A DNA stretch of 64,000 bases. Source: Luteibacter rhizovicinus DSM 16549. Lineage in GTDB: Bacteria > Pseudomonadota > Gammaproteobacteria > Xanthomonadales > Rhodanobacteraceae. The stretch spans positions 62,001-126,000 of the forward strand of contig NZ_CP017480.1 in the NCBI RefSeq assembly GCF_001887595.1, read 5' to 3'. A program made the translations under genes and the position numbers. Of this stretch, positions 1 through 64,000 are shown in pieces (position 1 is the first letter of the stretch; each line of letters opens with the position of its first letter). The notes beneath the pieces are model-generated. The model was not told the DNA's origin and did no database searches. It was given only the letters and a program-made list of their open reading frames with translations.

Positions 1-2
1 GC

Positions 3-887
3 AACGGCAAGGACGTCACGGTGGTGATCGAGTTGCGTGCGCGATTCGACGAAGAAGCCAACATCGGCCTGGCCAACCGTCTGCAGGAGGCCGGTGTCCA
101 GGTGGTCTACGGCGTCGTGGGCTACAAGACGCACGCGAAGATGCTGCTCATCGTGCGTCGCGAGGGCACGGGCCTGCGCCGTTACGTGCACCTGTCCACG
201 GGCAATTACCACCAGGGCAACAGCCGCGGCTACACCGATATCGGCCTGATGACCTCGCATCCGGAAATCGGCGAGGACATCCACAAGGTCTTCCAGCAGC
301 TGTCCGGCCTGGGTCCGATGATCCAGCTCAAGCGCCTGCTGCATTCGCCGTTCACGCTCTACAGCGGCGTCATGGCGCGTATCGAGCGCGAGATCGAGCA
401 TGCGCGCAATGGCCGGCCCGGGCGCATCGTCGCCAAGCTCAACGCGCTCAACGAGGCGCACGTGGTCGAAGCGTTGTACCGCGCCTCGGCGGCCGGCGTG
501 CAGATCGACCTTATCATCCGTGGCGCGTGCACCTTGCGACCGGGCATTCCGGGCGTGTCGGAAAACATCCGGGTGCGCTCGATCATCGGCCGCTTCCTCG
601 AACACAGTCGTGTCTACTGGTTCGGCAACGACGGCGAGCCGGAACTGTTCTGCGCGAGCGCCGACTGGATGGAGCGCAACCTCATGCGCCGCATCGAAGT
701 GGGCGTGCCCATCCTCGATCCCGAACTGGCCAAACGCGTGTACAACGAAACCCTCGACAACTACCTGCGCGACAACACGCAAGCGTGGATGCTCGGTGAC
801 GACGGACGTTACACCCGTCGCATCCCGGCCACCGGCGAAGCCCCGTACAGCGCGCAGCAGTCGCTGCTGGCCGATTACTGCGCGTGA
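3..887 (+). CDS. ppk1: Polyphosphate kinase 1, C-terminal part (5' end outside window)
   Basis: Polyphosphate kinase transfers the gamma phosphate of ATP reversibly onto polyphosphate. The reading frame is open from base 3, so the N-terminal part lies upstream of the window. What remains covers both phospholipase-D-like C-terminal domains: FDEEANI near the start, the KTHAKMLL segment holding the histidine expected to be phosphorylated (His435 in E. coli), the HLSTGNY segment, and FLEHSRVYWFGND near the C-terminus. Its stop overlaps the GTG start of the next gene (GTGA). The exopolyphosphatase gene follows two genes later, so synthesis and breakdown of polyphosphate are encoded together. Confidence 0.95.
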   Translation, partial: NGKDVTVVIELRARFDEEANIGLANRLQEAGVQVVYGVVGYKTHAKMLLIVRREGTGLRRYVHLSTGNYHQGNSRGYTDIGLMTSHPEIGEDIHKVFQQLSGLGPMIQLKRLLHSPFTLYSGVMARIEREIEHARNGRPGRIVAKLNALNEAHVVEALYRASAAGVQIDLIIRGACTLRPGIPGVSENIRVRSIIGRFLEHSRVYWFGNDGEPELFCASADWMERNLMRRIEVGVPILDPELAKRVYNETLDNYLRDNTQAWMLGDDGRYTRRIPATGEAPYSAQQSLLADYCA

Positions 888-2029
888 CGCGGCGCATCCT
901 GCTCCTTTCGGTCTCCGCCGGCGCCGGCCATGTACGCGCGGCGGACGCACTGGACGCGACGATCGCCACGCTGGCCGCGGACGGCCTCGACGTCGAGGCG
1001 CGCCATCTCGACGTGATGGACTTCGTGCCATCCAGCTTCCGCCGCATCTACGCCGATTTCTACCTCGGCCTGATCACGCACTACCCGCGCCTGTGGGGCA
1101 TGCTTTACCGGATCACGGACGACGCGCGCCCGGAAGCCGTGACGCAGCGCATGCGCCGTACCATCGAACGACTGAACACCCGGCGGCTGCGCGCGGCGAT
1201 CAACGACTTCGCGCCGGATGCCATCATCTGCACACACTTCCTGCCGGCCGAGATGCTGATGCGGCAGATCCGCAAAGGCCGTGTCACCGCCCCGGTCTAC
1301 CTGCAGGTGACGGATTTCGATCTGCATCGCATGTGGGTGATCCCGGGGATGACCGGCTATTTCGCCGCCAATCCCGAGATCGCCCATCGCATGCGCGCCG
1401 TCGGCCTGCCGCCCGAGCGCGTGCACGTGACCGGCATCCCCGTGATGCCCGCGTTCGCGCACGAGCATAATCGTCGCGCGTTGCGCGCGGAACTCGGCAT
1501 GGACCCGGATCGCCCGGCGTATCTGGTCATGGGCGGTGGCGCGGGCGTCGGTGCGCTCGACGAACTGGCCGATGCCCTGCTTTCGGGTGACGGCGATTTT
1601 CAGCTCGTGGTGTTGGCCGGACGCAACACGGACATGCTCGAACGCCTGCGCACGCTGGCACGCACACGCCATGCAGGGCGTCTGTTCCCGCAGGGCTTCA
1701 CGCAACACGTGGAGCGGCTGATGGCTTGCTGCGACCTGGCGATCACCAAACCCGGCGGACTGACCACGTCGGAGTGCCTGGCCGTGGGCCTGCCGATGAT
1801 CGTCAATGCGCCGATCCCCGGCCAGGAAGAGCGCAACGCGGATTACCTGCTCGAACAGGGTGCCGCATGGAAAGCCATCGACGCCGTCGCCCTGTCATGG
1901 CGCATTCGTCACTTGCAGGCACAGCCAGCGATGCTCGCCGACATGGCCACCCGTGCGCGCGCCATCGGCCGTCCACATGCGGCACGCGACGTCGTCGACA
2001 CCGTGCTCGCCCTGCTGGACAGCCGATGA
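884..2029 (+). CDS. MGDG-synthase-type glycosyltransferase (GT28-like)
   Basis: Predicted cytoplasmic or membrane-associated glycosyltransferase of 381 aa, similar to monogalactosyldiacylglycerol synthases and processive diacylglycerol glucosyltransferases. The N-terminal acceptor domain opens with LLLSVSAGAGH, the glycine/histidine loop of this family. The C-terminal donor domain has KPGGLTTSE and PGQEERN, typical UDP-sugar contacts. The GTG start overlaps the ppk1 stop and the stop overlaps the next ATG, so translational coupling is likely. The family usually makes glycolipids; the actual acceptor cannot be read from the sequence. A link to polyphosphate is suggested only by position. Confidence 0.8.
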   Translation: MTRRILLLSVSAGAGHVRAADALDATIATLAADGLDVEARHLDVMDFVPSSFRRIYADFYLGLITHYPRLWGMLYRITDDARPEAVTQRMRRTIERLNTRRLRAAINDFAPDAIICTHFLPAEMLMRQIRKGRVTAPVYLQVTDFDLHRMWVIPGMTGYFAANPEIAHRMRAVGLPPERVHVTGIPVMPAFAHEHNRRALRAELGMDPDRPAYLVMGGGAGVGALDELADALLSGDGDFQLVVLAGRNTDMLERLRTLARTRHAGRLFPQGFTQHVERLMACCDLAITKPGGLTTSECLAVGLPMIVNAPIPGQEERNADYLLEQGAAWKAIDAVALSWRIRHLQAQPAMLADMATRARAIGRPHAARDVVDTVLALLDSR

Positions 2030-2529
2030 GTCATTCGCCGCGTCGCCGCCTCGCCGCTGCCCTGGCGACGGCGGCGTTCACGTTCCTGCTTGCCTTCATG
2101 TTCGCCCATGTGGAAGTCGAGATCGAAGGTCCGCACGGCTGGGCCACCAGCCTGCCCACCTGGCGCGTCGAGAACCACTGGCTGCTCGACCTGCTCTGGG
2201 GCGGCCGTCCGATGACCGGCTACCACGCCTGGGTCTTTCCCTTCATCGCCGTGTTCTTCCATTTCCCCATGGTCTTCCAGGGCTTCTGGAGCTGGCGCGC
2301 GCAGGTTCGCGTCATTGCCTGCGTGATGCTGTTCTGGGTCGCCGAGGATGGCCTCTGGTTCATTCTCAATCCCGCCTTCGGACTGGCACGCTTCGACCCG
2401 GTGAACGTGCCCTGGCATCGGCATTGGTGGGGGCCGGCGCCCACCGATTACTGGGTATTCGGCTTCCTTTGCATCGTTCTGTTCATACTTTCCGCCTTGC
2501 CCAAAAGCCGCATCGCAAAGCCAGCCTGA
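2026..2529 (+). CDS. Small integral membrane protein, function unknown
   Basis: A 167-aa protein with about four hydrophobic segments (near residues 10-28, 67-85, 95-115 and 143-160) and many Trp and His residues in the loops (HRHWWG near residue 134). The ATG overlaps the preceding stop (ATGA), tying it to the glycosyltransferase. I do not recognise the family. Coupling suggests a membrane partner or lipid-related role, but that is inference only. Confidence 0.7.
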   Translation: MSHSPRRRLAAALATAAFTFLLAFMFAHVEVEIEGPHGWATSLPTWRVENHWLLDLLWGGRPMTGYHAWVFPFIAVFFHFPMVFQGFWSWRAQVRVIACVMLFWVAEDGLWFILNPAFGLARFDPVNVPWHRHWWGPAPTDYWVFGFLCIVLFILSALPKSRIAKPA

Positions 2530-2559
2530 CAAAGGGCGTTGCATGCAAGCCCCGGCACC

Positions 2560-4116
2560 ATGCCAGAATCCCCCGATACGCCGCTGCGGACATATCTCTT
2601 GGCGACCTCAGCTAAATCGCAGATCAACGACGGTGAATTCCTCGCCGCCGTCGACCTCGGCTCCAACAGCTTCCACATGGTGGTGGCTCGCTACGAACAC
2701 GGCGAACCGCGCGTCATCGACCGCCTGCGCGACTCCGTCCGAATGGCCGTGGGCCTGCGCCCGGACGGGACCCTCGACGCGAACCACCGCGCAGCGGCGC
2801 TGGCCAGCCTGGCCCGGTTCGGTCAGCGCATCGCCGGCATCCCCGCCCTGCACGTGCGTGCGGTCGCGACCAATACCGTGCGCCGCCTTGCTTCGCCGCA
2901 TGCCTTCCTGTCCGCGGCGGAAGCCGCGCTGGGGCATCCGGTGGAAATCGTCTCGGGCCGTGAAGAAGGGCGACTGATCTTCCTCGGCTCCTCGCACGAC
3001 CTGCCCGCCTCTCGCGACCACCGGCTGGTCATCGACATCGGCGGCGGCAGCACCGAATTCATCATCGGCCGCGGCACCTCGCCCCTGCTGACCGAGAGCG
3101 TCCAGGTGGGCTGCATCGCCTCGACGCTGCGCTTCTTTCCGGGCGGCAAGATCACTCGCAAGCGCTGGCAGAAGGCCCGCCGCGAGATCGGCGTGCTGCT
3201 CCAGCAGTTCTCCGAGGAATATCGCGAAGCGGGCTGGGCCGACGCCTATGGCTCGTCAGGCACGGCTAAGTCCATCGGCTCGGTGGTGCGCGCGATGAAA
3301 CTCTCCGACGACGGCATCACGCCCGAGTCGCTGGCGACCATCCGCGAAGCGCTGATCGAACAGGGCGCGTCGGGGACGCTGAAGCTGCCGGGCCTGGGCG
3401 AAGATCGCGCCGAGGTCTTTGCCGGTGGCGTGGCGATTTTCGAAGCGGCATTCGAGGCCCTGGGCATCGAGCGCCTGCGTGTGTCGGAAAGTTCGATGCG
3501 CGAAGGTCTGCTCTGGGACCTGATCGGCCGCTCCGCCGGCACCGACCCGCGCATGGCCAGCATCGATTCGCTGGCCAGCCGTTACGGGGTGGACCGGGCT
3601 CAGGCACGCCGCGTCGAAACGACGGCGATCGGCCTGTTCGACCAGCTCAGCAAACCCTGGAAGCTCGACGATGACGGGCGTGAGTGGTTGTCCTGGGCGG
3701 CGCGCGTGCACGAACTCGGCCTGGCCATCGCACACAGCCAGCATCAGCGCCACGGCGGTTACATCCTCCGTCACGCGGATCTGGCCGGCTTTTCACGACA
3801 GGAACAGCAACTGCTCGCCGCCATCGTCGAATGCCATCGCCGCAAGCCGGAAAAATCGGTGATTTCGGCCCTGCCCGTGCGCTATCGCGCCCTGGCCCGG
3901 CATATCACGGCGATCCTGCGCCTCGGCGTGCTGTTCCGTCGCGCGCGGCGTGCCGAAGCCCTGCCCCGCATCCGCGTGAGCGCCTCTCGCCAGCGCCTGC
4001 GGCTGTCGCTGCCGGCGGACTGGCTGGACCAGCACCCGCTGACCGAGGCCGACCTCGAGCAGGAGCGCGAGCCACTGGCCGAACTCGGCCTGGAGCTCGA
4101 GATCGTCACCGAATGA
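2560..4116 (+). CDS. ppx: Exopolyphosphatase, Ppx/GppA family
   Basis: Removes terminal phosphate from polyphosphate, or pppGpp phosphate in GppA-type members. The 518-aa protein has the ASKHA-fold phosphate loops AAVDLGSNSFH near residue 30 and DIGGGSTEF near residue 155. The C-terminal HD-like helical region contains VHELGLAIAHSQHQRHG. ATG at 2560 is preferred over a TTG at 2539, which would add seven residues. It closes the ppk1 gene group. Ppx versus GppA cannot be settled from motifs alone, but the ppk neighbourhood favours Ppx. Confidence 0.92.
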   Translation: MPESPDTPLRTYLLATSAKSQINDGEFLAAVDLGSNSFHMVVARYEHGEPRVIDRLRDSVRMAVGLRPDGTLDANHRAAALASLARFGQRIAGIPALHVRAVATNTVRRLASPHAFLSAAEAALGHPVEIVSGREEGRLIFLGSSHDLPASRDHRLVIDIGGGSTEFIIGRGTSPLLTESVQVGCIASTLRFFPGGKITRKRWQKARREIGVLLQQFSEEYREAGWADAYGSSGTAKSIGSVVRAMKLSDDGITPESLATIREALIEQGASGTLKLPGLGEDRAEVFAGGVAIFEAAFEALGIERLRVSESSMREGLLWDLIGRSAGTDPRMASIDSLASRYGVDRAQARRVETTAIGLFDQLSKPWKLDDDGREWLSWAARVHELGLAIAHSQHQRHGGYILRHADLAGFSRQEQQLLAAIVECHRRKPEKSVISALPVRYRALARHITAILRLGVLFRRARRAEALPRIRVSASRQRLRLSLPADWLDQHPLTEADLEQEREPLAELGLELEIVTE

Positions 4117-4181
4117 CCGCGATCCGCACGTCGAACGGGCGTATCATGGCGCGATTGTTTCACCGTCACGACCGGTAACCC

Positions 4182-4922
4182 ATGCTCAGAGCCGTCTTCG
4201 CCAGCCTCTTACTCGCCCTGCCCGCCGTCGCCTTGGCGCAGCAGACGACCAAGCCGGCAGCGCCAGCGCCGGCGTCCGTCGACCATCCGCGCGTGGTCAT
4301 GCACACCACCCAGGGCGATGTCACGTTCGAGCTGTTCCCGGACAAGGCGCCGAAGAGCGTGGCCAACTTCCTGCAGTACGTGCGCGACGGTTTCTACGAC
4401 GGCACGGTGTTTCACCGTGTGGTCAATGGGTACATGGTCCAGGGTGGCCTCTACAGCCGCGACCTCACGCAGCGCCGTACCCGCGCCGCCATTCCCAGCG
4501 AAGCGGACAACGGCCTGTCGAACCTGCGCGGCACCCTCGCCGTCGCCCGCGGTGGCGATCCGAATTCCGGCACGGCCCAGTTCTTCGTCAACCTGGTCGA
4601 CAATCGTCGCCTCGATTACGTCAGCAACCAGAGCGGCCTGACCTGGGGCTTCGCGGTGTTCGGCAAGGTCGTCTCCGGCATGGACGTGGTCGACAAGATC
4701 GCCTCGCTGCCGACCCGCGCGCAGGGCCCCTTCGTCGGTGACGTGCCCAACCCGATGGTAGTCATCGATTCGGCCAATGTCGTCGGCGAAGAACGCGCCC
4801 GCCCTGCTTCTACGAGCACCGCCGGCACCCCGGCAGCGCCGGCCAAGGTTGCGCCGGAATCGACCAAGCCGGTGGCGCCGAAGAAGGGCGAAAAGAAGAC
4901 CAGCGCACCGAAGGCCGCATGA
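4182..4922 (+). CDS. Exported cyclophilin-type peptidyl-prolyl isomerase
   Basis: Catalyses cis-trans isomerisation of prolyl bonds, probably in the periplasm. Residues 1-20 form a signal peptide ending ALAQ. The cyclophilin core follows, with FHRVVNGYMVQGG (catalytic Arg) and AQFFVNLVDN. After the core is a roughly 50-residue Ala/Pro/Lys-rich, presumably disordered tail (residues 195-246) that ordinary PpiA/PpiB proteins lack. The stop overlaps the lpxH start (ATGA), an arrangement that couples an envelope foldase to lipid A synthesis. Confidence 0.9.
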   Translation: MLRAVFASLLLALPAVALAQQTTKPAAPAPASVDHPRVVMHTTQGDVTFELFPDKAPKSVANFLQYVRDGFYDGTVFHRVVNGYMVQGGLYSRDLTQRRTRAAIPSEADNGLSNLRGTLAVARGGDPNSGTAQFFVNLVDNRRLDYVSNQSGLTWGFAVFGKVVSGMDVVDKIASLPTRAQGPFVGDVPNPMVVIDSANVVGEERARPASTSTAGTPAAPAKVAPESTKPVAPKKGEKKTSAPKAA

Positions 4923-5647
4923 GCACCCTGTTCATCGCCGACCTGCACCTCGACGAGGCGCGGCCCGATATCACCGCCTTGTTCGAACGCTTCCTCGCGT
5001 CGGATGAGGCGCGCTCCGCCACCGCCTTCTACATCCTCGGCGACCTCGTCGAGGCCTGGATCGGCGACGACGACGACGCGGAACTGCCCACCCGGATCGC
5101 CACGGCGACGCGCACCTTGAGCGACAGCGGCGTACCCGTGTATTTCATGGCCGGCAATCGCGACTTCCTGCTCGGCGAGCGCTTTGCCGAACGTGCGGGG
5201 ATGACCCTCCTCGACGACGGCACGGTGCACGCTATCGAAGGCACGCCGACCTTGCTGATGCATGGTGACGTGCTCTGCACCGACGACGTGGAATACCAGG
5301 CGGTGCGTGCGCAGGTACGCACGGATGCGTGGAAGCAGCAGATCCTGTCGATGCCGCTGGAAGCCCGCCGCGCTTTCGCGGCCAAGGCTCGCAGCGACAG
5401 CAAGTCACGCACGGGGCGTATCGACGAGACGATCATGGACGTGAACCAGGGCGCGGTCGAAGCGGCCCTGCGCCACGCCGGCGTGCATCGGTTGATCCAC
5501 GGACATACGCATCGGCCCGCGATTCATCCGTTCGCGTTCGATGGCGCGAATGCGGAGCGCATCGTGCTGGGTGACTGGTACGACCACGGGTCGGTACTGG
5601 CGATCGATGGCGACCGGCTGGATCTGCGCGGAATCTGGCAGGTCTGA
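4919..5647 (+). CDS. lpxH: UDP-2,3-diacylglucosamine diphosphatase
   Basis: Hydrolyses UDP-2,3-diacylglucosamine to lipid X and UMP, the fourth step of lipid A synthesis, at the inner face of the cytoplasmic membrane. All calcineurin-like metal motifs are present in order: DLHLDE near residue 8, GDLVEAWIGDD near 41, GNRDFL near 79, HGDVLCTDD near 115 and HGHTHRP near 195. Length (242 aa) fits LpxH. It overlaps the cyclophilin gene by four bases and is followed by a REP palindrome. Confidence 0.95.
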   Translation: MSTLFIADLHLDEARPDITALFERFLASDEARSATAFYILGDLVEAWIGDDDDAELPTRIATATRTLSDSGVPVYFMAGNRDFLLGERFAERAGMTLLDDGTVHAIEGTPTLLMHGDVLCTDDVEYQAVRAQVRTDAWKQQILSMPLEARRAFAAKARSDSKSRTGRIDETIMDVNQGAVEAALRHAGVHRLIHGHTHRPAIHPFAFDGANAERIVLGDWYDHGSVLAIDGDRLDLRGIWQV

Positions 5648-5650
5648 TCC

Positions 5651-5676
5651 TGTAGGAGCCGATTCATCGGCGATCC
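5651..5676. repeat. REP-type palindrome, single copy
   Basis: GTAGGAGCCGATTCATCGGCGA lies five bases after the lpxH stop. Its inner part GCCGAT-TCATCGGC is self-complementary. The same element recurs near 11.2, 35.6, 50.2 and 55.6 kb, always between genes, which marks it as a dispersed extragenic repeat. Confidence 0.75.
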
Positions 5677-5703
5677 CTGTGCAGCGAGACGCGGACGATC
5701 ACC

Positions 5704-6504
5704 TCACCCCAGCGTCTGCAACCACGTCAGCTCAGTCTCCGAAAACCCAGCCTCGCGCCGTGCTCCCAAGTTGAACGGCCCCCGCAACGACCCATTCATA
5801 TAGTCGTTGAGCAAGGTGGCGAAGGTCGCTTCCGGCTCGATGCCATCGCGTTCGCAGCACCAGTGGAACCAGCGCGTGCCGGCGGCCACGTGGGCGACTT
5901 CCTCGCGCAGGATCACCTCGAGAATGCCGACGGTGCGTTCGTCGTTCTGCCGGCGCAGCCGTTCCATCATCCCGGGCGTCACGTCCAGTCCCCGCGCCTC
6001 GAGCACGCGTGGCACCAGGGCCATGCGTGCGGTGTCGCTGTGCGCGGTTTTCTCCGCCATCTCCCACAAGCCGTTATGGGCATCGAAATCACCGTAGGCA
6101 TAGCCCAGCTCGGCGAGTCGCCCCGAAAGCAGCGTGAAATGGCGCGCCTCATCGTTGGCGCAGGACGCCCAGTCGCGGTAATACGCGTCGGGTTTGCCGC
6201 GGAAGCGGTACACCGCATCCCAGGCCAGATCGATCGCGTTGAATTCGATGTGCGCGATGGCGTGGACCAAGGCCGCGCGTCCCTCCGCGGTGCCAAGGCC
6301 GCGCTGGGCCAGATCGCGCGACGACACCAGGCGCGGGCGCTCGGGTCGTCCAGGCGGACCGATCGGCAAGGCTGCCGGAGAGGCCGGATCGGGTGCGAGT
6401 AAGCCCTCGCCCAGCGCCGCCCAGGTCTCGAAACTCAGGCGAATCTTCTCGGCGGGGTCGGTCGCCTCGAGGCAACGGCGCGCGGCGGTGTGGAGATCGT
6501 GCAT
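5704..6504 (-). CDS. DUF455 ferritin-like protein
   Basis: A 266-aa protein of the DUF455 family, a ferritin-like four-helix fold distantly related to MiaE-type diiron enzymes. Likely metal-binding carboxylate/histidine motifs are visible: AHIEFNAIDLA, CANDEARHF and REEVAHV, each placing Glu and His one helical turn apart. Reaction and substrate are unknown. Start chosen at ATG 6504 (MHDLHTA); the open frame extends further but over sequence of poor coding quality. It lies 43 bases downstream of purF on the same strand. Confidence 0.8.
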   Translation of the reverse strand: MHDLHTAARRCLEATDPAEKIRLSFETWAALGEGLLAPDPASPAALPIGPPGRPERPRLVSSRDLAQRGLGTAEGRAALVHAIAHIEFNAIDLAWDAVYRFRGKPDAYYRDWASCANDEARHFTLLSGRLAELGYAYGDFDAHNGLWEMAEKTAHSDTARMALVPRVLEARGLDVTPGMMERLRRQNDERTVGILEVILREEVAHVAAGTRWFHWCCERDGIEPEATFATLLNDYMNGSLRGPFNLGARREAGFSETELTWLQTLG

Positions 6505-6547
6505 CACGGGTCGGCGTGGCGGCGCACCGGAGTGCGCCGCCGATCGC

Positions 6548-8026
6548 TCAGGCGCTACGGCGTTCGTTCTTGGCCGAATCCGAACGCATCGCTTCCTGCT
6601 GTTCGAGGAAGCCGGCATCGACACCCGTCACGTATTCACCGGAGAAGCACGAGGTGTCGAAGTGCGTCAGCTCCTCGTTGCCGTCGGCCACCGCCTGGAT
6701 CAGGTCTTCCAGATCCTGGTAAACCAGCCAGTCGGCACCGAGCGCCTTTTCCACTTCTTCCACGGTACGACCCGCGGCCACCAGTTCCGACGCCGCCGGC
6801 ATGTCGATGCCGTAGATGTTCGGGTAACGCACCGGCGGCGCGGCGGATGCGAAGTAGACGTTCTTCGCACCGGCATCGCGGGCCATCTGGATGATCTGGC
6901 GCGAGGTGGTGCCACGCACGATGGAATCGTCGACCAGAAGCACGTTCTTCTTGCGGAATTCCAGCTCGATCGCGTTGAGCTTGCGACGCACGGATTTCAC
7001 GCGCTCGCCCTGCCCCGGCATGATGAACGTGCGGCCGATGTAGTGGTTCTTGACCAGGCCTTCGCGCATCGGTACGCCGAGCGCCTGGGCCAGCGAGCTG
7101 GCCGCCGTGCGCGAGGTGTCGGGGATGGGAATGACGGCATCGATGCCATGATCCGGACCGCGTTCGCGAAGGATCTTCTCGGCCAGCTTCTCACCCATGC
7201 GCAGGCGCGCCTTGTACACCGAGACGTCCTCGATCATCGAGTCCGGGCGGGCGAGATACACGTATTCGAAGATGCACGGCGCGTGCACCGCGCCTTCCGC
7301 GCAACGCTGCGTGTGCAGCTCGCCGCCTTCGGTGACGATGACGGCTTCACCGGGCTCGATGTCGCGGATGCGCTTGAAACCGAGCACGTCGAAGGCAACG
7401 GATTCCGAGGCGATCGCGTACTCGTGGCCTTCGGCCGTGATGCGCTCACCGAGCACGAGCGGACGGATACCGTTCGGATCGCGGAAGGCGATGAGGCCGT
7501 AGCCGAGGACCAGCGCGATGCAGGCGTAACCGCCACGAGCGCGCGCGTGCACGCCGGCGATGGCCTTGAAAACATGCTCCGGCGTGAGGTCGCCGCGGTC
7601 GTCCACCTGGAGCTCGTGGGCGAGCACGTTGAGCAGCACTTCGGAGTCGGAGTCCGTGTCGATGTGACGACGGTCGTCCTCGAACATCTCCTTGCGCAGG
7701 GCCTCGGTGTTGACGAGGTTGCCGTTGTGCGCGAAGGCGATGCCGTAAGGCGAGTTCACGTAGAACGGCTGTGCTTCGTCCGTGCCTTCCGAGCCGGCGG
7801 TCGGATAGCGGCAATGGCCGATACCGATGCGGCCACGCAGCTTGCTGACGCCAGCCGAGTTGAAGACGTCGCGAACCAGCCCGTTGCCCTTGTGCAGGCG
7901 CAGGCGCGCGCCGTCCACGGTGGCGATGCCGGCGGCATCCTGCCCGCGATGTTGCAGGACGGTCAGGCCGTCATACAGGGCCGACGCCACTTCCGTGGTG
8001 CCGACGATGCCGATGATTCCGCACAT
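6548..8026 (-). CDS. purF: Amidophosphoribosyltransferase
   Basis: First committed step of purine synthesis: PRPP plus glutamine to 5-phosphoribosylamine. Starts MCGIIGIVG, so Cys2 becomes the N-terminal nucleophile of the class II glutaminase domain, followed by [11 protein letters not shown]. The C-terminal PRTase domain contains [14 protein letters not shown], the PRPP-binding loop. At 492 aa it is close to E. coli PurF. Gene order folC-dedD-cvpA-purF is conserved across many gammaproteobacteria, and purA is also nearby. Confidence 0.97.
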
Positions 8027-8038
8027 GGGTGTTGCCTT

Positions 8039-8674
8039 CTACGAAGTGGCCGCCGTGGTCGCGGCGGCAGGGTGAACGTTATCTTTGGTCGGCTGCGCGC
8101 CAGGGGACACCTTGTCGCGCAACTTCATGAGGTCGTCCTTGCTGGGCAACTGCACGTCCGGCATCTTCAGGTTTTCCAGAGCGGCAGGCGGATGCATGTA
8201 TCCGCGCACATTCTCCGGCACCTGCTGACCCAGCCATTCGGCTGCACCACGGAACTGCGGCATCATCGCCGACTCGCGCCACATGGGCGCGTTGGCCAGG
8301 GGCGTGAAGCCGACGACGAAGACGACCAGGGCCACGATGAGCACACCGCGGGCCAGGCCGAACAGCATGCCGAACAACCGATCGGTACCGCCCAGTCCCG
8401 TGCTCGCGACCAGGCGCGAGATCAGGAATCGGATCAGCCCGCCGACCAGCAGCACGGCGATGAAACACAAGCCATACCCGATCGCCACGCGCGCCGAAGG
8501 CAGGGACACGCTGCTTTCGAAGTAATGCGCCAGCGAGGGACCATACGTCCAGGCGACCCAGAAGGCGGCCACCCAGATAACCAGTGAGAGCACTTCGGAA
8601 ATGAGGCCGCGCATCAGGCCGATCAAGACCGAGATGAACAGGATCCCCAGGATGACGCAGTCGATCCAGTTCAC
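8039..8674 (-). CDS. cvpA: CvpA family membrane protein
   Basis: Inner-membrane protein of 211 aa with four hydrophobic helices in the first 160 residues, starting MNWIDCVILGILFISVLIG. The family is required for colicin V production in E. coli and is linked to envelope stress; its biochemical role is not settled. The C-terminal 50 residues are polar and Ala/Thr-rich. It sits 12 bases upstream of purF in the conserved purF operon. Confidence 0.92.
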   Translation of the reverse strand: MNWIDCVILGILFISVLIGLMRGLISEVLSLVIWVAAFWVAWTYGPSLAHYFESSVSLPSARVAIGYGLCFIAVLLVGGLIRFLISRLVASTGLGGTDRLFGMLFGLARGVLIVALVVFVVGFTPLANAPMWRESAMMPQFRGAAEWLGQQVPENVRGYMHPPAALENLKMPDVQLPSKDDLMKLRDKVSPGAQPTKDNVHPAAATTAATS

Positions 8675-8716
8675 GTGGGAGTCCCCGAAGTCACGTTGAG
8701 GGCGGGTCGCGGCGCC

Positions 8717-9796
8717 TTACGGCGCCGAAACGACCACGCCGTCCAGGCCGACCTTGGCCTTGATCTGGTCTTTCAGGCGCACGGCGTCGTCACGCTGGGT
8801 CTGCGGCCCGGCACGCACGCGCCAGAGCTTGGCGCCCGCGCTGGACGCGACGCTGTCGACGTAGCCGGCGATTCCCGCGCCGCGCAGCTTGTCGCGCAGG
8901 CGCGTGGCCTCGGCCTCGCTGCTCACGGCGGCCACCTGGACGGCGAAGCCGCCGGCGCGCGGCGGCGCCGCCGGCACCGTGGCGGTGGCGGCAGCCGGCG
9001 CGGGCGCGGCGACGGGTTTCGGTGGCGCGGGCACGTCGGCCGTCTGCGTCTCAGCCTTCGACGAGAGCGTGGCCGGTGCGCCGGGCGCGGCAGCGGTGAT
9101 CTTCAGGCGGGCCGCTTCGGCGGCGGCACGGGATTCGAACGGACCGGCGGTCACGCGGGTCAACGACTTGCCCGCCTGATTGGTCGCGGCGGTGCTGACC
9201 GGGTAGCCGAGCGCCCGGACCTTCTGGACCAGGGCATCGGCCTTGCTGTGATCGGCGTAGGCACTGAGGTTGATCGTGAAGCTGCCGCGCGCGGCGGTGC
9301 CGACCGGGAGCGCGGCGGCGGGCGGTGTCGCGGCGACCGGCAACGGTGCCGGTGTCGCGGCGGCCTTGACCGGCTTCGTCGTCACGGCAGGCGCCGTCGC
9401 TGCGGCGGCGGGCTTGGTGCTGGCCGGGGCGTTGGCGAAATCTTCCGGCAAGGCGTCGACCGGCTTGCGCGAGGCGATGTCCACCGATGCGAGCTTGCTG
9501 CCGCTGCCCGGGGTGACCGTGGCGGCGGGCGCCGTCGGCGCGGCGGGCGTCGAGGCCGCATGCACCGGACCACCGGCCGCCTGCGGGCCGCTGACCGAGG
9601 CCGGCGAGCCGTTGGGGGCCACGTCGAGCGTGCGCGTCTGCAGTTCACGATCCGGCGCCGGCGGGATCTCGAGGCTGACCGTCTGGTCGGCGTCGCTCTT
9701 GGGCGGCGTGTTGGAGAACATCATCGGGACGAAAAGAACCAACAGAGCGACCAGGACGGCGGCACCCAGCAGACGTGTTTTCAAGGAAAGCTCCAT
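8717..9796 (-). CDS. dedD: DedD-like SPOR-domain protein, two SPOR-like domains
   Basis: Predicted septal protein that binds denuded peptidoglycan. A single transmembrane helix lies at residues 8-27, followed by a long Ala/Pro/Thr-rich periplasmic linker. Two SPOR-like segments follow, near residues 165-245 (GSFTINLSAYAD..., RVTAGPFESRAAAEA) and 283-359 (GGFAVQVAAVSSEAEA..., WRVRAGPQTQRDDA). E. coli DedD has one SPOR domain, so the doubled arrangement and length of 359 aa differ. Position between folC and cvpA supports the DedD assignment. Confidence 0.85.
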   Translation of the reverse strand: MELSLKTRLLGAAVLVALLVLFVPMMFSNTPPKSDADQTVSLEIPPAPDRELQTRTLDVAPNGSPASVSGPQAAGGPVHAASTPAAPTAPAATVTPGSGSKLASVDIASRKPVDALPEDFANAPASTKPAAAATAPAVTTKPVKAAATPAPLPVAATPPAAALPVGTAARGSFTINLSAYADHSKADALVQKVRALGYPVSTAATNQAGKSLTRVTAGPFESRAAAEAARLKITAAAPGAPATLSSKAETQTADVPAPPKPVAAPAPAAATATVPAAPPRAGGFAVQVAAVSSEAEATRLRDKLRGAGIAGYVDSVASSAGAKLWRVRAGPQTQRDDAVRLKDQIKAKVGLDGVVVSAP

Positions 9797-9870
9797 ACGA
9801 CCGACGCAATGCGAATCGCGGCAATTATAACCGGCAATCGAGGGCCCCGCCGTCGCTTACGGCCCGGCGT

Positions 9871-11139
9871 TCACGTGCGGTGGGACAGCGCGGCGGCAGC
9901 CACGAAAAACGAACCGAACAGCAGGACGATATCCTCCTCGCCGGCGTCCGCCCGGGCCGCCTTCCAGGCCGAGGCCACATTCTCGAACGAGCGACCGGCG
10001 GCCGTCGGGCCGACCGCCGCCAGCGTGGCGGCGAGGGCACCTGCGGGAAGGCCTCGCGGGGTATCGCGCTCCAGGCCAGCGAGGTACCAATGGTCGATGC
10101 GGTCGACGAGCGCCTCGATGACGCCGCCGACGTCCTTATCCGCCAGCGCGCCGTATACCGCCCTCACCTGCCCCCGGCGAGGCGTCGCTTCCAGCCATTC
10201 GGCCAGGGCGCGGGCGGCCTGCGGGTTGTGGCCGACGTCGACCAGGGTCAGCGGGCTTTCGGCGATCTTCTGCAGGCGACCCGGGACACGGACGACTTCC
10301 AGGGCCTGTCGAATCGCCATCGGCGGCACGTCGACGCGCGAGCCGAGGGCGTGGATCGCGGCGATCGCCGTTGCCGCATTGTCGATCTGCACCGGCGCAT
10401 CCAGGCGCGGGCGTGGCAGGTCGAGCACGGTGCCGTCGCGATGCGACCAGCGCCAGCCAGCCTCGCCATCCACACGACTCGCCGAAAACGCATCGCCGCT
10501 GGCCTGCATGTCCGCGCCGATGCCACGCAGGGCATCCAGCAGGCCGACTGGCGGCTGCCGCTCGCCGATGATCGCCGGACGACTGGCCCGGGCGATGCCG
10601 GCCTTCTCGCGACCGATGCTGTCACGGTCACCACCCAGCCAGTCCTGGTGATCCAGATCGATGGTGGTGATAACGGCGACATCGGGATCGACGATGTTCA
10701 CGGCATCCAGCCGGCCACCGAGACCGACCTCGATCACGGCGACGTCCAACGAGGCACGCGCCATCAGGTCGAACGCGGCCAGTGTGCCGAATTCGAAGTA
10801 CGTCTGGGGAATGGATCCACGCGCGGCTTCGATGCGCTCGAACGAAGCAACGAGAGCGTCGTCGGAAGCATCCTCGCCGTCAAGGCGGATGCGTTCGTTG
10901 TAGCGAAGCAGGTGCGGCGAGGTGTAGCAGCCGACACGGTAACCCGCTGCGCGCAGCATGCCTTCGAGGAAGGCGACCGTGGAGCCCTTGCCGTTGGTAC
11001 CGCCGACCGTGACGACGATCGGTGCGGGACGTGGTGCGCCCATGGCTTCCCACACCGCACTGACCCGGTCCAGACCCAGTTCGATATCGCGCGGGTGCGT
11101 GCGCTCCTGGTAGGAGAGCCACTCGGCAAGCGTGCGCAT
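9871..11139 (-). CDS. folC: Bifunctional folylpolyglutamate/dihydrofolate synthase
   Basis: Adds glutamate to dihydropteroate and to folates in the cytoplasm using ATP. The Mur-ligase-type P-loop GGTNGKGSTV is near residue 42, followed by TSPHL, TYFEFGT and VIEVGLGGRLDAVN, all family hallmarks. ATG at 11139 (MRTLAEW) is the usual FolC start. An upstream in-frame ATG at 11169 would add ten residues and begins at the edge of a REP element, so it is less likely. Upstream is purA on the same strand, with the REP in between. Confidence 0.93.
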   Translation of the reverse strand: MRTLAEWLSYQERTHPRDIELGLDRVSAVWEAMGAPRPAPIVVTVGGTNGKGSTVAFLEGMLRAAGYRVGCYTSPHLLRYNERIRLDGEDASDDALVASFERIEAARGSIPQTYFEFGTLAAFDLMARASLDVAVIEVGLGGRLDAVNIVDPDVAVITTIDLDHQDWLGGDRDSIGREKAGIARASRPAIIGERQPPVGLLDALRGIGADMQASGDAFSASRVDGEAGWRWSHRDGTVLDLPRPRLDAPVQIDNAATAIAAIHALGSRVDVPPMAIRQALEVVRVPGRLQKIAESPLTLVDVGHNPQAARALAEWLEATPRRGQVRAVYGALADKDVGGVIEALVDRIDHWYLAGLERDTPRGLPAGALAATLAAVGPTAAGRSFENVASAWKAARADAGEEDIVLLFGSFFVAAAALSHRT

Positions 11140-11169
11140 GGTGGACGATGCCTTTGAGAAATAAGACAT

Positions 11170-11234
11170 GTGGGAGCCGATTCATCGGCGAAAAACATCG
11201 CCGGCATAGCCGGCTCCCACAAGGAGCCGGCTTT
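11170..11234. repeat. Paired REP elements between purA and folC
   Basis: Two facing copies: GTGGGAGCCGATTCATCGGCGA at 11170-11191 and an inverted GCCGGCATAGCCGGCTCCCAC at 11200-11220, then a partial AGGAGCCGGC. The paired, opposed arrangement is BIME-like and can fold into a large hairpin. It also lies between purA and folC, where it could affect mRNA processing. Confidence 0.75.
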
Positions 11235-11243
11235 CGCTATCGA

Positions 11244-12599
<1,356 letters not shown>

Positions 12600-13469
12600 T
12601 TAGCGCGCGCGGCCGGGGCCGTCATTGAGATAGCGCAGGAATTCGGAATCGGGCTTGAGCACCAGCACGCCCTTGCCGTCGGCAAAGGACTTACGATAGG
12701 CCGCGAGGCTTCGATAAAACGAGAAGAACTCGGGGTCCTGGCTGTACGCCTGGGCATAGATGGCGGCCGCCTGGGCGTCGCCGTCGCCCTTGACCTTGGT
12801 CGCCTCGCGATTGGCGTCGGCCAGCAGGACGACCTTCTGGCGATCGGCGTCGGCGCGAATCTTCTCGGCGCTTTCCTGACCGGTGTACCGCAGTTCGTTG
12901 GCCAGCTGCAGGCGCTCGTTGCGCATGCGCTTATAGACCGAGCCACTCACTTCGTCGGGGAGGTCGATTCGCTTGATGCGCACATCGACGATGGCGATGC
13001 CGAGGTTCTTGCGTGCCGCGAGATCGGTGTCCTTGCGCACCTGGCCGGTGATGTCTTCACGACCGCCGGCGATCAGGTCCTCGAGCTTGCGCGAGTTGAA
13101 CTCGTGGCGCAGGGCATCCTTCACGATCGGCGTGAGACGCTGGATGGCCTGGGTCTGCTCGCCCGACGTGGCACGGTAATACGCAGCGTTATCGGCGATG
13201 CGCCACTTCACGTAGAAGTCGACGTTGACGCTCTTCTTCTCGAGCGTGAAATAGCGCTCGGGCTGCGCATCCAGGCCGAGGATGCGGTTGTCGAAACGCA
13301 TCACCTGCTGCACGACGGGAATCTTGAAGTGCAGGCCCGGCTGGTAGTCCGCCCGCACGATGCGGCCGAACTGCAGCAGGAGGGCATTCTCGCCTTCCTT
13401 GACGACGAAGGCGCTGTTGAAGCCCAGCAGGACGAGGATGACGACGATGAGGCCGGAAATGTATTTCAC
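12600..13469 (-). CDS. hflC: HflC, modulator of FtsH protease
   Basis: SPFH/prohibitin-family subunit that assembles with HflK into a periplasmic cage around the FtsH protease. 289 aa with one N-terminal membrane helix (YISGLIVVILVLLGF) followed by the SPFH domain starting FVVKEGENALLLQFG. The start is GTG 13469, overlapping the hflK stop (GTGA); longer in-frame starts would run into hflK. Short basic C-terminus. Confidence 0.95.
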   Translation of the reverse strand: MKYISGLIVVILVLLGFNSAFVVKEGENALLLQFGRIVRADYQPGLHFKIPVVQQVMRFDNRILGLDAQPERYFTLEKKSVNVDFYVKWRIADNAAYYRATSGEQTQAIQRLTPIVKDALRHEFNSRKLEDLIAGGREDITGQVRKDTDLAARKNLGIAIVDVRIKRIDLPDEVSGSVYKRMRNERLQLANELRYTGQESAEKIRADADRQKVVLLADANREATKVKGDGDAQAAAIYAQAYSQDPEFFSFYRSLAAYRKSFADGKGVLVLKPDSEFLRYLNDGPGRAR

Positions 13470-14596
13470 TGTGCATTCCCCTGCGGATTGGGGTTCGCAT
13501 CGGTGGTCGCCGACTGGATGACCGGCCCCACGACCGGCACGTTGCGAACCGTGCCGCCGTTCGACTCGACCGGAAGCTGGATGATGTTCTTGCCGTTGCT
13601 GCCGTCGACCACCTTCGGATTGCCGGCCATGACTTCCTCGACCGTCTCCAGCCACAGGCGACGACGCGTGACCTCGGGAGCGGCGCGGTATTCCTTCAGC
13701 AGCGCATTGAAGCGATCGACGTCACCGTTGGCACGGGCGATACGCTCGACGCGTTCGCCCTGCGCTTCGGCGGCGATGCGCGAGGCATCGCCGCGCGCCA
13801 CGGGAACGACCTGGCTCTCGTAGGCGCGGGCCTTGTTCTCTTCGCTCTGCTTGTCTTCGCGGGCGGCGTTGACGTCGTCGAAGGCGTCCTTCACTTCTTT
13901 CGGTGGCGACACGTTCTGGAAGCTGACGCCCGTGACCAGGATGCCGGCGTCGTACTTGTCGAGCGTGGCCTGGAGGATGTCGCGTGTCTGCTGCTGCAGC
14001 GTTTCCTTGGCCGCGGGTGCGACGCCTGCGGCGGATGCCTGCGCCGGCGTCGGCGTGTCGACACCCGGCGTGGTCAGGATGTTGTCCATGATGTTGGCGC
14101 CGACGACGGAGCGGACAGCCGCTTCCGAGGCGTTCTTCATCGTGCCGTTCTCGATGTCGTTGTTCGAATACAGGAACTTGCGTGCGTCGGACACCTGGTA
14201 CTGCACGTTGAAGTCGATCGCGATGATGTTTTCGTCGCGAGTGAGCATCGATACGTTGTCCGAGATCGAGCGGACCTGGGTCATCTCGACCTTGGTCACC
14301 GTCTCGACCGGGCTGGGCGCCTTCAGGTGGAAGCCGGGCGGGAGTACGCGCGAGAACTGGCCGAAGCGCAGCACCACGCCGACCTGCCGGGCGTCGATCA
14401 CCGTATAGCTGCTGACCAGCAGCCAGGCCACGATGAAGACGAGCACGATGGCGAGTACGCCGCCGCTTCCCGCGCCGAACTTGCCGAAGCGAGCCTTCAG
14501 GCTTTTGAGCATGCCGTCGAGATCGGGCTTTTGCCCGCTCGACCGGTTGCGGTTCCAGGGATCCTTCTGGCCGTTACCGGGTTCGTTCCAAGCCAT
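13466..14596 (-). CDS. hflK: HflK, modulator of FtsH protease
   Basis: Partner of HflC in the membrane cage that restricts FtsH. 376 aa: Gly/Asn-rich cytoplasmic N-terminus (MAWNEPGNGQKDPWN), one helix at about residues 45-65 (GVLAIVLVFIVAWLLVSSY), then the SPFH domain with RQVGVVLRFGQFSRVLPPG. An insertion around residues 165-185 (TTPGVDTPTPAQASAAGVAP) is longer than I would expect and is Pro/Ala-rich. Overlaps hflC by four bases. Confidence 0.95.
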   Translation of the reverse strand: MAWNEPGNGQKDPWNRNRSSGQKPDLDGMLKSLKARFGKFGAGSGGVLAIVLVFIVAWLLVSSYTVIDARQVGVVLRFGQFSRVLPPGFHLKAPSPVETVTKVEMTQVRSISDNVSMLTRDENIIAIDFNVQYQVSDARKFLYSNNDIENGTMKNASEAAVRSVVGANIMDNILTTPGVDTPTPAQASAAGVAPAAKETLQQQTRDILQATLDKYDAGILVTGVSFQNVSPPKEVKDAFDDVNAAREDKQSEENKARAYESQVVPVARGDASRIAAEAQGERVERIARANGDVDRFNALLKEYRAAPEVTRRRLWLETVEEVMAGNPKVVDGSNGKNIIQLPVESNGGTVRNVPVVGPVIQSATTDANPNPQGNAQ

Positions 14597-14766
14597 GAGC
14601 GACAGTCTCCTTGGGGGACCGGAGGGTGGGCGGCTGGCAAGCCTTCAGGTGAACCCGAACGACGGGGATGGACGGCGGGCGTGATACCCCGCCGCCCAGC
14701 CGAATGGGCACGCAAACGTTGTGAATTCTAGCAGACGGGTGCGGATCGGTGCTCGATCGCGACCGA

Positions 14767-16074
14767 TCAGAACTCCGCGTGAGGGGGATCGATCAGGTCG
14801 CGGAGCGGCCTGCCGTGGACATCGTCGCCGATAAGCGGGGCCAGGACCGAGCGTGGGGCGTCGATATCCAGGTGCCAGCCATGCTCATCGATGGCCTCGC
14901 CGGCGATGGCGCCGGCCGCCTTCAGGCGAGCATGCAGACGCCCGGCCGTGAGAGGAAGCTCAAGACCCGCACGGATGCGGTCACCACCGAGCAACTCGCC
15001 CAGCGCGTCGCGCAACCCATCCAGGCCGGCGCCACTGGCTGCGGAAAGCCAGACCTGACGCGGTTTGCCGTCGTCGCCGCGATCGACGCGCGGTTCGGCG
15101 TCGATCAGGTCCACCTTGTTCATCACCGACAGCTGGGGTACATCGCCGGCGCCGATCTCCTCGAGCACCTCGTTGACCACCTTGCGGAGAATCTCGCGTT
15201 CCTCGTCGGCAGCGTCGCTGACGTGGATGAGCAGGTCGGCATCACGGGCCTCGGCCAGGGTGGCGCGGAACGCCGCGACCAGATCGTGCGGCAGCTCGCG
15301 GATGAAACCGACCGTGTCGGCGACGACCGCGGGACCACACGCCAGACCGTCGATCTTGCGCACCGTGGGATCCAGGGTTGCGAACAGCTGGTCGGCGACG
15401 TACACGCCGCCGGTGGTCAGCGCATTGAACAAGGTCGACTTGCCGGCGTTGGTATAGCCGACCAGGGCGACGCGGGGCACCGTGTTACGCAGGCGCGAGC
15501 GACGCTGCTGGTCGCGCTGGGTCTGCACCTTCTCCAGGCGCTTGCTCAGCATCTTCACGCGCTCGGCGAGCAGGCGGCGATCGGTCTCCAGCTGGGTTTC
15601 ACCCGGGCCGCGGTTGCCGATGGCACCGCCGCGCTGGGCGTCCAGATGGGTCCAGCCACGAACCAGGCGCGTCGCAACGTGCTTGAGCTGGGCCAGCTCG
15701 ACCTCGAGCTTGCCCTCATGGGAACGGGCCCGCTGGGCGAAAATGTCGAGAATCAGCCCGGCGCGGTCGACGACGCGCGTCCCCAGGTGCTTCTCGAGAT
15801 TGCGCTCCTGCACCGGCGTCAGCTCGTGATCGACGAGAACCAGGTCGGCCTCGAGCGCGCGCACGGCTTCGGCGACCTCGTCGGCCTTGCCACTGCCGAT
15901 ATAGAAACGGGGATTGGGTGTCGCCACCCGGGCCGGAATACTGGCCAGGACTTCGGCGCCTGCCGAAGCGACCAGTTCGGCGAATTCCTCGCCACGGCGG
16001 ATCGCGTCGCCTTCGCCACGCGAATGCGGCAGGACCAGCACGGCCCGCTCGCCTTTCTTTTGCCTATCGAACAC
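14767..16074 (-). CDS. hflX: Ribosome-associated GTPase HflX
   Basis: GTPase that splits stalled ribosomes during stress. 435 aa: N-terminal HflX domain with IPARVATPNPRFYIGSGK, Gly-rich linker (RGGAIGNRGPGETQLETD), then the G domain with G1 VALVGYTNAGKSTL, G3 DTVGFIRELPHDL and G4 NKVD. Sits between hfq and hflK in the conserved order, separated by about 90 bases from hfq. Confidence 0.95.
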   Translation of the reverse strand: MFDRQKKGERAVLVLPHSRGEGDAIRRGEEFAELVASAGAEVLASIPARVATPNPRFYIGSGKADEVAEAVRALEADLVLVDHELTPVQERNLEKHLGTRVVDRAGLILDIFAQRARSHEGKLEVELAQLKHVATRLVRGWTHLDAQRGGAIGNRGPGETQLETDRRLLAERVKMLSKRLEKVQTQRDQQRRSRLRNTVPRVALVGYTNAGKSTLFNALTTGGVYVADQLFATLDPTVRKIDGLACGPAVVADTVGFIRELPHDLVAAFRATLAEARDADLLIHVSDAADEEREILRKVVNEVLEEIGAGDVPQLSVMNKVDLIDAEPRVDRGDDGKPRQVWLSAASGAGLDGLRDALGELLGGDRIRAGLELPLTAGRLHARLKAAGAIAGEAIDEHGWHLDIDAPRSVLAPLIGDDVHGRPLRDLIDPPHAEF

Positions 16075-16165
16075 TTAGGGGGATGACCTCATGAGAAGAA
16101 GGGGCGCGCGATGCCAAAGCATACGCGCACCCGTTCCTTTACATATGGGTTGCCGCCGGGGCCCC

Positions 16166-16426
16166 TCAACCCTCGGCGTCGCCCGCACCCGATTCCGGGT
16201 GATTCTCGTGGCCACCGACCCGCACATTGCGGCTCGGCACGACCGTCGAGATGGCGTGCTTGTAAACCATCTGGCTCACCTGATTGCGCAGCAGAACCAC
16301 GAACTGGTCGAACGACTCGATCGTGCCCTGCAGCTTGATACCGTTCACCAGGTAAATGGCGACCGGCACGCGCTCACGGCGAAGCGCATTCAAAAACGGA
16401 TCCTGCAACGACTGCCCTTTGGACAT
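16166..16426 (-). CDS. hfq: RNA chaperone Hfq
   Basis: Hexameric Sm-like protein that pairs small RNAs with mRNAs. 86 aa starting [18 protein letters not shown], with the Sm1 segment ([19 protein letters not shown]) and the Sm2 motif [11 protein letters not shown]-terminal tail is short and acidic. ATG 16426 is preceded by a GGGAG ribosome site; the longer in-frame extension is upstream leader. Lies between miaA and hflX, as in other gammaproteobacteria. Confidence 0.97.
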
Positions 16427-16516
16427 TTCTTCTTCTCCCCTACGCCTTTCGTACGGGTCCGGGTAAAAAAACGCCAAACGGCGCCCCAGCCCAAGTGTCT
16501 TGAATCTTAACTGCTT

Positions 16517-17497
16517 TTAAACGCCAGCAGGAAGCGCCGGACGTGACGACATCGGCATTCCCAGGAACGGGCCCAGCGCTTTGTCCACTTCCGGCAACGG
16601 ATCCCCCCGGTCCGGGTCGAACGTGCGTGCGTCGAGCTCGCTTCGAAGCCAGGTGATCTGCCGCTTGGCGAGTTGCCGCGTTGCATAGATACCACGGTCG
16701 CGCAGGTTCGTGGCGTCGCCCTGCCCGTCGAGATACTCCCAGGCCTGCCGGTAGCCCACGGCGCGGATCGCCGGAAGGTCGGCATGCAAGTCGGCGCGGG
16801 CCTTGAGCGCCCTGACTTCATCGAGAAAGCCCTCGGCCAGCATGGTGTCGAAGCGGGTGGCGATCCGGGCGTGCAGCGCCTTGCGGTCGTCCGGCAACAG
16901 GGCGAGCTTGAGCACCCGCCAGGGCAGTCGATCGCCGGTTGCCTGCTTCTGCAGATCGGTCAGGCGTTGGCCGGTCAGCGCCATGACCTCGAGCGCGCGC
17001 TGGATGCGTTGGGCATCGCCCGGCCGAATTCGCTCACCGGCGACGGGGTCCATCGCCGCCATGCGTGTGTGCATCGATGCCCAACCGACGGTTGCCGCTT
17101 CCGCCCCCAGCCGCTCGCGGAAGACCGGATCGGCTTCCGGGAGGTCGGACAGGCCACGCTGGAGCGCCCGGAAGTACAGGCCCGTGCCGCCGACCAGGAG
17201 GGGAACCTTCCCCGCTTCCCTCACCCGGGCCATCGCGGCCAGCGCATCGCTGCGGAAATCCGCCGCCGAATAGGGCTGGGCCGGATCGCGGATATCGACC
17301 AGCTCGTGCGGATACCGCGCCAGCGTCGCGGCATCCGGTTTGGCCGAACCGATGTCGAGCCCACGATAGACCAGCGCCGAGTCGACGCTGATGAGCGCGA
17401 CCGGATAGCGATCCGCCAGCGCGCAGGCGAGCGCCGTCTTACCCGACGCGGTCGGGCCCATCAGGAAGATGGCAAGGGGGCGGGTGTCGAGACTCAT
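16517..17497 (-). CDS. miaA: tRNA dimethylallyltransferase
   Basis: Adds a dimethylallyl group to A37 of tRNAs reading UNN codons. 326 aa from ATG 17497 (MSLDTRP); nine further in-frame codons upstream are not needed. P-loop [11 protein letters not shown] near residue 13, [28 protein letters not shown] and the [12 protein letters not shown] segment are all present. First gene of the hfq operon; the DnaA-box module array begins about 70 bases upstream of its start. Confidence 0.96.
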
Positions 17498-17567
17498 GCG
17501 CGGACCGCGATCAAACAAGCGCAAGGTTAGCCCATGTCACGCAGCAAGCGGTCAAGGAATAAGCAGC

Positions 17568-17650
17568 GCAACGCAAGTGCATGGTGGCAAAGGCGGGAAC
17601 GCAGTTGTCCACAGGCTTATGCAAGGCCTGTCCACATCGCCTGTGGATAT
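17568..17650 (+). repeat. DnaA-box module 1
   Basis: Begins with GCAACGCAAG (17568-17577). A 46-bp core starts 37 bases later at 17605 and holds three direct 9-mers, TTGTCCACA (17605-17613), TTATGCAAG (17617-17625) and CTGTCCACA (17628-17636), plus one inverted 9-mer TGTGGATAT (17642-17650). These resemble the E. coli DnaA box TTATCCACA, each with one or more mismatches. Spacing inside the core is 9-3-9-2-9-5-9. Confidence 0.75.
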
Positions 17651-17691
17651 CGCGCAGGAGGATGTCGCGGTGTGGTCAGTAAGTAAGCAGC

Positions 17692-17774
17692 GCAACGCAA
17701 GTGCATGGCGACGAAGGCCGAATCCGACTTATGCACATGGTTATGCAGGCGGTATCCACATTCGCTGTGGATAT
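17692..17774 (+). repeat. DnaA-box module 2
   Basis: Same layout as module 1: GCAACGCAAG at 17692-17701, core at 17729-17774 with TTATGCACA, TTATGCAGG, GTATCCACA and inverted TGTGGATAT. The offset from GCAACGCAAG to the core is again 37 bases. The sequence immediately before it (AGTAAGTAAGCAGC) resembles that before module 1 (GGAATAAGCAGC). Confidence 0.75.
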
Positions 17775-17863
17775 CACGCGCGTGAGAATCAGGGACGGCT
17801 GACCTCGCACTTTTCGCATGCTGCGCTACGCTTCCGCAGACGACTGCTCACTTACTGACCATT

Positions 17864-17946
17864 GCAACGCAAGTGCTTGCCAGGCAAGCCGCTATCCGAC
17901 TTATGCACATGCTTATGCAAGCCCTGTCCACACGTGCTGTGGATAT
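17864..17946 (+). repeat. DnaA-box module 3
   Basis: GCAACGCAAG at 17864-17873, core at 17901-17946 with TTATGCACA, TTATGCAAG, CTGTCCACA and inverted TGTGGATAT. Offset 37 again. Between the two parts is a small palindrome, CTTGCCAGGCAAG. It is preceded by ACTTACTGACCA, the reverse complement of the TGGTCAGTAAGT seen before module 2. Confidence 0.75.
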
Positions 17947-17976
17947 CCCTTCGTCCGCGACCATGGAGTTCTTTCG

Positions 17977-18330
17977 ATGACGACCGCGCAAGCGCAACCG
18001 ACCGATCACACCGGCATCGAATCCACGGAACGCGAGAAGTTCTACGCCGACCTCAACCGTACTCGCGCCGAGGCCGAGAAGTTCTACGCGGAGATGAGGA
18101 AGCTCAACAGGGAATCATCCCGATCCTTCGATGAGACGATGAAGGTGCGCGCCGAGAGGGACAAGGCTGAAGCCGAAGCGAGAAAACTCGCCATGGACAC
18201 AATGAAGACCCAGCTGGATATCCGCTGGTACACGCCCATCGTGAGCGGTTCCATCGCGCTAGCGTGGTTTAGCGCTGGCGGGGCATTCGTCACGGGACTG
18301 ATAAAGTTGTTATCTGTTTGGGGCAAGTGA
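17977..18330 (+). CDS. Small coiled-coil protein with C-terminal membrane anchor, unknown
   Basis: 117 aa. Residues about 15-75 are highly charged and predicted coiled coil (STEREKFYADLNRTRAEAEK, then ERDKAEAEARK). A hydrophobic stretch near residues 87-110 (IVSGSIALAWFSAGGAFVTG) should anchor it in the membrane, with a short basic end. GGAG lies 11 bases before the ATG. It is enclosed by DnaA-box modules 3 and 4, separated from module 3 by 30 bases. Codon use is less GC-biased than its neighbours. I do not recognise a family; similar small proteins occur as orphans and in mobile regions. Confidence 0.6.
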   Translation: MTTAQAQPTDHTGIESTEREKFYADLNRTRAEAEKFYAEMRKLNRESSRSFDETMKVRAERDKAEAEARKLAMDTMKTQLDIRWYTPIVSGSIALAWFSAGGAFVTGLIKLLSVWGK

Positions 18331-18357
18331 TCAGCTCGTGGCTACTCACTGACCAAG

Positions 18358-18440
18358 GCAACGCAAGCCCTTGCCTGCGAAGGCGCGATCCGACTTATCC
18401 ACACGGTTATGCAGGTCGTATCCACAATCCGTGTGGATAA
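18358..18440 (+). repeat. DnaA-box module 4 (two perfect consensus boxes)
   Basis: GCAACGCAAG at 18358-18367, core at 18395-18440. The first box TTATCCACA (18395-18403) and the inverted last box TGTGGATAA (18432-18440) match the E. coli DnaA consensus exactly; TTATGCAGG and GTATCCACA lie between. Offset and spacing are identical to modules 1-3. The S46 peptidase stop codon lies 23 bases further on. Confidence 0.8.
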
Positions 18441-18462
18441 CGCCTGACACTCGGCCTGTCAC

Positions 18463-20613
18463 TTACTTTGCAGGAACACCCAGTTCCTTGAGCAACGCCG
18501 GTGACGGATACACCTTGTCCATCAACCAACGCATGTAGCGCATGTCGACGTGGATCGCGCGCTTGTAGCGCGGGTCGTACATCCAGCTGGCGCTGACGGC
18601 TTCCCAGTTGCTGTCGAAGTTGAGACCGACCAGCTCACCCTTCGCATTGAGTACCGGCGAACCCGAGTTGCCACCCGTCGTATCCAGGTTGCTGAGGAAG
18701 TCGACCGGCATGGCACCCGTCTTCGGATCGGCGTAGCCCGTGAAGTCGCCCTTACGGATGGCGTCGAGCAGGGGCTTGGGTGCATCGAACGGAGCGACAC
18801 CCGTGTTCTTCTCGACGATCCCCTGCACGGTGGTCAGCGGCGCATAGGTCACCGCGTCGCGCGCCTTCAACGGCGTGACCTTACCGTAGCTGACACGCAG
18901 GGTGGAGTTGGCGTCCGGATAGACCGCTTTGCCCTGCTTCTCCCGATAGGCGATCAGTGCCTGCATATAGGAGGGACGCAGGCGCAGGAGGTCGCCTTCA
19001 CGCGCCTTGCGTTCGTCCTCGATGCGCAGCAGCGCGGGACGCAGGGTGCGAGCCGCGACCAGCAGGGCATCGTTGCTTTTCTCGATCTCGGCTGGCGTTG
19101 CCGCGAACAGGCGCGTGCGCTCGGGCTCGCCGCCGAATGCCGTCGCGCCATAGATGTGATCGAGCGCTTTGGCGAGATCGGCTGGCGTCCGACCGAACAC
19201 CTTGTCGACTTCAGGCAGGCGTTGCCCTTCCGGCAGCTTCTGATAGCGCGTCATCAAGGACGTGACCAGGGCCTTTTCCACGCGCGCGTCATAACGACGC
19301 TGGATCTGCTTCAGCTGGCTCTGGATCAGTTCCTCGTCGCGCTTCTGGTAGCCGGACTCGCGCTCCGCGTCCGGCTTGGGACGTTCGACCGCGAGACGAT
19401 CGATCGACAGCGCCCCACGCATCAGTTGGGTCTGGCTCGATAGCAAGCCGACGAGAAGGTCGCGCTCGCGCACGTCCTTGCCCTGCGCGATGAGCGCCAT
19501 GGCCTGGTCGATCTGCGGCTTCAGCGTCTTCGCATCGGGCTGCGTCGCGAGCCATGCCAGCATGGCGGCCTCGTCCTCACGGCGAACCGTCACCGCGTCG
19601 CTGCGCTCGAGACCTTCGAGTTCGCCACTGAATCGCTTGATACCGTTCTTCAGGGTCTGCAACTGCGAGGCGTAGCGGATGCCGGCCTCCTTGTCGGCCT
19701 TGCCCTCGGCCTCGATCACGTCCTGCAAGGCTTTCAGCACAGCGACCGACGTCGGCAGGCGCCACTCGATCTGGTCGGCGAATTCGGCGGCCGTGCGGTG
19801 GCGGTAGGTGATACCCGGATAGCCGGCCAGCATGACGAAATCGCCCTCGGCGACACCTTCCGTGGAGATTTGAAGATGCGACGGCGGATGGTAGGGCACG
19901 TTGTCCGGTGAGAAGTCCGCCGGCTTGCCGTCCTTGCCGACGTAGGCACGCAGGATGGTGAAGTCGCCGGCGTGACGCGGCCAGACGAAATTATCGACCT
20001 CATCGCCATAGTTGCCGATCGCACGCGGCGGCGCGTAAACCAGGCGGATATCGCGCAGCTCGAGCTGGCGGACCAGGTAGAAGTCCCGCCCGTAGAACAT
20101 GTTGGCGACACTGCACTTGATCCCGTCCTTCTCGCACGCGGCGACGAGGGCCTTGCTGGCGGCGTCCACCGCATCGAAATACGCCCTGCCCGTCTTGCCG
20201 CGGGCGCCGGCCAGCACCTGGTCGGTGACCTTGTCGAAGCCGACCGTGACGCGAAGGCGGTAGTCGGGGTTGGCCGGAAGCTCGCCCGCGCGGTCCGCGG
20301 CCACGTAGCCCTCGGTGATCAGGTCGCGGTCCGGCTTCGAGTTGTACTGGATGACGCCAAAGGCGACGTGGTGGTTGGTCACCACCAGGCCATCGGCCGA
20401 AACGAAGGAGCCGGTCCCGCCACCGATGCGGACCACGGCGTTCAGGGGTGCCCGGGTGAGGTCGGCAAGATCCTTCGGGTCGCCGCGAAAGCCCGCGTCT
20501 TTGAGATTCTTCGCAATTCCGGGCAGCTGCGACGGCAGCCACATGCCCTCGTCTGCCTTCGCGTCCAGCGCCAGCGCCATGGCTGCTCCCAGCATCATCG
20601 TACGGATTCGCAT
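18463..20613 (-). CDS. S46 family dipeptidyl-peptidase (DPP7/DPP11 type)
   Basis: Exported serine peptidase that releases dipeptides from oligopeptide N-termini. 716 aa from ATG 20613: signal peptide to about residue 20 (ends DAKA), then [11 protein letters not shown], the family's mature start. The chymotrypsin-like triad is visible in part: [11 protein letters not shown] (His near residue 81-82) and [10 protein letters not shown] (Ser near 648). Xanthomonadales and Bacteroidetes carry many S46 members. DPP7 versus DPP11 specificity depends on one residue near the C-terminus that I cannot place without alignment. Confidence 0.92.
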
Positions 20614-20716
20614 GTTGATCGTTGCCCCTGTCGGCCGTGCGGTACGCCCGACCATAGAGGCTCCGGTCCGGAGCTGGCAATGCCGCGCCGCACAAGCCTG
20701 GCGACCCTTGCGGGAC

Positions 20717-20722
20717 TATAAT
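20717..20722 (+). promoter_or_regulatory. Candidate -10 box for tdh
   Basis: A perfect TATAAT in GGGACTATAATGCC, about 52 bases before the tdh ATG. No good -35 is found 16-18 bases upstream, so the assignment is tentative. Confidence 0.4.
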
Positions 20723-20773
20723 GCCGGTTTGGGTCCGCACCGCGGGCCGTCCCCACGACAATCCTGGATAACC

Positions 20774-21808
20774 ATGCAGCAGACGATGAGGGCGCTGGTC
20801 AAGCGCAAGCCCGAACAGGGCATCTGGATGGAAGAAGTGCCGGTACCGCAAGTCGGCCCGAACGAAGTCCTGATCAAGGTCGAGAAAACCGCCATTTGCG
20901 GTACCGACCTGCACATCTACAAGTGGGACGAGTGGTCCCAGCGCACGATCACGCCCGGCCTGACCATCGGCCACGAGTTCGTCGGTCGCGTCGTCGACAT
21001 GGGCCCCGGGGTCACCGGCTACAAGATCGGCGACCGCGTCTCGGCGGAAGGCCATATCGTCTGCGGTCATTGCCGTAATTGCCGCGCCGGTCGCCAGCAC
21101 CTGTGCCCGAACACCGTCGGCATCGGCGTGAACCGTAACGGTGCCTTCGCCGAATACATGACGATGCCCGCCTCGAACCTCTGGCCGATCCCGGACCAGA
21201 TCCCGTCCGAGCTGGCCGCCTTCTTCGACCCGTACGGCAATGCCGCGCATTGCGCGCTGGAATTCGACCTCATCGGTGAAGACGTGCTGATCACCGGCGC
21301 GGGCCCGATCGGTATCATCGCCGCGGGTATCGCCAAGCACATCGGCGCACGCAACGTCGTGGTAACCGACGTCAACGACTATCGCCTGAAGCTGGCCGCC
21401 GACATGGGTGCCACGCGCGTGGTCAACGTGGCGAACCAGTCGCTCAAGGATGTGGTCAAGGATCTGCACATCGAAGGCTTCGACGTCGGCCTGGAAATGA
21501 GCGGCAACCCGCGCGCCTTTGGCGACATGCTCGACTGCATGTACCACGGCGGCAAGATCGCCATGCTCGGCATCATGCCGCGTGGTGCCGGCATCGACTG
21601 GGACAAGGTCATCTTCAAGGGCCTCACGTTGCAGGGCATCTATGGCCGTCGCATGTACGAGACCTGGTACAAGATGACCCAGATGGTGCTGACCGGCTTT
21701 CCGTTGCAGAAGGTGCTCACGCATCAGATTGCCATCGACGACTTCCAGAAGGGCTTCGACCTGATGGACGCAGGTCAGTGCGGCAAGGTCGTCTGCTCCT
21801 GGACCTGA
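20774..21808 (+). CDS. tdh: L-threonine 3-dehydrogenase
   Basis: NAD-dependent oxidation of L-threonine to 2-amino-3-ketobutyrate, in the cytoplasm. Zinc medium-chain dehydrogenase of 344 aa: catalytic zinc motif [13 protein letters not shown], structural zinc cysteines in [15 protein letters not shown], and the Rossmann motif [15 protein letters not shown]. An in-frame ATG at 20786 gives an MRALVKRK start closer to E. coli Tdh, so the true start could be either. The second pathway enzyme, kbl, lies on the same strand 3.8 kb downstream, after a large DUF748 gene. Confidence 0.96.
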
Positions 21809-21893
21809 GTCAACAGGGTCGATGACCCCCGCCCACGCGTGCCTCCGACGAGTACACTTCGCGTCGGGGGCAACGCGTTAAAGGGGCGGAAGT

Positions 21894-24800
21894 ATGGACA
21901 CTCGCAAGGCGTGGCGGAACATCCGCTGGGACAAGGGTCGCGATCAGGCCCTGGCCGTCTATCGGTCTCGCCGCGGGCGGCGTATCGGACTCGGCTTCCT
22001 CATCGCCATCGTCGTGTTCGGCCTGCTGGGCTTCCTGGCGGCGCCGTCGATCATTCGCTCGCAAATCGCCTCGCGCGCCAGCACGGCACTCGGCCGTCCG
22101 GTCACCGTAGGCGATGTCAGCCTCAACCCGTTTACCCTGAAGCTGGTCGTCGAACACCTGCACATCGGCGAGCCGGATGGTCATGCCGCCTTTGTCGACG
22201 TCGACCGCCTGACCGCCAACGCGTCGTGGGCGTCGCTGTTCCGCGCGGCGCCGATCCTCGACGAACTACGCATCGACAGCCCGCGCGTGCGCATCCGGCG
22301 GACGGCGCCGCAGCGCTTCAACTTCACCGACATCCTCGAACGCCTGGCGAGCAAGCCGGCGGCGCCAGACACGGGTCCGGCTCGCTTCGCCGTGTCCAAT
22401 ATTGCGCTGCACGGTGGCCAGATCGATTTCGACGATCGCGTGCTCGACGCGACGCACCGCGTCGATCACCTCGAACTCGGCATTCCTTTCATCGCCAGCC
22501 TGCCCAGCGACACCGATATCTTCGTGCAGCCACTCCTGGCGATGAACGTCGACGGCAGTCCACTGAAAGCCCAGGGACAGACGAAGCCTTTCGCCAGCAG
22601 CCGCGAATCCTCGATCACCTTCCGCTTCGATCGCCTGGACCTTGCCCGCTACGTCGGCTTCGCGCCCACCCCGCTGCCCGTCGCCGTGCCCAGCGGCAAG
22701 CTGACCGGCGTACTGGCCCTGCATTTCGTCATGGCCGAAGCGCACCCCAGCATCCGTCTCAACGGCCGGCTGGCGCTCGACGACCTCAAAGTCACCGGCA
22801 AGGATGGTTCGGCCCTGCTCGACCTGGGCCATGGCGATGCCGAGCTGACCGTGCTCGAGCCACTCACCTCCCGGTATCGCCTTGGCGCGGTGACGCTCGA
22901 ACGCGCGTCCGTTCGCTATGCCGTTCTCCCGGGTGGAAAGAGCAATTTCGATGCATTGACGGCAACGGGACCAACGGCGAACGCGCCTCCTGCCGATGCG
23001 AAGGCCGCGCCGTTGGACGTGCGCATCGACAGCCTCACGTTGAAGGATTCGCATATCGCGTATGCCGACCTCGCCGCGTCGTCGCCGGCGCATCTCGATC
23101 TCGAGCACCTGCAGGGCACCCTGCGTGGACTTAGCACGGTGAAGGCACGAGCGGCCACGCTGGACGTATCGGCACGGATGGCGGGTGGCTCGGTGTCCAC
23201 CCAGGGCAGCGTCGATCTCCCCGCCGGCCACTACACCGGCAAGCTCGCCCTCAAGGAGGTTTCCCTGCCGGCCTTGATGCCGTTGGTGCCGCCTCTTCTC
23301 AATGCCGACATCACCGGCGGCAAGATCGACGCGGAAGGTACGCTGGCACTCGGCTGGAGCGAGAGCACAACGCTTCGCCTCACGAACACCAAGGCACGCC
23401 TCGATGGCTTCACGCTGGTGCCGCGTGGTGGCCGCGCATCGCCAGTCACCTGGACATCGCTGTCGGCGGGAATTGCCCTGATCGATCTCGCCAGCCGCGA
23501 AGCCCGCGTGGACGAGGTGCTCCTGGGCGGCCTTGGCCTCGACTTGCAGCGACTGGCAAACGGCAATGTCGACCTGGCGAGCGTGATGCCGCCCTCGGCA
23601 TCGGCCGCGCACCCCGCCGGCTCGGACTGGCACTGGAGCGTCGCCCACCTCGGACTCAACGATGGCAAGCTCACCTTGCGCGACGCGAAAGCGCCGGGCA
23701 AGCGCAACACCGTGACGATGAACGCGACCGCGTTCGGCATCGACGGTCTATCCGACAACCTGCACCAGCCGCTAAAACTCGACCTCAAGGGTTCGCTCGG
23801 CGACGGAGCCTTCGCCGTCACCGGCACGGTCCGTCCCGATCCGCTCGATGCGGACCTGACGATCCAGACCACTCGCATCGATGTGGCCCCGCTGCAGAAC
23901 CTGGTGACCGTGCCCCTCAACGTACGCGTGGGCAGCGGCCTGCTCAGTCTCGACGGCCAGGTGCGCTACGCCGCGCAGAAGGACACGGCGCGCATCGGCT
24001 ATCGCGGACGCGCGACGCTGGGTCGTGTCCGCGTGCTGGATAAGGTGACCAACGACGACTTCCTTCGCTGGACCTCACTCAGCGCCAGCAACATGGTGGT
24101 CGACCTCGGCCAGGGTGTACCACGCGTGGCGATCGGCGGCCTGGCGCTCGACGATTTCTACGCCCGCGTCATCATCAATGCGACGGGACGTCTCAACCTG
24201 CAGGATGTGATCGCCAGCCCGGAAGCGCCGGGCGCCGTGTCCGTCACCCAGGCCCAGGCCAATCCGGCACCGGCCGTCGCACCGGCCGCCGTGCCCGCCG
24301 CCAGTGGGCCCGACGCCGACATACGCATCGGACAGATCACCCTGAGCCGTGGCCAGCTGAATTACACGGACAACTTCATCAAGCCGAACTACACCGCCGA
24401 CGTCACCCAACTCACCGGCAAGATCGGCGCGTTCGGAACGGCAGGAAATGCACCGCCCGCCGAGCTGACCCTGCAGGGCCAGTTGGACAGCAACGCGCCA
24501 GTGGACATCGAGGGCACGATCAACCCACTCGCACCGGTCGCCTTCCTCGACATCACGGCCAAGGCCGAGGGCATCCAGCTCACCAACCTCTCGCCTTATT
24601 CCGGCAAATACGCCGGCTACCCGATCAGCAGCGGGCGGCTCAACGTCGATGTGCATTACACGCTCGACCAGCGCAAGTTGAGCGCGGACAACCACATCTT
24701 CATCGACCAGCTGACTTTCGGCGACCGCATCGAGGGCCCCGGCATCAGTCACCTCCCGGTCAAGCTGGCCGTGGCACTACTCAGGGACAGCCAGGGACGG

Positions 24801-25481
24801 ATCGACGTCCATGTGCCCGTATCCGGCTCGCTCGACGACCCGCACTTCAGCGTCGGCGGACTGGTATGGCGCGCCATCGGCAACCTCATCGTCAAGGCGG
24901 TGACCTCGCCGTTCCGTCTTCTGGCCTCCATCGGAGGTGGCCGCGAGGACCTCGGTTACGTCGAGTTCGCCCCCGGCTCGGACGTGCTCGACGCGGCAGC
25001 CCAGGACAAGCTCGGCCAGATCGTCAAGGTACTCGGTGACAAGCCGTCGGTCAGTCTCGACATTATCGGGCGCATCGATCCGGCCAAGGATGAGTCGGGC
25101 CTGCGCAAGGTAATGGTCGAAGATCTCATTCACAAAGAGCAGGTGAGCGCCAAGGGCGACGACGCGACGGCGCCGACCGCCGACGAGCAGGACAAGTACC
25201 TCGAGCGCGCTTATCGTCACGCCGACTTCCCCAAGCCGAAGAATGTGATCGGCCTGACCAAATCGCAGCCGCCGGAAGAAATGCGCACGTTGATGGAGAC
25301 GAACATGCCCGTCGACGCGGATGCCTTGCGGCACCTGGCCGAACGGCGCGCCAACGCGGTCCGCCAATGGCTGCAGGGGAAGGTCGACGACAAACGACTG
25401 TTCGTTCAGGCGCCGAAGCTCGACCCGAAAGGGATCGACGACGCCGGAAAGACCACCCGCGTGGATTTCGGCCTTCACTGA
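21894..25481 (+). CDS. Large DUF748/AsmA-like envelope protein
   Basis: 1195-aa protein, N-terminally anchored (helix near residues 34-55) with the rest predicted periplasmic. Long beta-rich repeats typical of AsmA/TamB-type bridge proteins are visible ([19 protein letters not shown] near the start is the classic AsmA-like opening). A C-terminal part near residue 1020 ([14 protein letters not shown]) and [11 protein letters not shown] near residue 1153 resemble the OmpA-like end of DUF748 members. By family, probably involved in lipid transport or outer-membrane integrity. Occupies the gap between tdh and kbl. Confidence 0.85.
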
Positions 25482-25560
25482 CACAGCCGCTGGAATGGCG
25501 GGTTTTCTCAAGGGGCGGGAGGCCTCACAATTGAGAATTCCTCCCACCGGACTTTCCACC

Positions 25561-26760
<1,200 letters not shown>

Positions 26761-26797
26761 GCGGTGGAGCCGCGTCGGCGGCGATGGGGTGCAAACC

Positions 26798-27568
26798 TTA
26801 CCGCCGCCGTAGCGACGCGACCTCGGCTTCCGTCAGGTGCCGCCACTGCCCCTTCGCCAGCTCGCCCAGCACCAGATCGCCGATCGCCGTACGAAGCAGA
26901 CGTCGAACCTCGAAGCCGAGCGCGGCCAGCAGACGGCGGATATGCCGGTTGCGTCCTTCGTCGAGCGTCACCTCCAGCCAGGCGTTGCGCTCACCCTGAC
27001 GTAGCAGCGAGACCGCCGTCGCGCGCAAGGCCTCTCCCTCATCGACAACGCCCTCGAGCATGGCGGCAACCGTTCCCTCATCGGGTCGGCCGTCGACCTG
27101 CACATGATAGGTCTTGGCCACGTGCGTGGCAGGCTCGGTAATGCCCGCGGCCCATACCGTGTCGTTGCTCAGCAACAGCAGGCCTTCGCTCGCTTTGTCG
27201 AGCCGGCCAACCGGCCCCAGCCAGGGTAGTGCCGCGCCCTCGAGCAACGAGTAAACCGTATCGCGCCCCTGCTCGTCCGATGCCGTGACGACCACGCCAC
27301 GCGGCTTGTTCATGGCGATATAGACGGGTGCTGCCGACGTCGTGCCGGCACCGTCGAGTTCGATGCGCTCATGTCCGGCGATCGGGAACTCCGGGTCGCG
27401 AACGATCTTGCCATCCACACGGACCCTGCCCTCGCGGGCCAGCTTTTCACCCTGGCTACGCGAGCAGATGCCGCGCTTGGAAAGCACGCGGGCGAGACCG
27501 AAGACGGGTGTCGAGGGACGGCGTAGCCGGGGACCGGACGCGCGGGGAGGCTGGCGAGACATCGGCAT
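26798..27568 (-). CDS. RsuA/RluB-family pseudouridine synthase
   Basis: Isomerises uridine to pseudouridine in rRNA. About 256 aa: N-terminal S4 RNA-binding domain (LARVLSKRGICSRSQGEKLAREGRVRVDG), then the catalytic domain with GRLDKASEGLLLLSND carrying the catalytic Asp, and the C-terminal GRNRHIRRLLAALGFEV. ATG at 27568 or 27562 are both plausible. RluB-, RluE- or RluF-type activity is not distinguishable here; the S4 domain argues against RluE. Confidence 0.88.
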   Translation of the reverse strand: MPMSRQPPRASGPRLRRPSTPVFGLARVLSKRGICSRSQGEKLAREGRVRVDGKIVRDPEFPIAGHERIELDGAGTTSAAPVYIAMNKPRGVVVTASDEQGRDTVYSLLEGAALPWLGPVGRLDKASEGLLLLSNDTVWAAGITEPATHVAKTYHVQVDGRPDEGTVAAMLEGVVDEGEALRATAVSLLRQGERNAWLEVTLDEGRNRHIRRLLAALGFEVRRLLRTAIGDLVLGELAKGQWRHLTEAEVASLRRR

Positions 27569-27581
27569 AGGATATCGCACA

Positions 27582-27614
27582 CAAAAAAAACGGCATGCCG
27601 GAGCACGCCGTTTC
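27582..27614 (-). terminator. Rho-independent terminator after the NlpC/P60 gene
   Basis: On the minus strand, AAACGGCGTGC and GCATGCCGTTT pair around the loop TCCG, followed by a run of eight T. It lies between the NlpC/P60 stop (27640) and the pseudouridine synthase start. Confidence 0.85.
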
Positions 27615-27639
27615 GGAAATAGTCGTTGAAGGGCTTCCG

Positions 27640-28356
27640 TCAGATCTTTGCGATGCCTTCGGGACGCTTGGCGCCGACGAAGTGCTGGGCCCAGTAGGCC
27701 TCGTTGAGGCTATCCACGCGCACCGTCTTGCCTGCCGACGGGGAGTGGATGAATTGACCGTTGTCGATATAGATGCCGACGTGCGAGATGGCCCTGCCGC
27801 GAGTGCGGAAGAACACCAGGTCACCCGTCTTCATCTCGTTGCGCTTGACCTTCAGGCCGGCAAGGAACTGGCTGGCGGAGTTGGTCGGGAGGTCGAGGCC
27901 GATGCTGTGCATGAACACGTAGCGGACAAAGCCGCTGCAATCGAAGCCGGTGGACGGTGCACGGCCACCACGGTGGTAACGGATATCGCGGAGCTTCATG
28001 GCGAAGGCCAGGAGCGACTCGCGGGCATGACCGTCGACGTGACCGGCGAGCTTGGCGGTGGCGGCGGCGACGAGGCTGTCGTCATCGTCGTCGGCCTGGT
28101 TATCGGTGTCGGCGTCGCCGGCGGCGGAAGCGATCTGGGCAGCCGCCGGAGCCGGCGCCTTGGGCGCGGTCAGGGAGGCAAAGTCGGGAACCGTGGACTG
28201 GGCGAGCGCCGCGGCCGGGGCGAACACCGGCAGGTCAGTCAACAACAGCGAAGCGGACTGGTCGAGACCTTGCGAAGGCGTGACGGAATCGGCAAAGGCA
28301 GGTGTTACGGCAGCGATACTGGCTAACGCGAGAGCGGTCAGTCGCTTTAAAAGCAT
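27640..28356 (-). CDS. Exported NlpC/P60 (C40) peptidoglycan hydrolase
   Basis: Predicted periplasmic cell-wall endopeptidase of 238 aa. Signal peptide residues 1-22 (ends AFA). An Ala/Pro- and Asp-rich linker (residues about 60-100, with a DDDDD run) precedes the C-terminal catalytic domain: Cys in GFDCSGFVRYVF, His in ISHVGIYIDNG and a third polar position in FIHSPSAG. The arrangement fits Spr/MepS-type hydrolases. A long AT-rich leader (28357-28560) lies upstream. Confidence 0.9.
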   Translation of the reverse strand: MLLKRLTALALASIAAVTPAFADSVTPSQGLDQSASLLLTDLPVFAPAAALAQSTVPDFASLTAPKAPAPAAAQIASAAGDADTDNQADDDDDSLVAAATAKLAGHVDGHARESLLAFAMKLRDIRYHRGGRAPSTGFDCSGFVRYVFMHSIGLDLPTNSASQFLAGLKVKRNEMKTGDLVFFRTRGRAISHVGIYIDNGQFIHSPSAGKTVRVDSLNEAYWAQHFVGAKRPEGIAKI

Positions 28357-28622
28357 GAGCGAGAAGGCCTTTTCATCGGAAAGTTAAGCCGCCAACGTGT
28401 GGGACGACCGTGAACGAGCAGTGAAGTTAGCAAACCCCATCCTGATAGTTGTTGGCATAAAGTTAAAAAATGCCATTCCTAGGAAATATTCAGAGAAGTC
28501 GCAGGAAACTGCGGGCTGCGAGACGGAATTCTGAATGGATATAAGGAGTTGCTTTCACATTTGTGACCAGGCTCGGGAGTCGTCACGACAGCCGAACCCG
28601 TCATAGCCCTTGGTGGACACCG
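28357..28622. other. AT-rich intergenic region between NlpC/P60 gene and yggS
   Basis: The stretch is clearly more AT-rich than its surroundings (for example TAAAGTTAAAAAATGCC at 28459-28475) and should hold the promoter of the minus-strand hydrolase gene. No convincing -35/-10 pair, repeat or RNA gene was identified. AAGGAG at 28542 is not followed by a credible start and open frame on the plus strand. Confidence 0.4.
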
Positions 28623-29327
28623 CTAAGGCTTGTAGGTCCTTGTCCCGAAGATGGCACTGCCGATTCGCACTTCGGTACTGCCCTCACTAATCGCCAGGGC
28701 GAAATCGCCACTCATGCCCATCGACAATCGTTCGAGCGGAAATCCGGCCTCCCGGCACCTGTTACGCCACTGATACAGGGTCCGAAAACAGCCCCGCACG
28801 ACTGCCTCGTCGTCGGAAGCCTCGGCCAGGGTCATGAGCCCGCGCACCCGCAGCGATGAAAAGGCGCTCATCTGCCCGAGGAAAGCCGGCAAGGCGTCGG
28901 GGTCGAGGCCAAACTTGGTCTCTTCGCGCGACGTCTTCAGCTGGATCAGCACGTCGATGCCCCTGCCCTGGGTCTGCAGGGCTTTATCCAGGGCGACGGC
29001 AAGGTCGAGCCGATCGAGGGACTGGACCTCGCTCGCGATAGCCGCCACCGCCTTGGCCTTGTTCGTCTGCAGGTGACCGATGACCACCCACGCGAGCGCC
29101 TCGTCGGCCAGGGCGGCGGACTTGGCCTGGATCTCCTGCACCTTGTTCTCGCCGAAGCGGCGCAGACCCAGGCCGACCGCCTCGCGGACCACCTGGGCAT
29201 CGAACGTCTTGCTCACCGGCAGCAGGGTGACCTCCGCCGGATCGCGTCCCGCCAGCACGCAGGCACCCCCGATCGCCGCGCGGACGGCCGCCAGACGACC
29301 GCCAAGCGTGCCGGGATCGATGGTCAT
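28623..29327 (-). CDS. yggS: YggS family PLP homeostasis protein
   Basis: PLP-binding protein that buffers vitamin B6 and amino-acid pools; no clear catalytic reaction. 234 aa with PVSKTF carrying the PLP-binding Lys, FGENKVQEIQAK, and WVVIGHLQTNKAK, then LSMGMSGDFALAI near the C-terminus. The ATG overlaps the stop of the upstream M20 peptidase gene by four bases. Confidence 0.93.
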   Translation of the reverse strand: MTIDPGTLGGRLAAVRAAIGGACVLAGRDPAEVTLLPVSKTFDAQVVREAVGLGLRRFGENKVQEIQAKSAALADEALAWVVIGHLQTNKAKAVAAIASEVQSLDRLDLAVALDKALQTQGRGIDVLIQLKTSREETKFGLDPDALPAFLGQMSAFSSLRVRGLMTLAEASDDEAVVRGCFRTLYQWRNRCREAGFPLERLSMGMSGDFALAISEGSTEVRIGSAIFGTRTYKP

Positions 29328-30766
29328 GCCTTCACGGCTGCCTGGAAGTGGCGGGCGACCACGTCGGCGACCACCATGCTTACGCGCTTGCCCGTGGGGA
29401 TATGCAGGAACTCGTTAGGACCATGGGCGTTGGAGTGCGGACCAAGGACACCGGTGATGAGGAACTGCGCCTGGGGGAATTTCTCGCCGAGCATGCCCAT
29501 GAAGGGGATGCTGCCGCCCTCGCCCATGTACGCGGCAGGTGCGCCGAAGTAATGCTCTGAAGCTTTCGCCACCGCTTCCTCGAGCCAAGGCGAAAGCGCC
29601 GGTGCATTCCAGCCGCTGCCGTCCTTCTCGAGATCGAAGGTGACCTTGGCGCCATACGGCGGATCCTTCTCGAGCAACTGCTTGAGAAATTTGCCGGCGT
29701 CGGCGCCGGACAGCGTCGGCGGTACGCGCAGGCTGAGCTTCACCGCGGTCTTCGGGCGCAGCACGTTGCCCGCGCTGTCCAGCGCAGGCATGCCGCCCAC
29801 GCCGGTCACGGCCAGCTGCGGACGCCAGGTGCGGTTGAGCACGAGCTCCGCAAGATCGTCGGTCACCGGCTTCATGCCGTCGACAAACGGGAACTTGTCG
29901 TAAATGTCGTTACCCAGCACTTCGGCGGAACGGCGCGCCTGATCGACGCGCTGCGCCGGGATGTCGACGTACAACTCAGGCGGCACGATGGCACCCGTCT
30001 GCGGGTTCTCCAGGCGGCTCAGCAGGTCGCGCAGGATGCGGAAGCTGGATGGCACCACACCGGACGCGTCACCCGAATGCACGCCCTCTTCGAGCACCTG
30101 GACAGTCAGGTTGCCGCCGGTCATGCCACGCAGGGAGGTGGTCAGCCACAGCTGGTCGTAGTTGCCGCAGCCGGAGTCCAGACAGACCACCAGGGCCGGG
30201 TTGCCGATGCGCTCGGCGAGGTGATCGACGTAATACGGCAGGTCGTAGCTGCCCGATTCTTCGCAGGCCTCGATCATGATCACGCAACGCGCATGCGGCA
30301 CGCCCTGGTCACGGAGCGCCAGCAAGGCCGCAAGTGAGCCGAAGATGGCATAGCCGTCGTCCGCGCCGCCGCGACCGTAAAGCTTGTCGCCCTTGATCAC
30401 CGGCGTCCACGGACCGAGGTCCTCCGCCCAGCCCGTCATCTCCGGCTGCTTGTCCAGATGGCCGTAGAGCACGACGGTTTCATCCGTGCCCGCGCCCTGT
30501 GCGCCCTGCGCCGGCACGTCGATGTAGATCAGTGGCGTGCGGCCTTCCAGGCGCACCACCTCGAGCGAAGCACCTTCGAGGGAAGGCAGCTTGGAGCGTG
30601 CCCAGTTCTCCATGAGGGCGACGGCCTGATCCATGTAGCCGTGCTCGCGCCATTTCGTGTCGAACATCGGCGACTTGTTGGGGATGCGGATGTACTCGAC
30701 CAGCTGCGGGACGATTTCCGCGTCCCAGAGGCCGCTGACGAAGGAAGAAATGCGTGAGGTATCCAT
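29324..30766 (-). CDS. M20 family metallopeptidase (dipeptidase-like)
   Basis: Zinc exopeptidase, probably cytosolic, cleaving dipeptides or N-blocked amino acids. 480 aa from ATG 30766 (MDTSRIS). Metal and catalytic motifs: YGHLDKQPE (His, Asp), GRGGADDGYAIF (bridging Asp), ACEESGSYD (catalytic Glu plus metal ligand), LDSGCGNYDQLW, and a C-terminal His in NAHGPNEF. The carnosinase-like (CNDP) branch is the closest match by motif. The longer open frame upstream of 30766 is rejected as leader. Confidence 0.88.
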   Translation of the reverse strand: MDTSRISSFVSGLWDAEIVPQLVEYIRIPNKSPMFDTKWREHGYMDQAVALMENWARSKLPSLEGASLEVVRLEGRTPLIYIDVPAQGAQGAGTDETVVLYGHLDKQPEMTGWAEDLGPWTPVIKGDKLYGRGGADDGYAIFGSLAALLALRDQGVPHARCVIMIEACEESGSYDLPYYVDHLAERIGNPALVVCLDSGCGNYDQLWLTTSLRGMTGGNLTVQVLEEGVHSGDASGVVPSSFRILRDLLSRLENPQTGAIVPPELYVDIPAQRVDQARRSAEVLGNDIYDKFPFVDGMKPVTDDLAELVLNRTWRPQLAVTGVGGMPALDSAGNVLRPKTAVKLSLRVPPTLSGADAGKFLKQLLEKDPPYGAKVTFDLEKDGSGWNAPALSPWLEEAVAKASEHYFGAPAAYMGEGGSIPFMGMLGEKFPQAQFLITGVLGPHSNAHGPNEFLHIPTGKRVSMVVADVVARHFQAAVKA

Positions 30767-30964
30767 GGCGGGGAGGACTCGTGGGGTCAAAGAGCGATTG
30801 TAACAGCGGCTCATGAGCGTGCTTCGCTGACACCGGGTGGGCCCCCGGGGGGCCAGCGCCGCGCCCGGGGCGGACATCGACTGCGGCGTATCACCGGTTC
30901 GCCCGCGCCGGAAGGCCAGTCAGAGTGCTTCGGCGCGATCCGGCGCACCCCACCTGGAGCCTTC

Positions 30965-31291
30965 ATGAAACGTCTCATTCTCGCCCTCACCGCCCTGCTC
31001 GTCGCCCTGCCAGCCATGGCCGGCACGCCCGTCAACATCAACACGGCCGATGCCAACGCCCTCGCCCAGTCCCTCGATGGCGTCGGCCTCGCCAAGGCCC
31101 AGGCCATCATTGCCTGGCGCGAGGCCAACGGCGACTTCGACAGCGCCGACCAGCTCACCTCGGTCAAGGGCATCGGCCAGTCGCTGGTCGACCGGAATCG
31201 CGAATCCATCCTCGTCGACGGCGCCAAGCCGGCGAAAAAGAGCCGGCCCGCTCGCCCGGCCAAGGCCGCGAACGCAAACGCCGACGACTGA
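30965..31291 (+). CDS. Secreted helix-hairpin-helix protein, ComEA-like
   Basis: 108 aa. Signal peptide residues 1-19 (ends AMA), then a ComEA-type double helix-hairpin-helix (VNINTADANALAQ, GVGLAKAQAIIAWR, SVKGIGQSLVDR) that binds DNA backbone, and a Lys/Ala/Pro-rich basic tail. By family, periplasmic DNA binding in natural transformation. No other competence gene is near, so the role is inferred from the domain only. Confidence 0.88.
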   Translation: MKRLILALTALLVALPAMAGTPVNINTADANALAQSLDGVGLAKAQAIIAWREANGDFDSADQLTSVKGIGQSLVDRNRESILVDGAKPAKKSRPARPAKAANANADD

Positions 31292-31325
31292 GCCTCCACC
31301 CCCTTCCGTCGCCGGCCGAACGCGC

Positions 31326-31331
31326 TACACT
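31326..31331 (+). promoter_or_regulatory. Candidate -10 box TACACT for the SET-domain gene
   Basis: GCTACACTCG lies 62 bases before the ATG of the SET-domain gene. The same TACACT hexamer precedes three other genes in the window (21853, 49074 and 59317). No strong -35 is visible. Confidence 0.35.
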
Positions 31332-31393
31332 CGCGCCCCGTGCCGGCGGCGCTTTTTTCGCCCTGCCGGCGGGAACAGGGGCCTGATGATCCG

Positions 31394-31855
31394 ATGATCC
31401 TGCCGCGTTACCGCATCGCCGCTTCCGGGATTCCCGGCGCCGGCAAGGGCTTGTTCGTCGACGAAGCCGTCGACGCCGGACGCATCGTGACCGCGCCCGA
31501 TGCCATCGACCGTACGCATACCTGGGCCGAGATCCTCGCCACGCCCGCCCTGGCCGCCAATCAGTTCGCCGCGGCCCGCTGGTTCGAGGACCGCTACACC
31601 GTTTCACCCGACTGGCCGGACGAGTGCTACGTCAATCACAGCTTCGAGCCGACCGGAATCTGGCATCTGGGATTTATTTTTGCCTCGAAGAACCTTCCGC
31701 AAGGCACTGAAATTACGGTCGATTATCGCCATCTCCTTCCGCCAAATGAGAACGAGAGCTTTAACGACGCGGCAACTGGTGAGAAAATAACCGGCTTGTC
31801 CTGGCAGGACAGCCTCGCGCTAAGTACACGCGCCCTCGCCGCCCTGCTCGGCTGA
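31394..31855 (+). CDS. SET-domain protein
   Basis: 153 aa, consisting of little more than a SET fold: GIPGAGKGLFVDEAV (N-terminal strands), CYVNHSFEPT (the NHS pseudoknot motif) and EITVDYRHL (C-terminal Tyr). SET domains methylate lysine using SAM; bacterial substrates are poorly known. Post-SET cysteines are absent. GC drops within the second half (GGGATTTATTTTTGCC near 31670), unlike flanking genes, which may point to acquisition. Substrate not predictable. Confidence 0.75.
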   Translation: MILPRYRIAASGIPGAGKGLFVDEAVDAGRIVTAPDAIDRTHTWAEILATPALAANQFAAARWFEDRYTVSPDWPDECYVNHSFEPTGIWHLGFIFASKNLPQGTEITVDYRHLLPPNENESFNDAATGEKITGLSWQDSLALSTRALAALLG

Positions 31856-31871
31856 TTCCTTGGTCACTTCG

Positions 31872-32414
31872 ATGGCAATGTCCGATATCCCTGTTCTGGA
31901 AACGCCGCGCCTGCGGCTGACCGCCCTCACCGAACGCCACTTCGACGACTACGCGAAAATGCTCGCGGACGCCGAAAGCACGCGCTGGATCGGTGACGGC
32001 CAGCCTCTTGACCGCATGAACGCCTGGCGCTCGATGGCCATGTTGCTCGGCCACTGGGCCCTCCGTGGCTGTGGCATGTGGGCGATCGAACTGAAACAGA
32101 CCGGTGAGTTCATCGGCCGTGCCGGCCTGATGAAACCGGAAGGCTGGCCCGACCTCGAGCTCGGCTGGATGCTGAAGCCGGAGCACCGCCATCACGGTTA
32201 TGCCACGGAAGCGGGAGAGGCCATCCTCGCTTTCGCCTGGAACGAGATGCACGCGCAACGCGTCATCAGCCTCGTGCGCATCGGCAACGAAGCTTCCGAC
32301 CACGTCGCCGAACGCCTGGGTGGCGAGCACATCGACAACATCGATTTCCTCGGCGGTGCGACGCATCTGTTCGCCTACTACCCGCCGCACCGCGAAGTCC
32401 GCCGCGCGAGCTGA
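31872..32414 (+). CDS. GNAT N-acetyltransferase, RimJ/RimL-like
   Basis: About 180 aa acetyl-CoA-dependent acetyltransferase. Opening LETPRLRLTALTERHFDDY is characteristic of the RimJ/RimL branch; ELGWMLKPEHRHHGYATEAGEA carries the acetyl-CoA pyrophosphate loop. Start could be ATG 31872 or 31878. Substrate unknown (ribosomal protein N-terminus or small molecule). Confidence 0.85.
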   Translation: MAMSDIPVLETPRLRLTALTERHFDDYAKMLADAESTRWIGDGQPLDRMNAWRSMAMLLGHWALRGCGMWAIELKQTGEFIGRAGLMKPEGWPDLELGWMLKPEHRHHGYATEAGEAILAFAWNEMHAQRVISLVRIGNEASDHVAERLGGEHIDNIDFLGGATHLFAYYPPHREVRRAS

Positions 32415-32441
32415 TCGCTCGCACGGCGCAGACGCCGGGCA

Positions 32442-33356
32442 TCAAAGCGCCGGCGCGAAATCCGTACGACGGCGACGATGCGCCGGACTGACCGCGGCGA
32501 TGCCCGCCATGGCCAACAGGCGTGCGGTGCGCATCCACGCGATCGCGATCACGCCCAACTGCACGATCAGGAAGGCGACGAACAGACCACTTCCTGCCGC
32601 CACCGTGTGACCCCGCCACGCGGCGATCAAGACCGCCAGCACCGTGCCGACGAGGGTAATTACCAGGTACACCAGCAAGCTGGCGAACGGACGGCGCACG
32701 AACTGCATGAAGCCACGCCCCAGTGCACGGAACGCCGAGCGCAGCCCGATGTCGGCGACGAACTGGGCGCGTGCGGATTCAACGACCGCCTGCGCAATCG
32801 CGAAAACCAGCAGGGCGACGGCGAGCGCACCATAGGCATACATGTCGGCCGTGGCGGGTAGCAGCGCCGCGTCCGTCTTGCCATCCGCAAAGGACGATGC
32901 CGCTTTCGCCACCAGGGCGAACAGCGCATAGGGAATCAACGCCAGCAACAGCACCCGCAGCATCCGTCCGTATTCGGTCGCCCCACCCTGCAACAGGCCG
33001 CCGAAGCTCAGCGCACGTCCGGCGCGGCCGCCCGCCACCGCCATGCCGGTGAGAAAAGGCGATATCGCCAGGGTCAGGATCAGGCCCGCGACGAAGGCCA
33101 TGCCCATCCAGGGGTTGTCACGTCCGAGAGCGACGAAGACGTCACCGAACATCAAGCCGTCGAAGTGCTGCGCCCAGGCCTCGGCGTGCACGGAGTGACC
33201 CAGCAAGGCATCGAGTGTGCTCCACAGCGGCAGCGCGACGACCAGCGTCGGCAGCAGCGAGATCAGTACCCACAACAACAGCAGGCGCCACTGCAGGCCA
33301 GCAAGGGCGCCGTTGCCGATAGCGGCAAGCGCCGAACGTTTGGAATGGCTGTTCAT
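32442..33356 (-). CDS. Multi-pass membrane protein, unknown
   Basis: 304 aa with about six hydrophobic helices (near residues 22-45, 83-108, 132-155, 175-197, 225-247 and 258-280). The end is basic (RRRRTDF). The ATG overlaps the stop of the M1 peptidase gene (ATGA), so both are likely co-translated. Such Ala/Leu-rich proteins resemble DUF4013-like or ABC-permease accessory proteins, but I cannot assign a function. Confidence 0.75.
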   Translation of the reverse strand: MNSHSKRSALAAIGNGALAGLQWRLLLLWVLISLLPTLVVALPLWSTLDALLGHSVHAEAWAQHFDGLMFGDVFVALGRDNPWMGMAFVAGLILTLAISPFLTGMAVAGGRAGRALSFGGLLQGGATEYGRMLRVLLLALIPYALFALVAKAASSFADGKTDAALLPATADMYAYGALAVALLVFAIAQAVVESARAQFVADIGLRSAFRALGRGFMQFVRRPFASLLVYLVITLVGTVLAVLIAAWRGHTVAAGSGLFVAFLIVQLGVIAIAWMRTARLLAMAGIAAVSPAHRRRRTDFAPAL

Positions 33357-35605
33357 AGGGTCCCCAGCACGGTGTAGATACCCTGCAGCAAGGCAGCGAA
33401 ATCCGAGCCCCAGCGGTTCGAGGCGGCGTGATTGGCCTTGACGGTGCGCGAGTCGTTGAGCTTGTTCGCGTCGAGATAAACCTTATGCTCCGGATCGAGC
33501 TCGGCCGAGGTGGCCTTCACCGGCTTGGTAAAGACGAACCGCGCCCAGCGCCGGTCGTCGTCCCAACGTACGGTTTCCACCGAGTCGTCGGCGAAGGTCA
33601 CCTTCAGCGTCTGCGCCACCTGGGCACCGTCCCGACGCACCGTGACGGTCGTTTTCCACGGGAACGGGCCGGTGCCCGGCTTCGCATCCGGGTGCGCCTT
33701 TTCCCAGGTGTCACGCTGCTTCTCGACGGCCTCGTCGTTGTCGTCGTTACTCAGCTCGACACGCTTGCCGTCCTTGATCGACGTGCCGGCGAGGGGCAGC
33801 ACTTCGTCGCTGACGATCTCGCTGATGCGATCGTCGACAGTGTCGGTGCCATAGACGTATTGCTCGAAGACCTGGGCAACGACGGCGGGCTTGCCCGACG
33901 ATTCGGCGAGGCTCGCCTGCAGGTCGGCAATCGACGGATGACGGAAATGCCAGGTGGTGTAGTAGTCGCGGAAGGCCTTCTCCATCACCGGCTTGCCGAG
34001 GCGCTCCTCGAGATCGTGCATGGCCGTGGCGGTACGCGAATACACCGTCCCATACGTCGAACTCGACAGGCGGTCCCAGGCATTCTGACCGAGCGGATCG
34101 GCCGGGTGAGCGAGCATCGAGACCATCCGTTCGAGCATGAACGGTCCGAGCGGTGCCTCGACGCCGAAGAACTTCCACACCGGCTGCGTCAGGTACACCA
34201 TCTGATTGCGCTCGCGCAGCATCCGATCGTCCCAGTACTCGTTCAGCCCCTCGTCGAGCATCGGCTCCTCGAACTCGTTCGAGGCGAGAAGCCCGTAGAA
34301 ATAGCCGTGCCCGAACTCGTGGATGGTCACGAAGTCCAGCAGGTACTCGTTCAAGGTTTTCGGCGCCACCGGGTTGTAGTTATCGGCGGTGAAGAACGTC
34401 GGGTACTCCATGCCTCCGGCTTCACTCGCATTGAAAGGCGGCACGACCGCGGTGAGCGTCTTGTACGGATAGGGGCCGAGCGTCTGCGAGAAATAGGCGA
34501 TCGAATCGATCGAAGCCTTGAGCACGGGTTTGGCATCCACCGCGTACTCCGCCGGGTAGATGACGCGCACCTTGACCCGCGGGCTACCGGGGCCGGTGTA
34601 CTCGCCATCGAGCGTCTTGTAGCCCGGAGCGGCCATCCAGGCGAAGTCGTGCACGTCGGCCTGGATGAAGTGCCAGGTCAGGTCATTGCCCTCGGGCGTG
34701 GGATCGCCCTGCTGCTCGCCCACCGCGCCAACGACGTAATCCTTGGGCACCGTCATACGCACGTCGTACTCGCCGAAGTCGGCGTAGAACTCGCTGTTGA
34801 AGTGGAACTCGTGCACGTTCCAGCGTGGCTCGGTCGCCCCACGCTCGCCCGGCAGCTCGAGTACGCCGATCTTCGGGAACCACTGGCCGACCAGATGAAA
34901 CGTGCCGACATAACCCGTGCGCTCGATCACCCGCGGCAGCTGGCTGTGGAAGTTCATGTCCAGCGTGACGCTGCCACCCGCAGGCACCGTCTGCGCGAGA
35001 TCGATGCGAACGACCGTGTGATCGGTCGCGGGGCCGCCGTCCGGATGCACGTAGCGCCACTTCAGCGGTGCACCGTCCTGATCGACGCTGCCCAGGTCGA
35101 TGTGACCCCACTCGCCCTTCTTCACTTCGGCGACGCCGCGTGAGTCACCGTGTGCCGCGAGCACGCTGCGCTCGGTGAAGAACGTGCTGCCCTGGCCTTC
35201 GAAGGCGTTGAGATAGAGATGGAGGAAGACCGCGCTCACCGGCCGGTCGCTGCGGTTGCGCCAGGTCAGTTGCTGCTGGCCATCGACCGTATGCTTCTCC
35301 GGGTCCAGACGCGCCTGGATGCGGTAGGACACCACACGGTCGGACAGTGTCGCTTCATGCCCGGTGCGAGGCCCACCCCACGCGGTCGGCGCACTGGGCG
35401 TGCGGACGAAGGCGGCATGCGGCGAGGCGAAGGGAATCTCGGTCGGGACGGCGGCGGCTGTTGCCGCGGGTGCCGGGGCAACGGGCGTCACGGGTGCAAC
35501 GGCCGATGTAGACGCCGACGGTGGTGCGCGGTCTTGGGCTGAGGCGGCGGCGGTAGTGCATAGGAGGACCGCGGCGATGGCGAGGCGAAATGCTTCGGTG
35601 GGCAT
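33353..35605 (-). CDS. Exported M1 family metallopeptidase
   Basis: Zinc aminopeptidase-like protein of about 750 aa from ATG 35605. Signal peptide residues 1-24 (ends ASA), an Ala/Pro/Thr-rich stretch, then an N-terminal beta domain (SYRIQARLDPEKHTVDGQQQLTWRN) and the catalytic domain with HEFGH near residue 428 and a downstream Glu in LDEGLNEYWDDR. The exopeptidase signature GxMEN is replaced by GGMEYP, as in many bacterial M1 relatives. The longer open frame upstream encodes only REP-derived GSRFSGEKP repeats and is not part of the protein. Confidence 0.88.
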   Translation of the reverse strand: MPTEAFRLAIAAVLLCTTAAASAQDRAPPSASTSAVAPVTPVAPAPAATAAAVPTEIPFASPHAAFVRTPSAPTAWGGPRTGHEATLSDRVVSYRIQARLDPEKHTVDGQQQLTWRNRSDRPVSAVFLHLYLNAFEGQGSTFFTERSVLAAHGDSRGVAEVKKGEWGHIDLGSVDQDGAPLKWRYVHPDGGPATDHTVVRIDLAQTVPAGGSVTLDMNFHSQLPRVIERTGYVGTFHLVGQWFPKIGVLELPGERGATEPRWNVHEFHFNSEFYADFGEYDVRMTVPKDYVVGAVGEQQGDPTPEGNDLTWHFIQADVHDFAWMAAPGYKTLDGEYTGPGSPRVKVRVIYPAEYAVDAKPVLKASIDSIAYFSQTLGPYPYKTLTAVVPPFNASEAGGMEYPTFFTADNYNPVAPKTLNEYLLDFVTIHEFGHGYFYGLLASNEFEEPMLDEGLNEYWDDRMLRERNQMVYLTQPVWKFFGVEAPLGPFMLERMVSMLAHPADPLGQNAWDRLSSSTYGTVYSRTATAMHDLEERLGKPVMEKAFRDYYTTWHFRHPSIADLQASLAESSGKPAVVAQVFEQYVYGTDTVDDRISEIVSDEVLPLAGTSIKDGKRVELSNDDNDEAVEKQRDTWEKAHPDAKPGTGPFPWKTTVTVRRDGAQVAQTLKVTFADDSVETVRWDDDRRWARFVFTKPVKATSAELDPEHKVYLDANKLNDSRTVKANHAASNRWGSDFAALLQGIYTVLGTL

Positions 35606-35627
35606 GCGACGGCGTCTCTGCTCCGTA

Positions 35628-35698
35628 GGCTTTTCGCCGCTGAAGCGGCTCCCACATGGCTGGGGCCTTGGCTTTTCGCCGCTGAAGCGGCTCCCACA
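35628..35698. repeat. Tandem REP variant, two direct copies
   Basis: GGCTTTTCGCCGCTGAAGCG followed by GCTCCCACA occurs at 35628-35656 and again at 35670-35698, a 42-base period. The stem GCCGCT-GAA-AGCGGC differs from the GCCGAT-type copies elsewhere but shares the TTTTCGCC...GGCTCCCAC frame. It lies between the M1 peptidase start and the hydroxylase stop, next to the promoter region of the peptidase gene. Confidence 0.75.
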
Positions 35699-35799
35699 CC
35701 CACAATTGCGCATTGGCACCTCTCCCCTGTTATCCCGCGAGATTGCGGGGTACGACCCTGGCCCGATATAGGCCAGAGGTCACGGTCGGGGAAGAAAAA

Positions 35800-36675
35800 T
35801 CAGCCTGCGAAAGCGCGCTCGCGCATCCACTTGGTCACGATCCATTTCTCGCCTCGCATCACCGGTGCACCGCCGTGCAGGGACAGGGGATCGAGCGAGC
35901 CGTCGGCCGCGGTGTATTCGAAGTACAACGCCTGCCCCTTGCGCGGCACGTAACTGAAGTCGATACGGGGGAAGATCGTCTCACCACCGGCATCGACATC
36001 GTGCAGGTACATGATCAGGGTGGATATCCGCTGGCCGCCGGTGGCCAGGTGCGGCTGGCTGCCTTTTTCGTCGGGCTGGAAATAGTCAAAATGCGGCAGG
36101 TATTCACCGCCCTGACCGTAGCGCATCACCTGCAGCCCTTCGCCATGGTCTTCGGGCAAGCGCATGATCGCCGCGGTGCGCGCATCGATACGCCGGATCA
36201 AGTCGCTTTCGGCGCGCTGGAAATAGGCGCCGTCGCTGGTACGGATGTCCATGACGGTATTCACCCCGTCCGCGACACCGACGACGGCCGAGCGCTCGAG
36301 CCGCGGGAGGGCCATGTGCTTGAGCGCATCGCATTCCTCGTCACTGAGCACGCCGTCGAGCACGGCGATCGTCGGCCGTGCGATACGCAGCAGGACGCGC
36401 ACATCCCGATCGGGCGTGTGTAGCACGTGGCCCTCGTCCAGGCGTCCATGGAACGGCGTCAGCGCCGAGGCATGCGCCGCGGCCGGGGCGGTCGCGGTAC
36501 CGAACAAGGCCGTGGAGATCGCCTCGCGGGCCACGCCGTCATCGAACTGGTGCTCTTTCATGGTCAGCAGCAGGTCGGCGGGCGCGTTGCCGGCAGCCAG
36601 GGCCTCGCGGATCCAGTCCTGCCAATCCTGGGTGACCTTGGTGTGGAAGCGCGTTTGCAAAGGGTTTTCCTGCAT
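35800..36675 (-). CDS. Prolyl 4-hydroxylase-like 2OG-Fe(II) oxygenase
   Basis: 291 aa dioxygenase using 2-oxoglutarate, Fe(II) and O2. The C-terminal double-stranded beta-helix has the iron ligands HFDYF (HxD) and LHGGAPV (distal His) with GEKWIVTKW supplying the 2-oxoglutarate Lys. The N-terminal 95 residues form a helical segment (TRFHTKVTQDWQDWIREAL). Bacterial homologues may hydroxylate proline in EF-Tu or other proteins; the substrate here is unknown. ATG 36675 chosen since the longer frame overlaps the next gene's upstream region. Confidence 0.88.
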   Translation of the reverse strand: MQENPLQTRFHTKVTQDWQDWIREALAAGNAPADLLLTMKEHQFDDGVAREAISTALFGTATAPAAAHASALTPFHGRLDEGHVLHTPDRDVRVLLRIARPTIAVLDGVLSDEECDALKHMALPRLERSAVVGVADGVNTVMDIRTSDGAYFQRAESDLIRRIDARTAAIMRLPEDHGEGLQVMRYGQGGEYLPHFDYFQPDEKGSQPHLATGGQRISTLIMYLHDVDAGGETIFPRIDFSYVPRKGQALYFEYTAADGSLDPLSLHGGAPVMRGEKWIVTKWMRERAFAG

Positions 36676-36692
36676 CGTTGCGGAGCGGTCGC

Positions 36693-36983
36693 TTACATTG
36701 TGCCGCGATCGGCGCCCGCGGTGTCGGCGGCCGACGTGTCTGCCGCCTCCTGGAGCCAGGCGAGCTTTCTCTGCTTTGGCAGACGCTTGACCGCCCACTC
36801 GGCCTTCGATGCCGCCGAGCGGTCGGCGAAGGCGCGCGAGCCGAGCAGGCGCACGGGTGGATTGGCTCGCGTGTAACGCGCCCCTTTCCCGGCGACGTGA
36901 GCGGCATAGCGCGCGGGCAGATCGTTGGTGATCCCCGCGTACCAGGCGCCGTTGCGGCATTCGATGAGATAGACGCACCACAT
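36693..36983 (-). CDS. GIY-YIG nuclease-like protein (UPF0213/YhbQ type)
   Basis: 96 aa: [20 protein letters not shown] carries the GIY-YIG equivalent (VYL...YAGIT), followed by [20 protein letters not shown] with the catalytic Arg region, and [14 protein letters not shown]. YhbQ-type proteins are single-domain DNA endonucleases of unclear role. It starts 37 bases before the divergent aminotransferase gene; promoters must overlap. Confidence 0.88.
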
Positions 36984-37008
36984 GACGTAAGCGTACCCGC
37001 TGGCACCC

Positions 37009-37014
37009 TACAAT
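37009..37014 (+). promoter_or_regulatory. Candidate -10 box TACAAT, leaderless start
   Basis: TACAAT ends six bases before the ATG of the aminotransferase-like gene. If this is the -10 element, transcription would begin at or next to the start codon and the mRNA would be leaderless. No canonical -35 is found at optimal spacing. Confidence 0.4.
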
Positions 37015-37020
37015 GGCGGG

Positions 37021-38085
37021 ATGAACGCCCACTACGACCTGGCCGTCAATCTCCCCCTGCGCGCGGCGGTGGCGGCGCGGCTGGCCGAAGCCCTGGCCGC
37101 CTTCCCGGTCGGTCCCGAACTGCTGGCCTACCCGGCGATGGAAGGCAACCTGGGCACGCGCGAAGCGATCGCCGGCTGGATGCGGCGACGCTGTGGCCAT
37201 GTCGTTGTCGACCCCCGCCGCCTGGTCGTGACCCTCGGCGCACGACATGCGCTGTCGCTGGCGCTGGACGAGGCCTGCGCGCCCGGCGACACGCTTCTCG
37301 TGGCATCGTCGACTTACCACGGTTTTCGTACCAGCGCAGAAGCGCGCGGCATCCGCGTCGCCGGCGTGCGCATGGATGGCGAGGGCATGTTGCCTGGCGA
37401 ACTGGAGCGCATGGCCGCGACGACCGGCGCCCGTTGTGTGTATGTGCAGCCGACGCTGCAGAACCCGACCACGTCGACGATGTCGTTGGCTCGTCGTCGG
37501 CAGATCGCGGCGGTGGCGACGGCGCGCGACCTGACCATCATCGAAGGCGATGTCTACTCACCGCTGGCATGGCAGCACGGCGATGCGCTTCCCCCGCTCG
37601 CCGAACTCGCCCCGGACCGCTGCCTGCACGCGGGCGGCATCGGCAAGGTGCTGGGGCCAGGACTGCGCGTGGGCTGGTTGCTCCTTCCCGACGACGCGAG
37701 CCGGCAGCGCGCGGCCTCGACGATACGACTCACCAGCGACGGCTTGCCCGCCCTGTTCCCCGCCATCGTGGCCGGATGGATGGCCGATGGCCTCGCGGAC
37801 GCGTTGCTGGCAAATCTCGCCGAGCGCATGGTCGAACGCAACCATCTCGCCCGTCACCTCCTCGGCGGCGATCTGGTGACCGCGAACGGCCTGCATGTCT
37901 GGCTGCCGGGCGACGGCGCGGAAGGTCTGGAGGCCAGAGCCATGGCACGCGGGGTGCGCCTCACGCCATCGACACCACTCGCGGCCGATGGCGAGCACGC
38001 CGAAGGCCTGCGGCTATGCCTCGGTGCGGAAGAAGACCTCGACCGACTGGAAACCGCCTTGCGTATCGTCGCCGAGGTTCGCTGA
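37021..38085 (+). CDS. PLP-dependent fold-type I aminotransferase-like protein (MocR-type domain without HTH)
   Basis: 354 aa. PLP contacts: Asp177/Tyr179 in EGDVYSPL and the Schiff-base Lys209 in GGIGKVLGPGLRVGW. The opening resembles the linker and aminotransferase part of MocR/GntR regulators, but the winged-helix DNA-binding domain is missing. It may be a true aminotransferase or a truncated regulator turned enzyme. A TACAAT hexamer just before the ATG suggests a leaderless mRNA. Substrate unknown. Confidence 0.82.
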   Translation: MNAHYDLAVNLPLRAAVAARLAEALAAFPVGPELLAYPAMEGNLGTREAIAGWMRRRCGHVVVDPRRLVVTLGARHALSLALDEACAPGDTLLVASSTYHGFRTSAEARGIRVAGVRMDGEGMLPGELERMAATTGARCVYVQPTLQNPTTSTMSLARRRQIAAVATARDLTIIEGDVYSPLAWQHGDALPPLAELAPDRCLHAGGIGKVLGPGLRVGWLLLPDDASRQRAASTIRLTSDGLPALFPAIVAGWMADGLADALLANLAERMVERNHLARHLLGGDLVTANGLHVWLPGDGAEGLEARAMARGVRLTPSTPLAADGEHAEGLRLCLGAEEDLDRLETALRIVAEVR

Positions 38086-38087
38086 GA

Positions 38088-38903
38088 CTAGGCCTTCGTG
38101 GCCGTCAGCTTTTCGAGGGCCTTACCGACCGCAGCGAAAGCGAACGCACCCGTGACATGCGTGGCTGCGCCGAGGCCGCCACCGCAGTCGAGCTTCAAGG
38201 CATCGCTGCCCGGTGGCCGTACGCCGCACACACTCCCGTCGGCCTGCGGGTACTGCACGTTCTGCATCGAATACACCGCCGAGACGCCGAAGAAACGATC
38301 GGGGTTACGCGGGAAGCCATGCTCCTGACGAAGCTTCTTCCGGATCATGCTGAGCATGGCGTCGTGTTCGGTACGCGACAGATCGCGGACGCGGATCAAG
38401 GTCGGATCGGTGCGACCACCCGCGGCGCCCACGGTGACCAGGGGCACCTTGCGGCGACGACACCAGACCACGGTTTCCAGCTTGACCTTGAGCGCATCGC
38501 AGGCGTCGATCACCACGTCGTAGTTGCGGTCGAGCAGCTCGTCCAGGGAGGACGGTGTCAGGAAACGCTCCATCGCCTCGAGCCGCAGGGTCGGGCTGAT
38601 CGCATGTGCCCGCTCGGCAACGACACCGACCTTGGGCTTGCCGTACTGGCCATCCAGGGCATGCATCTGCCGGTTGGTATTGGACAGGCAGACATCGTCG
38701 CCATCGATCAGGGTGAGCCTGCCGATGCCGCTGCGCGCCAGCGCTTCGGCGGCCCACGAGCCAACGCCACCCACGCCGATGACGCACACGTGCGCGTGAG
38801 CGAGGCGATCCAGGGTGCCGCGGCCATAGAGCCGCTCGATGCCGGCGAAACGTTCGGCCTGGGCCGTACTCACGGGGATCTCGGTGTGGGGTATGACGCT
38901 CAT
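38088..38903 (-). CDS. tcdA: tRNA threonylcarbamoyladenosine dehydratase
   Basis: Cyclises t6A37 of tRNA to ct6A in an ATP-dependent reaction. 271 aa E1-like protein: IERLYGRGTLDRLAHAHVCVIGVGGVGSWA (nucleotide-binding Rossmann), LTLIDGDDVCLSNTNRQ, and an Arg/Lys-rich segment. It runs convergently with the upstream aminotransferase gene (three bases apart) and divergently from the cytochrome-kinase operon. Confidence 0.92.
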   Translation of the reverse strand: MSVIPHTEIPVSTAQAERFAGIERLYGRGTLDRLAHAHVCVIGVGGVGSWAAEALARSGIGRLTLIDGDDVCLSNTNRQMHALDGQYGKPKVGVVAERAHAISPTLRLEAMERFLTPSSLDELLDRNYDVVIDACDALKVKLETVVWCRRRKVPLVTVGAAGGRTDPTLIRVRDLSRTEHDAMLSMIRKKLRQEHGFPRNPDRFFGVSAVYSMQNVQYPQADGSVCGVRPPGSDALKLDCGGGLGAATHVTGAFAFAAVGKALEKLTATKA

Positions 38904-38912
38904 TGTCTCATA

Positions 38913-38940
38913 TTGAAAGAATGGGACCGTCCGCTATGCT
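38913..38940 (+). promoter_or_regulatory. Sigma70-like promoter of the cytochrome c'-kinase-regulator operon
   Basis: TTGAAA (38913-38918) and TATGCT (38935-38940) are separated by 16 bases, a good sigma70 match. Predicted start of transcription is near 38947, giving a leader of about 20 bases to the ATG at 38968. This is the clearest promoter in the window, and it drives the quorum-sensing sensor operon. Confidence 0.65.
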
Positions 38941-38967
38941 GACAGTCCGGAAAGCCATGGATCACCG

Positions 38968-39357
38968 ATGCGCGCGTTGCTTCTCGTCATCCTGGGGCTG
39001 GCCGTAGGCGCCATGGGCGCCACGTCCGCTCTGTCGGCACTTCGCCAGGGCACGCCGTTCCATGATGGCGTCATGGCCGTGATGCAACACCACATGGGCG
39101 TACTGCAGGCCAACGTGCGGGCGAAGCAGTGCGATGCCAAGGGCAGCGCCAGCCATCTGGCCCGCCTGCGCGAGACCGCTGGCGACATTCGCGAGGCCTT
39201 CCCGGACATGGAGCCGGCGTTCGCCCAGGCCGACGACGGGCTGCTGAAGGCGCTCGACCGGGCCGTCGCCGCCACGCCGGGCACCTGCGAGGCACTCGCC
39301 GTCGCCTTGAAACCGGTTGGCGATGCCTGCCAGTCCTGTCACCAGCGATTCCGCTGA
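38968..39357 (+). CDS. Cytochrome c'-like (class II) heme protein
   Basis: 129 aa with an N-terminal signal or anchor helix (LLLVILGLAVGAMGATSAL). The only heme c motif is at the extreme C-terminus, CQSCHQRFR (Cys121, Cys124, His125), the hallmark of cytochrome c'/c-556 four-helix proteins. A candidate distal ligand region is AVMQHHMGVLQ (Met38/Met43). Such proteins bind NO or CO, or carry electrons in the periplasm. The stop is one base before the kinase ATG, so it is first gene of the sensor operon, an unusual partner for a quorum-sensing kinase. Confidence 0.85.
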   Translation: MRALLLVILGLAVGAMGATSALSALRQGTPFHDGVMAVMQHHMGVLQANVRAKQCDAKGSASHLARLRETAGDIREAFPDMEPAFAQADDGLLKALDRAVAATPGTCEALAVALKPVGDACQSCHQRFR

Positions 39358-39358
39358 G

Positions 39359-40729
39359 ATGACCGGATCCGCACCCGAAAGACCGACCGGCTTCCTGCGC
39401 ATGCAGTGGTGGCTGCTTGCGCGGGCCATGGCGCGCTTCGAAACCACGATGTTCCTGCGCACCCGTTACTCGCAGCCGAAGATGGTCGCGATCGGCGTGG
39501 TCGGCAGCTTCTGCCTCGCCGTCTATTATCCGGTGTGGGCCTACCTGTTTCCGCAGCCCTACGAAAACCTGCCGATGCGGCTGGTCTGCAGCGCGACCTT
39601 CATCCCGCTGGCCCTCCTGCCCTGGTGGCCGCGCCGTTTGCGCACGCACCTGCCAACGTACTGGTACTTCGCCATGACGGTGGCGATGCCCTTCTTCGTC
39701 GGTTACATGACCCTGCGCAACGCCACGCCGGCCTGGCTGATGACCCACCTGGCCTGCGTGATGCTGCTGATGATGCTCTTCGACATCGTCAGCTTTCTCC
39801 TGGTTTTCAGCATCGGCAGCCTGCTGGCCGGCATGGTTTTCGTGCTCTCGCCCGAGGCGCACCTGCATACACAGACGATGCTCGAGTACCTGCCCCTGCT
39901 GCTGTTCGGCATGGTCGGCGGTGCCACGTGCACGGTGTCATCGACGATGGCCGAGCAATCGCGCATCGAAGCGCTGACCGCCGCCTCGAACAATATCGCC
40001 CACGAATTGCGCACGCCGCTCGGGTCGCTACGCATCGCGGCCCGTGCCGTCGCCCGTTTCATGCCCGATCTGATCCGCAGCCATCGCCTTGCCGAAGGTG
40101 GAGGACTGCCCGTGCCGGAACTACGCGCGCAGAACCTGCACGCGCTGGAGCGCAGCATCGGCGTCATGGAACGCGAGGTCACCTACGCCAACACCATCAT
40201 CGACATGCTGCTCCTCTCGGCCCGGCCGATCGGTGAGGTACCGCTGATCCCCCTCACCGCCCGCGAGTGCGTGGAACAGGCGCTGCGGCGCTTTCCGTAC
40301 GGATCCCGCGCCGAGCGCGAACGGATCACCCTGTCGCCGACCGGCGATTTCCGCCTCCTCGGCGAGGAGAGCCTGGTCGTGCACGTTCTGTTCAATTTGC
40401 TGCGCAATGCACTTTTTCATACCGATCGGGCCGGCAAGGGCGATATCGGTGTATTCATCGAGCCGGGGGATCGGGCCAGCCGCATCCGTGTCTACGACAC
40501 CGGTCCAGGCATCCCGCCGGACGTCGTTCCCCGCATTTTCAACCGCTTCTACTCCTATTCCAGCGACAGCCCGGGCACCGGATCGATCACCGGGCTAGGA
40601 ATAGGTCTCGCTTTTTGCCGCGCGGCGATGGAGCATATGGGAGGTGGCATCGTCTGCCGAACGAATCTGGGTGAATTTACTGAATTCACCCTAACCTTTC
40701 CGCATGCGGAGACCGGGGACCGGCAGTGA
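39359..40729 (+). CDS. Membrane histidine kinase, CqsS/LqsS-like
   Basis: 456 aa sensor kinase. Residues about 42-195 contain six hydrophobic helices with almost no periplasmic loop, as in CqsS and LqsS, which sense alpha-hydroxyketones within the membrane. The DHp phospho-acceptor is His215 in NNIAHELRTPLGSLR. The ATPase domain shows N-box NLLRNALFH, G1 DTGPGIP and G2 GLGIGLAFC. No receiver domain follows, unlike V. cholerae CqsS and like LqsS. The stop overlaps the regulator ATG (TGATG). Family assignment rests on topology plus the neighbouring synthase, not on database comparison. Confidence 0.85.
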   Translation: MTGSAPERPTGFLRMQWWLLARAMARFETTMFLRTRYSQPKMVAIGVVGSFCLAVYYPVWAYLFPQPYENLPMRLVCSATFIPLALLPWWPRRLRTHLPTYWYFAMTVAMPFFVGYMTLRNATPAWLMTHLACVMLLMMLFDIVSFLLVFSIGSLLAGMVFVLSPEAHLHTQTMLEYLPLLLFGMVGGATCTVSSTMAEQSRIEALTAASNNIAHELRTPLGSLRIAARAVARFMPDLIRSHRLAEGGGLPVPELRAQNLHALERSIGVMEREVTYANTIIDMLLLSARPIGEVPLIPLTARECVEQALRRFPYGSRAERERITLSPTGDFRLLGEESLVVHVLFNLLRNALFHTDRAGKGDIGVFIEPGDRASRIRVYDTGPGIPPDVVPRIFNRFYSYSSDSPGTGSITGLGIGLAFCRAAMEHMGGGIVCRTNLGEFTEFTLTFPHAETGDRQ

Positions 40730-41766
40730 TGACGTTGAACTCGCAGGGCGATATCCAGCCCTTCCACTTTCCAACGACGACGTTCCTCGTGGACGACCAC
40801 GAGGAGTATCTCGACGTCGTGCCGCTCCTGCTCGACCCGATGGTCCGCGTGCGTACCTTCAGTTCGCCGCGTAGCGCGTTGGCCACCCTGGGGAATAACG
40901 GCAGTCGCCCGGTCCCTGGCGGCGGCTGGCTGTACCGCTGGAAGGACCGCCCCTCCGAAACGCAGGAACTCGTGGCGCTCGATATCGACTCGATCCATCG
41001 GGTGGTCTACGACCCGGAGCGCTTCGCCGAGATTTCCGTGGTGGTGGTCGACCAGGCCATGCCCGAGATGGACGGCATCACCTTTTGCAAGCGCTTGCCG
41101 AATCCGCATATAGGCAAGATCCTGCTGACGGGCCGCGCGGACGACGCCACGGCCATCGATGCCTTCAACTCGGGCGTCATCGACCGCTTCATCCGCAAGA
41201 ACGACCCGCTGGCCATCGAAAAGCTGCAGACGGCCATCACCGAGCTGCAGCGTCGTTACTTCGAGCGGGCCAGCGCCTTCGTCGCCGAAACCCTGGCATT
41301 GGGCAATTTCCGCTTCCTGCGCGACCCGGCGTTTCGCGAAGTCCTGCAGAGCGTCACGGCCACGTTCCAGCCGGTGGAGTGCTACGTGCACTGCAATCCC
41401 ACGGGGCTTCTGCTGATCGACGCCTGGGGTATCGGCCGTTTCCTCCTCGTCCAGACGGATGAGGACCTGCGTACCCACTATGAAATTGCGGCAGATCTCG
41501 GGGCCCCCCAGACCGTGCTCGACGCCCTCCGCGGCGGCGAGGCCCTGCCCTGGTTCCGCTCCCGCGACGGCTTCTACCACAAGGGCGTGGAGAATCCGGA
41601 AGCCCACATGTATCCCGCCACCGCGGTGTCCGGCGAACAGTGGTACTACTACGCGCTTATCGACGACGTGGAGCGCTTCCGGCTGCAACACATCAAGTCG
41701 TACCGGAGCTGGCTGCGCGAGCAGGACCTCAGCCTCTCGGCCGACAGCAGGCCGCGCTTCATCTAA
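40729..41766 (+). CDS. LqsR-like response regulator without DNA-binding domain
   Basis: 345 aa. The receiver domain opens TTFLVDDHEEYLDVVP (acidic pocket Asp22/Asp23) and has an unusually long insertion between strands 2 and 3. The phospho-acceptor is Asp108 in VVVVDQAMPEMDG, then LLTGRADD and FIRKNDP (Thr and Lys switch residues). I recall the Legionella LqsR acceptor as also being Asp108. The C-terminal half (about 200 aa) is not a helix-turn-helix, GGDEF or HD domain that I recognise. Translationally coupled to the kinase, hence its cognate regulator. Confidence 0.82.
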   Translation: MTLNSQGDIQPFHFPTTTFLVDDHEEYLDVVPLLLDPMVRVRTFSSPRSALATLGNNGSRPVPGGGWLYRWKDRPSETQELVALDIDSIHRVVYDPERFAEISVVVVDQAMPEMDGITFCKRLPNPHIGKILLTGRADDATAIDAFNSGVIDRFIRKNDPLAIEKLQTAITELQRRYFERASAFVAETLALGNFRFLRDPAFREVLQSVTATFQPVECYVHCNPTGLLLIDAWGIGRFLLVQTDEDLRTHYEIAADLGAPQTVLDALRGGEALPWFRSRDGFYHKGVENPEAHMYPATAVSGEQWYYYALIDDVERFRLQHIKSYRSWLREQDLSLSADSRPRFI

Positions 41767-41784
41767 TCGGGCTCATTTCTCAAT

Positions 41785-41831
41785 AAAAGGACGCTTTCGT
41801 GCCGGATCATCCGGTGCGTCGGGCGTCTTTT
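41785..41831 (+). terminator. Candidate terminator after the regulator gene
   Basis: AAAAGGACGC and GCGTCTTTT pair with one bulged G, enclosing an inner palindrome CCGGATCATCCGG, and the 3' arm ends in TTTTGT. It starts 18 bases after the regulator stop and would separate the sensor operon from the synthase gene. It could also act as an attenuator in the 275-base leader of the synthase. Confidence 0.55.
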
Positions 41832-42041
41832 GTCGTGCGTGGTCGCGCGGTCGTTCCGACGCGCGGATGTCACGACGTCTCTCTTGGTAATGGCACGAGG
41901 CCGGAGTCCGTTCGCGGACCCCGTAGGACGCCTCTCTCATCTTCATGCGTCTGCCTGGGCGAGGTGGACGTGCGTGCGCCGTTTTTTGTCGACGGCGTCG
42001 TGGATATCGCCCATCCCCCTTTGCCAGAGAGAGAGATCGTC

Positions 42042-43304
42042 ATGGAAAACGTTTCCGTCCTGCACCGCATCGCCCCGGCCCCGACGCTTCCGGCATTCGT
42101 TCAACGCAGGGTCGACAAATTTCACAACGAACGGGTTGCCATTGACTGGGGCGGCCGTCACATTTTGCGCGGCCGGCAGCCGACGGATGCCGACCTGATG
42201 CTGCAGAGCAACGACTATCTGGCCATTGCCGGGCATCCGGCCATCGTGGAAGCACAACGCGAAGCGCTGGCCAGCGGCGGCCTGGGCATGATGATGTCCG
42301 CGCTGTTCCAGCAACATGCCGACGATCCGCTGCATCGCGTCGAAGCGGAACTCGCACGCGCTGTCGGCAGCGAGGACGGCATCCTCGCGCAGTCGGGATT
42401 TGCCGCCAACGTGGGACTGATCCAGTCGATCGCGGGCGAGCGCGTGCCCGTCTACGTCGACATGCTCGCCCACGCCTCGTTGTGGGAAGGCATCCGCAGC
42501 GCGGGCGCGCGAGCCGTATCCGTCCTGCATAACGACATGACTCACCTCGAACGCCAGGTGATGCGGAACGGCCCCGGTGTCATCGTCGTCGATGCCGTGT
42601 ACAGCACCAACGGCAGCGTAGCCCCCCTGGTCGAGATCGCACAGGTTGCCCATGACCACGGTTGCGTCCTGGTCGTCGACGAGTCGCATTCGCTGGGTAC
42701 ACACGGTGTTCGAGGCGAAGGCCTGGTGGCCAGCCTCGGACTCAATCACCGCGTCCACTTCATCACCGCAAGCCTGGCCAAGGCCTATTGCTCGCGCGCA
42801 GGCTTTATCGCCTGCACCACGGCATTCAAGGACTATTTCGGCTGCGAGGCACTCCCGGCGATCTTCAGCTCGTCGCTGCTTCCGCACGAGCTGGCCGGCC
42901 TGTCGGCCTCGCATCGGGTCATCCAGTCCGAAGGCTGGCGACGCCAGCGACTACGCCAGGTCACGCGCCGCGTGCGCAGCGAGTTGACCGAGCTGGGCTA
43001 CCCCATCGCCGATGGCACGGAGCAGATCGTGGCCTTCGAAGCCGGCGTGGAGATCCTGACCGGTCGTGTGCGCGATGTCATGGAACGTCATGGCGTGTTC
43101 GGCTCGGTATTCAGCGCGCCCGCGACGACGGTCAACCGTTCGCTGCTGCGCCTGACCCTCAATGCAGGCATGAGCGACGACGACGTGGAGCGCTTGATCG
43201 AGGTGTGCCGCGTGGCACGTGACGCCATGGATCTACCGTCGTGGAGTGCGACGCGCCGGTCCACGCGGGAGGCTGCCCGATCGCCGTCGGCGGAAGTGGC
43301 CTGA
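42042..43304 (+). CDS. cqsA: CqsA/LqsA-like alpha-hydroxyketone autoinducer synthase
   Basis: 420 aa PLP enzyme of the alpha-oxoamine synthase family. Motifs: LQSNDYLAIAGHPA, DESHSLGTHG (Asp213, His216 for PLP) and Schiff-base Lys247 in ITASLAKAYCSRAG. The SLAKAxxxRAG form is, to my knowledge, that of CqsA-type quorum-sensing synthases rather than KBL (TLGKALGGA in the window's own kbl) or BioF. CqsA-type enzymes join an acyl-CoA to SAM or an amino acid to give CAI-1/LAI-1-like signals. ATG 42042 is preceded by AGAGAGAG; an 81-codon in-frame extension is implausible. The sensor kinase and regulator precede it. Confidence 0.85.
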   Translation: MENVSVLHRIAPAPTLPAFVQRRVDKFHNERVAIDWGGRHILRGRQPTDADLMLQSNDYLAIAGHPAIVEAQREALASGGLGMMMSALFQQHADDPLHRVEAELARAVGSEDGILAQSGFAANVGLIQSIAGERVPVYVDMLAHASLWEGIRSAGARAVSVLHNDMTHLERQVMRNGPGVIVVDAVYSTNGSVAPLVEIAQVAHDHGCVLVVDESHSLGTHGVRGEGLVASLGLNHRVHFITASLAKAYCSRAGFIACTTAFKDYFGCEALPAIFSSSLLPHELAGLSASHRVIQSEGWRRQRLRQVTRRVRSELTELGYPIADGTEQIVAFEAGVEILTGRVRDVMERHGVFGSVFSAPATTVNRSLLRLTLNAGMSDDDVERLIEVCRVARDAMDLPSWSATRRSTREAARSPSAEVA

Positions 43305-43310
43305 GTCCGG

Positions 43311-43357
43311 GCGTGGACGCGTCCGCGCGCCGTCAGCGCAAGGAAACGCGTCCACGC
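43311..43357. terminator. Perfect 12-bp inverted repeat between cqsA and the Mpo1-like gene
   Basis: GCGTGGACGCGT (43311-43322) and ACGCGTCCACGC (43346-43357) pair perfectly across a 23-base loop between two convergent genes; the second arm covers the last codons of the minus-strand gene. A bidirectional terminator role is likely, though no U-run follows. Confidence 0.5.
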
Positions 43358-43650
43358 AGGATGTCCCAGAACATCGCCCAGTCACCCATCAGGCTGTAAA
43401 GCGGATGCTTGAAGGTGGCCGGGCGATTCTTCTCGAAGACGAAGTGCCCGACCCATGCGAAGCCGTAGCCGCCGACCAGCGCCAGCCACAACCAGCGTAG
43501 CTGGCCGGTGGCGACGAGCATCGCCAGCGCCGCGAGCACCACCCAGCTACCCGCGAAATGCAGGCGCCGGCAGCGCACGTCGGCGTGCTCGCCCAGGTAA
43601 TAGGGATAGAAGTCGCGAAAGCTGGCAAAGCGTGCCATCACGGGCTCCAT
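43333..43650 (-). CDS. Mpo1-like (DUF962) membrane protein
   Basis: 105 aa with two hydrophobic helices and the DUF962 pattern FYPYYLGEHADVRCRRLHFAGSW, YGFAWVGHFVFEKNRPATF, conserving the histidines that bind iron in yeast Mpo1, a dioxygenase that shortens 2-hydroxy fatty acids. Start either ATG 43650 or 43638 (MARFASF). It converges on the cqsA-like gene and lies next to the pirin gene, whose stop follows its start directly. Confidence 0.85.
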   Translation of the reverse strand: MEPVMARFASFRDFYPYYLGEHADVRCRRLHFAGSWVVLAALAMLVATGQLRWLWLALVGGYGFAWVGHFVFEKNRPATFKHPLYSLMGDWAMFWDILRGRVSLR

Positions 43651-44520
43651 TCAATAGGTGGGCAGGGGAATCCGCTCGTACGCATCGCCGGGAACGATCG
43701 GAAATCGACCTTCCGACCATGCCACCTTGGCCGCATCGATCCGCTCCTGCGAACTCGCGACGAAATTCCACCACAGATGGCGCTCGCCATCGAGTGGCGC
43801 GCCACCGAACAGCATGATCAGTGACGGCTTGCGAGCCGTGAGCACGGGAGGCTCGCCGCCGTAGGCCACGCCCATGTCGAGCGCGCCCAGTTCGAGGTCG
43901 CCAAAGTGCGCGGCGCCATCGACCACGTACGCGCCCCACTCCGCATGCTGCTCCGGCATGGTCAGCGTCGCCCCGGCCTCCAGGCGCGCTTCCACGAAGA
44001 ACATGGGCGCATAGACGTGCACTGGCGAGGTGACACCGAAGGCGTCGCCGGCAATGACGACGAGGCTGGCGCCATCGCGATTCACCTTGGGCAGGGTGGC
44101 GGCACCGTGGTGATGGAATTCGGGGTCGATGTCCTCGTGCGTCCTGGGCAAGGCCACCCAGACCTGGATGCCATGCAGGTTCTGCCCATGATGGCGCTCG
44201 TCCGGCGGCGTGCGTTCGGAATGCACGATGCCCTTCCCCGCCGTCATCCAGTTCACGTCGCCGGGATGGATGTCGACCGCACTACCGAGGCTGTCGCGGT
44301 GCCGGATCGCGCCGGCGAACAGCCAGGTGACCGTCGCCAGCCCGATATGCGGATGCGGACGCACATCCATGCCGGTGTCTTCGCCAAAGGTGGCCGGCCC
44401 CATCTGGTCGAAGAAGACGAAGGGCCCGACGTGCCGGGCCTTCACGTGCGGCAACATGCGCCGCACGACGAAGCCGCCGCCGAGATCGCGCTGCTTGCCG
44501 TCGATGGGGACCGTGGTCAT
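43651..44520 (-). CDS. Pirin family protein
   Basis: 289 aa bicupin. The N-terminal cupin has RPHPHIGLATVTW and GDVNWMTAGKGIVHSE, which supply the three His and one Glu iron ligands of pirins. C-terminal cupin EWGAYVVDGAAHF. Bacterial pirins include quercetin 2,3-dioxygenases and regulators of pyruvate metabolism; role here is undetermined. Confidence 0.92.
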   Translation of the reverse strand: MTTVPIDGKQRDLGGGFVVRRMLPHVKARHVGPFVFFDQMGPATFGEDTGMDVRPHPHIGLATVTWLFAGAIRHRDSLGSAVDIHPGDVNWMTAGKGIVHSERTPPDERHHGQNLHGIQVWVALPRTHEDIDPEFHHHGAATLPKVNRDGASLVVIAGDAFGVTSPVHVYAPMFFVEARLEAGATLTMPEQHAEWGAYVVDGAAHFGDLELGALDMGVAYGGEPPVLTARKPSLIMLFGGAPLDGERHLWWNFVASSQERIDAAKVAWSEGRFPIVPGDAYERIPLPTY

Positions 44521-44569
44521 GGGCTACTTCTCCGCGTGTCGTTGGGTTCAAGCGTAGCCGATGCGTGTC

Positions 44570-45448
44570 CTAGACGACCTGCATCCACTCGACAAGGCGA
44601 CGTGCGATCTCCTGCGGCACCTTCATCCACGCGAAGTGGTCGGCCGGTACGCCCGCGAGATCGTCGGGACCGATGACGTCGGTGCGTTGCGAAGCCTCGG
44701 GCATCTTGCCGAGAAGGAAGGCCAGCGATGCCTCGGGACCGAACCAGTCGTCCCGCAGGCGCTGGGCGAAGACCGGCGCGCGCTGCCCGCGCAGCGCTGC
44801 TTCGAGATCGGCGTCGATGCCCCGCCCGGCGTACCGCCCGGTGCGCCCCGTGCGTGACCAGTCACCAATCACACCCCGAGCCTCGTTGCCACCGAAACCC
44901 ACGCGGCGCCCGGGCAGCCATCCCACGAGGTTGGCGAGCACGGGCGCAGCGACGAGGGCCAGACCTACCCACGGCTTGAAACACCGCCAGTACGGTGAGC
45001 CACTCCCGACGAGCGCCAGGCCAGCCAGCGGCACTGAACTGGTCGCGGCAAGCAGGCTGGCCAGCTGGCCGCCCAGACTGTGTCCGCCCACATAGAGTGG
45101 TACCGACGGGACGGCATCGCGCAGGGCGCCGAGGCTGGTCGGCAGGTCGTCGGTGAGGAGCTCGCGGTAGCCCCAGTTGGCATGGCGGCCGGCCCGGCGA
45201 TCGCTGGACCCGATACCCCGCCATTCATGCACGGCCACGGCAACGCCACCCGCGGCGAGCGCGAGAGCAAGGGGTTCGTAATGACGGGCAGCCACGCCGA
45301 GTGCAGGGACCCAGAGCAAGGCGGCGACCTCGTCCCCATCGGGACGGTAGAGGACCAGATCGGCGGAGGCGCCGTCGGCCATATGCAGCGAAATCGCCTC
45401 GCGTGGGGCGGATTCCGGGAAAATCGTGGGTTCAGGGCGATCGGTCAT
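44570..45448 (-). CDS. Alpha/beta-hydrolase
   Basis: 292 aa single-domain hydrolase. Nucleophile elbow GGHSLGGQ carries the catalytic Ser; the oxyanion region is VPALGVAARHYE and the catalytic His is likely in PADHFAWM. Middle helices (WVGLALVAAPVLANLVGW) form a hydrophobic cap. Substrate unknown; it looks like esterase/monoglyceride lipase relatives. Divided from the next gene by a strong hairpin. Confidence 0.85.
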   Translation of the reverse strand: MTDRPEPTIFPESAPREAISLHMADGASADLVLYRPDGDEVAALLWVPALGVAARHYEPLALALAAGGVAVAVHEWRGIGSSDRRAGRHANWGYRELLTDDLPTSLGALRDAVPSVPLYVGGHSLGGQLASLLAATSSVPLAGLALVGSGSPYWRCFKPWVGLALVAAPVLANLVGWLPGRRVGFGGNEARGVIGDWSRTGRTGRYAGRGIDADLEAALRGQRAPVFAQRLRDDWFGPEASLAFLLGKMPEASQRTDVIGPDDLAGVPADHFAWMKVPQEIARRLVEWMQVV

Positions 45449-45458
45449 GCAGCCAAAC

Positions 45459-45488
45459 GCTCCCTCGGCGCGGCTGCGCCGAGGGAGC
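45459..45488 (-). terminator. Hairpin terminator after the first cold-shock gene
   Basis: GCTCCCTCGGCGC and GCGCCGAGGGAGC form a perfect 13-bp stem with loop GGCT. It lies between the stop of the cold-shock gene (45533) and the ATG of the hydrolase gene. The following T-run is weak (GTTTGG), so termination might depend on context. Confidence 0.65.
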
Positions 45489-45532
45489 AGAAGTCTTGCA
45501 AGAACGGGAGGCGCTAGCCAACCCGAACAGAG

Positions 45533-45736
45533 TTACTTCGGATTGACGTTGTCCGCCTGCGGGCCCTTCTGGCCCTGGGTCACGGTGTACTCAACCTTCT
45601 GACCTTCCTGCAGCGACTTGAAGCCGTTGCCCTGGATCGAACGGAAATGGACGAACACGTCCGGACCGCCTTCATCCTGAGTGATGAAGCCAAAGCCCTT
45701 CGCATCGTTGAACCACTTAACAGTACCAGTTGCCAT
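45533..45736 (-). CDS. Cold-shock protein, CspA family (copy 1)
   Basis: 67 aa OB-fold RNA chaperone that melts mRNA structure. RNP1 KGFGFI and RNP2 VFVHF are intact. Start at ATG 45736 (MATGTVKWF); an earlier in-frame ATG at 45745 adds three residues. Preceded by a long leader with a hairpin (45767-45782) and, further up, a perfect inverted repeat. A second copy lies 360 bases upstream on the same strand. Confidence 0.96.
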
Positions 45737-45760
45737 CACACACACCTCTATCCAACACTC

Positions 45761-45782
45761 GAAAACCCGGCTCGCGAGCCGG
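45761..45782 (-). promoter_or_regulatory. Leader hairpin of cold-shock gene 1
   Basis: On the minus strand CCGGCTC-GC-GAGCCGG is a perfect palindrome followed by GTTTTC, ending about 30 bases before the ATG. It looks like an attenuator or thermosensing leader structure. The second cold-shock gene has the same design with unrelated stem sequence. Confidence 0.5.
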
Positions 45783-45903
45783 CGACTTACTGGGAATGCA
45801 GGACCGGGTGAGGCGATGGAGCGTAAACTTCGCGCTTACATCGGGCCACTCGCGTGACCGCGCAGACACAGTAAGGTGGATGATAACCACATTTGGCGCG
45901 AGT

Positions 45904-45925
45904 TATGTAGGGGAATGCCTACATA
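45904..45925. promoter_or_regulatory. Inverted repeat TATGTAGG-N6-CCTACATA
   Basis: Perfect 8-bp arms with a 6-base centre (GGAATG), in the AT-rich stretch about 170 bases upstream of cold-shock gene 1. It could be an operator or an early leader hairpin. No matching repeat elsewhere in the window. Confidence 0.4.
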
Positions 45926-46035
45926 GGACGATTTATTGACGTCTATCACGACTTTTTTTGTGAAAACCGCGAAATTCTTAGGAATAAATCGGGGTTTACC
46001 CGGCCCGAGGTACCCGCCTTGCGATAAATCTCAGG

Positions 46036-46073
46036 CATGAAAAAAGCCGGGCGTCTCCGCCCGGCTTTTCATG
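46036..46073 (-). terminator. Rho-independent terminator after cold-shock gene 2
   Basis: AAAAGCCGGGCG-GAGA-CGCCCGGCTTTTTT on the minus strand: a GC-rich perfect stem with a flanking U-run, 21 bases after the stop of cold-shock gene 2. A textbook intrinsic terminator; symmetric A/T runs mean it may act in both directions. Confidence 0.9.
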
Positions 46074-46093
46074 CAGCGAGTGCGTCAGCAGGC

Positions 46094-46303
46094 TTACGCC
46101 TTGTTGACTTCCTCAGCCTGCAGACCCTTCTGGCCGTTGACGACCTTGAAGGAGACCTTCTCGCCTTCGGCGAGGGACTTGAAGCCGTTGCCCTGGATAG
46201 CGCGGAAGTGAACGAACACGTCCGGGCCGTTCTCACGGGAGATAAAGCCGAAGCCCTTGGCGTCGTTGAACCACTTGACGGTGCCGATTTCACGATCCGA
46301 CAT
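46094..46303 (-). CDS. Cold-shock protein, CspA family (copy 2)
   Basis: 69 aa OB-fold protein, [20 protein letters not shown], with RNP1 KGFGFI and RNP2 VFVHF. Starts at ATG 46303; the longer open frame is the leader. Very similar to copy 1 apart from its ends, consistent with a tandem duplication. Followed by a strong terminator. Confidence 0.96.
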
Positions 46304-46338
46304 AGAAACACTCCAATACATTGTGTAGCGAATAAAAC

Positions 46339-46358
46339 CGACGATCGGTTGATCGTCG
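46339..46358 (-). promoter_or_regulatory. Leader hairpin of cold-shock gene 2
   Basis: On the minus strand CGACGATC-AACC-GATCGTCG, a perfect 8-bp stem, is followed by GTTTTATT and ends 35 bases before the ATG. It mirrors the hairpin-plus-GTTTT arrangement of copy 1. Confidence 0.5.
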
Positions 46359-46632
46359 CTGGAACTGGTGTGCAAGGAAACGCGAGGAGCGAAGCGATGT
46401 TGCGGATACGTGATCAGCTGCATCGGGTCAACGTAACTCTATGACCCCGGCAAACACAGTCGGCGAACTATACTCGTCCCTTCGATAAATAGCGACGGCA
46501 CCCCGCCAGGCCGCGCCGGAGGCGCCCTGACGCCACGTTCACCCCCTGGCGGACCATGCTTGCGCCCCGTCGCACCCGCATTGCGACTTTTCACCTACCA
46601 TCCTTCCACGCCACGCCCTAGGGGGACCGACC
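46359..46632. other. Divergent intergenic region upstream of cold-shock gene 2 and the lipoprotein gene
   Basis: Contains the rest of the leader and promoter of cold-shock gene 2 on the minus strand, and the upstream region of the plus-strand lipoprotein gene. A TATACT at 46470 could be a plus-strand -10, but is 160 bases from the lipoprotein start. No gene or repeat was recognised. Confidence 0.4.
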
Positions 46633-47115
46633 ATGACCCAACATCTCACCCGCTTCCTGCCGTTGGCACTCTGCGCCCTCGCCCTGGCCGCGTGTTCCGA
46701 CCACAAGCCGAAGCCCACGACCACCCAGACGGTCACGGCGACGCCCACCACCACGACCACGACCAAGTCGCGCTCGGCGACGACCACGGTTACCAACGTT
46801 CCGGCAGGCAAGACCACCAAGTCCGGCACGACGCCAGCGGCGGCTACCGGTCCGCTGCCGACCAGCACGGGCATTGCCGCCTGTGACGAGTACCTGGCCA
46901 GCTACAAGAGTTGCCACCTGGCTGCCGGCGTGTTCGCCCGCGACCAGATCGAGCCGCGCTACGAGATGATGCGTACCAGCCTGCTCCGCCAGTCCCAGGA
47001 TCCGGACATGCGCGACCAGCTGCAGAACCGCTGCGTGTCGCTCGCCTCGCAGCTGAAGGACGCCCTGCACGGCAAGTCCTGCGCCGATACCCCGGCGCCC
47101 GCGTCTACCCGCTGA
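46633..47115 (+). CDS. Lipoprotein, Thr-rich, unknown
   Basis: 160 aa. Signal peptide with lipobox LAAC (Cys21), so probably lipid-anchored. Residues 24-75 are extremely Thr/Lys/Ala-rich and likely disordered. The C-terminal 80 residues hold four Cys (CDEYLASYKSCH, NRCVS, KSCAD), which could form two disulfides. I do not recognise the domain. GGGGG upstream (46620) is a plausible ribosome site. Confidence 0.75.
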   Translation: MTQHLTRFLPLALCALALAACSDHKPKPTTTQTVTATPTTTTTTKSRSATTTVTNVPAGKTTKSGTTPAAATGPLPTSTGIAACDEYLASYKSCHLAAGVFARDQIEPRYEMMRTSLLRQSQDPDMRDQLQNRCVSLASQLKDALHGKSCADTPAPASTR

Positions 47116-48384
47116 TCACCCCGCCAACGCGGCACGAACGAGCTTTGCCAGCCCTTGCGGCTGGCTGAGCCCGACCGAGATGCGCGGCGTGCCATGCCAG
47201 GCCGCGCATTCGCCGATAGCCGAGGCGATCCCGGCGACCAGGCCGGGCGAGGTGGATACCCCGGCCTCCAGCCAGACACCGATCACCTCGAACAGGCCCT
47301 CCTGCCGATGCGCCTTCGCGTCCAGGCGGCCGACCAGTCGCCCGCGATGCAGGATGGGTAGCACGTAATACCCGTAAGTGCGCTTCGCGGCCGGCGTGTA
47401 GCACTCCAGCGTGTATTCGAAGTCGAAAAGATCCATCGCCCGCGCACGGTCCCATACCACCGGATCGAACGGCGACAGCAGGGTCGTGCGCGTCGCGCGC
47501 AACCGATGGCCTGCTGCCTCGTCCAGCAGCGATGCGTTGTCGCGATGCACATAGGCCGTGTCATCCCAGCCGTCGACCCTGACCTCGAGCAGCAGGCCCT
47601 CAGCGAGCAGCGGTGCCAGTTCCGCGTCGGTTACCCGCGGGCGTAGCCGGAAGTAGTCGGCGATCCAGCGTGCCCGCGCAATGCCCAGGGCATGAACGCT
47701 CTGCAGGATGAAGTGGCGACGCACGTCCGCCTCCTCCATGGTTCCCGGTGCAGGCGGCTCGACCCAGCGTGCCGTTACCCGCTCGGTGAGGTCGTAGACC
47801 CGCTGGAATCGCTCGCGGCGCGCCACCATCAGGGCACCGAGGGCGAACCAGGCTTCCAGCCAGCGTTTCTCCGGCTTCCAGCCCCACCACCCCTTGACCG
47901 CGGGAGCGTCGCGCTCGAAGTCCGCCGCGCGCAAGGGGCCCTCGCGACGGATCCGTTCGAGCAGGAGATCCATATCGGCGCCGGCGTCGGCCCGTGTCCG
48001 CTCGGCCATCTTCTGTGCCCAGTGGCCGCCGCGGCCCGAACGGTAGTCACGGTGAAACCGGTATTCGGACGATGGCACGAAGGACGCTTCGTGCGCCCAG
48101 CACTCGGCAATCTCACCCTTGGCCAGCGATTCGTCCAGCCATTCGATGCGATACGCGCCAAGGCGTGAAAACAGCACCAAATAGGGACTTCGCGCGACAA
48201 CGTTGATCGTATCGATCTGGAGTATGCCCATCGCTGCGACGGTCGAGGCGATGTCGGCCGGCCTGGCTTTTCGTGGTCGCCGACGCAGGAGTCCCTGGGC
48301 GGCGAGGTGAAGCAGCTGCGCCGATCGTCGCGATAGACGGAGCACGTCGTGCGTGGAGGAGCCGTCGGATACGCGTGATGGCAC
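47116..48384 (-). CDS. YcaQ/AlkX-like winged-helix DNA glycosylase
   Basis: 422 aa. The AlkZ/YcaQ family unhooks DNA interstrand crosslinks. The family's QxD catalytic motif is present as GILQIDTINVVARSP near residue 56. Three winged-helix units and a beta-barrel follow; LLSPFDPVVWDR and GYYVLPILHRGRLVGRLD are conserved blocks. Stop lies immediately after the lipoprotein stop (convergent, no spacing). Confidence 0.88.
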   Translation of the reverse strand: MPSRVSDGSSTHDVLRLSRRSAQLLHLAAQGLLRRRPRKARPADIASTVAAMGILQIDTINVVARSPYLVLFSRLGAYRIEWLDESLAKGEIAECWAHEASFVPSSEYRFHRDYRSGRGGHWAQKMAERTRADAGADMDLLLERIRREGPLRAADFERDAPAVKGWWGWKPEKRWLEAWFALGALMVARRERFQRVYDLTERVTARWVEPPAPGTMEEADVRRHFILQSVHALGIARARWIADYFRLRPRVTDAELAPLLAEGLLLEVRVDGWDDTAYVHRDNASLLDEAAGHRLRATRTTLLSPFDPVVWDRARAMDLFDFEYTLECYTPAAKRTYGYYVLPILHRGRLVGRLDAKAHRQEGLFEVIGVWLEAGVSTSPGLVAGIASAIGECAAWHGTPRISVGLSQPQGLAKLVRAALAG

Positions 48385-48481
48385 GGTATAGGCCTGTTCG
48401 CAGTTGGGCCGCCATTAAATCGTCCCTTGCTAGCGTCGGCAACGATGTCGTCCCAACACCGCTGACGAAAGGAGGCTTTCG

Positions 48482-48976
48482 ATGAATAAGCAAGTTCGCG
48501 CCGTTGCACTCGGCGCATCGCTGCTGCTGGCAGGCGTGGCGTTTGCCCAGGACGTTCCGCCGCCTGCGAGGGTCCCGCCGCCGCCACCGGGTGAGGCCAC
48601 GCCACCGCCACCGCCGGCCGACATGCCGCCCAGCAGCATGCCGCCGCCGGCCTCGGACGCGCCACCTCCGCCTCCGCCACCGCTGCCGCCGGCACCCCCG
48701 CCGCCGAATCCCGACGCAGGGTCCACCGGCACGACGATGCCAACGGCGCAGGGCCCGGTCACCGTCAACAGCGCTCCGGCCCCGGCCAAGCCATCCGGTC
48801 CGGCGCCCGACTTCGCGACGCTCTCGGGCGGCAAGGGGTTCATCACGGCCACCCAGGCATCGGCGTTCCCGCTGCTGGCGAACGACTTCCAGTACGCGGA
48901 CGCCAACCGCGACGGGAAGATCAGCAAGGCCGAATACCAGCGCTGGGTCCAGCACTCCGGCGCCAGCGGCCAATGA
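48482..48976 (+). CDS. Exported proline-rich EF-hand protein
   Basis: 164 aa. Signal peptide residues 1-22 (ends AFAQ), then residues 25-80 consist mostly of Pro runs, probably a rigid polyproline spacer. The C-terminus holds one canonical EF-hand loop, DANRDGKISKAEY, with Ca-binding positions filled. An upstream AAAGGAGG (48470) is a strong ribosome site. Possibly a periplasmic or outer-membrane-facing calcium sensor; function unknown. Confidence 0.82.
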   Translation: MNKQVRAVALGASLLLAGVAFAQDVPPPARVPPPPPGEATPPPPPADMPPSSMPPPASDAPPPPPPPLPPAPPPPNPDAGSTGTTMPTAQGPVTVNSAPAPAKPSGPAPDFATLSGGKGFITATQASAFPLLANDFQYADANRDGKISKAEYQRWVQHSGASGQ

Positions 48977-48991
48977 TCGGGTAAGGCGTAG

Positions 48992-49022
48992 CGACGCAGG
49001 GCCCAGCCGTGGCCCTGCGTCG
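48992..49022 (+). terminator. Rho-independent terminator after the EF-hand gene
   Basis: CGACGCAGGGCC and GGCCCTGCGTCG form a perfect 12-bp stem with a 7-base loop, followed by TTTATT, 16 bases past the EF-hand stop. Confidence 0.85.
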
Positions 49023-49123
49023 TTTATTGCGATTAACGGCAACAATGCACGTTATTCACACATTCGTGGCGGCTACACTCCCGGCTCGCCGTGCCGTATT
49101 GGGCATGCAGGGAGTGACACCAC

Positions 49124-50191
49124 ATGAAGCGATTCCATGCCGCAGGCGCCCTTGGCGCCTATGCGTGCCTCCACGCGGGGCTCGCGCTCGCGCAGAACCC
49201 GAGCCCCATCGACATCCGCGCCTGCTCGGCCATCGAGACCGATGCCCAGCGGCTGCTGTGCTACGACAAGGCGACCGGGCGCGACAGGCTTCCGCAGGCG
49301 GCGAAAAAGAAGGACGAGAAAGGCGAGTCGGTGAGCGTCGACCTCGCCACGCGCAATTCCGACGATGTGGCCCGCCCCGTGTCCTTGCTCGACAGTCGCT
49401 GGGAACTCTCACCCGAGAGCAAGCTGGGCACGTTCAACCTGCGTGGCTACAAGCCGACCTATGCGCTGCCATTCTTCGGTACGACCAAGCAAAACAAGAC
49501 CCCGTCCAGCCCCGCGCCGGACCACACGGTCACGGAGCCGCAAGCACTGCAGAACGTCGAAGCGAAGTTCCAGATCAGCCTGAAAACCAAGGTCTGGGAA
49601 AATGTCTTCGGCGACAACGGCGACCTGTGGGTGGGCTATACCCAGTCGTCGCGCTGGCAGGTCTACAACAAGGAAAATTCGCGCCCGTTCCGCGAGACCA
49701 ACTACGAGCCGGAAGCCCTGCTGGTGTTCAACACCAACTACAACATCTTCGGCTGGAACGGTCGTCTCGCCGACATCGGCGTGAATCATCAGTCCAACGG
49801 ACGCGCCGATCCCCTCTCACGCAGCTGGAACCGCGTGGTTGCCGATTTCGGTTTCGAGAGGGAGAACTGGGTCGTGAACCTGCGGCCGTGGTGGCGCATC
49901 CCGGAGGGCGGCAAGGAAGATGACAACCCCAACATCCAGGACTACATGGGTCGCGGCGAAGTCCAGGTCGTTCATGAGATGGGCGCCAACGAGTTCGCGT
50001 TGACCGCCCGGCATTCGTTCCGCACCGGCGATCGCTCACATGGCTCGCTGCGCGGCACCTGGAGCTTCCCGGTCGTACACAACCTGCGCGGCTATCTCGA
50101 GGTGTTCAACGGTTACGGCGAGAGCCTGATCGACTACAACCATCGCGCAACGTACCTGGGCGTCGGCGTTTCACTGCTGGACTGGTACTAA
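49124..50191 (+). CDS. pldA: Outer-membrane phospholipase A
   Basis: Hydrolyses phospholipids that reach the outer leaflet of the outer membrane. 355 aa: signal peptide to about residue 23, a roughly 120-residue N-terminal extension, then the 12-strand barrel. Catalytic triad residues are His222, Ser224 and Asn236 in NHQSNGRADPLSRSWNR, with exactly the His+2, Ser+12 spacing of E. coli OMPLA. YTQSSRWQVYN and SRPFRETNYEPE are conserved blocks. Ends LLDWY, a typical aromatic OMP terminus. TACACT at 49074 is a candidate -10. Confidence 0.95.
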   Translation: MKRFHAAGALGAYACLHAGLALAQNPSPIDIRACSAIETDAQRLLCYDKATGRDRLPQAAKKKDEKGESVSVDLATRNSDDVARPVSLLDSRWELSPESKLGTFNLRGYKPTYALPFFGTTKQNKTPSSPAPDHTVTEPQALQNVEAKFQISLKTKVWENVFGDNGDLWVGYTQSSRWQVYNKENSRPFRETNYEPEALLVFNTNYNIFGWNGRLADIGVNHQSNGRADPLSRSWNRVVADFGFERENWVVNLRPWWRIPEGGKEDDNPNIQDYMGRGEVQVVHEMGANEFALTARHSFRTGDRSHGSLRGTWSFPVVHNLRGYLEVFNGYGESLIDYNHRATYLGVGVSLLDWY

Positions 50192-50200
50192 TAGGTACAT

Positions 50201-50330
50201 GTAGGAGCCGATTCATCGGCGAAAAGCCAACGGAGCGGTTTAGCCCCGAGGCCCAATCGCCGATAAATCGGCTCCCACATGAACGGCAAGGGTGCGGCTA
50301 GCACCCTTTCGCCGATGAATCGGCTCCTAC
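50201..50330. repeat. REP cluster, three copies
   Basis: One plus copy GTAGGAGCCGATTCATCGGC (50201-50224) and two inverted copies at 50256-50279 and 50308-50330, between the convergent pldA and slyD stops. The centre of the first copy is GCCGATTCATCGGC. Two facing copies and one extra give a BIME-like structure that could terminate or stabilise both convergent mRNAs. Confidence 0.8.
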
Positions 50331-50352
50331 CAACAGCAGGAGCCGTTCCGGC

Positions 50353-50835
50353 TTAGTGGTGGTGACCACCTTCACCGTGGATGTGGCCGTGGGCGAGCTC
50401 TTCTTCGCTCGCATCGCGCACACCGGTGATTTCGACGGCGAAGTGCAGCGTCTGGCCGGCCAGCGGGTGGTTGCCGTCGACGGTGACGTTGTCGCCTTCG
50501 ATCTTGGACACGGTGACGTTGATGCTGCCCTGGTCGTTGCGACCCTGGAACTGCATGCCCGGCTGGAGATCTTCCACGCCCTGGAAAGCCGCCCGCGGAA
50601 CCGTCTGGACCAGCTCGTCGTGGCGCACGCCATAGCCTTCCTCGGGCGAGACGTCGACCTTGAACTGGTCGCCGACCGACCGGCCTTCCAGCGCCTTTTC
50701 CAGGCCCGGCACGATATGGCCTTCGCCGTGGATATAAGCGAGCGGCTCGCGACCGTCCGAGCTGTCGATGACGTTGCCCTGGTCGTCGGTCAGCGTGTAA
50801 TGGAAGGAAACGGCATGGCGGTTGGCGATCTGCAT
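50353..50835 (-). CDS. slyD: FKBP-type peptidyl-prolyl isomerase SlyD
   Basis: 160 aa cytosolic isomerase and metallochaperone. FKBP core split by the insert-in-flap domain: DSSDGREPLAYIHGEGHIVPGLE and GVRHDELVQTVPRAAF. The C-terminus is a short His-rich tail (HGHIHGEGGHHH) for nickel and other metals, much shorter than in E. coli. ATG 50835 gives the standard MQIANRHAV-type start. Confidence 0.94.
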   Translation of the reverse strand: MQIANRHAVSFHYTLTDDQGNVIDSSDGREPLAYIHGEGHIVPGLEKALEGRSVGDQFKVDVSPEEGYGVRHDELVQTVPRAAFQGVEDLQPGMQFQGRNDQGSINVTVSKIEGDNVTVDGNHPLAGQTLHFAVEITGVRDASEEELAHGHIHGEGGHHH

Positions 50836-51024
50836 GAAAATTCTCGCTATGAAGAGTAGTAAAAGGACGTGTGAGCGACCTTGGGGGCCCTCAAGGCTAG
50901 GCGACCCGCCGCCTGACTGCAAATCCCGGAGGCCTCGCGATGCTGCGGCGCAACCCGCCGCAAGCGCGTAATCTGCTAGTTTTCCCGCCCTTCCCTTCCC
51001 CTACGACGCCCCACCGGGAGCCGC

Positions 51025-53019
51025 ATGTTCGACTGCATTCTGATCGCCAACCGTGGTGAGATCGCCTGCCGCGTGATCCGGACCTGCCGCCGCCTGGGCA
51101 TCCGCACCGTCGCCGTGTACTCCACGGCCGACGCGGACGCCCAGCACGTGCGGCTCGCCGACGAGGCCTGGCCCATCGGCGGCCCGCGCCCGGCCGAGTC
51201 CTACCTGCGCGGCGACGCGATCATCGAGGTCGCCCTGAAAACCGGCGCCCAGGCGATCCATCCCGGATACGGCTTCCTGTCGGAGAACACCGATTTCGCG
51301 CGCGCCTGCGCCGCGGCCGGCATCGCCTTCATCGGACCGCGCCCGGAAAGCATCGACGCCATGGGCTCCAAGGCTGCCGCCAAGGCCCTGATGTCGACCC
51401 ACGCGGTACCCTTGGTACCCGGCTATCACGGCGACGATCAGGATCCGGCGCGACTGGCCATCGAGGCGGCCAACACCGGCTTCCCGCTGATGATCAAGGC
51501 CGCCTCGGGCGGCGGTGGCAAGGGCATGCGCATCTGCCACGATGCGGCCGGCTTCAGCGATGCCCTGGCCTCGGCCCAGCGCGAGGCAGCCAATGCCTTT
51601 GGCGACACCCGCGTCATCCTCGAACGCTATGTGGAGCATCCGCGACACATCGAGTTCCAGGTGTTCGGCGACACGCATGGCAATCTCATCCATCTCAACG
51701 AACGCGAGTGTTCGGCACAGCGGCGTTACCAGAAGGTGCTCGAGGAAACGCCTTCGCCCTTCCTTGACGCCGCACGCCGCGAACGCATGGGAGCCGCCGC
51801 CGTGGCCGCCGCCCGCGCTGTCGACTACGTCGGTGCCGGGACGGTCGAGTTCATCGTGGCCCAGGATGGCGAATTCTTCTTCATGGAGATGAATACGCGC
51901 CTGCAGGTCGAGCATCCGGTCACTGAGGAAACCCTCGGCCTCGACCTGGTGGATTGGCAACTGCGCGTGGCCGCTGGCGAACCGCTGCCGCTCGCCCAGC
52001 AGGACGTCCACGCCCAGGGGCACGCGATCGAGGTGCGCCTGTATGCCGAAGACCCGGAAGCGAACTTCCTCCCCGGCTCCGGTCGCCTCCTGGCACTGAA
52101 CCTCCCCACGCCGTCGCGCCACGTCCGCCTCGACGGCGGCGTGATCGGTGGCGACACGGTGACGATCTTCTACGACCCGATGATTGCCAAGCTCATCGTC
52201 CACGATCGCAATCGCGAGCAGGCGCTGGAGCGACTGCGCGAAGCGCTGTCGGTGATCGACATCGTCGGGCCCAAGTCCAACGTCGGTTTCCTCGAACGGC
52301 TGGCCCGCCATCCTGTCGTGGTCGAAGGGCGTATCGACACGGGCTATCTCGACCGCCACCTCGAGGAATTCCTGACCGGCGACAGCGTCGCAGGCAGCAC
52401 CGAATTGTTCGCCGCGGCGACCGCCGTGCTGCTCGCGGACGAACTCGCGCAGCAAGGCGCCGCGGCCGACCCGCATTCGCCCTGGGCGAGCGCCGATGCA
52501 TGGCGCATCGGCCATGCAGGCAAACGTGTCGTTGCCCTGATGGAAGGCGACGTCCGCCACGAGATCGATGCGCACGGGCACGGCGGCGACTACACCTTGC
52601 GTAGCGGCGACGCCGGCTGCACGGTCGCTGGCGCGCGTCTCACCGCCGATGTGCTGTCGGCACGTTTCGACGGTCAGTCCCGGCGCCTGCCGCTGGGTAT
52701 GCTCGGCATGCGTATCCGCGTGCATGACGAAGCCGGCCGTCGCTGGAACTTCGAACGCGCGCCTGCCTTTGCATGGGCCGGTGCGCAGGGGACGACCGCA
52801 CGCCACCTGGCCGCGCCGATGCCGGGTCGCATCGTGCTGGTCCGCGCTGCCGTCGGCGATGTGGTCGAGGAAGGCCAGGAGCTCCTGGTGATGGAAGCGA
52901 TGAAGATGGAACTCGCCTTGAAGGCGCCACGCGCCGGCACCATCGAGTCGATATCCGCCGTGCAAGGCGATTTCGTCGATGCCGACGCGATCCTTGTCCG
53001 CTTTGCCGACCCCGCCTGA
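51025..53019 (+). CDS. liuD: Methylcrotonyl-CoA carboxylase, biotin-carrying alpha subunit
   Basis: 664 aa biotin carboxylase plus biotin carrier. Start MFDCILIANRGEIACRVIRT; ATP-grasp GGGGKGMRICHD; ERDCS-type HLNERECSAQRRYQK; biotinyl Lys627 in MEAMKMEL. The next gene is HMG-CoA lyase, so leucine catabolism (3-methylcrotonyl-CoA) is the likely substrate pathway, rather than propionyl- or acetyl-CoA. The beta subunit (liuB) is not in the window. GGGAG is 7 bases before the ATG. Confidence 0.88.
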   Translation: MFDCILIANRGEIACRVIRTCRRLGIRTVAVYSTADADAQHVRLADEAWPIGGPRPAESYLRGDAIIEVALKTGAQAIHPGYGFLSENTDFARACAAAGIAFIGPRPESIDAMGSKAAAKALMSTHAVPLVPGYHGDDQDPARLAIEAANTGFPLMIKAASGGGGKGMRICHDAAGFSDALASAQREAANAFGDTRVILERYVEHPRHIEFQVFGDTHGNLIHLNERECSAQRRYQKVLEETPSPFLDAARRERMGAAAVAAARAVDYVGAGTVEFIVAQDGEFFFMEMNTRLQVEHPVTEETLGLDLVDWQLRVAAGEPLPLAQQDVHAQGHAIEVRLYAEDPEANFLPGSGRLLALNLPTPSRHVRLDGGVIGGDTVTIFYDPMIAKLIVHDRNREQALERLREALSVIDIVGPKSNVGFLERLARHPVVVEGRIDTGYLDRHLEEFLTGDSVAGSTELFAAATAVLLADELAQQGAAADPHSPWASADAWRIGHAGKRVVALMEGDVRHEIDAHGHGGDYTLRSGDAGCTVAGARLTADVLSARFDGQSRRLPLGMLGMRIRVHDEAGRRWNFERAPAFAWAGAQGTTARHLAAPMPGRIVLVRAAVGDVVEEGQELLVMEAMKMELALKAPRAGTIESISAVQGDFVDADAILVRFADPA

Positions 53020-53030
53020 ACGGAATGTCC

Positions 53031-53930
53031 ATGAATGCATCGAACCATGTACGCATCGTCGAAGTCGGCCCGCGTGACGGCCTGCAGAACGAAAAGGCGA
53101 TGCTCGCGGCTGCGGTCAAGATCGAGCTGATCGACCGTCTGTCCGCCACCGGCCTCGCCATTATCGAGGCGACGAGCTTCGTCAGCCCGAAGTGGGTGCC
53201 GCAACTCGCCGATGCCGCCGAGGTCTTCCGCGGTATTCGTAAGGCGCCCGGTGTGGTTTACCCGGTACTGGTACCGAACCTGCAGGGATATGAACGCGCA
53301 CGCGAGGTCGGGGCCACGGAAGTCGCCGTGTTCACCGCCGCCTCCGAGGCTTTCAATCGCACCAATATCAACGCGTCCATCGATGAATCCATCGAGCGCT
53401 TCGTGCCCGTGATGGAGCGCGCGCGTGCCGATGGTGTCGCCGTGCGCGGTTACGTATCCACCGTGCTCGGCTGCCCCTATCAGGGCGAGGTACCCGTCGC
53501 CGATGTGGTGCGCGTGGCGCGACGCCTGCACGAGCTCGGCTGCCACGAGATATCCCTCGGTGACACGATCGGCGTGGGTACCCCGGCGAAAGCACGCGAC
53601 ATGCTGCGCGCCGTAGCCAGCGAGGTGCCGATGAGCGCGCTCGCGGTGCACTTCCACGACACCTACGGACAGGCGCTGGCCAACATCCTGTCGTGCCTCG
53701 AAGAAGGCGTGCGCGTGGTCGACAGCGCCGTCTCCGGCACCGGCGGCTGCCCCTACGCGAAGGGCGCCACCGGCAATGTCGCCAGCGAGGACGTCGTGTA
53801 CATGCTGCACGGCATGGGCATGAGCACGGGCGTCGACCTGGACCGCCTGATCGAGACCGGGGCGTGGCTCGCCGGTCAGCTAGGCAAGGAAACGGCCAGC
53901 CGCGTCACCCGGGCGCGCACCGCGGCATAA
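53031..53930 (+). CDS. liuE: Hydroxymethylglutaryl-CoA lyase
   Basis: Cleaves HMG-CoA into acetoacetate and acetyl-CoA, the last step of leucine degradation. About 299 aa TIM barrel: VEVGPRDGLQNE (metal and substrate site), TSFVSPKWVPQLAD, VLGCPYQG and the catalytic Cys loop SGTGGCPYAKGATGN. ATG 53031 preferred because ACGGA lies seven bases upstream; ATG 53025 is possible. Eleven bases after the carboxylase stop, so co-transcribed. Confidence 0.94.
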   Translation: MNASNHVRIVEVGPRDGLQNEKAMLAAAVKIELIDRLSATGLAIIEATSFVSPKWVPQLADAAEVFRGIRKAPGVVYPVLVPNLQGYERAREVGATEVAVFTAASEAFNRTNINASIDESIERFVPVMERARADGVAVRGYVSTVLGCPYQGEVPVADVVRVARRLHELGCHEISLGDTIGVGTPAKARDMLRAVASEVPMSALAVHFHDTYGQALANILSCLEEGVRVVDSAVSGTGGCPYAKGATGNVASEDVVYMLHGMGMSTGVDLDRLIETGAWLAGQLGKETASRVTRARTAA

Positions 53931-53988
53931 GACGGCGGCCTGCGGGCCGCCATTCCGCAACGAAGCCGTTCCGTGGCAGCATCGGCCC

Positions 53989-54960
53989 ATGCGCACCGAT
54001 TACCTGATCCGCCCTATCGAGCCCCGCGACGACGCCGACATGGCCGCCGTGATCCGCCACGTCATGCCTGAATTCGGCGCCGACGGTCCCGGCTTCGCGA
54101 TCCACGATCCCGAAGTCGACGCCTTGTCCGCCGCCTACGCACGTCCTCGTCATGCCTATTTCGTCGTCGAGAAAGATGGCCACGCGATCGGCGGTGCGGG
54201 TATCGCCCCGCTGCAAGGCGGCGACGACGACACCTGCGAACTACGCAAGATGTATTTCCTGCCCAAGGCACGGGGCATCGGTGCGGCGTCGCGACTGATG
54301 CGTCGATGCCTCGACGCCGCACGCCGCGCGGGCTTCCAGCGCATTTACCTGGAGACGCTCACGGGCATGGACGCCGCCCAGGTGCTTTACCTGCGCCATG
54401 GCTTCGCGCGTATCGACGCGCCGATGGGTGGTACCGGCCACTTCAGTTGCGATCGCTTTTTCCTGCGCCACCTCAACGACGGCGACCTGATCGTCGCCCC
54501 GGAACCGCCCAGCCTGGTGTTCGCGATCGACGACCCGAGCCGTCACGACGTGCTGCCGCTGATCGAACAGTTGCACGGCTATCTCTCCGACCTGTACCAC
54601 CAGCCACCGCCGCCGCATGTGGGCGTGGAGAGCCTTCGCCAGCCGCACGTGACCTTCATGACCGCACGCGTCGATGGCACGCCGCTCGCCTGCGGCGCCG
54701 GCGTCGACCATGGCGACTATGTGGAGTTGAAATACATGTACGTCGTACCGGCCTGCCGTGGCATGGGGCTGGGCAAGGAGATGCTCGAGGCGCTCGAGGC
54801 GCAGGTGCGTGCCAACGGTGGTACACGGGTGAAGCTGGAAACCGGCACGGCGCAGACCGAATCGATCGAGCTCTATGAACGCTCCGGCTATCGCCGATGC
54901 CCGCCGTTCGGCGATCATCACGCGCATCCCGCCAGCATCTTCATGGAAAAGCCGCTTTGA
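53989..54960 (+). CDS. Tandem GNAT-domain protein
   Basis: 323 aa made of two acetyltransferase domains. Domain 1 (residues 1-155) has LRKMYFLPKARGIGAASRLM; domain 2 (170-323) has LKYMYVVPACRGMGLGKEML, each with the acetyl-CoA loop (R/Q-x-x-G-x-G/A). The domains appear to have diverged from one another. Substrates unknown. The stop overlaps the TTG start of a third GNAT gene, giving three acetyltransferase units in a row. Confidence 0.87.
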   Translation: MRTDYLIRPIEPRDDADMAAVIRHVMPEFGADGPGFAIHDPEVDALSAAYARPRHAYFVVEKDGHAIGGAGIAPLQGGDDDTCELRKMYFLPKARGIGAASRLMRRCLDAARRAGFQRIYLETLTGMDAAQVLYLRHGFARIDAPMGGTGHFSCDRFFLRHLNDGDLIVAPEPPSLVFAIDDPSRHDVLPLIEQLHGYLSDLYHQPPPPHVGVESLRQPHVTFMTARVDGTPLACGAGVDHGDYVELKYMYVVPACRGMGLGKEMLEALEAQVRANGGTRVKLETGTAQTESIELYERSGYRRCPPFGDHHAHPASIFMEKPL

Positions 54961-55526
54961 TCCGCATCGCCACCGAGGCCGACGCCGCCGCCTGCCACGC
55001 CATCTACGCGCCCATCATCGCATCCAGCGCGATCACCTTCGAAACCGACCTGCCGGGCGAGCATGTCATGCTCGAACGCATTCGCACGCGCCTGGCCACC
55101 CATCCGTGGCTGGTCTGGGACGACCACGGCGACGTGCTGGCCTATGCCTATGCAGGTCGGTTCCGTGAGCGCGCCGCGTACGACTGGATGGCCGAGACAT
55201 CGATCTACGTGCATGAAAATGCGCGTCGTCGCGGTATTGCGCGTCGCCTCTACGGCGCCTTGCTCGATGCCATGCGCCTGCAGGGCATCAACCAGGCCGT
55301 CGGCGTGATCACCTTGCCCGGCGAAAGCAGCGTAGCCATGCACGGCGCCATGGGCTTCACCCCGGCAGGCATCTGGCCGAAGGCCGGGTACAAACTGGGC
55401 CAGTGGTGGGACGTAGGGGTGTGGGTCCTGTTCCTGTCGGAACCGGAAACGCCGCCGAAGCCAGTCGTGCCGTTTGCCGGGCTCGCGGATTCCGCCGAAT
55501 TGGCCGCCCTTCTCGCGAAAGCCTGA
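54957..55526 (+). CDS. GNAT acetyltransferase, phosphinothricin-acetyltransferase-like
   Basis: 189 aa from a TTG start that overlaps the preceding stop (TTGA). IRIATEADAAACHAIYAPII, PWLVWDDHGDVLAYAYAGRFRERAAYDW, SIYVHENARRRGIARRLY and GWWxDVGVW-like WWDVGVWV are typical of the PAT/Bar branch, which acetylates methionine sulfone/sulfoximine or related amino acids. A weaker ATG upstream would overlap the previous gene extensively. Confidence 0.88.
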   Translation: MIRIATEADAAACHAIYAPIIASSAITFETDLPGEHVMLERIRTRLATHPWLVWDDHGDVLAYAYAGRFRERAAYDWMAETSIYVHENARRRGIARRLYGALLDAMRLQGINQAVGVITLPGESSVAMHGAMGFTPAGIWPKAGYKLGQWWDVGVWVLFLSEPETPPKPVVPFAGLADSAELAALLAKA

Positions 55527-55556
55527 TGGCCTACGGCGGCGACCAGGCTGCTCCAT

Positions 55557-55632
55557 GTGGGAGCCGGCTTTGCCGGCGATGGGGTTGCGGCTAATCCGCT
55601 CCGTTGGTTTTTCGCCGATGAATCGGCTCCCA
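55557..55632. repeat. Paired REP elements upstream of the SDR gene
   Basis: GTGGGAGCCGGCTTTGCCGG (55557-55579) faces TTTTTCGCCGATGAATCGG (55608-55632). The two copies use different stem centres (GCCGGC and GCCGAT), so they are variants of one family placed in opposed orientation. Confidence 0.75.
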
Positions 55633-55729
55633 CAGGGATATCGGCAGCGGCTGCCGCGGCGCCGCAAGCCGCGCGAGGCGGCCCTCGGCTAAGATTGGCT
55701 TCTTTGCCAGTCGTACCAGCGGAGTAGTC

Positions 55730-56497
55730 ATGCAGCTCGAACAGGTCAGGGCCGTCATCACCGGCGGCGCATCCGGTCTCGGCCACGCCGTCGCACAGCG
55801 CCTCGTCGCCGCGGGCGCGAAGGTCGCCCTTTTCGACGTCAACGAAGAGAAAGGCCATGCCGCTGCCGCCGCGCTCGGCAAGAACGCGAGCTTCCAGCGC
55901 ACCGACGTCACCTCCGAAGAAGGTGTGACGGCCAACGTCGCCGCCGCCCAGGCCGCCATGGGTGGCCTCAACGTGGTGGTCAACTGCGCCGGCATCCTCG
56001 GCGCGGGCCGCGTGCTCGGCAAGGAAGGCCCGATGCCGCTGTCGACGTTCTCGGGCACCGTCATGGTGAACCTCGTCGGCAGCTTCAACGTGGCCAAGGC
56101 CGCCGCCCAGCTGATCCAGTCCAATGCGGCTGGCGAGGACGGCGAGCGCGGCGTCATCATCAACACCGCCTCGGTCGCTGCCTACGAAGGCCAGATCGGC
56201 CAGGCCGCCTACTCCGCCTCGAAGGGCGGCGTGGTCGGCATGACCCTGCCGATGGCGCGCGAGCTGGCCCGTTTCGGCATCCGCGTGAACACCATCGCGC
56301 CGGGCATCTTCTGGACTCCCATGGTCGACGGCATGCCGCCGGCCGTGCAGGAATCGCTGTCCGCTTCGATCCCCTTCCCGTCGCGTCTGGGCCGACCGGA
56401 AGAATTCGCCGACACCGTGGCCTTCATCATCAACAGCCGCTATCTCAATGGCGAAACGATCCGCCTCGACGGCGCCGTTCGCCTCGCTCCGAAATAA
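55730..56497 (+). CDS. Short-chain dehydrogenase, HSD10/3-hydroxyacyl-CoA type
   Basis: 255 aa. NAD-binding [13 protein letters not shown] near the N-terminus, NCAG active-site strand, Ser in [10 protein letters not shown] and catalytic YSASK. Whole-length similarity is to type II 3-hydroxyacyl-CoA dehydrogenase (HSD17B10), which acts on 2-methyl-3-hydroxybutyryl-CoA in isoleucine degradation. Fits the nearby leucine catabolic genes. Candidate -10 TAAGAT at 55690. Confidence 0.9.
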
Positions 56498-56541
56498 TCC
56501 ACGCCACGTACCCCACTCCCAAGACATCGAAGTCGAACGCC

Positions 56542-57108
56542 ATGAAAGCATCTGATGTGAAGAAAGGTAATGTCGTCGAGCACGACGGCACCGTATACCA
56601 GGTTCGCGATATCGAACGCAGCTCGCCCTCGGCGCGCGGCGGCAACGTGACCTTCCGGTTCACGCTGTATTCGATCCCGGGCCAGCGCAAGTTCGATCTC
56701 AGCCTGCGCGCGGAAGACGAACTCAAGGAAGTCAGCCTCGAGCGCCGCCAGGCGAAGTTCTCGTACATGGACGGCGACAACTTCGTCTTCATGGACGATG
56801 AGGATTACACGCAGTACACACTCGGTCCCGATGTGGTCGGCGAGAACGCCGGCTACGTCGTCGAGGACCTCGAGGGTTACTACGTGCAGGTGATCGACGA
56901 AGCGCCGGTCGGCCTGCAGGTGCCTACCTCGGTCGTGCTGACCGTGACCGATACCGCACCCGAGCTGAAGGGTTCCAGTGCCACCAAGCGCAACAAGCCG
57001 GCCAAGCTGCAGACCGGCATCGAAGTGCAGGTCCCGGAATACATCACCAACGGGGAAAAAGTGACGGTGAATACGCTCACCGGCGAATTCGCCGGGCGCG
57101 CCTCGTGA
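56542..57108 (+). CDS. efpL: Elongation factor P-like protein EfpL/YeiP
   Basis: 188 aa three-domain EF-P paralogue that helps ribosomes through proline-rich stretches. Domain 1 loop is SPSARGG (Arg32) rather than the PGKGxA lysine loop of canonical EF-P; this is the signature of YeiP/EfpL. Domain 2 shows [20 protein letters not shown] and domain 3 GASATxRNKPA-type [16 protein letters not shown]. The long polyproline protein at 48.5 kb is a possible client in principle. Confidence 0.93.
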
Positions 57109-57113
57109 TCGCA

Positions 57114-57152
57114 GCGGGACGGAATGGCACCCGCGCTGTTCCGTCCCGCCAT
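57114..57152 (+). terminator. Hairpin after efpL
   Basis: GCGGGACGGAA and TTCCGTCCCGC form an 11-bp stem around a 16-base loop, six bases past the efpL stop. No strong U-run follows (ATCCCGTTTA), so it is a weak or Rho-assisted terminator; the next ATG is 15 bases further. Confidence 0.5.
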
Positions 57153-57166
57153 CCCGTTTACACCTC

Positions 57167-59236
57167 ATGAGCCAGGCCTACTCGTTTCGCGCCAGCGTCG
57201 TCGACACGTTGATCCGGACGAAACGACCGGATGTGCCCATGCGGGTGGCCTTGCGCAACACAGCGGCCGTCGTCCTGCCGCTGACCGCGGGCATCGCGTT
57301 CGGACACCCGGAAGTCGGCATCGGTATCGCCGCCGGCGCACTCGACACCATGTTCTCGGACCAGCCCGGTCCGTACCAGCAACGCCTCAATCGGCTCTTC
57401 CTCGCCGCACTCGCGGCCGGACTCGCTTCACTGATCGGCTTCCTGCTGGGCGACCAGGTCCTGGCGATGTGCGTTGCCTGCATCGCGTGCGGCTTCTTCG
57501 GCGGCCTGCTGGTGGTGTTCGGCGCGGACATCGCCCGCGTAGGCATGACCAGCATGCTGCTCCTGGTGATCACGGCGGCCACGCCCAAGAGCATCGACGG
57601 CGCACTCGCTGGCGGTGGACTCATCTTCGCCGGCGGCATGCTCCTGGCCGCGTTCTCCATCGCGGCATGGCCGCTGCAGCGCTACCGGCCGGAGCGAGCC
57701 GCACTTGCCCTGGTCTATCGCGGGCTCGCGGACCTCGCGCAAAAGCCGCACAAGGATGGCGAAGCCCCTGGCATCACCGATGCGATGAACGCGCTGCAAG
57801 TCACCCTGCTCGGCCGTCATCATGCGCACGGACGTGCGATGGAAGCGTTCCGCGTCCTGCTCGAACTGGCCGAACGCATACGCCTCGAGCTCGTCGCGAT
57901 GGCCGAGCTGGAACTGAAGCGCGAAACCATGGGCGAGATGTTCCGCAACGATGCCGCCCGCGTGCTCACCGCCACCGCCGACGCGCTGGACGCGGCCGAG
58001 CCACCGCAGCGCGCCGAACGCGCCCTGGCGACGCTCCAGGCAAGCGAGCGGGCCCTGCTCGCCGGCTCGACCGGCACGGGACTCGGCGCCCATATCCAGG
58101 CCTTGTCGGGCCAGCTCGCCGCCGTGGTCCGCAACACGAACTGGGCCGGCAGTCGCGGTGAAGAACGCGCCCAGCGTGCGGAAACCTCGCTGCCCGATAC
58201 CTTGCGAAGCGCGTCGCCGCTGGCCACGCTGCGCGCGAACATCACGCCCCACTCGGTGGCGTTTCGACATGCCGTGCGTTGCGCCGTCGTGCTTACGCTG
58301 GCCTTCGCGGTGTCGCGTTATTTTCATCTGCCACACGGTTACTGGCTGCCGATGACGGCGGCCATCGTGCTGCGTCCCGACTTCGCTGCCACGTTCAACT
58401 TCGGCCTGTTGCGTGTCGTCGGCACCGTGCTCGGCCTGATGTTGACGACCTTCGTGCTGCGACTGACCCCGGATATCGTCTGGGCCCATATCGCGGTGAT
58501 GGGTGTGCTCTGCGTCGCCTTCCGCTATCTCGCGGGCGCGCACTACGGCATCGCGGTGGCGGCCCTGACCGGCACCGTCGTCGTCCTGCTGTCGTTCGAT
58601 GGCGTCGATCCCTTCAATGCGATGTCCGATCGCGTGCTCAATACCGCCCTGGGCAGTGCCATGGCCTTGCTGGCCTACGTACTCTGGCCGTCGTGGGAGC
58701 GCAGCCGCGCGCGTATCGCGTTGTCGGACATGCTTTGTGCGTACGCCGATTACCTCGACACCCTGGTCGAACCGGCCGATCGGACAACGCGTCATCAGGT
58801 CCGCAATGCCACGCGAACGGCGCGCACCAACGCCCAGGCGTCGGTCGACCGGCTGCGCGCCGAGCCTGGCACGCCCGCGGTACTGCAGGAGCTGGCCGAG
58901 ACGCTGTACGCCAATGGCAATCGCCTCGCCCGTACGGCAATGACCCTCGAAGCCCTGATCGACATCGACCAGGTACCCGAGGAATGGGCGCACGTCGGCC
59001 CGTTCATCCGCGAGGCCTCCAGGGCCCTTCGTGCGCAAGGCGAAGCCCTGACGGTGGCGGAAGGCGCCACCGTGCCCCCGGATCTGCGCCTGCACCAACG
59101 GGCGCTGGTACAGGCACTGGCGCGAACGAAGGACCGGGAACTGGCCGACGCCATCGGGCGCCTGACCGACCGGCTCACGGACAACGTGGATACCGTGGCG
59201 CACGTGGTCACCCGGCGTTCCGTCACCCCGGGCTGA
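57167..59236 (+). CDS. FUSC family transporter
   Basis: 689 aa inner-membrane protein with two FUSC halves: about six helices in the first 170 residues (LPLTAGIAFGHPEVGIGIAAG), a cytosolic helical region to 365, and a second set of helices (VALTLAFAVSRYFHLPHGYWLPMTAAIVL...) followed by a cytosolic tail. Family members include aromatic acid exporters (AaeB) and YccS. No adaptor (AaeA) is next to it, so export partner and substrate are unknown. Confidence 0.87.
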   Translation: MSQAYSFRASVVDTLIRTKRPDVPMRVALRNTAAVVLPLTAGIAFGHPEVGIGIAAGALDTMFSDQPGPYQQRLNRLFLAALAAGLASLIGFLLGDQVLAMCVACIACGFFGGLLVVFGADIARVGMTSMLLLVITAATPKSIDGALAGGGLIFAGGMLLAAFSIAAWPLQRYRPERAALALVYRGLADLAQKPHKDGEAPGITDAMNALQVTLLGRHHAHGRAMEAFRVLLELAERIRLELVAMAELELKRETMGEMFRNDAARVLTATADALDAAEPPQRAERALATLQASERALLAGSTGTGLGAHIQALSGQLAAVVRNTNWAGSRGEERAQRAETSLPDTLRSASPLATLRANITPHSVAFRHAVRCAVVLTLAFAVSRYFHLPHGYWLPMTAAIVLRPDFAATFNFGLLRVVGTVLGLMLTTFVLRLTPDIVWAHIAVMGVLCVAFRYLAGAHYGIAVAALTGTVVVLLSFDGVDPFNAMSDRVLNTALGSAMALLAYVLWPSWERSRARIALSDMLCAYADYLDTLVEPADRTTRHQVRNATRTARTNAQASVDRLRAEPGTPAVLQELAETLYANGNRLARTAMTLEALIDIDQVPEEWAHVGPFIREASRALRAQGEALTVAEGATVPPDLRLHQRALVQALARTKDRELADAIGRLTDRLTDNVDTVAHVVTRRSVTPG

Positions 59237-59316
59237 TCACCTCGGGCTGACCCGGTGTCGTGCCGCACCTGCTCGTGTGTGCTGCACCGCGAGAGGCCCC
59301 CGACCGCCGCCGGCGC

Positions 59317-59322
59317 TACACT
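59317..59322 (+). promoter_or_regulatory. Candidate -10 box TACACT, leaderless start of the ACMSD gene
   Basis: TACACT ends seven bases before the ATG at 59330, so the predicted transcript would begin at or next to the start codon. The same hexamer precedes other genes here. No good -35 seen. Confidence 0.4.
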
Positions 59323-59329
59323 CGGCCCC

Positions 59330-60355
59330 ATGCTGAAGATCGACACCCACGCGCACATCCTGCCCCGTGACTGGCCCGATCTCGCGGCCCGCTACGACGA
59401 CGACCGTTTTCCCGTGATGACGCACACCAGCGGTCATCACCGGATCTACAAGGACGGCCGCTTCTTCCGCGAAGTCTGGGAGTCCGCCTTCGACGCGGAA
59501 CACCGTATCGCCGACTACGCGCGCTTCGGCGTGGGCGTGCAGGTGGTCTCGACGGTGCCGGTGATGTTCTCGTACTGGGCCAAGGGCCATCAGGCACTGG
59601 AACTGCACACCCATCTCAATGACGACATGGCCACCGTCTGCCAGGCGCATCCGCGCCACTATGCGGGCATCGGCACGGTGCCGCTGCAGTCGCCGTCGCT
59701 GGCCATCCGCGAAATGGAGCGCTGCATCGACGAGCTCGGCCTGCAGGGCGTGCAGATCGGCTCGCATTGCAACGGATGGAACCTCGATGCGCCCGAGCTG
59801 TTCCCGTTCTTCGAAGCCGCCGCCGACCTCGATGCCGCCGTGCTGGTCCATCCGTGGGACATGATGGGCAGCGAGTCGATGCCCAAGTACTGGCTGCCCT
59901 GGCTGGTCGGCATGCCCGCCGAGCAGGCGCGGGCCGCCTGCGCACTGATCTTCGGTGGCGTGCTGGAGCGACTGCCCTCGCTGAAGATCATGCTCGCCCA
60001 CGGCGGTGGCAGTTTCCCCTATTCGATCGGTCGTATCGAACATGGCTTCCGGATGCGACCGGACCTGGTCGCGACCGACAACGCGCGCAATCCGCGCGAG
60101 TACCTCTCGCGGCTGTATTTCGACTCCTGCGTGCACGATGACGCCGCGCTGCGCTACCTGCTCGAGGTCGCCGGCACCGACCGCGTCATGCTCGGCACCG
60201 ACTACCCGTTCCCCTTGGGCGAACAGGAGCCGGGCAGCGGCATCGAGGCCCTCAGGCTCGACGATGCCTCCCGCGCACGCCTCTTCCATGGCACGGCGCT
60301 GGAATGGCTGGGCGTGCCGCTGTCGCGCTTCCAGACCATGTCCGCCGTGGCGTGA
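59330..60355 (+). CDS. Aminocarboxymuconate-semialdehyde decarboxylase
   Basis: Decarboxylates 2-amino-3-carboxymuconate semialdehyde, directing tryptophan breakdown away from quinolinate. 341 aa amidohydrolase: HAH metal motif DTHAHILPRDWPDL, the central SWGG-type HPWDMMG with His, AHGGGSFPY, and C-terminal Asp in LGTDYPFPLGE. These are typical ACMSD residues. KynU lies 0.6 kb downstream, supporting tryptophan catabolism. Confidence 0.92.
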   Translation: MLKIDTHAHILPRDWPDLAARYDDDRFPVMTHTSGHHRIYKDGRFFREVWESAFDAEHRIADYARFGVGVQVVSTVPVMFSYWAKGHQALELHTHLNDDMATVCQAHPRHYAGIGTVPLQSPSLAIREMERCIDELGLQGVQIGSHCNGWNLDAPELFPFFEAAADLDAAVLVHPWDMMGSESMPKYWLPWLVGMPAEQARAACALIFGGVLERLPSLKIMLAHGGGSFPYSIGRIEHGFRMRPDLVATDNARNPREYLSRLYFDSCVHDDAALRYLLEVAGTDRVMLGTDYPFPLGEQEPGSGIEALRLDDASRARLFHGTALEWLGVPLSRFQTMSAVA

Positions 60356-60452
60356 CGTAACGCACATTGTGGCGGGCCATGCCCGGCCGGGCCCTGTGCA
60401 AGAATGCCCGCGTTGCGCCGCGCCGCCGCGGCCTATCGGGGAATCCTCAATC

Positions 60453-60953
60453 GTGAAGCGCCTCCTGCGTACCCTTCCGCTCGCTCTCCTCCTGGCCAGC
60501 ACCTTCGCGGCGGCCACGGACGTCTCCCTGGCGGGCGGCGCCCTCCACGTACCGGTGCCGGACAACTGGGTGCCGATCATGCAGTCACAGGGCGATGTGA
60601 CGGAAACCCAGGTCTTCCAGGTTCCGGGGTCATCCGCGGCGGATGCGACCCTGGCGCGCGTCTCCATCACCTTGCAGCAGGTGCCCAACCTCAACGGCTT
60701 CCAGCAGTTCTCGGGCAACCTGCGCAGCCACGCATCAGGCCTGAAGGAATACGTCGCCGGCAAGGTCACCTCGCCCACCGAAAACATCTACACGGCGAAA
60801 GAAGGCACGGTAAAGCTCGACTACTACGAGCGTTATTTCTACAGTGGCGGCTACGCGATCCAGCTCCGCTGCATCCGCCCCACCGGCGATGCCAAGTGGA
60901 ATGCCTCGTTCGACAAGGGTTGCGCCGAGGTGGCGGCCCACATGCCCTCCTGA
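60453..60953 (+). CDS. Exported protein of unknown function
   Basis: 166 aa from GTG 60453. Signal peptide residues 1-21 (ends FAAA), then a compact domain with two Cys (IQLRCIRP, KGCAEVA) that could form one disulfide. Lies between the ACMSD and kynureninase genes, with 20 bases to kynU. I do not recognise the family; context alone suggests no role in tryptophan breakdown. Confidence 0.7.
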   Translation: MKRLLRTLPLALLLASTFAAATDVSLAGGALHVPVPDNWVPIMQSQGDVTETQVFQVPGSSAADATLARVSITLQQVPNLNGFQQFSGNLRSHASGLKEYVAGKVTSPTENIYTAKEGTVKLDYYERYFYSGGYAIQLRCIRPTGDAKWNASFDKGCAEVAAHMPS

Positions 60954-60972
60954 TACCCAAGGTAGTCAACGT

Positions 60973-62253
60973 ATGACCGGTTTCGAAGCGACGCGCGGTT
61001 GGGCCCAGTCCCAGGATGCGGCCGATCCCCTGCGCGCGTTCCGCGACGAATTCCACATCCCACCGCATCACGGGCGGGAGACCCTCTACTTCTGTGGCAA
61101 TTCGCTCGGCCTGCAGCCCAAGGGCGTCCGTGCCGCCGTCGAGGCGGAACTGGCCGACTGGTCGGAGCTCGCCGTCGAAGCGCACTTCCGCGGTCGCTCG
61201 CCATGGATGCATTACCACGAGTATGTGCGCGACACGATGGCCGACGTGGTCGGCGCGCAACCGCACGAAGTGGTCGCCATGAATACGCTCGGGGTGAACC
61301 TGCACCTGATGATGGTCAGCTTCTATCGCCCGACGGTCGAGCGCCCGGCCATCCTCATGGAAGCCGGTGCGTTTCCCACCGATCGCTATGCCCTGGAATC
61401 GCAGGTGCGGTTTCATGGCTTCGATCCGGCTACCGACCTGATCGAGATCCAGCCCGATGGCCCCGGCGGCACGCTGTCGATGGCGGCGATCGAGCAGGCC
61501 ATCGCGGAGCACGGCCATCGGGTGGCCCTCGTCGTCTTGCCCGGCGTGCAGTACCGCACCGGGCAGGTCTTCGACCTGGCGGCCATCGTGCGGCTGGCAC
61601 GCGCGCAAGGCTGCCTCGTAGGCTTCGACCTCGCCCATGCCGTCGGCAACCTGCCGCTGGCACTGCATGACAGCGGCGCGGATTTCGCGGTGTGGTGCAC
61701 GTACAAATATCTCAATGCCGGTCCCGGCGCCGTCGCCGGCTGCTTCGTGCACGAACGCCACGCAACCGCCGATGTGCCGCGTTTCGCCGGCTGGTGGGGA
61801 CACGACAAGTCCACGCGTTTCCAGATGGGACCGCAATTCGTTCCTACGCCCGGAGCAGACGGCTGGCAGCTGTCGAACCCGCCGATTCTCGCGCTTGCGC
61901 CCTTGCGGGCCTCGCTGGATGTCTTCACGCGTGCCGGCATGCCCAACCTCGTGGCGAAGAGCCGTCGCCTCACTTCGTACCTCGACTGGCTCATTCGTAG
62001 CCGCCTCGACGATACGCTCGACATCGTCACGCCGAACGATCCGCAGCAGCGGGGCGCGCAGCTTTCCGTGCGCGTGCGTGCCGGTCGCGATGCGGGTCGT
62101 GCCTTGTTCGGTTACCTCGAGCAGCAGGGCATTATTGGCGACTGGCGCGAGCCCGATGTGATTCGTCTTTCGCCGACGCCGCTTTACAACCGGTTCGCCG
62201 ATTGCCTCGGCGCTGTGGAAGCGATCGAAGCGTGGCGCGGGACGCAGGCATGA
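60973..62253 (+). CDS. kynU: Kynureninase
   Basis: PLP hydrolase that converts kynurenine or 3-hydroxykynurenine to (hydroxy)anthranilate and alanine. 426 aa: FCGNSLGLQPKGV, PLP site in GFDLAHAVGNLPL, and the Schiff-base Lys in WCTYKYLNAGPGAVAG. Together with ACMSD this supports a kynurenine route to acetyl-CoA. The stop overlaps the ATG of the next gene by four bases. Confidence 0.95.
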   Translation: MTGFEATRGWAQSQDAADPLRAFRDEFHIPPHHGRETLYFCGNSLGLQPKGVRAAVEAELADWSELAVEAHFRGRSPWMHYHEYVRDTMADVVGAQPHEVVAMNTLGVNLHLMMVSFYRPTVERPAILMEAGAFPTDRYALESQVRFHGFDPATDLIEIQPDGPGGTLSMAAIEQAIAEHGHRVALVVLPGVQYRTGQVFDLAAIVRLARAQGCLVGFDLAHAVGNLPLALHDSGADFAVWCTYKYLNAGPGAVAGCFVHERHATADVPRFAGWWGHDKSTRFQMGPQFVPTPGADGWQLSNPPILALAPLRASLDVFTRAGMPNLVAKSRRLTSYLDWLIRSRLDDTLDIVTPNDPQQRGAQLSVRVRAGRDAGRALFGYLEQQGIIGDWREPDVIRLSPTPLYNRFADCLGAVEAIEAWRGTQA

Positions 62254-62987
62254 GCGTGCAGGAGCTGTTCCCGGCGCCGTATAGCGAACGTGGCGAAGGG
62301 TTCGTCGTGCAGGCGGTGACGCACTGGCTGCGCGTCGCACCGGGACGGGTCCTGTTCGGGTTGAAGGCGGGCGGCTTGCCTGTCGCCCTGCCCGATCGTC
62401 CGGCTGGCCTGTCGCACGCCGGTGTCGAAGCGAAGGTGGACGGGCATGTCACGGTTTGCGATGACGTGAGCAGCGTGTGGCTTCGCGAGCATCCGGAGGT
62501 GACGGATCGCTACATCGTGGCCTTACGCCAGGTGATGAAACACCCGCGTGCCCGCCTCGACGGCTTTGCGGTGCATGCCATTTTCACCGGTACCATCGAG
62601 CTGTTCGTCGGCTCGCGCATGGATCGTGTCGAGCTTGCGCTGGACGATGAGGACGGCACTTACGAGCGAGCCATGGACCTTCTTCGCAACGCGCCTCGCG
62701 ATGTGCGTACGGCGTTTGCGATGCCGCCTGAGCCGGGCATGGGTAGCTTCGAGGATCCTGAGTTTCTTGCCGGGGAGCAGGCGTGGATCGATGGGGAGCG
62801 GGTGTTGATTGAATTCCTTCCCGACGAAGGCGGCCGCCTTGAGACAGTAGCAATGGACAGGGATATGCATCGCCGATGCAATAGAGCGAGCGTGGCATCC
62901 CATGATCGATGTGTCCCAGCGTATCCGGAGCGGACTTTCGCAGCTGACCTGAGCGCACTCGCCTTTGCTTCGTCATTCAGTTTATAG
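62250..62987 (+). CDS. Hypothetical protein with doubtful C-terminus
   Basis: 245 aa, coupled to kynU by ATGA. The first 195 residues (to about DPEFLAGEQAWIDGERVLIE) look like a normal high-GC coding sequence. Downstream of about 62830 codon use changes and the residues (MDRDMHRRCNRASVASHDR...) look unlike conserved protein. The native end may have been replaced by inserted or shifted sequence. Family not recognised; possibly acts with KynU, but only by position. Confidence 0.65.
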   Translation: MSVQELFPAPYSERGEGFVVQAVTHWLRVAPGRVLFGLKAGGLPVALPDRPAGLSHAGVEAKVDGHVTVCDDVSSVWLREHPEVTDRYIVALRQVMKHPRARLDGFAVHAIFTGTIELFVGSRMDRVELALDDEDGTYERAMDLLRNAPRDVRTAFAMPPEPGMGSFEDPEFLAGEQAWIDGERVLIEFLPDEGGRLETVAMDRDMHRRCNRASVASHDRCVPAYPERTFAADLSALAFASSFSL

Positions 62988-63244
62988 AAACGTATCGGGC
63001 CTCTGCCACCGAAACTCGCATGGCTTCGCGGCATGAGCCGTAGAACAGTGCGCGAGTCCGCGAAGGCGGAGGGCGCGCATCCCACGGTAAACAGCGGAAC
63101 AGGACGTTCTCGAGGGATAAAGCCATCTCCTACTCACAAGCGAGGTGAACTCCAATTCCCCGGTGAAACATGATCGCGCAGCATACGGCCAGTGCGGCCG
63201 TGCCATGACGAAGCGCCGCGATCTAAACACCGCGAGACAGAATC
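62988..63244. other. Intergenic region before the TolC-like gene
   Basis: About 257 bases with lower GC than the preceding genes. No convincing open frame, repeat or promoter pair was seen; short minus-strand frames here have no recognisable protein features. It may contain the left edge of the accessory segment. Confidence 0.35.
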
Positions 63245-64000
63245 ATGCGTTTGATACCCATGCCCGTGGCACTTGCAATAGCGGCCATGCCGTCTTGCAT
63301 TTACGCTAGCGACTTGCTGGACGCCTACAACCATGCTCGCTCTAACGATCCAACCGTCTCTCGCTTCAACTCGCTAAAACGCTCAGCGAGCGAAGGAATT
63401 GCCCTTGCTCGAGCGCCGCTCCTTCCGAGCATCTCCGCCAAGATAAGCCTGAGCGAGCAAGTCTCCCATGGCTCCGTCATGGCGCAGGGATGGCAAGCTT
63501 CAGATGGCAGATCCCGCGAGACGAGCAATCAAAGAACCACGGACGTCACCCGCAAGCGCAGCGCGTCGATCACGGCCAGTCAGAGCATCCTCTCCTTAGC
63601 CAAATCCGCCGACTTGAGGGCTGCAAGGTTGAGTTCATACGCTCAGAATGCAGCCTACGAGGCTGCACTTCAGCAACTGGCCGGACGCGTTGCCACAACC
63701 TACTTCAGAGTGTTGATGAACGATGATGCCCTGTCGTTTGCAAAAGAGAACGAGCGAGTCGTAGCACAGCAGCTTGAACGGGCCGAGCAACGCTCTTACG
63801 TCGGATTGTCGGCCGTCAGTGACATACAGAACGCGAGGGCTCGCCGCAGCACCGCGACAGCATCGGTGATCGACGCAGAAAAAGAGCTTTCCGATTCGCG
63901 TGAAGCCCTGACCCAGATCACCGGCCAGCCGACAGAAGCCCTCAAGAAGTTGCGAGCCCAGCTTCCCTTGGATCTCCCCTCACTTAGCGGCCTGGAAAGC
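63245..64000 (+). CDS. TolC-like outer membrane efflux protein, N-terminal part (3' end outside window)
   Basis: Open frame of 252 codons from ATG 63245 to the window end. Signal peptide to about residue 22 (PSCIYAS), then SDLLDAYNHARSNDPTVSRFNS, the standard opening of TolC-type proteins (DLLxAYxxAxxNDP). Long heptad-like helices follow (AYEAALQQLAGRVATTYFRVL, QLERAEQRSYVGLSAVSDIQNARA), as expected for an alpha-helical tunnel. Codon and base use are clearly less GC-rich than neighbours, suggesting horizontal origin. Partner pump genes are probably just downstream. Confidence 0.85.
   Translation, partial: MRLIPMPVALAIAAMPSCIYASDLLDAYNHARSNDPTVSRFNSLKRSASEGIALARAPLLPSISAKISLSEQVSHGSVMAQGWQASDGRSRETSNQRTTDVTRKRSASITASQSILSLAKSADLRAARLSSYAQNAAYEAALQQLAGRVATTYFRVLMNDDALSFAKENERVVAQQLERAEQRSYVGLSAVSDIQNARARRSTATASVIDAEKELSDSREALTQITGQPTEALKKLRAQLPLDLPSLSGLES

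Follow-up and report, generated by a model that had tools for sequence, protein, structure and literature searches.

A probable Lqs-type alpha-hydroxyketone quorum-sensing circuit in Luteibacter and related Rhodanobacteraceae

Bacteria are known to communicate with each other by alpha-hydroxyketone signals, and CqsA/CqsS of Vibrio (PMC3285556, PMC3376566) serves here as a comparison system. In Legionella, the genes are arranged as lqsA-lqsR-hdeD-lqsS according to the account in PMC5289986. For Janthinobacterium sp. HH01, the locus tags given in PMC3566124 indicate the order jqsA, jqsS, jqsR, and the same source reports genetic evidence for JqsA, namely a violacein phenotype and complementation by cqsA and lqsA. 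Our literature searches found no description of alpha-hydroxyketone signalling in Rhodanobacteraceae, a family to which the locus presented here would extend it.

The window, i.e. the whole analysed stretch of 64,000 nucleotides from Luteibacter rhizovicinus DSM 16549, carries on its plus strand genes for a sensor kinase (39359-40729), a response regulator (40729-41766) and a PLP-dependent synthase (42042-43304). An earlier note had read these as the three components of an Lqs-type system, and all of them are indeed present, intact and oriented in the same direction, with the synthase downstream. The assignment to the Lqs type is borne out by the synthase tree, by the sequence and predicted fold of the regulator and by the sensor motif of the kinase. 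Judged from the sequences, the locus is very probably a complete Lqs-type alpha-hydroxyketone quorum-sensing circuit that was inherited within the Rhodanobacteraceae. In the automatic annotation the Luteibacter genes already carry these names. For kinase, regulator and synthase, dN/dS is at most 0.29 in the pairs measured. The originally proposed start of the locus at 38913 proved too wide, as it includes a cytochrome c'-like gene (38968-39357) belonging to the chromosomal background.

Kinase, regulator and synthase

The kinase comprises 456 aa, and its start is uncertain (ATG 39359 or alternatively ATG 39401); with the former, the histidine of the H-box is residue 215, as claimed before. Pfam detects HATPase_c (6e-21) and, under its cut-off, HisKA (5e-5), and no receiver domain was found in this protein. 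The structure model predicts helices at residues 39-63 (with a break), 71-85, 92-121, 124-140, 143-163 and from 171 onward, which fits the suggested six membrane spans with short loops in front of the HisKA/HATPase part; a plain hydropathy scan picked at its cut-off 41-65, 71-89, 122-169 and 173-198, and not 92-121. The ligand-domain motif YYPVWAYLFPQPYENLPMR in the first helices and further positions are common to the window kinase, V. campbellii CqsS and others, and the sensor motif also occurs in a Legionella-type LqsS. Identity to the V. campbellii CqsS sensor is only 29% in the matched part. Cys191 lies at the tail-length position Cys170/Phe175 reported in PMC3285556, and relatives of the kinase carry the JGI name CAI-1 sensor CqsS. 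Among the best 50 of 649 PDB matches to the kinase model there are mostly cytoplasmic kinase parts and no CqsS structure.

The start of the regulator gene overlaps the kinase stop (TGATG). Its product matches the solved LqsR structure 6sy9 over residues 9-334 (4e-50, about 34% identity), and the predicted fold does so as well (E=1e-27, with TM scores of 0.74 for the query and 0.82 for the target), so that the regulator groups with LqsR by both sequence and predicted fold. Asp108, proposed earlier as phospho-acceptor, holds this position with ATG 40729 as start and aligns with the receiver aspartate of 6sy9; D22, D23, D108, T134 and K157 are invariant in 40 aligned sequences. A known DNA-binding domain had been reported to be missing, and Pfam at E<=0.001 accordingly gives only Response_reg. 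The C-terminus is an LqsR-type output domain of unknown function. The Luteibacter circuit may become a place to study this type of output.

The synthase (420 aa) is of the CqsA/LqsA type. It reaches 537.6 bits with the NCBI equivalog NF005526 (alpha-hydroxyketone synthase; cut-off 428, E=1.5e-161), matches the CqsA structure 3hqt at 2e-104 and is 45% identical to V. cholerae CqsA. The expected SLAKAxxxRAG motif reads SLAKAYCSRAG, and Lys247 aligns with Lys236 of V. cholerae CqsA. Six of the nine residues in the CqsA tail pocket, as listed in PMC3285556, are retained, and the three differences V32L, F257C and C346S suggest that the ketone made may be other than CAI-1 or LAI-1. As start codon we use ATG 42042, since this codon and a purine-rich AGAGAG-type site are kept in Luteibacter and indels occur upstream; the longest open reading frame would begin at GTG 41799, which was rejected for the same reason.

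By analogy to CqsA, the synthase would join an acyl-CoA and a unit derived from S-adenosylmethionine to a CAI-1/LAI-1-like ketone, whose binding site, as in CqsS, would lie inside the kinase's membrane helices. If the switch works as described for LqsS/LqsR in PMC5289986, the kinase would autophosphorylate at His215 in the presence of little ketone and exchange phosphate groups with the regulator at Asp108; binding of the ketone would turn the kinase off. The regulator would reach its targets via the LqsR-type output domain and not via a known DNA-binding domain.

Distribution of the circuit and alternative readings

The synthase is present in all 23 Luteibacter genomes and in 35 of 233 genomes of the Rhodanobacteraceae. 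Kinase and regulator co-occur exactly, in the same 49 of these 233 genomes, and the complete set was found in five genera. With the locus in the window counted, 44 of 45 family loci have the three genes side by side and in one orientation; Luteibacter also has two second copies of the synthase, which are not linked to kinase and regulator. A search of the L. rhizovicinus genome for LuxR-type AHL genes gave no match, nor did one for LuxI-type genes, which matched in no control genome either.

That the synthase is an ordinary enzyme resembling BioF, KBL or serine palmitoyltransferase (SPT), placed by chance beside an unrelated two-component pair, would agree with the common PLP fold family and with the fact that the bioF, KBL and SPT models match it, each well under its own cut-off. 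However, the score with NF005526 is 538 bits compared with 234 bits for bioF, and the phylogeny that had been suggested as a check places the synthase with CqsA and LqsA and not with BioF/KBL: in a tree of 50 rows, the CqsA/LqsA group is split 100/100 from ten outgroup rows, nine of which are labelled KBL, ALAS, SPT or BioF. The genome already has separate KBL, BioF, SPT and ALAS genes of its own, and the linkage with kinase and regulator noted above also argues against a chance neighbour, which leaves this explanation hardly credible. A role of the pair in answering an unrelated membrane or metabolic signal, e.g. redox via the adjacent cytochrome c', is very unlikely as well. It could be derived from the position of the cytochrome c'-like gene, which stops one base before the kinase ATG and, in the majority of family loci read, is a neighbour of the pair. 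Yet the spacing between both genes varies among loci, no cytochrome c' was found beside the pair at locus L087, and the cytochrome c' and Mpo1-like genes, which flank the circuit in the window, adjoin each other in 7 of 14 loci without the cassette (L145, L147, L148, L149, L150, L153 and L154). For this reason they look like background, and both were rejected as parts of the circuit. The Mpo1-like protein belongs to the 2-hydroxy-fatty-acid dioxygenase family and had looked like a possible signal-degrading partner.

More weight has to be given to the idea that the circuit mainly listens, with the kinase-regulator pair as the selected unit reading the ketones of neighbours and the synthase as an optional part. 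The synthase is missing from 14 of the 49 genomes that carry the pair, and therefore the pair may have a further role beside self-signalling. Ten of these genomes have the genes at the same chromosomal site, and in a tree of kinase and regulator they nest among rows that have the synthase; dN/dS, measured in nine pairs, was 0.10-0.27 for the kinase and 0.03-0.13 for the regulator; we read them as receiver-only descendants that appear to be under purifying selection. On the other hand, none of the 23 Luteibacter genomes has lost the synthase, and its dN/dS is 0.06-0.15 (five pairs), which makes self-signalling likely in this genus, and in the synthase-less genera g7 and g12 sensor residues are changed, e.g. 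to Ala at the position of Cys191, so that these sensors might read another signal. As a general account, listening is a possibility of roughly one in a few, and we prefer a self-signalling circuit for Luteibacter. The receiver-only sister genera would provide a natural experiment at one and the same site, with eavesdropping as its subject.

The leader of the synthase gene

Between regulator and synthase lies the leader of the synthase gene (41767-42041, plus strand), an unusual RNA with conserved predicted folding. Our leader model R1 matches at 41916-42044 and upstream of the synthase in all 23 Luteibacter genomes. A conserved hairpin (41947-41971) contains a GGCGAGG core that all 20 aligned Luteibacter leaders share without change, and four of its nine pairs have changes on both sides. 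The stretch 41927-41942 is predicted to form 14 pairs with the ribosome-binding region (42026-42041). In predicted folds the ribosome-binding site is hidden in 17 of 22 leaders, and this pairing is weak or absent in the other five. On average, cognate partners of this helix pair more strongly than swapped ones, in counts that include L017, whose 5' piece was cut at the wrong place, and the alignment of leaders shows no changes on both sides of the helix. In a shuffle test, 8 of 22 single leaders reached p<=0.05 and the remaining 14 did not; duplex energies are no stronger than those of some control genes.

No known RNA family scored above the gathering threshold in 38000-44600. A simple RNA thermometer was rejected, as the predicted pairing at the ribosome-binding site is nearly constant from 15 to 42 C, and so was an element of a wider regulon, for which the best non-synthase match in 23 genomes had E=1.3e-3 (150 of several thousand candidates scored per genome). 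In Legionella, according to the account of PMC5338858, CsrA binds the messenger of lqsR, and post-transcriptional control by this protein is described for lqsR and not for lqsA. If the Luteibacter leader works as a translational control, production of the enzyme that makes the signal would be regulated after transcription.

A joint reading, which we put forward as speculative and rather improbable in its entirety, would be that Luteibacter both speaks and listens, that two sister genera lost the synthase but retained the receiving half where it was, and that the leader hides the ribosome-binding site until the LqsR-type regulator, or another binder depending on phosphorylation or signal, opens it. 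Opening by the regulator would mean that the LqsR output domain acts on RNA and that the loop needs no transcription factor; ketone signalling in Rhodanobacteraceae would then be a social trait divided between genera and equipped with a feedback device of its own.

Comparison with Cqs, Jqs and Lqs systems

With Vibrio CqsA/CqsS, the locus shares the 45% synthase identity (V. cholerae CqsA), six of nine pocket residues and the sensor motif. However, the Vibrio kinases have 681-700 aa (seven rows read), whereas the window kinase has 456 aa; the extra length is presumably a fused receiver. Vibrio kinases face the synthase, whereas the window kinase is co-oriented with it, and the Vibrio loci read yielded no LqsR-like gene, in contrast to the separate regulator in the window. 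A long hybrid kinase and a locus without lqsR-like gene, by which the Vibrio Cqs type is recognized, are thus not what the window contains.

The Jqs cluster of Janthinobacterium sp. HH01, as presented in PMC3566124, combines the same three kinds of genes in a different order. The comparison was made at the level of gene kinds and order, and the genetic evidence mentioned above is for JqsA.

The order kinase-regulator-synthase is common to the Rhodanobacteraceae loci and one locus outside the family (G403). As the earlier note had stated, it differs from the Vibrio loci read and from the Legionella order given in PMC5289986, and no hdeD-like gene is inserted. The genome furthermore has a single kinase of this kind, with no second, LqsT-like sensor at E<=1e-6. 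Like Lqs of Legionella pneumophila, as described in PMC5289986, the locus has a separate kinase and a separate LqsR-type regulator with the receiver aspartate at position 108, and its synthase shares a clade with a Legionella-type LqsA, from a genome whose regulator is 80% identical to 6sy9.

The three genes and their products

The locus lies on a Luteibacter chromosome assembled as one contig of 4.77 Mb. All three genes are on the forward strand: a sensor kinase (39359-40729, +), a response regulator (40729-41766, +), whose start overlaps the kinase stop, and a PLP enzyme, the putative autoinducer synthase (42042-43304, +). Between the regulator and PLP enzyme genes is a leader of 275 bases, also on the + strand. 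The longest open reading frame of the PLP enzyme starts at GTG 41799, but we set the start at ATG 42042, as indicated when 14 relatives were aligned with the window.

The gene order in the window and its relatives is tcdA, cytochrome c', kinase, regulator, synthase and an Mpo1-like gene, mostly followed by genes for pirin and a hydrolase. The genes flanking the cassette look like chromosomal background, since cytochrome c' adjoins the Mpo1-like gene in 7 of 14 cassette-free loci (L145, L147, L148, L149, L150, L153, L154) and no Mpo1-like gene stands directly 3' of the synthase in Tahibacter and Mizugakiibacter. The other seven cassette-free loci showed no Mpo1-like match at the site, and three of them also have no cytochrome c'. 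Further upstream in the window (37021-38085, +), a 354-aa aminotransferase-like protein, matched by the EhuR model from position 127, is akin to MocR-type regulators in their C-terminal part but lacks the N-terminal one.

The kinase had been described in the earlier note as a six-helix membrane protein with His215. This holds: six membrane helices are predicted, followed by His215 and the usual catalytic boxes, although helix 92-121 stayed below the cut-off of a hydropathy scan. No receiver was found in the kinase by a Pfam scan. Its stretch YYPVWAYLFPQPYENLPMR is close to the corresponding part of V. campbellii CqsS and is recognisable in a Legionella-type LqsS, Cupriavidus and others. According to PMC3285556, the position that determines tail length in Vibrio is Cys170 in V. 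cholerae and Phe175 in V. harveyi. The window kinase has Cys191 here (the count depends on the start codon chosen); Phe is found in both Tahibacter-group rows shown, Ser in the row of genus g18, and Ala in those of genera g7 and g12.

Seven PDB relatives of the regulator were detected by sequence, but only 6sy9, titled L. pneumophila response regulator LqsR in the structure library, matched over the length (E=4e-50). A fold search with the AlphaFold model (pLDDT 88.7) also placed 6sy9 first (E=1e-27; TM 0.74 by query, 0.82 by target), the second-best among the best 50 matches reaching 1e-8. Asp108 is invariant across 40 aligned sequences. In one Tahibacter genome (G225; L091, L235) the regulator is split over two contigs; the split falls away from the contig ends, and the gene therefore seems broken by insertion or rearrangement.

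The synthase scored 537.6 bits against NF005526, the NCBI equivalog for alpha-hydroxyketone autoinducer synthases (cut-off 428); the next-best model, bioF, gave 234 bits, under its cut-off of 426. Its closest solved structures are those of V. cholerae CqsA (45% identity), and the nearest named relative found is from Luteibacter sp. dw_328 (96% identical). In a maximum likelihood tree of 50 rows, a 100/100 branch separates all ten outgroup rows from the group that contains it, CqsA, Vibrio, Cupriavidus and a Legionella-type LqsA; it does not cluster with BioF or KBL. Nine outgroup rows were scanned with NCBIfam (the tenth, L024, was left out of the labelling); their best matches were KBL, ALAS, SPT or BioF, some below cut-off. 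Four of the ten come from the window's own genome, which thus has separate KBL, ALAS, SPT and BioF. Among the outgroup rows is a glycine C-acetyltransferase of the window (about 25624-26712, +; KBL, over cut-off). Lys247 of the synthase aligns with lysine 236 of CqsA. Six of the nine acyl-pocket residues that are listed for CqsA in PMC3285556 are identical; V32, F257 and C346 are replaced by Leu, Cys and Ser.

A second synthase of divergent sequence is present in two Luteibacter genomes, as L088 (G007:C3:373021-374184; 54% identity) and L089 (G016:C5:20815-21984; 48%), with no kinase or regulator match within the 16 kb read. A divergent neighbour gene of L088 encodes 291 aa with a methylglyoxal-synthase-like domain at its end. 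Three close synthase relatives are labelled Bacillus, Paenarthrobacter and Microbacterium (P0216, P0241, P0271); mislabelled or mixed assemblies are likely, because P0216 appears to correspond to the Luteibacter genome G018.

Distribution, gene order and genomes without the synthase

NF005526 was above cut-off in all 23 Luteibacter genomes. At E<=1e-100 the synthase was detected in 35 of 233 family genomes (34 over cut-off, the 35th a fragment at a contig edge), namely the 23 of Luteibacter and 12 in four other genera; synthase-bearing genera besides Luteibacter include Tahibacter, Mizugakiibacter, Oleiagrimonas and Pinirhizobacter. In the order it was found in 28 of 398 genomes, every one in Rhodanobacteraceae, in the class in 8/369 and in the phylum in 16/398.

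The order kinase-regulator-synthase on one strand is shared by 44 of 45 family loci, a set that counts many genomes twice, includes the window and often holds only the kinase end within the stretch; at the exception, L051 (G225), the kinase is not there and the regulator is broken. A kinase was found at 19 of 23 loci read outside the family, facing the synthase in 13, diverging from it in two, behind it on the same strand in three and in the window's order in one (G403). The order, described in the earlier note as different from those of Vibrio and Legionella, is thus common to Rhodanobacteraceae loci and also occurs in G403.

Of the 233 family genomes, 49 have the kinase sensor (E<=1e-6), and the very same 49 have the regulator (E<=1e-25); 14 of these gave no synthase match at 1e-100. 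In ten of the 14 (six g12, four g7) the pair occupies the usual site of the cassette, flanked by the cytochrome c' and Mpo1-like genes; in the single g7 gap read, an M28 peptidase gene comes after the regulator. In a kinase-regulator tree with long outgroup branches, the nine g7/g12 rows used share a single branch (100/100), which is nested within synthase-bearing rows. One synthase loss in a g7/g12 ancestor is the simplest reading of this tree, no proof. In the tcdA tree, used as a species proxy, six cassette-free genera share a group with g7 and g12, and g19 does not hold together; this would additionally require more than one or two losses, or else transfer of the pair in some cases. The dN/dS values of nine synthase-less pairs (kinase 0.10-0.27, regulator 0.03-0.13) argue that the pair is still under selection without the synthase.

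The other four synthase-less genomes (G081, G082, G110, G155) have a divergent pair in a different setting (regulator identity 36-37%), beside an SNF2-type helicase in both genomes checked. At L229, L230, L231 and L232 (genera g6, g10, g22), small proteins lie beside such divergent synthase-less pairs, which are possibly on a mobile element.

The leader of the synthase gene

We regard the leader as a probable translational control element. In the window, 41927-41942 is predicted to pair with 42026-42041 (+). For 42026-42036 the pairing calculated at 37 C is 0.95, and 0.81 once 36 coding bases are added; it is nearly independent of temperature. Single folds were calculated for 22 leaders (27 minus the near-duplicates L009, L016, L090 and L236 and the out-of-family L106). 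The ribosome-binding site was paired to far-upstream bases with a mean probability of at least 0.50 in 17 and of at most 0.48 in five (L015, L018, L019, L022, L087). Mean ribosome-site pairing was about 0.59 in leaders versus 0.22-0.43 in seven sets of other genes from these loci, and a shuffled-upstream test gave p<=0.05 for 8/22 leaders versus 5/131 controls.

For 20 Luteibacter leaders, RNAalifold returned a hairpin built around a GGCGAGG core that never varies; four of its nine pairs show both-side changes. The ribosome-site helix was not returned for this set. For ten leaders from other genera, four pairs link a CU-rich stretch to the GAGAGG ribosome-binding site and enclose hairpins; both-side changes occur in 10 of 23 pairs, none of them in the four ribosome-site pairs. 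In a permutation test that ignores kinship, pairing of the 5' piece was better with the cognate ribosome-binding site than with those of other species: per 20000 permutations, 1 was as good for 31 leaders, 95 for the 20 from Luteibacter and 4 for the 11 others. The own partner ranked first for only 3 of the 20 Luteibacter leaders and 3 of the 11 others.

A model built from Luteibacter leaders matched 5' of the synthase in 23/23 genomes (E<=4e-12), most of these being training sequences; the next match was at 1.3e-3 (150 first-look candidates scored per genome). In other genera the matches were weak at best (L023, E=0.008; L238, 0.035). Rfam gave no match to the leader. CsrA may be one ordinary candidate trigger, because its binding to the Legionella lqsR messenger is reported in PMC5338858.

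Relation to known systems

Among the matches listed (120 of 3444), synthases from Luteibacter, Tahibacter, Oleiagrimonas and other genera already appear in NCBI and JGI annotation as 'alpha-hydroxyketone-type quorum-sensing autoinducer synthase' or 'CAI-1 autoinducer synthase'. The Luteibacter kinase is called 'CqsS' by automatic annotation. In literature searches with most subscription journals outside their scope, we found no description of CqsA in Luteibacter, of a CAI-1 autoinducer in Dyella, of a hydroxyketone in Rhodanobacteraceae or of alpha-hydroxyketone quorum sensing in Xanthomonadales. Luteibacter is merely a community member in the accessible part of PMC12950752, and the review PMC5289986, in its available part, lists Legionellaceae, Vibrionaceae, Burkholderiaceae, Chlorobiaceae and Oxalobacteraceae. 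As far as our searches go, the receiver-only descendants and the synthase leader are therefore undescribed, and the three genes themselves belong to an already known kind of system.
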